Source: a virus
Strand: one strand, 5' to 3'
IMG/VR virus record: IMGVR_UViG_3300031825_000061
Location: 1 to 28,744 of that record
DNA: 28,744 bases
Numbering within the stretch: the stretch's first letter is position 1; the number at the start of each line of letters is the position of its first letter. A model generated the notes under the pieces. The model worked only from the letters and a program-made list of their open reading frames with translations. It had not been told where the DNA came from and made no database searches. The position numbers and the translations under genes are program-made. This document shows, piece by piece, positions 1 through 28,744 of the stretch.

Positions 1-80
1 ACCGGCAGCTCAACCCCTGCATGGAGGAGGTGGGTTTCGGCGTCGGAACCGGCCCATCCACGAAGCCGTGGCCATGCTCG

Positions 81-320
81 TCACCCCGAGTCTCGGAGCC
101 AGTCCCAAATTGCCAGCATGGCCCTCTTCGCCAGTGGCAGCAGCTGCGCAATCCGGAGGGTGCGATCCAGCCAAATCCATGGGTTTTCGTCGTTCACGCG
201 GCGGCGTTGCTGTGGGCTCATGCCGGGAAGACTGGGCCCAGTCGGGGTCGAAAGTGAATCCCTCCTCTTGCCGTGGCGCCTCGTTGCTCGCTTCTTCCTT
301 GCCAAGGTTTGTCGCTCCAT
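81..320 (-). CDS. possible small basic phage protein
   Basis: This is a 79-residue leftward reading frame. I chose the start because GGAG sits five bases before the ATG; the open frame itself extends further upstream. The first 25 residues are very rich in Arg and Lys, and the C-terminal third is Trp- and Leu-rich (NPWIWLDRT, AIWDWLRDSG). I do not recognise the family. It runs against the late operon, so it could belong to the leftward early or regulatory side of the phage. Codon bias is not convincing and the call is weak. Confidence 0.28.
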   Translation of the reverse strand: MERQTLARKKRATRRHGKRRDSLSTPTGPSLPGMSPQQRRRVNDENPWIWLDRTLRIAQLLPLAKRAMLAIWDWLRDSG

Positions 321-767
321 TGTTTCTCCGGAAGCTATCGGGCGCTCGTCGTCGGCGACAGGGTGACGGAGGTCACTCCAAGGGTCGCCGGCTCTCGTCC
401 GATCGCGCATACGGCATCCTGCGGCGGGCCCAGTGGCCCGTTCGCCCCCTTTTTCCGAAATCACAGGCAGCAGGTCCCCAAGGGCGGCGACGCCGGGATA
501 GATCCGCTGACAGGACCGTAGGCGGGGGCGCCCGAAATAGCACGGTGAAACGATGCACCTGGCGCTCGTTTTCCGAATCGGCTAGGCCGCACGCACGCGG
601 GCATTTGGGGATGCCTGGCAGCAGGCGAGCCGAGACGTACAGCGAGGAAGACGGAACGACGACCGCCCATTCCTGGTCCGTACGTATCGAGTGGCTGCAG
701 GTGCTGCGCCCGGGAACGGCTGGGTGCCTCGAGGCGCAGACCGAATGACGACCACGAAGAGGGGATC
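321..767. other. no confidently coding sequence before the late genes
   Basis: No frame in this stretch has both convincing codon bias and a good ribosome site. The best candidate is a 45-residue rightward frame at 611-748 starting MPGSRRAETY, with GC-rich third positions near its end but a poor start region. A late promoter or antiterminator target might be expected here, but I see no clear promoter or hairpin. Confidence 0.4.
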
Positions 768-1118
768 ATGGAAGCACTACTGGAGCGGGTCTGCATGGCC
801 CCGGTGATCCGCCACACCCGCCAGCCCGACCCGAGGCAGGGCAAGGGGATGACGAAACTGGTGTGGATGCTGCTGCTGGACGAAGGCGGCTGGTGGACGG
901 CGGCTGAAGTCGTCGCGCGGCTGCATGTGCACGCTCCATGGATGCGCCAGCAGCTTCGAATGATGGCCATCGGCGGGTTGGTGGAGCACCGCACGCACGA
1001 AACCATCGACGGCGAGCGCCTGACGCAATACTCGGTGAGCTGGAAGTGCAAGCAGCCCCGGGACGTGACCATCGAGGAAATCTGGCGGTTGCTGCAGGCG
1101 ACCGCTGCGAAGGGGTAG
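768..1118 (+). CDS. winged-helix-like phage protein upstream of terminase
   Basis: A 116-residue protein starts at ATG 768, with AGAGGGG a few bases upstream. Residues about 28-80 (WMLLLDEGGWWTAAEVVARL, then the QQLRMMAIGGLVEHR stretch) have the helix-turn-helix and wing pattern of winged-helix DNA-binding proteins, as in phage 'increase local specificity' regulators. It may act on transcription or replication near the packaging genes, but no specific family is recognised. The gene ends at a G-rich site (aaggggtaggggg), after which another frame stays open to 1282, so its C-terminus may be frameshifted. Confidence 0.7.
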   Translation: MEALLERVCMAPVIRHTRQPDPRQGKGMTKLVWMLLLDEGGWWTAAEVVARLHVHAPWMRQQLRMMAIGGLVEHRTHETIDGERLTQYSVSWKCKQPRDVTIEEIWRLLQATAAKG

Positions 1119-1282
1119 GGGGCGCGCCGCAGGCCGAGAGCCGGCGTTCTAGCGCCGCCCGTGAGACGACCAAAGTGGCATCCGATGCCACCCCGGTGCG
1201 CGGCAAGCCACGTGAAAAGAAACCCCTACGCGCAATGGCAAGAACCGCGGCAAGGCGGAAGAATGATCACCGCCGACCATGA
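1119..1282 (+). other. possible frameshifted C-terminal extension of the 768-1118 gene
   Basis: The only long gap between genes in the early part of the operon is open in one frame up to a TGA at 1280-1282. The translation is basic and low in complexity (for example ATPVRGKPREKKPLRAMART), like many disordered C-termini of phage DNA-binding proteins. Joining it to the preceding gene needs one frame change in the G-rich stretch at about 1112-1124. It has no good start of its own. Confidence 0.2.
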
Positions 1283-1297
1283 AAGGAAGGCCGAACC

Positions 1298-1423
1298 ATG
1301 TCCGTAATCATCCCCTCCAAGCACCGCCCGCGCATTCACTGCAGCATCGATGTGCTGTTTCGCGCCGGAGCGCTCGTCATCACGCGAGCCGTTGGCCTGA
1401 GCCGGGAGAAGCGCCATGGCTAA
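1298..1423 (+). CDS. small phage protein of unknown function
   Basis: A 41-residue protein starts at ATG 1298, eight bases after a strong AAGGAAGG ribosome site. It begins MSVIIPSKHRPRIHCSID and ends in REKRHG. Its stop overlaps the start of the next gene at 1416 by eight bases, which suggests translational coupling in the operon. No domain is recognised. The ribosome site and the tiling with neighbours are the main evidence. Confidence 0.5.
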   Translation: MSVIIPSKHRPRIHCSIDVLFRAGALVITRAVGLSREKRHG

Positions 1424-1631
1424 AGCTCTCCCCTTGAAGCTCTGGCTGGAGCTGGAAGACGATGTGGCCCGCCACCAGGCAGAACTCGCGCAGGCGTTCG
1501 CCGAGGCTCGGGAGCGGTTGCTGCCGGAGCCGCCGGAGCCAACGCGCCCATGGGGGCCGGCCTTCCTCATGTTGTCCCCGGCAGAGGAAGAACGACGCGG
1601 CCTGTTCGGACTCGGGGTACTGGGGCTGTAG
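1416..1631 (+). CDS. small phage protein before the small terminase
   Basis: A 71-residue protein starts at ATG 1416 with GGGAG upstream. The first half is a predicted amphipathic helix (LWLELEDDVARHQAELAQAF), followed by a Pro-rich stretch (LLPEPPEPTRPWG). Its TAG stop shares one base with the GTG start of the small terminase (TAGTG), so the two are probably translationally coupled. No family is recognised. Small coiled proteins of this kind are common just before terminase genes. Confidence 0.62.
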   Translation: MAKALPLKLWLELEDDVARHQAELAQAFAEARERLLPEPPEPTRPWGPAFLMLSPAEEERRGLFGLGVLGL

Positions 1632-2218
1632 TGGGCCGTCCGTCCAAACTCACCCCAGCGCAGTGGTCCGAAGTGGAGCGCCGGCTGCTGGCTGGCGAAA
1701 CCGCCCGAGCGCTGGGGCGTGAGTTCGGCGTCTCCGAAGCAGCGATCCGCAAGCGATTCGGCGCGGTAAGTTCGCAAAGTGCGCAAGTACGCATTGCGGC
1801 GGAAAAACTGGCTGATGCGAACATAACCCTGCAGGCGCTTCCGCCCGCCCAGCGCGCGGTGGCGATCGACCTGTCCGAGAAGCTGCGCAGCATCAGCCAG
1901 AGCCTTGCGCACGCGGCGGATCTCGGCGCCAAGACGGCGCACCGGCTGCAGGCGCTGGCCAACTCCGAAGTGTCGAAGGTGGACGACGCCGAGCCGATGA
2001 AGTCGCTGGAGAACCTGAAGGGCGTCGCGGTGCTGACCAAGCTGGCGAACGACTCTGCGAGCATCGCGCTGAACCTGCTGGCGGCGAACAAGGACACCGT
2101 GAAGCGCCTGAACGAAGAAGGCGGCGACCCGGAAACGCCGGCCCTGAACGCGGCCGACCTGTCGACGGAAGCGCTGGCGGAGATCATGCGGGCCCGGGAT
2201 GCATCTCTCCGAGGCTGA
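1631..2218 (+). CDS. probable terminase small subunit
   Basis: A 195-residue protein starts at GTG 1631; an upstream in-frame ATG at 1550 would run over the previous gene. The N-terminus GRPSKLTPAQWSEVERRLLA plus GVSEAAIRKRFG is a resolvase/terminase-like helix-turn-helix at residues 2-45. The remainder is helical and Ala- and Leu-rich, as in oligomerising small terminases. Small terminases recognise the packaging site on phage DNA and hand it to the large subunit. The gene lies directly upstream of, and overlaps by 20 bases, an unmistakable large terminase, which is the main support for the function. Confidence 0.77.
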   Translation: MGRPSKLTPAQWSEVERRLLAGETARALGREFGVSEAAIRKRFGAVSSQSAQVRIAAEKLADANITLQALPPAQRAVAIDLSEKLRSISQSLAHAADLGAKTAHRLQALANSEVSKVDDAEPMKSLENLKGVAVLTKLANDSASIALNLLAANKDTVKRLNEEGGDPETPALNAADLSTEALAEIMRARDASLRG

Positions 2219-3665
2219 CCTGCAGGCCGTGGAGCGCGAGCTTTGCCGCCGCTCCCTCGCGGAGTTCGCCAAGCGCGCCTGGCGCGTGCTGGAGCCGGTA
2301 GCAGAGCTGAAATGGGGATGGGCGCTGGACGCGATCTGCCAGCACCTGGAAGCAGTGACGGACGGTCGGATTACCCGGCTGCTGATGAACGTCCCGCCCG
2401 GCTCCATGAAGTCCCTGCTGACCGGCGTCATCTGGCCGGCGTGGGAGTGGGGGCCGCGCGGCATGCCGGAAATGCGCTTCGTCGGCACTGCGCACGAGGA
2501 GCAGCTGGCAATCCGGGACAGCCGGCGCTGCCGGGACCTGATCAAGTCCGAGTGGTACCAGCGCCTGTGGCCGGTGGAGCTCTCGGCCGACCTGGACGGA
2601 AAGCGGGAGTTCGGCAATACCCGCAAGGGCGTGCGGCAGGCGCGCGCGTTCACGTCCATGACCGGCGTGCGCGGGGACCGGGTGATCCTGGATGACCCGA
2701 TCAGCGCGGACAACGCCAACAGCGATGCGAAGCTGGAGGCGGCCAAGATCGCCTTCACCGAGACGCTGCCCACGCGCGTCAACTCGAAAAATTCCGCCAT
2801 CGTGGTGATCATGCAGCGCCTGAACGAGAAGGACGTCTCGGGCGTGATCAAGGTCATGGGCCTGCCCTACGTGCACCTGTGCATCCCCATGCGCTTCGAA
2901 CCGGCCAGAAAGTGCACGACGAGCATCGGCTGGGAGGACCCGCGCACAGTCGAAGGCGAACTGATGTTCCCCGAGCGCTTCGGGGAAGCGCAGGTCAAGG
3001 AACTGGAGAAGACGCTGGGCAGCTACGGCACGGCCGGCCAGTTGCAGCAGAACCCGACACCACGGGGCGGCGGCATCCTCAAGACCGCGTGGTTTCGCTA
3101 CTGGACACACCTGCCGCCGCTGGAGTGGACCGAGGTGTTCGTCGACACGGCACAAAAGGAAGGCCAGGAGAACGACTATTGCGTGCTGCAGCTGTGGGGG
3201 CGCTCCACGAGCGGGCAGGGCGTGCTGATCGACCAGCGGCGCGACAAGTGGGAGTCGCCCGAGCTGATCGTCAACACCCGCGCGTTCTGGAACAAGCACA
3301 AGGCCACGTCCTTCAACCCGCGCCGCATGGGCGTGGAGGACAAGGTGAGCGGCACGGGGCTGATCCAGACGCTGCGGCGCGAGGGCATCCCGATCCTGAC
3401 GATCCCGCGCGACAAGGACAAGGTGAGCCGCGGGCATGACGCCGCGCCCTTCGTCGAGTCGGGCAACGTGCTGCTGCCGGCCGACGCGCCGTGGCTGTCG
3501 GACTTCCTGGGCGAGGCCGAGAAGTTCCCCAACGGCGCGCACGACGACCAGATGGACCCGATGTTCGACGCCATCGATGCCATCCAGCGCCGGCCCTCCG
3601 CGGCGCCGGCGACGGCCAGTCCAGTGCCGACCGTCAGCCACTTCGCCCGCCGCCCTGGCCGCTGA
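2199..3665 (+). CDS. terminase large subunit (packaging ATPase and nuclease)
   Basis: A 488-residue protein with the full terminase plan. The Walker A-like loop is NVPPGSMKS (residues 64-72), Walker B is VILDDP (162-167), and the coupling motif region is IVVIMQRLNEKD (201-212). The C-terminal RNase H-like nuclease has candidate acidic metal ligands at D316 (FVDTAQ), E380/D381 and D449/D450 (GAHDDQMDP). It would drive DNA into the prohead by ATP hydrolysis and cut the concatemer. The start overlaps the small terminase by 20 bases. Its TGA is followed one base later by copy 1 of a repeated hairpin element. Confidence 0.96.
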   Translation: MHLSEADLQAVERELCRRSLAEFAKRAWRVLEPVAELKWGWALDAICQHLEAVTDGRITRLLMNVPPGSMKSLLTGVIWPAWEWGPRGMPEMRFVGTAHEEQLAIRDSRRCRDLIKSEWYQRLWPVELSADLDGKREFGNTRKGVRQARAFTSMTGVRGDRVILDDPISADNANSDAKLEAAKIAFTETLPTRVNSKNSAIVVIMQRLNEKDVSGVIKVMGLPYVHLCIPMRFEPARKCTTSIGWEDPRTVEGELMFPERFGEAQVKELEKTLGSYGTAGQLQQNPTPRGGGILKTAWFRYWTHLPPLEWTEVFVDTAQKEGQENDYCVLQLWGRSTSGQGVLIDQRRDKWESPELIVNTRAFWNKHKATSFNPRRMGVEDKVSGTGLIQTLRREGIPILTIPRDKDKVSRGHDAAPFVESGNVLLPADAPWLSDFLGEAEKFPNGAHDDQMDPMFDAIDAIQRRPSAAPATASPVPTVSHFARRPGR

Positions 3666-3666
3666 G

Positions 3667-3699
3667 CCGAAAAGGCTTCGCCTACGGCTCCTTGGCCGT
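3667..3699 (+). repeat. intergenic repeat-hairpin, copy 1
   Basis: CCGAAAAGGCTTCGCCTACG begins one base after the large terminase stop. It is followed by a hairpin with arms ACGGC (3684-3688) and GCCGT (3695-3699) and loop TCCTTG. Related copies are at 6139 and 13147. Possible roles are RNA processing, transcription attenuation or a module-border recombination site. Confidence 0.75.
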
Positions 3700-3728
3700 G
3701 TGACTGAAGCGCCATAGCTTCGGGCACC

Positions 3729-5927
3729 ATGGCCGAAACGAACGACGCGCGGGACGCCCGCCTGCAGAAAGTCCACGCCCGCGCGCTGGAGCGCTTCGAC
3801 CGCGCCTACTCGCCTCAGCGGGACATCCGCCTGCAGTGCGCGCAGGATCGCCGCTTCGTGTTCGTGCCCGGGGCGCAATACGACGGCGACCTCGGCGAGC
3901 AATTCGCCAACCGGGCCCGCTTCGAGATCAACAAGGTGCACCAGGCGGTGGTGCGGACCTTCTCCGAGTACCGCAACAACCGCGTGACGGTCGATTTCCG
4001 TCCGGCCGACGACGACACCAGCGACGACACGGCCGATTTCCTGGACGGCATGTACCGCGGCGACGAGGCCGACTCCGGTGGGCAGGAAGCCTACGACACG
4101 GCTTTCGAGGAAGGCGTGGCCGGCGGCATGGGCGCCTGGCGGCTTCTTTCCTGCTACGAGGACGAGGAAGACGAGGACGACGAGCGCCAGCGCATCCAGA
4201 TGGTCCCGATCTCTGATGCGGATCAGTCGGTGTTCTTCGACGCCGACGCGAAGCGCTACGACAAGGCGGACGCCAAGTGCGCCTGGGTCATCACCGGCAT
4301 GCAGGATGACTGCTACGAGGAGGAATGCGGAGAGGACGGTGCTTCGGGCGTGGAGCGGGCGGACTACATCGCGCGCAAGGCGATGGCGGACAAGAGCGGC
4401 AAGGGGCTGACCAGTTTCGACCGCGTGAGCCGCACGGGCGTCTTCGACTGGTTCACGCCGGACGTGATCTACGTCGCCGAGTACTACGAGGTGGAGATGA
4501 CGAAGGACACGGTCTACGTGTACCGCTCGCCCACCGACGAGGAAGAGAAGTTCAAGCGCTCGGAGTTCGCCGCCAAGAAGGAACTGGACGAGCATGTGAA
4601 GGAACTGACCGACCAGGGTTTCACGCTCGCGCGCACCAAGAAGATCCAGGCCCGCAAGGTCCACAAGTACATCATCGACGGAAACCGGGTGATCGAGGAC
4701 TGCGGCTACATCGCAGGCAAGCACATCCCGATCGTCCCCTACTACGCCAAGCGCCAGATCGTTGACGGCGTGGAGCGCGTGTCGGGTCGCGTGCGCCTCG
4801 CGATCGACACCCAGCGCCTCTACAACATGCTGGTGTCCATGCTCGCGGAGATCGCAGCGGACAGCCCGAAGGAAAAACCCATCTTCACGCCCGCGCAGAT
4901 CGCCAGGCACGAAGCCATGTGGGCCGAGGACAACGTCAAGCGTTACCCGTACCTGCTGGTGAACGAGACGTTCGACGGTGCCGGGAACGTGGTGGCGCCG
5001 CAGCCGGTGGGCTATACCAAGGCGCCGAACATCCCGCCCGCGCTGGCCGGTCTGATCCAACTCGTGGGTGCCGACCTGCAGGACATGCTCGGGGCGAACG
5101 GCGAGCAGCAGGAAGTCGTTTCCAACATCAGCGCCAAGGCCATCGAGCTGATCCAGAACCGCTTGGACATGGCCGATTTCATCTTCATGGACAACCTCAA
5201 GCAGTCCATGCGCCGGGCGGGGGAAATCTGGCTGTCGATGGCCCGAGAGCTGTACGACGAGGACGACCGGCCGATGCGGATCGTGGGGCTGGACGGCTCC
5301 GACGAGGTCGCGAAGCTGCGCCAGCCGATGGACGACAACGGAAAGACCGTCTACACGAACGACCCGAAGGCGGGGAAGTTCAAGGTGACGGCCGATGTCG
5401 GACCGAGCTTCACCACTCGCCGCGATGGCACCGTCCGCGCGCTCACGGGGGTCATGCAGTATGTCGAAGACCCGCAGGACAAGTCGGTGCTGACCGGGGT
5501 CGTGATCCAGAACCTCGAAGGCGAAGGCCTGCAGGACGTGAAGGACTACTGGCGCAAGAAGATGGTCGCCTTGGGCGTGACGAAGCCCAACGAGGAAGAG
5601 GCCGCCGAACTGGATGCCGCGAAGGCGAACCAGAAGCCCGACCCGCAGGCCGAGTTCCTGCAGGCCGAGGCGAAGAAGTCGCTCGCCCTGGCGGACAAGG
5701 CGCGCGCGGACACCGAGGCGGCGCTGGCCAAGGCCAAGGAGTCGGAGGCGAACGCCGCGGCGCTGCTGGTCAAGATCGACATGGCGCGCATCGACCAGGT
5801 GCTGGCGCTGGCCGATTCGCTGCTGGAAGAGCGCAAGCACGCGGACAGCACCGCCCTGCAGGTCGCACAGCGCCAGCAGCAGGCGATGCAGGGCATGCAG
5901 CAACAGGACGAGCCGGCGGCAGCGTGA
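3729..5927 (+). CDS. P22-like portal protein
   Basis: A 732-residue protein, very close to the 725 residues of P22 gp1. It shows features of the P22 portal family: an Arg/Asp-rich start (RFDRAYSPQRDIRLQCAQDR), the segment INKVHQAVVRTFSEYRNNRV, an acidic loop (EDEEDEDDE, about residue 140), the PKEKPIFTPAQI region and a long Ala/Lys/Glu helical C-terminus (about 630-730) like the P22 barrel. Twelve copies would form the ring through which DNA enters and leaves the head. The ribosome site is weak. Its TGA overlaps the GTG of the next gene (GTGA). Confidence 0.95.
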   Translation: MAETNDARDARLQKVHARALERFDRAYSPQRDIRLQCAQDRRFVFVPGAQYDGDLGEQFANRARFEINKVHQAVVRTFSEYRNNRVTVDFRPADDDTSDDTADFLDGMYRGDEADSGGQEAYDTAFEEGVAGGMGAWRLLSCYEDEEDEDDERQRIQMVPISDADQSVFFDADAKRYDKADAKCAWVITGMQDDCYEEECGEDGASGVERADYIARKAMADKSGKGLTSFDRVSRTGVFDWFTPDVIYVAEYYEVEMTKDTVYVYRSPTDEEEKFKRSEFAAKKELDEHVKELTDQGFTLARTKKIQARKVHKYIIDGNRVIEDCGYIAGKHIPIVPYYAKRQIVDGVERVSGRVRLAIDTQRLYNMLVSMLAEIAADSPKEKPIFTPAQIARHEAMWAEDNVKRYPYLLVNETFDGAGNVVAPQPVGYTKAPNIPPALAGLIQLVGADLQDMLGANGEQQEVVSNISAKAIELIQNRLDMADFIFMDNLKQSMRRAGEIWLSMARELYDEDDRPMRIVGLDGSDEVAKLRQPMDDNGKTVYTNDPKAGKFKVTADVGPSFTTRRDGTVRALTGVMQYVEDPQDKSVLTGVVIQNLEGEGLQDVKDYWRKKMVALGVTKPNEEEAAELDAAKANQKPDPQAEFLQAEAKKSLALADKARADTEAALAKAKESEANAAALLVKIDMARIDQVLALADSLLEERKHADSTALQVAQRQQQAMQGMQQQDEPAAA

Positions 5928-6124
5928 GCGCCAAGGTCATCCCCTTCACCGGCATTACCCGGCTCGATCTGCCGGCCGATCGCATCTTGGAGAACAACAA
6001 AGGCGAGCTCGCCGGCGTGGTCATCATGGGTTGGGATCACGACGGCAACGAGGTGTTCGCCTCCAGCTACGCGGACGGCGGCACCGTGCTGTGCTGCTGG
6101 AACGCTGCAAGCAGCGCCTGTTGA
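5924..6124 (+). CDS. small phage protein, apparently frameshifted near its end
   Basis: The frame starts at GTG 5924, overlapping the portal stop, and encodes 66 residues starting (M)SAKVIPFTGITRLDLPADR and containing GVVIMGWDHDGNEVFASSYADGG. The function of this small portal-adjacent protein is unknown. The last residues, CCWNAASSAC, look out of frame. Restoring one G at about 6093 (TG to TGG) gives DGGTVLWLLERCKQRLLNPDA with a stop at 6136-6138, directly before repeat copy 2. I think the intact gene was 5924-6138 and that a single base is missing by mutation or sequence error. Confidence 0.72.
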   Translation: MSAKVIPFTGITRLDLPADRILENNKGELAGVVIMGWDHDGNEVFASSYADGGTVLCCWNAASSAC

Positions 6125-6138
6125 ATCCCGACGCCTGA

Positions 6139-6174
6139 CCGAAAAGACTTCGCCTACGAATCCTTCGCGATTCG
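6139..6174 (+). repeat. intergenic repeat-hairpin, copy 2
   Basis: CCGAAAAGACTTCGCCTACG begins immediately after the restored stop codon at 6136-6138. It overlaps a hairpin with arms CGAATC (6157-6162) and GATTCG (6169-6174) and loop CTTCGC. The stem sequence differs from copies 1 and 3 but still pairs, so the structure appears conserved while the stem sequence is not. Confidence 0.75.
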
Positions 6175-6246
6175 CTCACTCGTTTCGATCATCCGCCCCA
6201 ACGTAAGCCGGCGCCACGGTCAAGGGGCCGAGATGGAAGGGTCTGA

Positions 6247-7161
6247 ATGAAAACGGGTGAAGCCGAAGAAGTGGACGTGCTCGATTCCGAGAAGGAAACC
6301 GACCTCGAAGACGACCAGCCGCAAGACGGCGCGAACAAAGGCGAGGAAGGTGGCCAGGTCGACAACGATGCCGGCGACGGCGAAGGTGGCGACCGCGAGG
6401 AAGAAGAGACCGTCGTCTCGATCGGCAGCGAGGAACCCCCCACCTCGGAGACCGGTGAAGGCGAATCGACGGTTTTTGCCGACCTTCGCAAGCGGCTTCG
6501 CGAGACCTCGCGGGAGCTGCGCAAAGCGCAGGAACAGCTGGCGAGCGGCCAACAGGTCGTGCAGCCGAAAGTCCCGCAGCTGCGCGCCAAGCCCACCCTC
6601 GAAGGCCACGAGTTCGATGCGGAGGCGTTCCAGACCGACCTGGACAAGTGGTACGCCGAGAAGGCCGAAGCGGATCGCAAGACCGCCGAAGCCCAGGCGG
6701 CGCAGCGCCAGGCGGTGGAAGCGCAGCAACGCGCGGTGCAGGTGGTGCAGGCGAACTACGCCAAGTCGAAGGAAGCGCTGAAGGTCAAGGACTTCCAGCA
6801 GGCCGAAGACGAAGTGGCGGCGCAGTTCTCCGAGGTGCAGCAGTCCATCGTGGCTAGCGGCGCCGCGAACCCCGGCCTCGTGGTGTACGCGCTGGGCAAG
6901 AACCCGAAGAAGCTCGCCGAGCTGGCCTCGATCAAGGACCCGGTGAAGTTCGCTGTGGCGATCGGAAAACTCGAAACGGAAGTGAAAGTGACCAAGCGCA
7001 CCAGCACCAAGCCAGCGCCCGAGCGGACGATGACCGGCGGCGGTTCCGGCTCGACCTCAAAGGCAACCCTTGAACGCCTGCAGGCCGAGGCCGACAAGAC
7101 CGGCGACCGCTCGAAGGTCGCGCGGTTCATCCGTCAGCAGCGGCTCGCCGGACAGAAGTGA
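6247..7161 (+). CDS. scaffolding protein (P22 gp8-like)
   Basis: A 304-residue protein; P22 gp8 has 303. The start ATG has GGAAGGG five bases upstream. The first 75 residues are strongly acidic and disordered (EDDQPQDGANKGEEGG). Residues about 78-175 form a long Gln/Ala/Glu coiled region, and the C-terminus is basic (KVARFIRQQRLAGQK), like the coat-binding helix-turn-helix of gp8. Scaffold guides coat assembly into a prohead and leaves before packaging. It lies between portal and coat as in P22. Assignment rests on position, length and composition, because scaffolds diverge quickly. Confidence 0.87.
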   Translation: MKTGEAEEVDVLDSEKETDLEDDQPQDGANKGEEGGQVDNDAGDGEGGDREEEETVVSIGSEEPPTSETGEGESTVFADLRKRLRETSRELRKAQEQLASGQQVVQPKVPQLRAKPTLEGHEFDAEAFQTDLDKWYAEKAEADRKTAEAQAAQRQAVEAQQRAVQVVQANYAKSKEALKVKDFQQAEDEVAAQFSEVQQSIVASGAANPGLVVYALGKNPKKLAELASIKDPVKFAVAIGKLETEVKVTKRTSTKPAPERTMTGGGSGSTSKATLERLQAEADKTGDRSKVARFIRQQRLAGQK

Positions 7162-7174
7162 GGTTCGAACCATC

Positions 7175-8605
7175 ATGAAACGCCTTTTCGCTTCCCTGGA
7201 CTTCCGAATGGTCCTCTTCGCCGTGGTCGTGGTCGCGCTGTTCCAGTTCGGCCTCGTCGACCCGGTTTCCGCCGGCATGATCGGCTTCGCGGGTGCCACC
7301 GCGTTCTCGAAGCAGGAGCTGGTCTTCTTCGACGACCTGCTCGCCGGCTTCGATGACGGTCTCGTCCTCGGCCGCAACGTCTCCGTCTACAACGCCGATC
7401 CGGTGGTGCTGGAACGCTCGCAGAACCTGCAGATCTGGCGCCCGCAGCCCTACGTATCGACGTCCATCGACGGCGCGGCCGGCACGGACATCTCGGCGTC
7501 CTTCGCCGACGTGACGCAGCTTTCGGTCCCGATCGGCATCGGCTTCAACAAGACCGTGCCGTGGAACATGACCACGGACGACCTGAACGACCCGCAGCAG
7601 CGTGACCGCAAGCTCAAGTCCGCGATGTCCCGCCTGGGCAGCGACATCAACCTGGCCGTCGCCAACGTGGTCGGCCAACAGGGCACGCTGGTGGTCAAGC
7701 AGACCTCGGCCGCGTCCGGCTACGACGACATCTCCTTGGCAGACGCCCTGATGCTGGAACAGGGCCTGATCGCCGAGGACGACCCGGCCCGCCGCGTGTG
7801 CGTGCTGCACGCCCGCGACTACAACAAGGTCGCCGGCAATCTCGCCAAGCCGCAGAGCTCGGCCAACCCGAAGGTGAACAGCGCCTACGAGCGCGCCTAC
7901 GTGGGCAACGTGTCCGGCTTCGAGACCTTCAAGGCGGGGTACACCTACAACCTGGCCGCCAAGGCCGGTGTGACGGTGACGATCAACGACGCGACCGCCG
8001 CGAACCGCCGCTACGTACCGAAGGCGACCAGCACGGCAGCCACGGGTGAGACGGGCAACGTGGACAACCGCTACATGAACCTGACCATCGGCGTCGTGTC
8101 CGGCACGGTCAAGGTGGGCGACCGCTTCACCATCGCGGGCGTCAACGCGGTGCACCACATCACCAAGGTCGACACGGGCCAGCTCAAGACGTTCACGATC
8201 ACCGGCATCGTGTCCGGCGCGGGCGGCGCGGGCGTTGTGACGATCAGCCCCCCGATCATCGTCGCGGACGGAACCACCCAGGCCGAGAAGGAGTACGCGA
8301 ACGTCACGACCACGCCGGCCAACGGCGCGGCGATCACGTTCCTGAACACCACGACCGCCAACGTGGCCCCGTTCTGGCGCGAGGACTGCATCGAACTGCT
8401 CCCGGGCCGCAACGGCTTCGATTCCGAGCTGATGTCCAACGGCGCCGCTGCGGTGCAGGGTACGACCGAGCTGGGTATCCAGATCATCATGTACCGCTTC
8501 TTCGACATCAACACGAAGAAGATCAAGTACCGGGTGGATACCCGCTTCGGGGTCGGCATGACCCAACCCGAAGGCTGCGGCATCCTGCTGTTCGGCCAAG
8601 CCTGA
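7175..8605 (+). CDS. major capsid protein (P22 coat family)
   Basis: A 476-residue protein from ATG 7175. It matches the P22 coat plan: VPWNMTTDDLNDPQQRDRKL, the SRLGSDINLAVANVV segment, NVDNRYMNLTIGVVSGTVKVGDRFTIAGV (the inserted I-domain region) and the ISPPIIVADGTTQ stretch with EKEYANV. It forms the HK97-fold shell. Unusually, the first 34 residues include a strongly hydrophobic run (MVLFAVVVVALFQFGLVD). A start at ATG 7277 would give 442 residues, nearer the 430 of P22 coat, but its ribosome site is poor. The upstream GTGAGG supports 7175 only modestly. A strong hairpin follows the stop. Confidence 0.95.
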   Translation: MKRLFASLDFRMVLFAVVVVALFQFGLVDPVSAGMIGFAGATAFSKQELVFFDDLLAGFDDGLVLGRNVSVYNADPVVLERSQNLQIWRPQPYVSTSIDGAAGTDISASFADVTQLSVPIGIGFNKTVPWNMTTDDLNDPQQRDRKLKSAMSRLGSDINLAVANVVGQQGTLVVKQTSAASGYDDISLADALMLEQGLIAEDDPARRVCVLHARDYNKVAGNLAKPQSSANPKVNSAYERAYVGNVSGFETFKAGYTYNLAAKAGVTVTINDATAANRRYVPKATSTAATGETGNVDNRYMNLTIGVVSGTVKVGDRFTIAGVNAVHHITKVDTGQLKTFTITGIVSGAGGAGVVTISPPIIVADGTTQAEKEYANVTTTPANGAAITFLNTTTANVAPFWREDCIELLPGRNGFDSELMSNGAAAVQGTTELGIQIIMYRFFDINTKKIKYRVDTRFGVGMTQPEGCGILLFGQA

Positions 8606-8609
8606 TCTG

Positions 8610-8633
8610 AACCGGGACCTTCGGGCCCCGGTT
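8610..8633 (+). terminator. UUCG-capped hairpin after the capsid gene
   Basis: AACCGGGACC (8610-8619) and GGCCCCGGTT (8624-8633) pair with one mismatch around a TTCG loop, five bases after the capsid stop. The trailing T-run is short (TTCCC), so it may be a partial terminator or an mRNA-stabilising 3' end for the abundant capsid message rather than a full stop. Confidence 0.6.
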
Positions 8634-8640
8634 TCCCATC

Positions 8641-8958
8641 ATGAGCAGCATCAACCAACTCTCCGAGGCGAGCGCGTTCTCCCCCTCGATGCTGTTTCCG
8701 GTCTACGACGCCGGCAACAGCCAGCCGCGCAAGGTGTCCGGGGCGCAGATCCTGGACTACATCGCCGCGAACCCAGCCGCCCCTGCCGCCCCCGTGCCGC
8801 TGCCCGCGTACACCGTCGCGGAGTTGCCGGCCGCTGCCGGCAACGACGGGCGCCTGGTGTACTGCACGAACGGCGACGCGGGCCAGCCGTGCCTGGCGCT
8901 TTCGAACGGCACGGCCTGGAAGCGCATCGCGCTGGGCGCGACTGTCTCCGCAACGTGA
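8641..8958 (+). CDS. small virion-type protein, possibly head fibre or decoration
   Basis: A 105-residue protein. The N-terminal part, MLFPVYDAGNSQPRKVSGAQ, is a short segment often seen at the start of phage fibre and head-fibre proteins. A Pro/Ala linker (residues about 42-56) follows, then a beta-rich end (GRLVYCTNGDAGQPCLALSN). The C-terminus AWKRIALGATVSAT is typical of small phage surface domains. It lies between coat and gp4, where many P22-like phages carry decoration proteins. The exact role is not shown by the sequence. Confidence 0.68.
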   Translation: MSSINQLSEASAFSPSMLFPVYDAGNSQPRKVSGAQILDYIAANPAAPAAPVPLPAYTVAELPAAAGNDGRLVYCTNGDAGQPCLALSNGTAWKRIALGATVSAT

Positions 8959-8965
8959 GGACGAC

Positions 8966-9418
8966 ATGGCTGACATCCTGAAATCGGTCCTCGGCAACAT
9001 CATCAAGCGCTTCCGAGACCTGGGCGACGGCACGTTCGCGGAGCAGGTCACGCTCACGCCGTACCCGGGCGGCGCAACCCCGGTGCATGCGGCGGCCACA
9101 GGCGCGGCGAGCGCCATCGCCCCGGCGCTGGCCGCCGCGGCGGGCAAGACGACGCACATCACCGGCTTCGAGCTGACCGGCGGCGGCGCCACGGCGGCTT
9201 CGGTGATCGCGGTCACCGTCACGGGGCTGCTCGGCGGCACCGAGACGTTCAACGTGCCCGTGCCCGCGGGCGCGACATCGGGCATCGCGCCGCTGCTGGT
9301 GAGGTTCGACCCGCCGATCCCGGCCAGCGCCGCCAACCAGGCCATCACCGTCAACGTGCCGTCCTTCGGCGCGGGCAACACCGCATCCGCCTGCGCCGTG
9401 CACGGCTTCCAACTCTGA
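8966..9418 (+). CDS. beta-rich virion-type protein of unknown role
   Basis: A 150-residue protein with AGGACG upstream of ATG 8966. The N-terminus is short and helical (MADILKSVLGNIIKRFRDLG). The rest is Gly/Ala/Thr/Val-rich and predicted beta-sheet (VIAVTVTGLLGGTETFNVPV, AITVNVPSFGAGNTAS), compatible with a jelly-roll or immunoglobulin-like decoration domain. It is only seven bases from the previous gene and eight from the next, inside the capsid cluster. No family is recognised with certainty. Confidence 0.66.
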   Translation: MADILKSVLGNIIKRFRDLGDGTFAEQVTLTPYPGGATPVHAAATGAASAIAPALAAAAGKTTHITGFELTGGGATAASVIAVTVTGLLGGTETFNVPVPAGATSGIAPLLVRFDPPIPASAANQAITVNVPSFGAGNTASACAVHGFQL

Positions 9419-9426
9419 GAACCCAC

Positions 9427-9741
9427 ATGAACAACGGCCACATGCTCTACCGCTGCCCCGGCTCGCAGGAGTTCGAGGGCGTCAAGTGCGAAACCACCAT
9501 CGTCGAGGCCGAAGACGTCGAGGCCGCGAAGGCCGAAGGCTGGCACGTGAACTGGATCGACGCCGACCGGGCGCAGCAGGGCCAGGGCGCCAACGTGGCC
9601 GACCTGGTGGACGATCCGGGCGCCGTGCAACTGCACGCGGTGCACAAGGGCCGCGGCGTCTACGAGCTGCAGGACGCGGCCGGCAACGTGGTGGAGGCGG
9701 GCCTCACGCGCGAACAGGCCCAGGCGAAGGTCGGCGGCTGA
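9427..9741 (+). CDS. small phage protein with Cys pair, unknown function
   Basis: A 104-residue protein. The start MLYRCPGSQEFEGVKCETTI has two cysteines spaced 11 apart. An acidic helix follows (VEAEDVEAAKAEGWHVNWID), and the C-terminal segment GVYELQDAAGNVVEAGLTRE repeats a short beta-helix theme. The Cys pair could bind a metal or form a disulfide, but a full four-ligand site is not evident. It sits two bases before the gp4-like gene, so it is probably a head-assembly accessory. Confidence 0.64.
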   Translation: MNNGHMLYRCPGSQEFEGVKCETTIVEAEDVEAAKAEGWHVNWIDADRAQQGQGANVADLVDDPGAVQLHAVHKGRGVYELQDAAGNVVEAGLTREQAQAKVGG

Positions 9742-9743
9742 TC

Positions 9744-10199
9744 GTGGCCACGAAGCGGAAGCTGATCGAGCGCGCGGCCGCCGCCTTCGGCGTGACCAGC
9801 GCGTTCGACCTCACGCCGGAGGAGATGCAGGAAGGCCTGGATGGCCTGAACGCGTTGGCCGCCGAGTGGGATGGCGTCGGCATCCGCGTCGGGTACAGCT
9901 TCGGCGACGATATCGAGGCACAGGCCGGCGTCCCCGACACGGCCGAGAACGCCTTCGTCCTGAACCTCGCAGTGCGCTGGGCCCCGAATTTCGGCAAGGA
10001 ACCGAGCCAGAGCACCAGGAGCGGCGCGCGCGCGGCGTGGAACGCGCTCTACACCGCGCGCGGCGTGCGCCCGGTGGCCGCGCGCAACCCGGCGCTGCCC
10101 GTGGGCACAGGCAACCGCGTCGGTGTGCTCAACCCCCAGTATTTCCCCGACCCGGGCGACGAGGTGCAGGGCCTGAACGACGGCGCGACGGAGTACTGA
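9744..10199 (+). CDS. gp4-like packaged-DNA stabilisation (head completion) protein
   Basis: A 151-residue protein starting at GTG 9744, two bases after the preceding stop. The pattern TKRKLIERAAAAFGV, LTPEEMQEGLDGLNALAAEWDGVGI and AENAFVLNLAVRWAPNFGKE fits the P22 gp4 tail accessory family (166 residues in P22). Twelve copies bind under the portal after packaging and create the site for gp10. An independent P22-type marker is its position directly before a gp10-like gene. Confidence 0.85.
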   Translation: MATKRKLIERAAAAFGVTSAFDLTPEEMQEGLDGLNALAAEWDGVGIRVGYSFGDDIEAQAGVPDTAENAFVLNLAVRWAPNFGKEPSQSTRSGARAAWNALYTARGVRPVAARNPALPVGTGNRVGVLNPQYFPDPGDEVQGLNDGATEY

Positions 10200-10200
10200 C

Positions 10201-11604
10201 GTGGCGTCCATCTCGCTTCTGAGCGGCATCAGCAGCGACGCCCAGGCCGACCTGCGCACCACCTACCCGGTCAACCTCATCCCGGTCCCGAAGGACACCG
10301 GCGTGTCCAAGGGCTACCTGCGCACGGTACCCGGCCTCTCTTCGTTCGCAACCGGCGTCGGCGTCGACCGCGGCGCGATCAACTGGGCCGGCACGCTGTA
10401 CCGCGTCTCCGGCGCGAAGCTCTTGAGCGTCGCGAGCGACGGCACCACGACGGACAAGGGCGACATCACCGGCACCGGTCAGGTCTCCATGGACTACGGA
10501 CCCACCTACCTGCTCACGGTCGGTGACGGCAAGGCCTGGCTGCGCGACGGAACCTCGAACACGCAGATCACGGATCCCGACCTGGGGACCGTGATCGATG
10601 GCATCTGGGTGGACGGGTACTACCTGTTCACGGACGGCACCTTCCTGATCGTGACGGAGCTGAACAATCCTTTCAGCATCGACCCGCTGAAATACGGCAG
10701 CAGCGAGGTGGACCCGGACCCGATCAAGGGCGTCTTCAAGCTGCGCGACGAGGTGCTGGCGGTCAACCGCTACACCATCGAGACCTTCCAGAACGTGGGC
10801 GGCACAGGGTTCCCGTTTCAACGCGTCCCTTCAGCGCTCATGGAGAAGGGCGCTGTCGGCACCCACGCCAAGACGCGGTTTGCCGACACGCTGGCGTTTC
10901 TCGGCAGCGGCAGGAACGAGCCCTGCAGCGTCTACATCGTGGACGGCGGCAAGCCGACGAAAATCGCGACGCGCGAGGTGGAGATGCGCCTGAAGGCCTA
11001 CTCCGAGGCGCAACTGGCCACCGCGCTGCTGGAGGCGCGCGCCGACGAGGCGCACCAGCACCTGATGGTGCATCTTCCGGGCGAAACGCTGGTCTACGAC
11101 CTCGCAGCCTCCATGACCGCGCAAGAGCCGATCTGGGTCTTCCTGTCCACTGGGGTGAGCGGGATCAACGCCTACCGGGCCCGCAACTTCGTCTGGTGCT
11201 ACGGCAGGTGGATCTGCGGCGACACGGCGGATGGCCGCATCGGTTATGTCGATGCCAGCGTGAGCACGCAGTACGGCGAGGTCGCCGGCTGGCAGTTCGA
11301 CACCATGTGGCTGTACAACCAGGCCCAAGGCGCCATCGTGTGGGCGCTGGAGCTGATCGGGACCACCGGGCGCGCGCCGGCGGGCGATGATCCGACCGTG
11401 TTCCACGCCTACACCGAAGACGGCTTGAGCTGGAGCCAGGAGCGCACGACCCGCATCGGCAAGGCCGGCGACACGGCGATCCGCGTGCAGTGGCGGCGAG
11501 TCGGCAAGATGCGGCGCATGCGCGGCGAGCGCTTCCGCGGCGCGAACAAGACGCCGATCTCCTGGCTGCGGCTGGAGGCGACGTTGGAGGCGCTGGGTGC
11601 CTGA
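10201..11604 (+). CDS. gp10-like packaged-DNA stabilisation / tail hub protein
   Basis: A 467-residue protein (P22 gp10 has 472) starting at GTG 10201, one base after the gp4-like stop. The N-terminus DLRTTYPVNLIPVPKDTGVSKGYLR and the following LRTVPGLSSFATG are characteristic of the family. Next come propeller-like repeats (VDGYYLFTDGTFLIVTELNN, the NRYTIETFQNVGG segment) and the LIGTTGR/RWRRVGKMRRMRGERFRG C-terminal region. It plugs the portal channel and forms the hub to which tailspikes attach. Its stop overlaps the next start by eight bases. Confidence 0.88.
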   Translation: MASISLLSGISSDAQADLRTTYPVNLIPVPKDTGVSKGYLRTVPGLSSFATGVGVDRGAINWAGTLYRVSGAKLLSVASDGTTTDKGDITGTGQVSMDYGPTYLLTVGDGKAWLRDGTSNTQITDPDLGTVIDGIWVDGYYLFTDGTFLIVTELNNPFSIDPLKYGSSEVDPDPIKGVFKLRDEVLAVNRYTIETFQNVGGTGFPFQRVPSALMEKGAVGTHAKTRFADTLAFLGSGRNEPCSVYIVDGGKPTKIATREVEMRLKAYSEAQLATALLEARADEAHQHLMVHLPGETLVYDLAASMTAQEPIWVFLSTGVSGINAYRARNFVWCYGRWICGDTADGRIGYVDASVSTQYGEVAGWQFDTMWLYNQAQGAIVWALELIGTTGRAPAGDDPTVFHAYTEDGLSWSQERTTRIGKAGDTAIRVQWRRVGKMRRMRGERFRGANKTPISWLRLEATLEALGA

Positions 11605-13144
11605 TACCCCGACGCTGCGACAGATCTCGCGCGCCGAACTGCTGGCGGCCTTCAAGTCCGACAAGCTGGCGCGGCTGATCGAAGACCTGATCTACGCCAT
11701 CAGCACGACCCTGCCGGCGGATTCCGAGGGCGTCCAGGCGAATCTCGACGCGCACATTGCGGACACCGACGACGCGCACCAGGCCAGCGCCATCGGCTTC
11801 ACGCCGGGCGGCGGCATGGTGTCGAACACCGTGCAGGCCGGGCTGCTGGAGCTCCAAGCAGGAAAGCAGCCTCTGCATGCGCTGCTGACCGCGCTGGCCG
11901 CCGTGGCCACGACCCCAGACGCCCTGATCTACTTGACCGGCGTCAACGCCTTCGCAGTGACCGGCTTCAGCGCGTACGGGCGAAATCTCGTAGACGATCC
12001 GGACGCGGCCGCCGCGCGCACGACGCTCGGACTGGGCACGGCGGCCACCGCGGCGCTGGACACCGACGGCACGCTGGCAGCCAACAGCGACACGCGCGTG
12101 CCGAGCCAGAAGGCGATCAAGACCTACGCGGACCAGCTGCTGGCCGCGCAGGACGCCATGGTGTTCAAGGGCACCGTCGACTGTTCCACGAACCCGAACT
12201 ATCCGGCGGCCGACCGCGGCCACACCTACCGGGTCAGCGTGGCCGGCAAGATCGGCGGCGCCGCGGGCGTGAACGTGGAGGCTGGCGACATCCTGCTGTG
12301 TCTCACCGACGGCACCGCAGCAGGCAACCAGGCCGCGGTGGGCGCGCAATGGACCATCGCGCAGGCCAACATCGACGGCGCCGTGATCGGGCCGGCGTCG
12401 GCGGTCGATGGGCACGTGGTGCTGTTCGACGGGGTGACAGGCAGACTGGTGAAGTCGGCCGGCGCTGCCTTCACACCGGCCGGCATCGGCCTCGGAGACG
12501 TCACGAACGATGCGCAGACGAAGGCGGTCGTCGTGCCGAACACGGCGCCGAGCGCGGGGCAAGTGCTGGTCGGCAATGCTGGCGGAACGGCCTACGCTCC
12601 GGTGAGCCTGTCCGGCGACGCGTCGGTGACCAGCACGGGAGCTGTCATCGTCTCCAAGATCAACGGCACGACACCAGCGGCTGCAGCGGTGGCGTTCCTG
12701 GGGGCCCCCACCTCGGCCAACCTCGCGGCGGCGGTGACGGACGAAGAGGGCACCGGAACGCTGGTGTTCTCCCAGGCCCCGGACCTGACGGACACGAAGC
12801 TGCTTGGGATGACGTACCGCGAGCAGGGCGCGCCGACCACGAAGGCCGCCGCGGCGACGCTCACCATCGGCGAGCTGCTGACCGGCATCATCGAGTACAC
12901 CGGGGCTGCGGCCGCGCTCACGCTTCCAACCGGGGCGAACATCGAAGCAGGCGTCCTCGCCGGTCTCGCAGCGGATCGCGCCTTCGACTTCGCCGTCGTC
13001 AACACCGGCAGCGGCATCGCGACCGTCACCACGGCAGCGGGCCTCACGCTGGTGGGCGCGATGGCCGTGGCGGCCGGCGCCTCTGCGCGGTTTCGCGTGC
13101 GCAAGACCGCGGCGAACACCTTCACGGTCTACCGCATCGCCTAA
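11597..13144 (+). CDS. tail fibre / needle-like structural protein
   Basis: A 515-residue protein from GTG 11597, overlapping the gp10-like gene. Residues 1-40 are helical (LRQISRAELLAAFKSDKLA). A trimeric-fibre-like middle follows with SDTRVPSQKAIKTYADQLLAA, a module seen in many phage fibres. Residues about 180-270 (GTVDCSTNPNYPAADRGHTY) form a repeat domain often found in fibres. The C-terminus is Ala/Thr/Gly-rich beta. It takes the place of P22 gene 26 (tail needle). I infer a fibre or needle, but cannot say whether it punctures the membrane or binds a receptor. Repeat copy 3 follows its stop. Confidence 0.72.
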   Translation: MPDTPTLRQISRAELLAAFKSDKLARLIEDLIYAISTTLPADSEGVQANLDAHIADTDDAHQASAIGFTPGGGMVSNTVQAGLLELQAGKQPLHALLTALAAVATTPDALIYLTGVNAFAVTGFSAYGRNLVDDPDAAAARTTLGLGTAATAALDTDGTLAANSDTRVPSQKAIKTYADQLLAAQDAMVFKGTVDCSTNPNYPAADRGHTYRVSVAGKIGGAAGVNVEAGDILLCLTDGTAAGNQAAVGAQWTIAQANIDGAVIGPASAVDGHVVLFDGVTGRLVKSAGAAFTPAGIGLGDVTNDAQTKAVVVPNTAPSAGQVLVGNAGGTAYAPVSLSGDASVTSTGAVIVSKINGTTPAAAAVAFLGAPTSANLAAAVTDEEGTGTLVFSQAPDLTDTKLLGMTYREQGAPTTKAAAATLTIGELLTGIIEYTGAAAALTLPTGANIEAGVLAGLAADRAFDFAVVNTGSGIATVTTAAGLTLVGAMAVAAGASARFRVRKTAANTFTVYRIA

Positions 13145-13146
13145 GT

Positions 13147-13182
13147 CCGAAAAGGGTTCGCCTACGCCGGCTTTGCGCTGGC
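13147..13182 (+). repeat. intergenic repeat-hairpin, copy 3
   Basis: CCGAAAAGGGTTCGCCTACG begins two bases after the stop at 13142-13144. The hairpin has arms GCCGGC (13166-13171) and GCTGGC (13177-13182), six pairs including one G-U, with loop TTTGC. The next gene starts 121 bases later; I see nothing else in that gap except the GAGGTG ribosome site at about 13290. Confidence 0.72.
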
Positions 13183-13303
13183 TAGGCACGCTTCCACAAT
13201 CCCCCTCGCGCAGACCAGCGGCCCCGCGCCGCATCGTGTCAACCAGCGGTCCTCCTGACTCGCGCATCGGCAGGCCCTTGTCGCACCGAGGTGCAGGGGT
13301 TCC

Positions 13304-14893
13304 ATGGCCGGCGACTTCATCGACATCTTTTCAGGCAACGCCGGACCGCAGTATGCCGCTGCGCCCCGGAGGCCGACGACCGCGTTCGATCTCGGCTCTG
13401 CCTTGCCGCCGGAGTGGGCCGCCTTCTTCCGTAATGCGCTCGCGTACCAGAACCGAGACCCGGGCGGGGAACAGAACTTCTATGGTGGGGCGCAACCAGT
13501 CTTTGATCCAGGCACCGGTAGCCTGATCTATCCGGAAGAGGGTGGCGGCTTCCGCGTCATCCCCAACGGCAAGGCGTACCTCGGAAGCGCGCAGAGCAAC
13601 GCGCGAGAGGCGCTCAACGGCCTTCCCGGTTTCCGCTACGACGCTAACGGCGGCTTCCTTGGCAGCTCGACGGAGCAGGGCTGGCACAAGTCGGACGGAG
13701 GCGTGCGGGACTTCATAACCGGCGCGGCCATCATGCTTCCCGCGTTCGGTGCTGCGATTGCCGGGGCGGGCGCGGCGGGCGGCGCCGGTGCTGCTGGCGC
13801 AGGAGGTGCTGCAGGCGGTGCCGCTCCGAGCCTGACGGGCCTTGCTGGCTCCGGCATGGTCCCGGCGGGCGCCGGTTTCAGCACCGGAGCGGGCGCGCTC
13901 GGGACCGGTGCAACGGCGTTCGGCACGGGCGTCGGGGGGCTTGATGCGGCCCTGGCCGGCTTCGGCGCGGCGGCCGGTGGCGGCGCTGCTCTGGGCGCTG
14001 GCGTGACAGACCTCGGCGGCGGCCTGACGATGGGCGCGGACGGCTCCATCGCCGGCGGGTCCGGCGCCTTCGCCCCGGCGACCGCGGCCGACATGGCGGG
14101 GATGACAGGCGCGGAACTGCTCCCGGCCGGCGCCGCGGGGGCAGCGGGCGCGATCCCGAAGGCGTTGGGCGGGGCCTCCACGGTCCCGAGCCTGGGCGGC
14201 TGGTCGTCCCTCATCACACCGGCAGCGCAGTTGATCGGCGGCGCGATGCAGGCGAACGCCGCAGGCGACGCGGCCGATGCGCTGGCCGGCGCGGCGCAGG
14301 CGGGCATCGACGAACAGCGCCGCCAGTTCGATGCCGTGCGCGGCCTGCTGGCGCCCTACGTCACCGCCGGCAACACCAGCCTCGGCGCGTACCAGGACTT
14401 GAGCGGCGCCAACGGTCCCGACGCCCAGCGCGCGGCCATGGCGGCGCTGGAGGCCTCGCCGCAGTTCGCCAGCCTCACCAAGTCCGGAGAGAACGCGATC
14501 CTGCAGAACGCGGCGGCGACCGGCGGGCTTCGCGGCGGCAATGTGCAGGCAGCCCTGGCCGACCAGCGCACGAACCTCCTGAACAGCCTCGCGCAGCAAC
14601 AACTCTCGCGCTACATGCCGGTGGCGAGCATGGGGCAAAACGCGGCGGCCGGAACCGGCACGGCGGCCATGAACACCGGCACGAACGTCGCCAACCTGCT
14701 CGGGCAGCAGGGTGCGGCCAACGCGGGCGGCATCGTGGCCGGAAACAACGCGATCACCAACGCCATCGGCGGCCTGGGCGGCTTCTTCGCAGGGCAACAG
14801 GCCGGCCAGGCTGCGCCCCCCGTCAATCTCACGTCCGGCATGGGCTTCGGATCCGGTGTCGTGCAGGGCTTCACCACCCCGAGGCTTTTCTGA
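13304..14893 (+). CDS. ejection protein, gp7-like DNA transfer protein
   Basis: A 529-residue protein. Residues 1-140 are a soluble region unlike P22 gp7. About 145-300 is an extreme Gly/Ala tract with glycine-zipper character (FGAAIAGAGAAGGAGAAG) that could insert in membranes. Residues about 330-500 hold the recognisable segment LLAPYVTAGNTSLGAYQDLS, then SPQFASLTKSGENAILQNAA and TGGLRGGNVQAALADQ, found in gp7-like DNA transfer proteins. Such proteins leave the head with DNA and help build the trans-envelope channel. P22 gp7 is shorter (229 residues). The stop TGA shares its last base with the next ATG. Confidence 0.83.
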   Translation: MAGDFIDIFSGNAGPQYAAAPRRPTTAFDLGSALPPEWAAFFRNALAYQNRDPGGEQNFYGGAQPVFDPGTGSLIYPEEGGGFRVIPNGKAYLGSAQSNAREALNGLPGFRYDANGGFLGSSTEQGWHKSDGGVRDFITGAAIMLPAFGAAIAGAGAAGGAGAAGAGGAAGGAAPSLTGLAGSGMVPAGAGFSTGAGALGTGATAFGTGVGGLDAALAGFGAAAGGGAALGAGVTDLGGGLTMGADGSIAGGSGAFAPATAADMAGMTGAELLPAGAAGAAGAIPKALGGASTVPSLGGWSSLITPAAQLIGGAMQANAAGDAADALAGAAQAGIDEQRRQFDAVRGLLAPYVTAGNTSLGAYQDLSGANGPDAQRAAMAALEASPQFASLTKSGENAILQNAAATGGLRGGNVQAALADQRTNLLNSLAQQQLSRYMPVASMGQNAAAGTGTAAMNTGTNVANLLGQQGAANAGGIVAGNNAITNAIGGLGGFFAGQQAGQAAPPVNLTSGMGFGSGVVQGFTTPRLF

Positions 14894-16170
14894 TGGATCC
14901 GGTCAACTTCGCTTTCACCGATCCCTCTGCCGCGATCCTGGGCGGGATCAAGAACAGCGCCTTCCTCGGCCAGATCCAGCAGCAGGCACAGGACCGGCAA
15001 CTGGCGCTGCAGGCCGCGCAGATCCAGCAGCAACAGGCCCTGCAGCAGCGCGCCGATTTGCAGCGCGTGGCGATGAACCCGAACGCCACGCCGCAGGACT
15101 ACGCGCGGCTGATGACGCAGTACCCCGCGCTCGCGGAGAACCTGTCGAAGGCGTCCAAGACGCTGGAGGAGGGGCAGCGCCAGAACCTGCTGAACTTCCA
15201 GTCGCGCCTGTTCTCCGCGAACCTCGCCGGCAACAACGACCTGTTCCGATCGATGCTGGAAGAGCGCGCCAAGAGCGACCCGGGCGACGCGCAGCACTAC
15301 CAGATGCTGATCGACATGAACGAGAAATCGCCCGCGACGGCTCGTTCGATCCTCGGCATGAGCCTGGCGGCCTCGATGGGGCCGGACAAGTTCGCGGAAG
15401 CCTACGCCAAGATCGGCGGCGAGCAGCGGGCGGCCGAACTGCAGCCGGATCTGGTCAAGAAGGGCGCGGCCGACGCGAGCGCGGCGCAGGCCGACGCGGT
15501 CGTGAAGACCGAAGAGGCGAAGTACGCACACCAGAAAGTGCTGCTCGACCTCGAGAAGAAAGGCTGGGACATCAAGAAGGTCCAAGCCGACATCTCCAAC
15601 GACAAAGAGAACACCCGCCTGCGCGCGATGGAGGTGGCGCTGAAGCGCACCGACAACGACCTCAAGCGGCACGATCTGGAATTGAAGATCCAGGAGACCG
15701 AGGGGAAGCTGGCGGACAAGGTGCGCGAGAAGGTGGCGACCGCGGAGGCCGGCGCGACCAACATCGACAACATGCTCAACACGGTGGAGCGGATCAAGAA
15801 GAATCCGCGCCTCGATGCCGTTCTGGGGGCCGTGGAGGGGCGCATGCCGGCTCTAACGAGCGACGACAGTGCCGACGCCATCGCGCTGATCGAAACCCTC
15901 AGCTCGCAAGCCTTCCTCGCCCAGATCCCGAACATCAAGGGCATGGGCGCGCTGTCCAACGCCGAGGGCGAGAAGCTGCAGGCGGCGCTGCAGAACCTGT
16001 CGCGCACGCAGTCCGAAAAGCAGTTCCGCGCCAACCTGGACGAGGCCGCGCGCCTGCTGAAGAAGGGCCGTGAGAACCTGTCGCGCGCCACCGGCGTTCC
16101 GCTCGGCAAGCCCGACACGCCGGCCGCCCCGGGTGCGCGCCCGCCCCTGTCGTCCTTCGAGAAGAAGTGA
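14893..16170 (+). CDS. ejection protein, gp20-like DNA transfer protein
   Basis: A 425-residue protein starting at ATG 14893 (TGATG overlap). The N-terminus NFAFTDPSAAILGGIKNSAF is followed by a Gln-rich helix (IQQQAQDRQLALQAAQIQQQ), a feature of P22 gp20-like ejection proteins. Residues about 185-290 are a long charged coiled coil (EKKGWDIKKVQADISNDKEN), and a helical domain (NMLNTVERIKKNP, LDAVLGAVEGRMP) ends the protein. P22 gp20 has 471 residues. It is the middle gene of the three-protein ejection set 7-20-16. Confidence 0.82.
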   Translation: MDPVNFAFTDPSAAILGGIKNSAFLGQIQQQAQDRQLALQAAQIQQQQALQQRADLQRVAMNPNATPQDYARLMTQYPALAENLSKASKTLEEGQRQNLLNFQSRLFSANLAGNNDLFRSMLEERAKSDPGDAQHYQMLIDMNEKSPATARSILGMSLAASMGPDKFAEAYAKIGGEQRAAELQPDLVKKGAADASAAQADAVVKTEEAKYAHQKVLLDLEKKGWDIKKVQADISNDKENTRLRAMEVALKRTDNDLKRHDLELKIQETEGKLADKVREKVATAEAGATNIDNMLNTVERIKKNPRLDAVLGAVEGRMPALTSDDSADAIALIETLSSQAFLAQIPNIKGMGALSNAEGEKLQAALQNLSRTQSEKQFRANLDEAARLLKKGRENLSRATGVPLGKPDTPAAPGARPPLSSFEKK

Positions 16171-18434
16171 TGTTCGACGTCGAGGGCGCCCGCAAGGCCG
16201 GATACACGGACGCGGAGATCGCGGCGCACCTGGCCGCGTCCCGCGAATTCGACGCCGACGGAGCGCGCAAGGCGGGCTACAGCGACAGCGAGTTGATCGC
16301 CTACCTCTCCGGCGCTCCGTTGAAGGGCCAGAGCGCGGCCGACCAGATCCCCGGGCAGGACGGCCCGGTGCCGGCGCAGCCGCGGGGGCAGCAACAGCCC
16401 AAGACGGTGCTGGAGAAACTCAAGGCCGCGGCGGCGCTGACGGCGCAGACCGTGCTGAACCCCGTGCAATCGGTGAAGGACGCCACCGAGACGGCGCTGA
16501 CTGTCGGCACCGGCCTCACGGCGGGCGCCGCCGGCATGGTGAGCGGCACGGTGCAGGGCATGGTGGAAAACGCGGTCGCCGGCCAGGGCGGCACGCCGGA
16601 GGCCGCCGCGAACGTGGAGCGCCGCGCCGCGCAGGGCGCGGAGCTGCTGACCTACAAGCCGAAGTCTCCGGCCGTCCAAGAGGCCGTCGAGACGATCGGC
16701 AAGGGCATGCAGGAGGTGATCCCGCTCGGGCCGCTCACGGGCGAACTGGCGAGCGCCACGCGCGCCGCGGCCGGTGCTGCGCCGGCGGCCGAAGCGGCGG
16801 CGCGCGCCGGCGGCGCGGCAGCCGGTGAGGGCGCGTCGCAGGTTGCGCAAGCGGCGGCCGCGCTGCGGCAACAGGCCGTCTCCATGACCAGCAAGGCCAC
16901 GCAGAAGCTGCTGGGGGCCTCCGAAGAGCCCGAGGCGACCGGCGCGATGGATTCCGTCGGCGCCGCCGGCACGTCGCCGGCCGCCATGCGCCGCGCCACC
17001 GCGCAGCAGCTGCCGGTGCCGATGGAGCTCACCACCGGCCAGGCCACGCGCAACCACCAGCAACTGCGCTTCGAGGGTGAGACGGCCAAGGGCGAGCTCG
17101 GTCAGCCCCTGCGCGAGAACGCGGCCAAGCAGAACGTGCAGCTCGCGCAGAACTTCGAAGCCCTGATCGACAGCACCGGTGCGCAGGCGCCGAACGTGAT
17201 CGAAGCCGGCCGCGCGGTGGTGGACAACGGCCTCGTCCCCGCGGCCGCGCGTCTGCGGGCCCAGTACCGCGCGCAGTACCAAGCCGCGCGCCGGGCCGGT
17301 GAGATGGAGCAGCCGGTGTCCACCGCGCCACTGGTGCAGTTCCTGCAGGACAACGCCTCGCTGAACCAGGGCAACCTCGCGGGCGGGGCCCTCGGCCTGC
17401 TGGAGCGGGAACTTGTGCGGCTCGGCGCCCTGGACAAGCAGGGCGCTCCGAAGCAGGCGTGGACCGACTTCGTCGGCGAGCGCATGGGCCAGTACATGAA
17501 GTCCGAGGGCGGCCACGCGGGTGCGATGGCGCGCATCTCCCGCGAATGGCAGGAGGCCAACGGCGGCGGGTTCCCGCAGCAGCTTTCCTTGAACAACATG
17601 GAACTGCTGCGCCGTCAGATGAACAACGCCATCGACGCGGCGCCGGAAAACGCGACCAACATGCGCGCGGGAGCGCAGATCAAGGAGTTGATCGACCAAG
17701 CCACCGAAGGCATGGGCGGCGACCTGTACCGCGATGCGCGCCGGGCGCGCCAGCGCTACGCCCAGCTGTTCGAGAACAACGCTGTCGTGCGCGATCTGAT
17801 GCGTACGCGCCGCGGCACCGCCGACCGCCAGGTGGCGTTGGAAGACGTGTTCCGCCGCACGATCCTCAGCGGCTCGCGGGACGACCTCTCGATGCTGCGC
17901 CGCACGCTGCAGATCGCCGGCGGCGAAGAGGGGCACCAAGCCTGGCGCGAGCTGCAGGGGCAGACCCTGCGGCACCTGTTGGACGAAGCGACCAAGGGCG
18001 TGGGCTCGGACATCGCCGGGAACTCGATCTTCTCCGCGGCGAAGCTGCAGCAGGCGATCCGCGCGCTGGACGTTGACCAGCGCCTCGAATTCGTGCTGGG
18101 CAAGCAGCGCGCGCAGATGGTGCGCGACATCAACGAGATCGCCAAGGTCGTCACCACCGTGCCGCCGGGCGCGCTGAACACCTCCAACACCGCGAGCGTG
18201 ATCCTGGCCGCCATCGCCGAGGCCGGCGCCACCGGGGGGCTCACAGGGTTGCCGGTGCCGGTGCTTTCCACGATCCGCCTGGGCACGAAGTACGTCCGCG
18301 ACCGCGCCATCCGCCAGCGCGTGCTGGCTGCTCTCGGCAAGGCTGAACCAAAGAAGGTGAAGGCACCCAAGAGCGTCGTGCCGAAGAACACCTCGCCGGC
18401 AAACCAGATGCCCGAAAGCCGCACCGTCCACTGA
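16170..18434 (+). CDS. ejection protein, gp16-like DNA transfer protein
   Basis: A 754-residue protein starting at ATG 16170, sharing a base with the preceding TGA. It begins with a tandem helical repeat of period 25: FDVEGARKAGYTDAEIAAHL (residues 2-21) and FDADGARKAGYSDSELIAYL (27-46). Residues about 85-135 are hydrophobic and Gly-rich (GLTAGAAGMVSGTVQGMVEN), a candidate membrane-inserting part. The remainder is helical. I infer the gp16 role (last ejection protein, DNA passage into the cytoplasm) from position, length class and composition. P22 gp16 has 609 residues and sequence resemblance to it is not obvious. Confidence 0.76.
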   Translation: MFDVEGARKAGYTDAEIAAHLAASREFDADGARKAGYSDSELIAYLSGAPLKGQSAADQIPGQDGPVPAQPRGQQQPKTVLEKLKAAAALTAQTVLNPVQSVKDATETALTVGTGLTAGAAGMVSGTVQGMVENAVAGQGGTPEAAANVERRAAQGAELLTYKPKSPAVQEAVETIGKGMQEVIPLGPLTGELASATRAAAGAAPAAEAAARAGGAAAGEGASQVAQAAAALRQQAVSMTSKATQKLLGASEEPEATGAMDSVGAAGTSPAAMRRATAQQLPVPMELTTGQATRNHQQLRFEGETAKGELGQPLRENAAKQNVQLAQNFEALIDSTGAQAPNVIEAGRAVVDNGLVPAAARLRAQYRAQYQAARRAGEMEQPVSTAPLVQFLQDNASLNQGNLAGGALGLLERELVRLGALDKQGAPKQAWTDFVGERMGQYMKSEGGHAGAMARISREWQEANGGGFPQQLSLNNMELLRRQMNNAIDAAPENATNMRAGAQIKELIDQATEGMGGDLYRDARRARQRYAQLFENNAVVRDLMRTRRGTADRQVALEDVFRRTILSGSRDDLSMLRRTLQIAGGEEGHQAWRELQGQTLRHLLDEATKGVGSDIAGNSIFSAAKLQQAIRALDVDQRLEFVLGKQRAQMVRDINEIAKVVTTVPPGALNTSNTASVILAAIAEAGATGGLTGLPVPVLSTIRLGTKYVRDRAIRQRVLAALGKAEPKKVKAPKSVVPKNTSPANQMPESRTVH

Positions 18435-18444
18435 GAAGACGAAC

Positions 18445-20622
18445 ATGACCGTACAGACCCTCGTCAGCCCATTCCCGACCTTCATCGGTCTGGATGGCCA
18501 GCCGCTTTCGAACGGCTACGTCTACTTCGGGGAGCCGGGCCAGGACCCACGGCAGTACCCTAAGGATGTCTTCTACGACGAAGGCATGACCGTCGACGCG
18601 CCCCAACCACTGCGCACGACGGGAGGTTTTCTGCGCCGCAACGGGGGGCCTACAAACGTGTGGGCGGACGGCAGTTGCTCCGTCCTGGTGCTGGACTCCA
18701 CCAATCGGCAGGTGTTCTACGTCTCGAACTGGTCGGGCACCATCAGCAACGTCGCTGCGGCGGCGGCCGATGCAGCAGCGCCGTTCGCGCAAGCCGCCGA
18801 AGATGCGCGTAACGCATCGTTGACCGCTCAAGGTGCCGCCGAGGCGGCCCAAGCCGGCTCGGAATCCGCACGCGACCAGTCGTACGCCGCCGGTCGCGTG
18901 AAGGCCAATTCGGCCGCGGGCCAGTCGGACGGAACGCTGGTCTCAGGCGACTACTTCTACGTCATCTCGGCGGCATCCGATGAGATCTACGAGCTGTGGC
19001 AAAAGGGCGCTGTTAGCCCCACGGATACCGGAAAGCGAACGCCAAGCACTACCGTCATCTCCCCCAATGCGATGGCTGCGGCGATGGGGTTGACCGATTC
19101 GGCCGGGAAGTACGTGGAGATGGTCGGAAAGTCCGGCAATCGCTATCTCGCAGGGATGACCACCAGTGTTCAGAAGGCGATCAGCGACCTTCAGGCCTAC
19201 GCTCCATCGTCGTATCAGCAGCGCGATCAGCGCATTGCGGAGACGAGCCGCGACGCCGACATGGTGACGACTACCGTCTTCAGCTTCGGCGGCGGCGCGA
19301 GTGGAACGGCCTTCGCGCCCGGCATCATCCGCACCGGCAAGACTACGGCGTGGGCGATCTGCGAGAACCGCAACCTCCCAGGTGGCGGCAGCGGTGATGC
19401 ATCGCTCAAGCGAGTAGTCGGCCGCACCGTGACCTATGACAAGGTGACGAGGACGGTCAGCCTGGGGAGTGTCGTGGAAATCGCGGCCGAGGTTCCATAT
19501 GGTCTTGTGCAGACCGGCGTCGGCGCGATCACGAGCGGCTCCGGCGGGACGGATGGGACGTTCACCGTTGCCTGGTCGGGCGGGAACTTCACGACCAACC
19601 CTATTGCCACCTTCACCGTGTCTGGCGGGGCGCTGACAGCGTTCACCGTCACCAGGGCGGGCGAGTATGTTGGCGCATCCCCGACGCTTCCGACTCCGGA
19701 CTTTTCCGCGTCGACGGGACTCACTGGCGCTGGCGTGGTGCTTACCGCAGAAACCTCGCTCGGTTGCTACAACGGCTGCATCGGCTACCTCAAGACCGGC
19801 GCGCATGCCGGGCGGCTTCTGTGCTGGTATTCGACGCTGGGGAAGTTCAACAACACAGTCGCGGACTTCTACGATTATTTCGGTCCGCACCTGAGGTACA
19901 GCGACGACGGTGGGGCTACTTGGTCTGCAGCCACGGACATGACGGCTACCCTCGATGCCATGTTCTCCGCGACAAGTGGATACCTGATCGGCCCCGGCCA
20001 CGGTATCCAACTGGCCAGTGGTCGAATCATCTTCCCGGGCTACCGCATCGACTCGGCTTTCGTGAACCGCACGTTTATGGTCTACAGCGACGACGGCGGC
20101 GCTACTTGGTCGGCTGGGCCGATGCACCAACTCGATTCTCCCAACGAGGCGCAAATCGCGGACCTGCGCAATGGAGAGTTGCTGTGGGTGTTCCGAGCCA
20201 CCTCCACCGGCAAGCGCTTCGCGCGGGTGGACGCGACGACGCTGAAGGTTCTCGACTCAGGCGTGTACGCGAAATCGACCAATCCCACGGTGCGGATGCT
20301 GGGCGAGTCCTTCACCATCCAGACCGGACTGCATCAATGCGAGAGCGATTGGGACACCAGCACGCGCAAGTTGGTTGTGACGCACCCGACGCATGCAACG
20401 CAGCGCAAGGACATGACGCTACTAGTCTCCTACGACGGCGGCGAGCCGTGGCAGGACTCCTTCCCATACAGCAAGGTCCTCAATCCGGGGCGCGGCGCGG
20501 AGTACAGCGACCTGACGAACTTCGGACCGAATGACGTGTTCTGCCTTTACTCCGATGGCGCGACCGTTTCGACCGACACCATCCTCGGCTCTCTGGTGAG
20601 CATTTCCGCCTACATGGGGTAA
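18445..20622 (+). CDS. tailspike with P22-type head-binding domain and sialidase-like propeller
   Basis: A 725-residue protein. Residues 1-100 match the P22 tailspike head-binding domain (VSPFPTFIGLDGQPLSNGYV with a following YFGEPGQDP). An Ala-rich helical linker covers 101-160. Residues about 285-720 look like a sialidase six-bladed propeller: candidate Arg R296, ENR at 307-309, three Asp-boxes (SDDGGATW at 486 and 548, SYDGGEPW at 662), GPGHGIQLASGRIIFPGY (516-533), candidate catalytic Glu in NEAQ (E568) and nucleophile Tyr in AEYSDL (Y687). A Gly/Thr-rich insertion sits at about 350-435. It would bind and trim surface glycans; sialic-acid-like substrate is an inference. Confidence 0.88.
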   Translation: MTVQTLVSPFPTFIGLDGQPLSNGYVYFGEPGQDPRQYPKDVFYDEGMTVDAPQPLRTTGGFLRRNGGPTNVWADGSCSVLVLDSTNRQVFYVSNWSGTISNVAAAAADAAAPFAQAAEDARNASLTAQGAAEAAQAGSESARDQSYAAGRVKANSAAGQSDGTLVSGDYFYVISAASDEIYELWQKGAVSPTDTGKRTPSTTVISPNAMAAAMGLTDSAGKYVEMVGKSGNRYLAGMTTSVQKAISDLQAYAPSSYQQRDQRIAETSRDADMVTTTVFSFGGGASGTAFAPGIIRTGKTTAWAICENRNLPGGGSGDASLKRVVGRTVTYDKVTRTVSLGSVVEIAAEVPYGLVQTGVGAITSGSGGTDGTFTVAWSGGNFTTNPIATFTVSGGALTAFTVTRAGEYVGASPTLPTPDFSASTGLTGAGVVLTAETSLGCYNGCIGYLKTGAHAGRLLCWYSTLGKFNNTVADFYDYFGPHLRYSDDGGATWSAATDMTATLDAMFSATSGYLIGPGHGIQLASGRIIFPGYRIDSAFVNRTFMVYSDDGGATWSAGPMHQLDSPNEAQIADLRNGELLWVFRATSTGKRFARVDATTLKVLDSGVYAKSTNPTVRMLGESFTIQTGLHQCESDWDTSTRKLVVTHPTHATQRKDMTLLVSYDGGEPWQDSFPYSKVLNPGRGAEYSDLTNFGPNDVFCLYSDGATVSTDTILGSLVSISAYMG

Positions 20623-20626
20623 CGGC

Positions 20627-21415
20627 ATGTCCATCAATATCAAGTCCAACAAGGCGTCCCTCGACTGGAGTCAGATTGAAAAGGACGCGGCGACGCACAT
20701 TGCCCGTGTGGTGGCCGATGGCGGCACCGTCAACGACAGCAATGTGGTGCTGGAGCTGATCGCCAACCTCTACGCCTCCAATGTGGACCGCACCCGCGTG
20801 TGGTTCTACGGGGACAAGGATTCGGGAGTGAAGCTCTCCGGCGCCAACGTGTCGAAGTGGTACAGCGTGCTGGGCGCCTCGGGCGACATGACGCCCACGC
20901 TCAGTACGGGCACCGTGACGGCCGGGACTTCCGGCGGGCGGACGAATTGCATCATCTGCGCTGGCGACGCGCAAATCTCCACCATCAGCCGCGGACTCGT
21001 GTCGCCGGAGACCACGATCCTGAGCGAGTCGCGCGCGACGAACGCAGCACTGCGGCAGACCATGGCCATCGTGGACAACGCGACGACCCTCTCCGGGCCG
21101 AGCGGCCCCGGCATCATCCAGGCCGGCAACACCGTCGGCTACCGACAGAACGGGTACACCTCGGCGGGCGGAACGAACGTCGATTACGCGACGTATGTGG
21201 ACTTCCAGCGCATGGGCTACGTCACCCGACACGCCGACACGGGCGAGATCTTCGTCGATGGGGTGAGTGTGGCCAATCGCGGCGTGCAACTCGCTGTCAG
21301 CCCCACCTACAGCCTGCACTACTTCCGCATCGGCGGCCTGACTTCAGCGGTCGCGGTCTCGCGCGCCTTTGCGTTCGGTGGCGTGCTGCGACCGGCGCAG
21401 ATGAAGGCGCTGTGA
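20627..21415 (+). CDS. possible lectin-like tail or surface protein
   Basis: A 262-residue protein with GGGGTAAC before ATG 20627, four bases after the tailspike stop. The end of the protein (LHYFRIGGLTSAVAVSRAFA, then FGGVLRPAQMKAL) resembles the last strand of LamG/concanavalin-like jelly-rolls, which often close with 'FNRALSDAEM'-type sequence. VFVDGVSVANRG-like segment GEIFVDGVSVANRG also fits. That would make it a glycan-binding partner of the tailspike. The N-terminal helix (DWSQIEKDAATHIARVVADG) is unfamiliar. Family assignment is tentative; a structural or tailspike accessory role is the more general call. Confidence 0.6.
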   Translation: MSINIKSNKASLDWSQIEKDAATHIARVVADGGTVNDSNVVLELIANLYASNVDRTRVWFYGDKDSGVKLSGANVSKWYSVLGASGDMTPTLSTGTVTAGTSGGRTNCIICAGDAQISTISRGLVSPETTILSESRATNAALRQTMAIVDNATTLSGPSGPGIIQAGNTVGYRQNGYTSAGGTNVDYATYVDFQRMGYVTRHADTGEIFVDGVSVANRGVQLAVSPTYSLHYFRIGGLTSAVAVSRAFAFGGVLRPAQMKAL

Positions 21416-21777
21416 TGCAGCGCATGAAGGTCATCGCCTCCAGCATTCCTGCATGGTTCGGCGCGCAGGCGCTGACGGTGTGCCCGTGGCTGATCCTGGT
21501 CGTTCCGCAGCGGGCCGCAGACGCAGCGCTGATTGCGCACGAAGAGGTGCACGCCCGCCAGCAGCGCGCCACTGGTTGGTTCGCATGGTGGTGGTGGCGC
21601 TACCTCACCGACGAAGCGTTCAGGCTCGACGCGGAGCTGGAGGCCTACCGCGTGCAACTCGCCATGCAGCCGCACCGGCTGGAGGCATTCGCGACGGCAC
21701 TGGCCACCATCTATCGACTCGACATCACGCCCGATGAGGCGCGGGCGCTTCTCACAGAGCAGAAGGAACATGAATGA
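21415..21777 (+). CDS. small HExxH (metallopeptidase-like) phage protein
   Basis: A 120-residue protein starting at ATG 21415 (TGATG overlap with the preceding stop); ATG 21424 is an alternative. HEEVH at residues 42-46 is a classic HExxH zinc motif. E76 in ELEAYRVQ, 30 residues later, is a candidate third ligand as in gluzincins. A hydrophobic segment at 17-31 (AQALTVCPWLILVVP) and WFAWWWWRYL at 55-64 suggest membrane contact. Its place just before the lysis genes suggests a role in envelope processing or virion release. Catalysis and substrate are not proven by the sequence. Confidence 0.68.
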   Translation: MQRMKVIASSIPAWFGAQALTVCPWLILVVPQRAADAALIAHEEVHARQQRATGWFAWWWWRYLTDEAFRLDAELEAYRVQLAMQPHRLEAFATALATIYRLDITPDEARALLTEQKEHE

Positions 21778-22175
21778 CAACAGCCGCCGAGGAACAAGCA
21801 GGCGCTGCGCTCAAGGCGAGTGCAGCGATCAACGCCGGCCAGCAGGCCATCACCGACGAGTCCCGTGTACTGCTCGCGGGGCTACTGCGCGATGAGATGC
21901 GCGTCGCTGTGGCAGAGGGCGTGGCCGCCGCCGCTCCAGCGATCCTGGCCGCGGTGTCGGAAGAAGCGATGGAGCGCTTCTGGGCGAAGGGCTTCGAGGT
22001 CGCGCAGAAACAGGCGAAAAAGCGCCTCAGGGACGGCGCTGGCGACCTCGTGCTCTCCGGCCTGCGCGGCCTGCTGAAGTGGGGCTCGATGGTCGTCATC
22101 CTGCTGGCCTTCGCCTACTGGGTGGGCGGCTGGGCGCTCGCCAAGGTGATCTGGACCGCAATCACGAAGGGGTGA
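21774..22175 (+). CDS. single-span membrane protein, lysis-associated (holin candidate)
   Basis: A 133-residue protein whose ATG overlaps the previous TGA (ATGA). Residues 1-95 are soluble and helical (Ala-rich, then ERFWAKGFEVAQKQAKKRLR). Residues about 104-125 form one strong membrane segment (MVVILLAFAYWVGGWALAKV), followed by a short tail ending in KG. A C-terminal single span with a cytoplasmic helical body is unlike canonical class I or II holins, but the position two genes before the endolysin makes a lysis role likely. It could also be an antiholin or a superinfection-exclusion protein. Confidence 0.6.
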   Translation: MTTAAEEQAGAALKASAAINAGQQAITDESRVLLAGLLRDEMRVAVAEGVAAAAPAILAAVSEEAMERFWAKGFEVAQKQAKKRLRDGAGDLVLSGLRGLLKWGSMVVILLAFAYWVGGWALAKVIWTAITKG

Positions 22176-22179
22176 ATCC

Positions 22180-22644
22180 ATGCTCTCTGCCATCCTCTCA
22201 TTTCTCGGTGGCTCGGTCTTCCGCATGCTGTGGGGCGAGATCGCCGCGTTCCTGAACAAGCGCCAGGAGCACGCGCAGGAACTGGAGCGCATGAAGCTGC
22301 AGGCCGATCTGGAAGACCGCCGCGCCGAGCGCGAACGCGCCGCCATCCAGCTGCAGGCCCAACTACAGGTGCAGGTGATCCGCACTCAGGGCGAGCAAGC
22401 CATCGGCGAGGTGGAGGCGAATGCCTGGCTCGAGGCGGTCAAGGCGACCGGCCGCGCCACCGGGATCAAGTGGGTGGACGCCTGGAACCAGACCATCCGG
22501 CCGATGGTGGCCACGTGGGCCGTCGTGATGCTGTCGGCTGAGGCGCTGAAGTGGATCACGCTGACCGAGGCAACGGCGAGCGTGTGTTTCGCGGCCCTGG
22601 GCCTGTACCTCGCCGACCGCGCTCTCGCGAAGCGAGGGAAGTAA
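22180..22644 (+). CDS. membrane protein with coiled coil, holin candidate (3TM-type)
   Basis: A 154-residue protein with AGGGGTG before ATG 22180. It has a short hydrophobic N-terminus (MLSAILSFLGGSVFRMLWGE), then a charged Gln/Glu/Arg coiled coil at about 25-75 (AQELERMKLQADLEDRRAER), then RPMVATWAVVMLSAEALKWI and ASVCFAALGLYLADRALAKR as two C-terminal membrane spans. This layout resembles three-segment holins known from gene-transfer-agent and phage lysis cassettes. The TAATG overlap with the endolysin start supports a holin role. No spanin pair with a lipobox was found near it. Confidence 0.63.
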   Translation: MLSAILSFLGGSVFRMLWGEIAAFLNKRQEHAQELERMKLQADLEDRRAERERAAIQLQAQLQVQVIRTQGEQAIGEVEANAWLEAVKATGRATGIKWVDAWNQTIRPMVATWAVVMLSAEALKWITLTEATASVCFAALGLYLADRALAKRGK

Positions 22645-23090
22645 TGGACGCCATCGGGCTCGCAGCAGCCTTATGCCGCAGGTTCGAGGGGTTCTACTCG
22701 CACCCCTACCTCTGCCCGGCCGGCGTGCCCACCATCGGCTACGGCGCCACCTTCTACGAGGACGGCACCCGCGTGACGCTCAAGGACGCTCCGATCGCGC
22801 GCGAGCGCGCCGAAGTGCTGCTGCGCTGGCAGATCCAGCGCCGGTTCCTGCCGGCCGTCATGCGGCAGTGCCCGGGCGCCGACAGCCTGCCGCGCGTGGC
22901 CGCGCTCATCGACTTCGCCTTCAACCTGGGCGAAGGCAACCTCGCGGCCAGCACCCTGCGCCGCAAGGTGAATGCACGCGAGTGGGACGATGCGGCCGCG
23001 CAGCACCTGCGCTGGAACAAGGCCGGTGGCCGCGTGCTGGCTGGCCTGACCCGCCGCTGCCGAGCCCGCGCCGACATGACCGAATCCTGA
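22644..23090 (+). CDS. endolysin, GH24 lysozyme (E-8aa-C-5aa-T type)
   Basis: A 148-residue muramidase of the T4/P22/R21-like GH24 family. E15 (in RRFEGF), C24 (in YLCPAG) and T30 (in PTIGYG) fit the E-8-residue-D/C-5-residue-T triad exactly, with Cys in the middle position as in several phage lysozymes. GYGATF and the ALIDFAFNLGEGNLAASTLR region complete the fold. It would cleave the MurNAc-GlcNAc bond of peptidoglycan. There is no signal peptide and no signal-anchor segment, so it needs a holin for release. The start ATG shares bases with the preceding stop (TAATG). Confidence 0.93.
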   Translation: MDAIGLAAALCRRFEGFYSHPYLCPAGVPTIGYGATFYEDGTRVTLKDAPIARERAEVLLRWQIQRRFLPAVMRQCPGADSLPRVAALIDFAFNLGEGNLAASTLRRKVNAREWDDAAAQHLRWNKAGGRVLAGLTRRCRARADMTES

Positions 23091-23100
23091 AGGACCACCC

Positions 23101-23340
23101 ATGGCAACCACCCCCTACGATCCCCTGAAGGACACCCTGCAGGGGCAGCAACCAGCTGCGCCGTCCACCACCGGCATCGTCTCCAGCGCGATGCTTTCGC
23201 CGGCCGCCGCACAGCCCGCGGCCGCCGAGCCCAGGTCCACCGCCATCGTGGGCGCGCAGTCGGCGCAGATGGAAAACCCCACGCCCTGGAACGTGACCGA
23301 CGACCAGACGGTGGAGGGCCGCATCAACCGCATCATCATC
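23101..23340 (+). pseudogene. 5' fragment of a late phage gene, cut at a module junction
   Basis: The first 80 codons from ATG 23101, with GAAGGAC upstream, look like real phage coding sequence (MATTPYDPLKDTLQGQQ and NPTPWNVTDDQTVEGRINRI). Phage late proteins with this 'WNV...QTVxGRIN' segment usually go on with a long helical domain. Here the frame leaves that course at about 23335 and runs on to 23631 only as the reverse complement of the KilA-N gene, giving an unlikely Arg/Cys-rich tail. I read it as truncated by insertion or replacement of the moron block. Similarity is from memory of the family, not from alignment. Confidence 0.6.
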
Positions 23341-24037
23341 ACAAGCGGAGGGGTGCGGATGTCGCATTCTCGACGCAAGGCGTGTTGGTCGCCCTCCACT
23401 CACGCGCGAGCGTATCGAGCAACGATTTGCGCTTGGTGTACTCCATACCCTGTGCGAGCAGCAGCGTATTGCGCACCTCGAGGGCGGCGAGCAGGTCAAG
23501 CTCCGGTATGCTCAACGCGTCCCGATCGAGGCCGCAGAACTCGCCCTGGAGGGCCCAGTTCACCAGCTTGGCCTCGTTCATGTAGTGGTGGACCCCGCAA
23601 GCTTTCCCCGTGTGTTCACGGGCTTCCTTGAGCATCTGGGACATCACCTTATACGAAGCGGCCGCCTCGTGCCGCAGACGGTGCCAGTCCTGGCTTCCGC
23701 GGATCAGCTCGTCGATCTGGAGGTCGCACCAGACGCCGAAGTCCTCGTCCAACCAGCGCGCGAACGGAACCGCGAGTTTCGGATGAAACCACGTGCCATC
23801 GCGCCGGTGGCGTCCACCGCGGATGACCCTTAGAAGCGAGATTTTCTCGCTTCTAAGCTGTCGACATAGAGCGCTTAAATAGTCATCCGTTCCGGGGAGC
23901 CGCAGCCAGTCATTCGGCTTTCTGCCGAATCTCGCTGCAGCCTCCGTCGCGTTGAACCAGCCGTCGTCGCGGTAGGTGATCGCGTGCCCCTCGTACTTGA
24001 GAACGATGTGGCGATCCGCTTGTGACTTCTCTAGCAC
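23339..24037 (-). CDS. KilA-N domain protein (phage regulator / antirepressor type)
   Basis: A 232-residue leftward protein starting at GTG 24037, eight bases after AAGGGGG. The KilA-N domain covers residues about 10-115: GWFNATEAAARFGRKPNDWL, then RRDGTWFHPKLAVPFARWLD and FGVWCDLQIDELIRG. The C-terminal half is helical (ELDLLAALEVRNTLLLAQGM). KilA-N proteins bind DNA or phage repressors and often act as antirepressors or growth-arrest factors. It is transcribed against the late operon. Upstream are an inverted repeat at 24072-24091 and a possible LexA-like box at 24235-24254. The gene contains a perfect 13-bp inverted repeat at codons for RSEKIS. Confidence 0.88.
   Translation of the reverse strand: MLEKSQADRHIVLKYEGHAITYRDDGWFNATEAAARFGRKPNDWLRLPGTDDYLSALCRQLRSEKISLLRVIRGGRHRRDGTWFHPKLAVPFARWLDEDFGVWCDLQIDELIRGSQDWHRLRHEAAASYKVMSQMLKEAREHTGKACGVHHYMNEAKLVNWALQGEFCGLDRDALSIPELDLLAALEVRNTLLLAQGMEYTKRKSLLDTLAREWRATNTPCVENATSAPLRL
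23829..23857. repeat. perfect 13-bp inverted repeat inside the KilA-N gene
   Basis: CTTAGAAGCGAGA (23829-23841) and TCTCGCTTCTAAG (23845-23857) are exact inverses with a TTT spacer. The match by chance in a window this size is unlikely (four to the thirteenth is about 67 million). It could form a strong RNA hairpin in the leftward message or be a protein-binding palindrome. Confidence 0.9.
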
Positions 24038-24071
24038 TGCACAACCCCCTTAGGGAATTGGTGCATAGGGT

Positions 24072-24091
24072 TTTCCTGCGCCGTCAGGAAA
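24072..24091. promoter_or_regulatory. inverted repeat upstream of KilA-N, candidate operator
   Basis: TTTCCTG (24072-24078) and CAGGAAA (24085-24091) form a 7-bp inverted repeat with a six-base spacer, 35-54 bases before the KilA-N start. Read leftward, TTCCTG and TATGCA are 17 bases apart and could be weak -35 and -10 boxes, so a bound repressor would cover the promoter. A short RNA hairpin is the alternative. Confidence 0.45.
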
Positions 24092-24186
24092 GGTATTGGT
24101 TCGGCTCGTAGAATTCCCCACGCGTTTACAGGTTCCACTGCGTTCAATCTTGCCGGAGAGGCGCAGCGGGGACTTTGCCTCGAACC

Positions 24187-24209
24187 CCCACCCGCAAGGG
24201 TGGGTTTTC
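24187..24209 (+). terminator. rho-independent terminator, rightward
   Basis: CCCACCC (24187-24193), loop GCAA, GGGTGGG (24198-24204), then TTTTC. It is suited to stop rightward late transcription that passes through the antisense of KilA-N. Read leftward, the hairpin lacks a T-run, so KilA-N transcription starting upstream would not be stopped. Confidence 0.8.
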
Positions 24210-24222
24210 TTTGGCTGGGCTG

Positions 24223-24254
24223 ATTCTAGTCATGTACTGCACATGCATCCAGTG
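24223..24254 (-). promoter_or_regulatory. possible LexA-like box with overlapping leftward promoter
   Basis: TACTG (24235-24239), ten bases, CAGTG (24250-24254) gives the CTG-N10-CAG spacing of LexA sites, with nine of ten outer bases matching the TACTG/CAGTA consensus; the inner bases are a weak match. On the minus strand TAGAAT (24228 to 24223) could be a -10 box, with the LexA-like site just upstream of it. This would place KilA-N under SOS control. Both calls are tentative. Confidence 0.3.
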
Positions 24255-24349
24255 ACAGGTCTGGGGGAATGCTGTGCATAACTCTTTCGCCCGCGTGAAT
24301 CTGCGTCTACGCGTCCGCCAAGCGCCCCTCATGCCAGGCGTGTGCCGGC

Positions 24350-24623
24350 CTAGACCCCGGTACCACGGATGATCTGTTCGAGCTCCTTCACACCGGCCGC
24401 TCGCTGCTTGTCCAAATACGCCGCCAAGTCCATCAGGTGCACCCCCCCTAGCGGCCTTCTGGCTGGTTTCCATGCGCACCATCGGCAGGCGGATCCTGCC
24501 CGTGGAGACCTTCCGGACGAACTTGTCGAGGCTGAGATGGTAGAAGTAGTCGCGACAGACCTCTTCGACCGGGATCACCGCCCGGCCGTTGTACTGCGCC
24601 ATGAGGAGGAACGCTGTATTCAT
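24350..24623 (-). pseudogene. PrtN-like (pyocin activator family) regulator, frameshifted at a G7 run
   Basis: The first 59 residues, starting MNTAFLLMAQYNGRAVIPVE and including VCRDYFYHLSLDKFVRKV and RMETSQKAARG, match the PrtN/pyocin-activator family, which activates phage-tail bacteriocin or prophage genes and is common near prophage ends. After a run of seven G (24442-24448, C7 on the plus strand) the frame is lost. With six G the product continues VHLMDLAAYLDKQRAAGVKE then LEQIIRGTGV and stops at 24350-24352, giving about 90 residues, the normal family size. As read, translation runs into an unrelated tail to 24144. Slippage, phase variation, decay and sequence error are all possible. 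Confidence 0.82.
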
Positions 24624-24717
24624 GGTGCACCCTACCGCACCTGAGGAGACGCCGCCAGGACATTCAGGCTGTTGCTGCCCGGCACCTATACACTAGGTCC
24701 GCCGGAGGTGGTAACCC

Positions 24718-25212
24718 GTGCAGATCGACTTGGGCAATCTCTCGCCGCTGAGGATGATGTTGCCGTCGGAGCTGGTGCTCGCGACGAAGCTGACACGGAA
24801 GGTTGCACGCCTGCGTGAGCGCTGGCGCAGCACGAATTCCGGGAAAGATCTCGGCCCCGGCAAGGAGCGTGCGCTTTCCATAGACATCAGCGTCGCGGAA
24901 GGCGAACTCGAATCGCTTGTCGACGGCGTTCTCGCGCGGCAATTGGGTCTGAAGAGGTACATGGTGGTGCACGTTCAGCGAGACGGCGGCCACGAAGATC
25001 GGTTCCAGCTCCTCTCGGCCAGCGTCCACTTCGGCTTCACGTACCAGGGACACCGGTGGATGTGGGACTTGGAGGGGCGTCGACTTCGGAAGGACGGAAG
25101 CATCGGGGAGCGCCCCGGGGGCATGGCGATCGACGCTGGCGTGATCACCCGCAGGATGCTCGACGGGTCGTGGGTGGAGCTCCATCCGACGTACGCAGAG
25201 GAAGTCGCGTGA
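24718..25212 (+). CDS. unknown moron protein, first gene of a two-gene operon
   Basis: A 164-residue protein starting at GTG 24718, with a strong GGAGGTG seven bases upstream. A weak promoter (TTCAGG, 18 bases, TATACA at 24687) lies in the 94-base gap shared with the divergent PrtN-like gene. The protein is basic in the first half (LTRKVARLRERWRSTNSGKD), then alternating beta and helix (RYMVVHVQRDGGHEDRFQLL, FGFTYQGHRWMWDLEGRRLR). I recognise no family. Its TGA overlaps the GTG of the nucleotidyltransferase gene, so the two products are probably made together and may act as a pair. Confidence 0.72.
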   Translation: MQIDLGNLSPLRMMLPSELVLATKLTRKVARLRERWRSTNSGKDLGPGKERALSIDISVAEGELESLVDGVLARQLGLKRYMVVHVQRDGGHEDRFQLLSASVHFGFTYQGHRWMWDLEGRRLRKDGSIGERPGGMAIDAGVITRRMLDGSWVELHPTYAEEVA

Positions 25213-25838
25213 ACCTGCGGCCTGGCGAGTTGGTGTTCGGGGTGGCACCGGAGATCCTGGTGGATTGCGCGCGCCAACTCCGCGAGAAAGAGGAGCCTTT
25301 CTCGCTCGATGGGTTCAGCCGCGCGCTGGGCGCCCCGGTCGACGAGGCGGCGGACGTCCTGCAGGCGATGGTGTGCGATGGCTTCTTCCAGCAGGCCGCG
25401 GCCGGCACGTACACGGGCACCGCGAAGTTCAACCAGCTGGCGGCCTCCAAGATCAGCGAGGGCCTCACACGCTCCGCGGCCGAAGCGCTTCTCGCGCGAG
25501 TGGTATCGAAGGCTCGCCACATCAACGACCACCCGGAGGAATTTCAGGCGCGCGTCGATTGCATCGTGGTGTTCGGCTCCTACCTCGGCGACAAGCCGGT
25601 GCTGGGCGACCTGGATCTCGGCGTGCGGGTGTCGGAAGCCCCACGTGGGGACGCCGGTGCCGCGAAGCTTTCCAGGCTGCGGTGGCTGATGACGCACCAA
25701 TCCCCGACCGGGCGCGTCTTCAGCGAGCTTCGGCTTCGGAAGCCCGCGGTCGTTAGCATCCACCAGCTCGGCGAGGTGCTTGAGCTTGGCACGCCGTATC
25801 GCGTCGTGTTCGGCGCGCCGGCGGTGCCTGCCCCGTAG
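25209..25838 (+). CDS. winged-helix plus nucleotidyltransferase-fold protein
   Basis: A 209-residue protein starting at GTG 25209 (GTGA overlap). Residues about 12-75 look like a winged helix (FSLDGFSRALGAPVDEAADV, LQAMVCDGFFQQ). Residues 115-140 carry a pol-beta-type nucleotidyltransferase core, VDCIVVFGSYLGDKPVLGDL followed by DLGV: G123-S124 and D134-x-D136. The usual third acidic residue is not obvious; the expected strand reads PAVVSIHQ. Such proteins include toxin-antitoxin nucleotidyltransferases, adenylyltransferases and abortive-infection proteins. With its partner and its position beside the attachment site, a lysogenic or defensive role is likely but unproven. Confidence 0.74.
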   Translation: MNLRPGELVFGVAPEILVDCARQLREKEEPFSLDGFSRALGAPVDEAADVLQAMVCDGFFQQAAAGTYTGTAKFNQLAASKISEGLTRSAAEALLARVVSKARHINDHPEEFQARVDCIVVFGSYLGDKPVLGDLDLGVRVSEAPRGDAGAAKLSRLRWLMTHQSPTGRVFSELRLRKPAVVSIHQLGEVLELGTPYRVVFGAPAVPAP

Positions 25839-25849
25839 CGGCGCGGCGC

Positions 25850-25867
25850 GGGGACTTTCCGGGGACT
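25850..25867. repeat. direct repeat GGGGACT x2, candidate integrase arm sites
   Basis: GGGGACT at 25850-25856 and 25861-25867, start-to-start 11 bp, lie about 95 bases inside the attachment site. Short direct repeats one helical turn apart are typical of arm-type integrase sites. An inverted repeat TGATT/AATCA is at 25925-25937. No integrase is in the window to compare. Confidence 0.35.
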
Positions 25868-25960
25868 GGCGTCACCGGGCCCGGGCAGACCAGAGCAGAA
25901 GATTCTGGAACGGACGGCCTGCTCTGATTGAAAATCAACAACTTAGGGGCGGCTGGAAAT

Positions 25961-26005
25961 CTACGAACCAAGGGGTCGTGGGTTCGAATCCTGCCAGCCG
26001 CACCA
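25961..26005 (+). other. tRNA-Arg(ACG) 3' half, prophage attachment site
   Basis: From the anticodon loop CTACGAA (anticodon ACG, 25964-25966 lies at ACG) the sequence is a proper tRNA 3' half: CCAAG stem strand, GGGTC variable loop, GTGGG-TTCGAAT-CCTGC T-arm, CAGCCGC acceptor strand and encoded ACCA. The 5' anticodon strand, expected CTTGG, is replaced by GAAAT, and no D-arm is present, so this is not a complete tRNA. Integration in the 3' half of a tRNA leaves exactly such a remnant at one prophage end. GCGGCTG at 25949-25955 can pair with the acceptor strand. Confidence 0.8.
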
Positions 26006-26017
26006 AATGAAATCAAA

Positions 26018-26050
26018 GGGTTAGCTCTCACAAGGAGCTAACCCTTTTTC
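26018..26050 (+). terminator. tRNA-distal rho-independent terminator
   Basis: GGGTTAGCTC (26018-26027) and GAGCTAACCC (26035-26044) form a perfect 10-bp stem with loop TCACAAG, followed by TTTTTC. It lies 13 bases after the tRNA 3' end and is probably the original chromosomal terminator of the tRNA gene. Confidence 0.92.
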
Positions 26051-26064
26051 TTTGTTGGGCTTCG

Positions 26065-26087
26065 GGGGTACACCGAGGGGTACACCG
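26065..26087. repeat. direct repeat GGGGTACACCG x2 downstream of attachment site
   Basis: GGGGTACACCG occurs at 26065-26075 and 26077-26087, period 12 bp. Similar repeats occur beside tRNA-integrated elements and may be integrase arm sites. Lying outside the presumed prophage end, they could mark a second, older element at the same tRNA. Confidence 0.4.
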
Positions 26088-26170
26088 GGGGTGGGATTGC
26101 CGCGGATTTCGTGGGATCGCCAGGGACTGAACGTCGCGAGGGCGTGTCGACTCGGCCGACGATTGGCGCC

Positions 26171-26281
26171 ATGTCTGCCGATCGCGAGGCCGGCTTGAAA
26201 TCCTTCCTGGAATCGCAGAACCTGTCCGTACTGGTCGCGCTTCTGCTCAAACTGGCACACGACCACGAGCCAGTAGAGTGA
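26171..26281 (+). pseudogene. short gene remnant downstream of attachment site
   Basis: A 36-residue frame, MSADREAGLKSFLESQNLSV then LVALLLKLAHDHEPVE, ends at TGA 26279-26281. It resembles a helical 'LxxFLExQxxxxLxxLLLxLAxxH' segment I associate with larger SWIM zinc-finger-type proteins, so it may be the remnant of a gene cut by integration or deletion. There is no clear ribosome site. From 26282 to 26468 I see nothing further. Confidence 0.28.
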
Positions 26282-26468
26282 CCGCTACACAGGGACGTAC
26301 AGATGGTGACTCCATGACCGCTGGGTCGATTCGGTTCTACAAACAACCTCGGCGGCATCGCCGCTCTGCGAATCTGGCGCCGATGGCCGGCCCACGCATC
26401 GCCTGCCGTTATGGCGCTGCCGGCCAAGGCCCGCCCGTCCATCCAGTCGCACGCCGGGGATCACCGTC

Positions 26469-27407
26469 ATGATGTTCTGGGTGGGTACGACAGACACGCG
26501 CTGGTTCGAGTTCCTGGCACCGCGTCACCTGGACGAGGTGAACTTCTGGCAGCCATCGGTGCGCCCTGCATTCGAGAACGCGCCCAGCGGCATGCCGTTC
26601 GTGTTCAAGGTGAAGCGTCCCCACAACCACATTGCAGGCGCCGGCTACTTCATCACTCGCAGCGTGCTGCCGCTGGACCTGGCGTGGGAGATCTTTGGGC
26701 AGAAGAACGGCGCGGCTTCGCTCGCAGAACTGCGGGAGCTTCTGGGGCCGCTAGCCGGCCGCGGCACGCCGCTCACCCAGATCACTTGCCAGGTCATCGC
26801 CAACCCCGTCTTCTTCGAACCACGAGACTGGCTGCCCGATCCACCGGGCTGGTCGTCCAACATCGTGCGCGGCAAGATGTACCGAACCGAGGAGGCCGAC
26901 GGCGCCACGATCTGGGCGCATGTGCTGCCGCTGCTCGCCCGTGGCCTCGAAGCCCAGGCCGAGGCCTCGGATAGCGGCGCCCGGGTCGTGAACGAGCCGG
27001 CGGCGCGGTACGGTGAGCCCATCCTGATGCGGCCCCGGCTCGGCCAGGGCTCCTTCCGCGTGGTCGTCACCGAGGCCTACAACCGCAAGTGTGCCATCAC
27101 CGGCGAAAGCACCTTGTTGGCACTGGAGGCCGCGCACATCGTGCCCTACGCCGAGGAAGGTGCCCATGACGTGCGCAACGGCCTGCTGCTGCGGGCCGAC
27201 TTCCACCGCTTGTTCGATGCCGGCCTGGTGTCGGTGACGCCCGACATGACGATCCGCGTCAGCCCGCGCATCCGCGAAGCATGGTTCAACGGCAAGGCGT
27301 ACTACCGGATGGATGGCCAGCCGCTGACCGTCACGCCGACCCGGCCGGAGTACCGCCCCGATCCCGACCGCCTGCAATGGCACCTCAAGAACCGGTTTCA
27401 GGCATGA
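26469..27407 (+). CDS. HNH restriction-type endonuclease with N-terminal recognition domain
   Basis: A 312-residue protein (ATG 26469 or 26472). The C-terminal HNH nuclease is clear: YNRKCAITGES (204-214), AAHIVPYAEE with H223, RNGLLL with N237, and ADFHRLFDAGL with H246. The N-terminal half (HLDEVNFWQPS, GMPFVFKVKRPHNHIAGAGY, LPLDLAWEIFGQKN) is the domain seen before HNH in predicted restriction endonucleases of the COG3440 type, where it is thought to read DNA or its modification. No methylase is adjacent, so a modification-dependent or other defence nuclease is likely. Its TGA overlaps the start of a MazG-like gene. Confidence 0.86.
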   Translation: MMFWVGTTDTRWFEFLAPRHLDEVNFWQPSVRPAFENAPSGMPFVFKVKRPHNHIAGAGYFITRSVLPLDLAWEIFGQKNGAASLAELRELLGPLAGRGTPLTQITCQVIANPVFFEPRDWLPDPPGWSSNIVRGKMYRTEEADGATIWAHVLPLLARGLEAQAEASDSGARVVNEPAARYGEPILMRPRLGQGSFRVVVTEAYNRKCAITGESTLLALEAAHIVPYAEEGAHDVRNGLLLRADFHRLFDAGLVSVTPDMTIRVSPRIREAWFNGKAYYRMDGQPLTVTPTRPEYRPDPDRLQWHLKNRFQA

Positions 27408-27754
27408 CGCATTTGCCCGAAGAACTCACCCAGCGCCTGCTGGCCTTCCGCGCCGAGCGTGACTGGGAGCAGTTCCACAACGCTCGAAGCCTTGCCACGG
27501 CCCTGTCCGTGGAGGCGTCCGAGCTGCTGGAGCACTTCATCTGGGCCAAGGACGCAGACGTGGCCGAGATCGTCGAAAAGCGCCGGGATGAAATCGAAGC
27601 GGAGCTGGCCGATGTCGGGACGCTGCTCGCCTACTTGTGCCATGACTTGGGCGTGGATCTGGCGGCCGCGGTGTCGCGGAAGATGGATGCCAACGCGCTC
27701 AAGTACCCGGTAGAGAAGTCGCGCGGGCGATCGGAGAAGTACACGCGCCTGTGA
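27404..27754 (+). CDS. MazG-like nucleotide pyrophosphohydrolase
   Basis: A 116-residue all-alpha protein starting at ATG 27404, overlapping the HNH stop (ATGA). It has the MazG/dCTPase-like metal motifs: EASELLEHF (E37, E40, E43) and, after one helix, EAELADVGTLL (E67, D70). RDWEQFHNARSLATALSVEA is the typical start of the short RS21-C6-like branch. It would hydrolyse a nucleoside triphosphate to monophosphate and pyrophosphate. Tight coupling to an HNH nuclease suggests a joint defence role, perhaps lowering nucleotides or a signal during attack. The C-terminus (PVEKSRGRSEKYTRL) is basic. Confidence 0.87.
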   Translation: MTHLPEELTQRLLAFRAERDWEQFHNARSLATALSVEASELLEHFIWAKDADVAEIVEKRRDEIEAELADVGTLLAYLCHDLGVDLAAAVSRKMDANALKYPVEKSRGRSEKYTRL

Positions 27755-27823
27755 TGGTGCCGGAGAACGAGACTGGCCAACTCGCGCGCTGCAGCTGGCA
27801 GCGCGCCAGGGCGGCAGCGCTAA

Positions 27824-28275
27824 GGAAAGTCTGAACAAGTCCACCGATCATGCCGCGGCGCGTTGAATAGCGCAAAGGAGCCTGCGCAGTGAGCCAGATC
27901 AGTTTTTCGGACGCAGAGTACGCCGGCAAACGGAAGAAGACCCGGCGTGAGCTGTTCCTCGAGGAAATGGAACAGGTGGTGCCATGGAAGGTGCTGCTCA
28001 AGATCATCGAGCCGCACTACCCGGTCGCCGGCCGCGGCCGCAGGCCATACGCGCTGGAGTCGATGCTGCGGGTGCACCTGATGCAGAACTGGTTTGCGCT
28101 GAGCGACCCGGCGATGGAGGAAGCCCTGTACGAGATCGCGTCGCTTCGAGCGTTCGCCCGTCTGAGTTTGAACGAGCCGATCCCGGACGAGACGAGGATC
28201 CTGAATTTCCGGCACTTGCTCGAAGCCAACGCCCTGGCCGAGGACATCCTCAAGGCGGTAAACGCGAACCGATTC
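27824..28275 (+). mobile_element. truncated IS5-family insertion sequence, left end
   Basis: The left end reads GGAAAGTCTGAACAAG from 27824, directly after CTAA (27820-27823), which fits the YTAR target preference of the IS5 group. The transposase starts 65 bases inside. The element loses similarity at about 28275; I find no matching right inverted repeat before the window end, so the right part is deleted. The sequence from about 28315 to 28552 is unassigned. Confidence 0.78.
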
Positions 28276-28314
28276 GGCGGTCGATTGGCCGCATTCGCAC
28301 GGTCGAGCGTTTAG
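27889..28314 (+). pseudogene. IS5-family transposase, 3' truncated
   Basis: The frame starts at GTG 27889 after AAAGGAG. It matches the N-terminus of IS5-group transposases: SQISFSDAEYAGKRKKTRRE, EMEQVVPWKVLLKIIEPHYP, the SMLRVHLMQNWFALSDPAME stretch and IPDETRILNFRHLLE. In full-length members about 200 more residues with the DDE catalytic core follow. Here the protein leaves the family after KAVNANR (about residue 129) and stops at 141 with an unrelated tail. The catalytic domain is therefore absent and the element cannot move by itself. Confidence 0.85.
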
Positions 28315-28552
28315 TCAAGCAGCGGATCGTCGTGCAGGAATCCCGCCAGGGCTGGAAACCCCAAGTACAGGACGAGGAGGATGAAGCCGTCGCTGATTGA
28401 GTGCGACCGGGAGTCGGTTGCCGTGCGAGCCGCCCGCGAAGCAGCCGCAGCGCGGGTTACCGGGATCGAGCGCCCGATTGGGCAGAGGACACGCCCCGAG
28501 CCTGGATGGGAGCGTTGAGGAAGGCGCAGTGGCCGAATGCAGGCGACCGCCG

Positions 28553-28744
28553 TCACTCCGACTTGAACACTTCGGACAGCGAGGCGCGCAGGTCGGCAAC
28601 GACATCACCAAGCGCCGGCCCTGGCGCAGACAGGTTGCGCACGAACGCGTCCCATTGCGCCTGCTTGCTCGGATCGTCAGCGAAGGCATCGCTCAGGCCG
28701 TCGGGGATGAACGCGGGCACCGGCGTGCTTCGCCGTTGGAAGGT
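28553..28744 (-). CDS. C-terminus of probable AbiEii/AbiGii-type nucleotidyltransferase toxin
   Basis: The last 63 residues of a leftward gene continue past the window end. They include STPVPAFIPDGLSDAFADDP, KQAQWDAFVRNLSAPGPALG and DVVADLRASLSEVFKSE. I recognise the 'IPDGLSDAFADDPxKQxQWxAF' pattern as the tail of AbiEii/AbiGii family nucleotidyltransferases, which are the toxin part of AbiE abortive-infection systems. The catalytic part is outside the window, so this rests on a short tail only. It faces the truncated IS and would add to a defence-type cluster. Confidence 0.55.
   Translation of the reverse strand, partial: TFQRRSTPVPAFIPDGLSDAFADDPSKQAQWDAFVRNLSAPGPALGDVVADLRASLSEVFKSE

Follow-up and report, generated by a model that had tools for sequence, protein, structure and literature searches.

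Among the closest described systems, some have the DNA site of a protein within its own gene. The lambda ori is found inside gene O, pac sites are located inside small terminase genes and, according to the P1 annotation, oriL is inside repL. These are origins or packaging sites, whereas the KilA-N genes described here carry a single hypervariable palindrome within the region that codes for the DNA-binding domain, and this in a very divergent family. Another case is Roi, a DNA-binding protein of phage HK022, which reportedly (the work is attributed to Clerget and Boccard, in 1996) binds a site inside its own gene, next to an IHF site. The KilA-N genes would share this arrangement. However, as read from its translation, Roi appears to combine a Rha-like domain at the N-terminus with a KilAC-like C-terminus, rather than having a KilA-N domain. 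The HK022 ORF that we take to be roi carries no palindrome above score 6, so Roi was discarded as a direct homologue and is considered only as an analogy. Operators inside coding sequence are also known, for example lac O2 and gal OI, but these belong to regulated genes and their reader is an unrelated repressor. As in the KilA-N genes, such a position is compatible with blocking or looping, although a KilA-N gene has one site, apparently only in the gene of its reader. Finally, the fungal APSES/SBF/MBF domain (Mbp1, PCG2) is a homologous KilA-N-type winged helix, although its sites are short, ACGCGT-type and located in promoters. Knowledge of the sequences recognised by KilA-N domains outside this SBF/APSES branch, and of their function, was described as scant in a 2016 paper (PMC4862756). 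In the open-access literature, we found no account of a palindrome inside KilA-N genes.

The window analysed here is a stretch of viral DNA of 28,744 nucleotides. It contains a KilA-N domain gene on the minus strand (23339..24037), which starts with GTG and encodes 232 aa. The coding region of the domain (Pfam PF04383, residues 16-113) is located at 23699..23992, also on the minus strand, and the match covers most of the model (positions 6-106 of 107; E 4.9e-17) with 62.2 bits, above the curated cut-off of 23.8. The ANT domain PF03374 (KilAC) was not detected in the C-terminus at E up to 1, unlike in P1 KilA, whose C-terminus has it. Inside this gene, the first-pass annotation had reported a perfect 13-bp inverted repeat with a three-T centre, and the repeat is indeed present at 23829..23857 (no strand assigned): the arms CTTAGAAGCGAGA (23829-23841) and TCTCGCTTCTAAG (23845-23857) are complementary in 13/13 pairs and flank the TTT centre (23842-23844). 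The centre lies about 194 nt into the gene, and the palindrome corresponds to codons L61-R70 (LRSEKISLLR). A chance origin, judged unlikely in that annotation, also seems so after shuffling. The window contains two perfect 13-bp inverted repeats with a spacer of 0-10, whereas 40 dinucleotide-shuffled versions contain 0.025 on average, and the score of 13 was reached in 0/100 synonymous-codon shuffles of the gene (mean 4.6). The second repeat, AAAGGGTTAGCTC / GAGCTAACCCTTT with a 7-nt spacer, is at 26015-26047. No sigma-70-like promoter was seen upstream of the KilA-N gene within the window.

Concerning the neighbourhood, a tail gene (window 23101-23361, plus strand; compared with locus L225, 2515-3687) has a broken 3' end, and the KilA-N cassette is located there in antisense orientation. 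The tail-gene homology (TPWNVTDDQTVEGRINRII) ends at the cassette, while the intact relative goes on with GLIQQARTRGMETANARGLLNSS, and the tail gene appears to have been truncated by insertion or recombination. Beside the KilA-N gene there is an ORF matching the pyocin activator PrtN / phage excisionase (24144-24623, minus strand), and an HNH endonuclease ORF (PF13391) is found at 26469-27407 on the plus strand.

A query with the window KilA-N protein alone gave no related loci in viral contigs, and the exact window arms (AGAAGCGAGANNNTCTCGCTTCT) are absent from every other IMG/VR contig. The nearest homologue is encoded in a Polaromonas contig (65% aa identity) and retains 10/13 pairs of the window palindrome. 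Across it, nearly all codons of the two genes are the same (AGA AGC GAG AAA ATC TCG, and CTA). The rare AGA codon, which had been taken as a hint that the palindrome is kept for its own sake, is compatible with that idea, and the homologue uses this codon too. Over codons 62-71, identical residues share the same codon in 8/8 cases, versus 57/126 elsewhere in the two genes (Fisher p 0.002), the count being 7/8 when codons 61-70 are taken. The first-pass annotation would have been refuted by close homologues with the protein but without the palindrome, and this is not the case: the closest one keeps most of it, and distant ones have a different but equally good palindrome, although in some relatives it is weak or absent.

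For a wider survey, homologues from IMG/VR, phage records, a Polaromonas-centred order sample and a phylum sample by Pfam family were aligned to one profile, seeded from this KilA-N family, which yielded 106 non-redundant KilA-N ORFs. The results revealed that KilA-N genes of phages, prophages and one insertion sequence usually carry a palindrome of about 25 bp within the stretch coding for their own DNA-binding domain. An inverted repeat with a score of at least 7 was present just ahead of the wing of the winged helix in 74/106 ORFs, P1 kilA among them, but in only 10/289 control windows of equal width from the same genes; for a score of at least 9 the values were 47/106 and 0/289, all of these being counts of related sequences and thus non-independent trials. 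Similarly, scores of at least 10 were reached by 32/106 KilA-N ORFs versus 13/377 other ORFs on the same loci (Fisher 1e-13). When the best palindrome of the whole ORF was considered, it fell 34-85 nt ahead of the conserved Trp codon in 65/106, and 100-125 nt ahead of it in 14 further ORFs, mostly from a subfamily with an insertion there. The 32/106 ORFs with a score below 7 include HK97/HK022, where the palindrome is degenerate, and a long-insertion subfamily (L016, L020, L022, L025, L026).

P1 kilA gives the family its name, and its palindrome (GAAACTATGCA-GAAT-TGCATAGTTTC) has a score of 11, while the runner-up in the gene scores 5. Its local codon-shuffle p is only 0.12 because the amino acids there permit little codon choice. 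Since the palindrome also shapes the amino acids, shuffling codons cannot settle the matter for a single gene. At the same codons, other phages have other repeats: GAAGTCCGA-AAA-TCGGACTTC in Pseudomonas phage U6, ATACGGGA-AAA-TCCCGTAT in SPN3UB and, with one mismatch, AAATACCTCG-GATT-CGAGGGATTT in D3.

The way in which these repeats change indicates that selection acts on the nucleic acid. Across the KilA-N set, dyad symmetry is above chance and is kept through compensatory changes in both arms, as would be expected of an autoregulatory operator, while the arm sequences vary widely among genes. At pair positions 3-12 from the centre, complementarity is mostly 80-100% and each position shows 2-4 types of pair; beyond ±13, leaving aside the insertion subfamily, the symmetry drops toward chance. 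Within that subfamily the arms also co-vary (AATTCCCTC/GAGGGAATT, AAACCTCTC/GAGAGGTTT, AAAGGTCTC/GAGACCTTT and AATTCCATC/GATGGAATT). Moreover, the palindrome centre is found in every reading-frame phase, and an identical 23-mer, AAATACGGGAAAATCCCGTATTT, is translated in two different frames, giving KYGKIPYL in L031 and NTGKSRIL in L118. The domains of these two genes share 51% protein identity and 57% DNA identity, and their longest exact match, 21 nt as aligned, is the palindrome. Hence, the DNA word is preserved although the encoded residues differ. The idea that the palindrome is kept for its own sake is thus supported well beyond one gene, as homologues keep its position while letters and residues change. 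All IMG/VR stretches with the 23-mer pattern AAATACGGGAAWWTCCCGTATTT lie within KilA-N ORFs (6/6). A looser pattern, AAATACCCGN6CGGGTATTT, was rejected as diagnostic, since its IMG/VR matches are mostly outside KilA-N genes, with a handful inside KilA-N ORFs; the sites outside have GC-rich symmetric centres and a terminator-like look.

Regarding the role of the palindrome, an operator, an mRNA hairpin and a recombination or nicking site had been proposed. The first of these, in the form of a site for the gene's own product, is the one favoured here, the hairpin is less likely and nothing positive was found for recombination or nicking. A hairpin in the mRNA, or in an antisense RNA, would be kept for controlling KilA-N translation, mRNA stability or cleavage by RNase. 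In the window, the region folds with z = -3, stems with loops of 3-5 nt are common in the KilA-N set, and a KilA-N orthologous group serves as an example in a survey of conserved viral mRNA structures (PMC6563262). The stems are kept, but many centres are symmetric: in even-centred sites the symmetry often reaches the middle (CGAATTCG, GGGAATTCCC), and the innermost pairs are complementary in 11/15 and 9/15 cluster representatives, which are modest counts. As no single strand can pair these middle bases, double-stranded DNA is favoured over a hairpin. Furthermore, the mismatches in the coding-strand stems (GT 4, TG 0, AC 3, CA 2, other 8) show no excess of G-U over A-C, small as these counts are, and the span of about 25 bp, with outer ends at about ±12 bp, is constant, whereas the unpaired centre can have anything from 0 to 7 nt. 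Rfam covariance models gave no match up to E = 1. Altogether, these features favour a dsDNA site for a dimer, and we consider the hairpin unlikely.

Each palindrome was searched with up to 3 mismatches, and no second copy of the window palindrome was found within the window. P1 has one copy (50122-50145), and nine phage records have one each. In genome G022 there are 3 copies for 3 copies of the KilA-N gene, and in G437 there are 5 for 5, so that one copy per gene and none outside KilA-N genes were found in any genome searched. The palindrome is not a regulon operator, as its copy number equals that of the KilA-N gene, and a multi-site operator was discarded for this reason. The five copies in G437 lie in a repeat of about 1.92 kb, consisting of a transposase, which from its sequence we take to be IS1595/ISXO2-like, followed by the KilA-N gene as a passenger with a perfect 28-bp palindrome (L229, 1428-3350; copies L230-L232). 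Four are near-identical full copies (99.7-99.9%), and another (L228) has an internal deletion. Since these copies ride in an insertion sequence, the palindrome belongs to the gene and not to the phages.

The same data bear on whether the site could be read by another phage or host protein. The KilA-N protein is a putative reader, which leaves room for another. Nevertheless, the arms have diverged along with the gene, be it in phages, prophages or an insertion sequence, the genomes searched hold no further copies, and the gene that carries the site itself encodes a DNA-binding domain, all of which makes a different reader improbable.

A role in cis in recombination or DNA mobility, as a cruciform, nicking or resolution site that helps the cassettes to move, seems more doubtful still. 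KilA-N genes occur as isolated cassettes at many phage positions, one copy rides in the IS1595-like element, and the copies of HK75 (L226, 1414-1785) and HK633 (L227, 1489-1719) are truncated remnants that diverge from HK97 30-45 nt past the palindrome. However, the palindrome is in the middle of the gene and not at the cassette ends, the variety of arms is too wide for a single recombinase, and the IS copies are co-linear across it. Template switching can keep the arms of a quasi-palindrome identical by correction. That such correction, without any function, keeps generating palindromes in a tolerant loop, a segment that is hypervariable in protein, is hardly credible against the single position across a very wide gene set, the constant span of about 25 bp, the shared outer AAAT and central GAA, the rarity of palindromes in control windows and other ORFs, and the 23-bp word kept across frames.

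The AlphaFold model of the window protein (pLDDT 88) offers a structural context. The palindrome codons fall at the end of a predicted winged-helix helix (residues 48-61; 23855..23896, minus strand), the turn after it and strand 69-72, the first of the wing (residues 69-84, with a second strand at 81-84; 23786..23833, minus strand), so that one arm overlaps the end of the helix and the other the start of the wing. The domain resembles the winged helices of Mbp1 (1bm8, Z 8.0) and of the PCG2-DNA complex (4ux5, Z 7.7), values close to the level of caution, where a shared arrangement could be enough to explain them. DNA is read by the wing in PCG2 (PMC4862756). No KilA-N relatives were found in the PDB by sequence. 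The whole chain of the model resembles dimeric DdrC (Z 9.9, with a high rmsd of 11.6), a likeness suggesting that Deinococcus DdrC may combine a KilA-N-type winged helix with a helical bundle. For the window protein, a winged-helix dimer on a palindrome of about 25 bp would be plausible.

Hence, the palindrome is probably a gene-private dsDNA site of about 25 bp, bound most likely by the encoded KilA-N winged-helix protein as a dimer. Its position, symmetry, covariation, the DNA word kept across frames and the lack of further copies in the genomes searched support this explanation, and the KilA-N protein is the putative reader. According to this mechanism, the protein would bind its own gene about 150-220 bp downstream of the start and, once there is sufficient protein, could block RNA polymerase as a roadblock. 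The outcome would most likely be negative autoregulation, a feedback that would move with the gene. Lying within the coding sequence of the DNA-binding domain, the site would accompany the gene into any phage position or insertion sequence, whatever the upstream promoter, and for the same reason site and reader would be inseparable by most recombination events. Overproduced P1 KilA kills the host (PMC8201110), and this toxicity would be a reason for tight self-limitation in the case of P1.

A broader proposal, for which we see the case as evenly balanced, is that KilA-N genes are self-addressed: each would carry an evolving recognition palindrome of its own within the region that codes for its DNA-binding domain, site and reader would be inherited together, and for hundreds of KilA-N proteins that are still uncharacterised the DNA specificity could be read from the gene. 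KilA-N domains are found in viruses that infect bacteria and in those of eukaryotes. Should the palindrome prove to be the cognate site, it would give at once a candidate target for most proteobacterial members of the family, including P1 KilA. If true, the KilA-N genes would also exemplify, in general form, base pairs that specify both a regulatory site and the protein that reads it, an arrangement that makes clear sense for mobile cassettes.

Follow-up and report, generated by a model that had tools for sequence, protein, structure and literature searches.

Two-gene systems with a nucleotidyltransferase

The described systems closest to the locus analysed here are two-gene systems in which one protein carries a nucleotidyltransferase (NT) core. 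In the HEPN/MNT system MntA adenylylates HepT, and its signature reads GSX10DXD (PMC7641770). In the AbiE system a winged helix-turn-helix (wHTH) antitoxin represses its own operon and the NT is the toxin. The genes are arranged in the order AbiEi-AbiEii, i.e. the antitoxin precedes the NT, and the signature of the DUF1814 NTs is hG[G/S]x15DhD together with motifs III-IV (PMC3985639).

The right end of the prophage

The window, i.e. the whole 28,744-base virus record, represents a podovirus-type prophage, since it encodes a P22-like portal protein (PF16510, E=9.8e-152) as well as a terminase. Its right end comprises, in this order, a KilA-N protein, a PrtN-like regulator on the minus strand, the genes A and B, and the 3' half of a tRNA-Arg(ACG). 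The features of this region are:

24353..24623, minus strand: PrtN-like regulator (pyocin activator/excisionase-like; Pfam PF11112, E=2.5e-20)
24704..24708, plus strand: Shine-Dalgarno sequence of gene A, GGAGG, separated from the GTG at 24718 by a 9-nt spacer (read from sequence)
24718..25212, plus strand: gene A, from GTG 24718 to TGA, 164 aa, a basic protein (codon score)
25198..25202, plus strand: Shine-Dalgarno sequence GAGGA of gene B, located inside gene A, 6-nt spacer (read from sequence)
25209..25212, plus strand: start/stop overlap GTGA of A and B, 4 nt (read from sequence)
25209..25838, plus strand: gene B, with its GTG start inside the stop of A, 209 aa, a fusion of winged helix and pol-beta-type nucleotidyltransferase
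25961..26005, plus strand: attachment site, a tRNA-Arg(ACG) 3' half that extends from the anticodon loop as far as CCA; the bacterial side starts here

The initial annotation had described A and B as a cargo operon between a regulator and the attachment site. This agrees with the map, as the two are the sole genes between the PrtN-like regulator on the one side and the tRNA-Arg(ACG) half-site (attR) on the other. The start-stop overlap was likewise recovered, with a ribosome site for each gene. A sigma-70-type promoter was looked for upstream of the operon and none was found.

The tRNA half-site is present in a single copy within the window, and a whole tRNA-Arg that matches it with 2 mismatches was found in another genome. 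Beyond the half-site the DNA encodes an HNH endonuclease, a MazG-like protein and a piece of an IS5 transposase, and it looks like bacterial chromosome. The similarity of the tRNA and the IS5 sequence suggests that the bacterial host may belong to the Burkholderiales. A scan of genome contigs with the portal alignment retrieved one contig, from a MAG labelled Acidimicrobiia, and was of no use for the placement of the host.

Among 50,697 phage records the prophage (window 1-24000) is nearly without DNA relatives, the exceptions being short matches to two Pseudomonas phages. The frame of the PrtN-like regulator is broken at a run of seven C (24442-24448; G on the coding strand) and a PrtN-like continuation is found in another frame, which is due either to a real frameshift or to an assembly error. 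In the genome G109 the intact tRNA-Arg and a second copy of its 3' half are about 107 kb apart (L010 and L011; G109:C1:1050729 and 1158388), which suggests that another element is integrated there at the same attachment site.

Coding evidence for A and B

The window is GC-rich, and even on the strand opposite to the A/B pair there are overlapping ORFs of 194 and 262 aa, so that the length of an ORF says little about coding. Codon scores were trained on eleven phage genes and compared with 855 wrong-frame windows. The frame of B reaches 0.349, a value higher than in all 855 of these windows. Its GTG start is independently backed, because the first residues of B align with the starts of its homologues.

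The frame of A scores 0.091, which is above 97.5% of the wrong-frame windows and below every genuine phage-gene window. The latter, together with the lack of relatives and the low confidence of its structural model, is what would be expected if A were not protein-coding at all. We regard this as very improbable, since A is the best of the six frames, has a GC3 of 0.81 and is preceded by a strong ribosome site. The observations fit a real gene with foreign codon usage, with some doubt left.

Domains and active site of B

The AlphaFold model of B (ma1654d8a08ab) was built from a five-sequence alignment and has a mean pLDDT of 71. The following features were assigned:

25248..25418, plus strand: B residues 14-70, predicted winged helix-turn-helix (AlphaFold model; Foldseek match to HmgR 5y6i, E=2.5e-4, and IclR-type regulators)
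25572..25616, plus strand: B residues 122-136, FGSYLGDKPVLGDLD, nucleotidyltransferase motif GSx9DxD (sequence; Foldseek matches to pol lambda and MNT antitoxin 7ae9)
25689..25691, plus strand: B residue M161, near the column of a possible third acidic ligand (local MAFFT alignment with nine members of the family, judged by eye)

According to the model the NT core starts at residue 114. B fits the pattern hG[G/S]x9-13DhD of the pol-beta superfamily with F122 G123 S124 x9 D134 L135 D136 (FGSx9DLD), and the fold match agrees with this assignment. The two halves of the protein match separately in Foldseek, one of them wHTH regulators and the other pol lambda or the MNT antitoxin; the whole-chain TM-scores are low, as would be expected when the query consists of two domains. 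The combination of a winged helix with a GS...DxD nucleotidyltransferase core, as first read from the sequence, is supported.

The earlier suggestion that the second protein may lack the third acidic ligand is probably correct as well. M161 stands where the plasmid-encoded relatives L021 and L042 have D and others S, N or T, in a part of the alignment which is gappy and for which the model confidence is about 49-61. E173 is the sole acidic residue between positions 149 and 188, and it aligns elsewhere than in the third-acid column. As the third carboxylate seems to be absent, the transfer activity of B is doubtful, and its loss through absence of this acid is plausible. B was not assigned to any curated family in Pfam, NCBIfam, PADLOC or PHROGs, and exact 8-mer scans gave no match, which excludes close relatives only.

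The B family and its loci

As judged from sequence, B belongs to a coherent and uncatalogued family of wHTH-NT proteins, which is rare, unnamed and mostly encountered on plasmids and viral contigs. Relatives were reached by a degenerate DNA motif for FGSYLxDKxxLGDxD and subsequent tblastn and profile searches. The motif scan revealed a true relative of B in two viral contigs. The tblastn and profile searches led to relatives on plasmids of Bradyrhizobium, Curtobacterium, Methylocapsa and Rhizobium, on another viral contig and in a few genomes. The identity between B and its relatives is about 20-31%. A profile made from the relatives, with B left out, retrieves B at E=1e-15 and does not retrieve any of 1000 shuffled sequences.

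Full-length members comprise an N-terminal motif, the winged helix, a linker helix R..A..LL..IN, the NT core with FGS..GDxD and an [IV]SxH motif, and B conforms to this architecture. The N-terminal motif xLxPxxxIxGxP is common to B, L022, L029, L040 and L042. The fusion proteins encoded on plasmids of Bradyrhizobium (L021), Curtobacterium (L022), Methylocapsa (L040) and Rhizobium (L042) and on a viral contig (L029) are built like B, and both its core [FY]GS..GD[LI]D and its strand motif [IV]S recur in them. In contrast to the B locus, each of them has other neighbours, and gene A is present in none. L025 was counted as a remote member, L032 as a fragment and L041 as a broken copy, while the short MNT-like matches L033-L035 were left out due to their lack of a winged helix.

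None of the relatives is matched above the cut-off by a model in Pfam, NCBIfam or PADLOC. Comparison with PADLOC gave nothing beyond weak matches of the NT core to PDC-S09, and L021 matches the NCBIfam model of MntA below the threshold (E=0.028). The single B protein was also searched against 369 genomes at the class level and 401 at the family level, with an E. coli genome and then G109, whose tRNA-Arg is nearly the same, as taxonomic centre. The matches were weak, and those which were read (all but L008, L015, L017 and L018) are antisense or spurious frames. The genome searches cover 1,997 genomes counted over overlapping sets, and absence from these is weak evidence.

L040 adjoins a gene for a PH-domain protein and L022 adjoins conjugation genes, and for L021, L026 and L042 no close partner gene is found. 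Because several relatives look solitary, B may need no partner. At the remote locus L025:922-5115 of genome G567 the B-like NT is accompanied by a GTPase-like protein of 761 aa and a protein of 401 aa without Pfam match, a three-gene run which looks like a defence operon.

In two viral contigs of 119 kb (L019:8352-9534) and 32 kb (L020:6592-7774) the relative of B overlaps a gene for an HTH and NADAR protein (NADAR domain PF08719, E=1.2e-23). NADAR enzymes can serve as antitoxins which reverse guanine ADP-ribosylation (PMC11125620). This overlap in the 119-kb contig and the position of the operon in a prophage would suit a module that serves the phage by superinfection exclusion, host takeover or counter-defence, and not by addiction. 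However, the NADAR neighbour is seen at one locus only, and we consider such a role improbable.

Gene A and the question of a recurring pair

The A protein has a pI of 9.1. It has no Pfam match even at E<=10 and no match in NCBIfam, PADLOC, PHROGs, PDB sequences, phages or plasmids. Exact 8-mers found nothing in IMG/VR, which excludes close relatives only, and no relative turned up in the 201 genomes searched from the family to which G109 belongs. That the first protein has no recognised family holds, therefore, for all libraries searched. Two weak matches in the 201 genomes were rejected, as L030 lies on the opposite strand of an mltG/tmk-like locus and L031 runs across a stop. The predicted fold is an N-terminal helical hairpin (residues 16-40 and 47-75) followed by beta strands, in a model of low confidence (pLDDT 58). 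WWE domains are its best structural match (E=0.04), which was set aside in view of this pLDDT.

The initial annotation had proposed that A and B might form a toxin-antitoxin or anti-phage pair, and had named rare co-occurrence of the two genes in a neighbourhood survey as a finding that would speak against it. All open frames of at least 50 aa in the loci of the B relatives were searched for similarity to A. The best of these 1034 frames reached E=1.2, i.e. no A-like neighbour was found, and an A-like ORF is present beside the B relative in 0 of 10 loci (one of which is a contig-edge fragment). In the available sample the two genes do not occur together, A was found nowhere else, and a conserved A-B pair is not supported by these comparisons. 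As the survey is small and the relatives are distant, the claim of a pair is lowered, not killed.

The two proteins may then be functionally unrelated, with B acting alone as a wHTH-NT regulator of mobile elements and A being an orphan prophage gene that is by chance on the same transcript. All ten sampled relatives of B have different or no close neighbours (L021, L042 and L026 stand alone) and A has no relatives whatsoever, which points in this direction. The start-stop overlap with its dedicated ribosome site argues against it, as does the fact that nothing else is encoded from the regulator to attR. We regard this explanation as nearly as likely as the mechanism proposed below, though rather doubtful as well.

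Proposed mechanism and comparison with known systems

Our preferred reading, which is a tentative one, is that the pair is a moron operon specific to this lineage. B would control its own expression and might nucleotidylate or just bind nucleotide, and A would be the effector or the target. If MntA/HepT and AbiE are taken as models, the winged helix would allow B to bind the promoter from which it is expressed and to repress the operon, and its pol-beta-like core would nucleotidylate A, as MntA does HepT. Alternatively, due to the loss of the third acid, B would bind nucleotide without efficient transfer. A would be kept in check by B in the lysogen, and the operon might act as a prophage-encoded module for host benefit or exclusion. 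A further reading would make A-B a prophage module for defence or of the toxin-antitoxin type, hitherto undescribed, with an effector of new fold under the control of a DNA-binding NT-like protein that lacks the third acid; this appears quite unlikely.

If the proposed mechanism is true, the operon would be a variant of a toxin-antitoxin system or regulator in which DNA binding and NT-like activity reside in one protein. Mechanism aside, the B family is coherent, unannotated and borne by mobile elements, with changing neighbours, and the nine sequences gathered here could yield a profile for it.

MntA of the type VII HEPN/MNT system (PF01909/NF047752) has, like B, a minimal NT core of the pol-beta type with GS and DxD, and the MNT antitoxin 7ae9 matches B in Foldseek (prob 0.94, E=0.012). 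In contrast to the GSX10DXD of MntA, B has the spacing GSx9DxD, carries an N-terminal winged helix and has probably lost the third acid, and it does not match PF01909 at E<=1. A is not HEPN-like by sequence, as judged from Pfam searches to E<=10 and from the partner signature RX4HXY. The only RX4H in A (R80-H85) falls on a strand in the prediction and lacks the XY that would have to come next, and the fold of the low-confidence model is other than a helical bundle.

The order of the genes is the one of AbiEi-AbiEii (PMC3985639), and B has a pol-beta core with DxD. On these grounds B could be a toxin, an NT with tRNA or something else as its target, and A, encoded first as in AbiE or MenAT, would be the antitoxin. 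However, B does not match DUF1814 at E<=1 and has a GS-D spacing of x9 instead of x15; its third acid is probably missing; and the DNA-binding domain is located on B itself, whereas AbiE has it on the antitoxin. We therefore judge a toxin role of B to be unlikely. No wHTH is recognisable in A, in either the low-confidence model or Pfam searches to E<=10. Neither A nor B matches the anti-phage models of PADLOC at E<=1.

By the features tested A-B falls outside both the HEPN/MNT and the AbiE systems. With AbiE and MenAT it has in common that a two-gene operon on a mobile element encodes both a winged helix and an NT of the pol-beta type, but the wHTH, which in AbiE is a separate upstream antitoxin, is in B fused to the NT.
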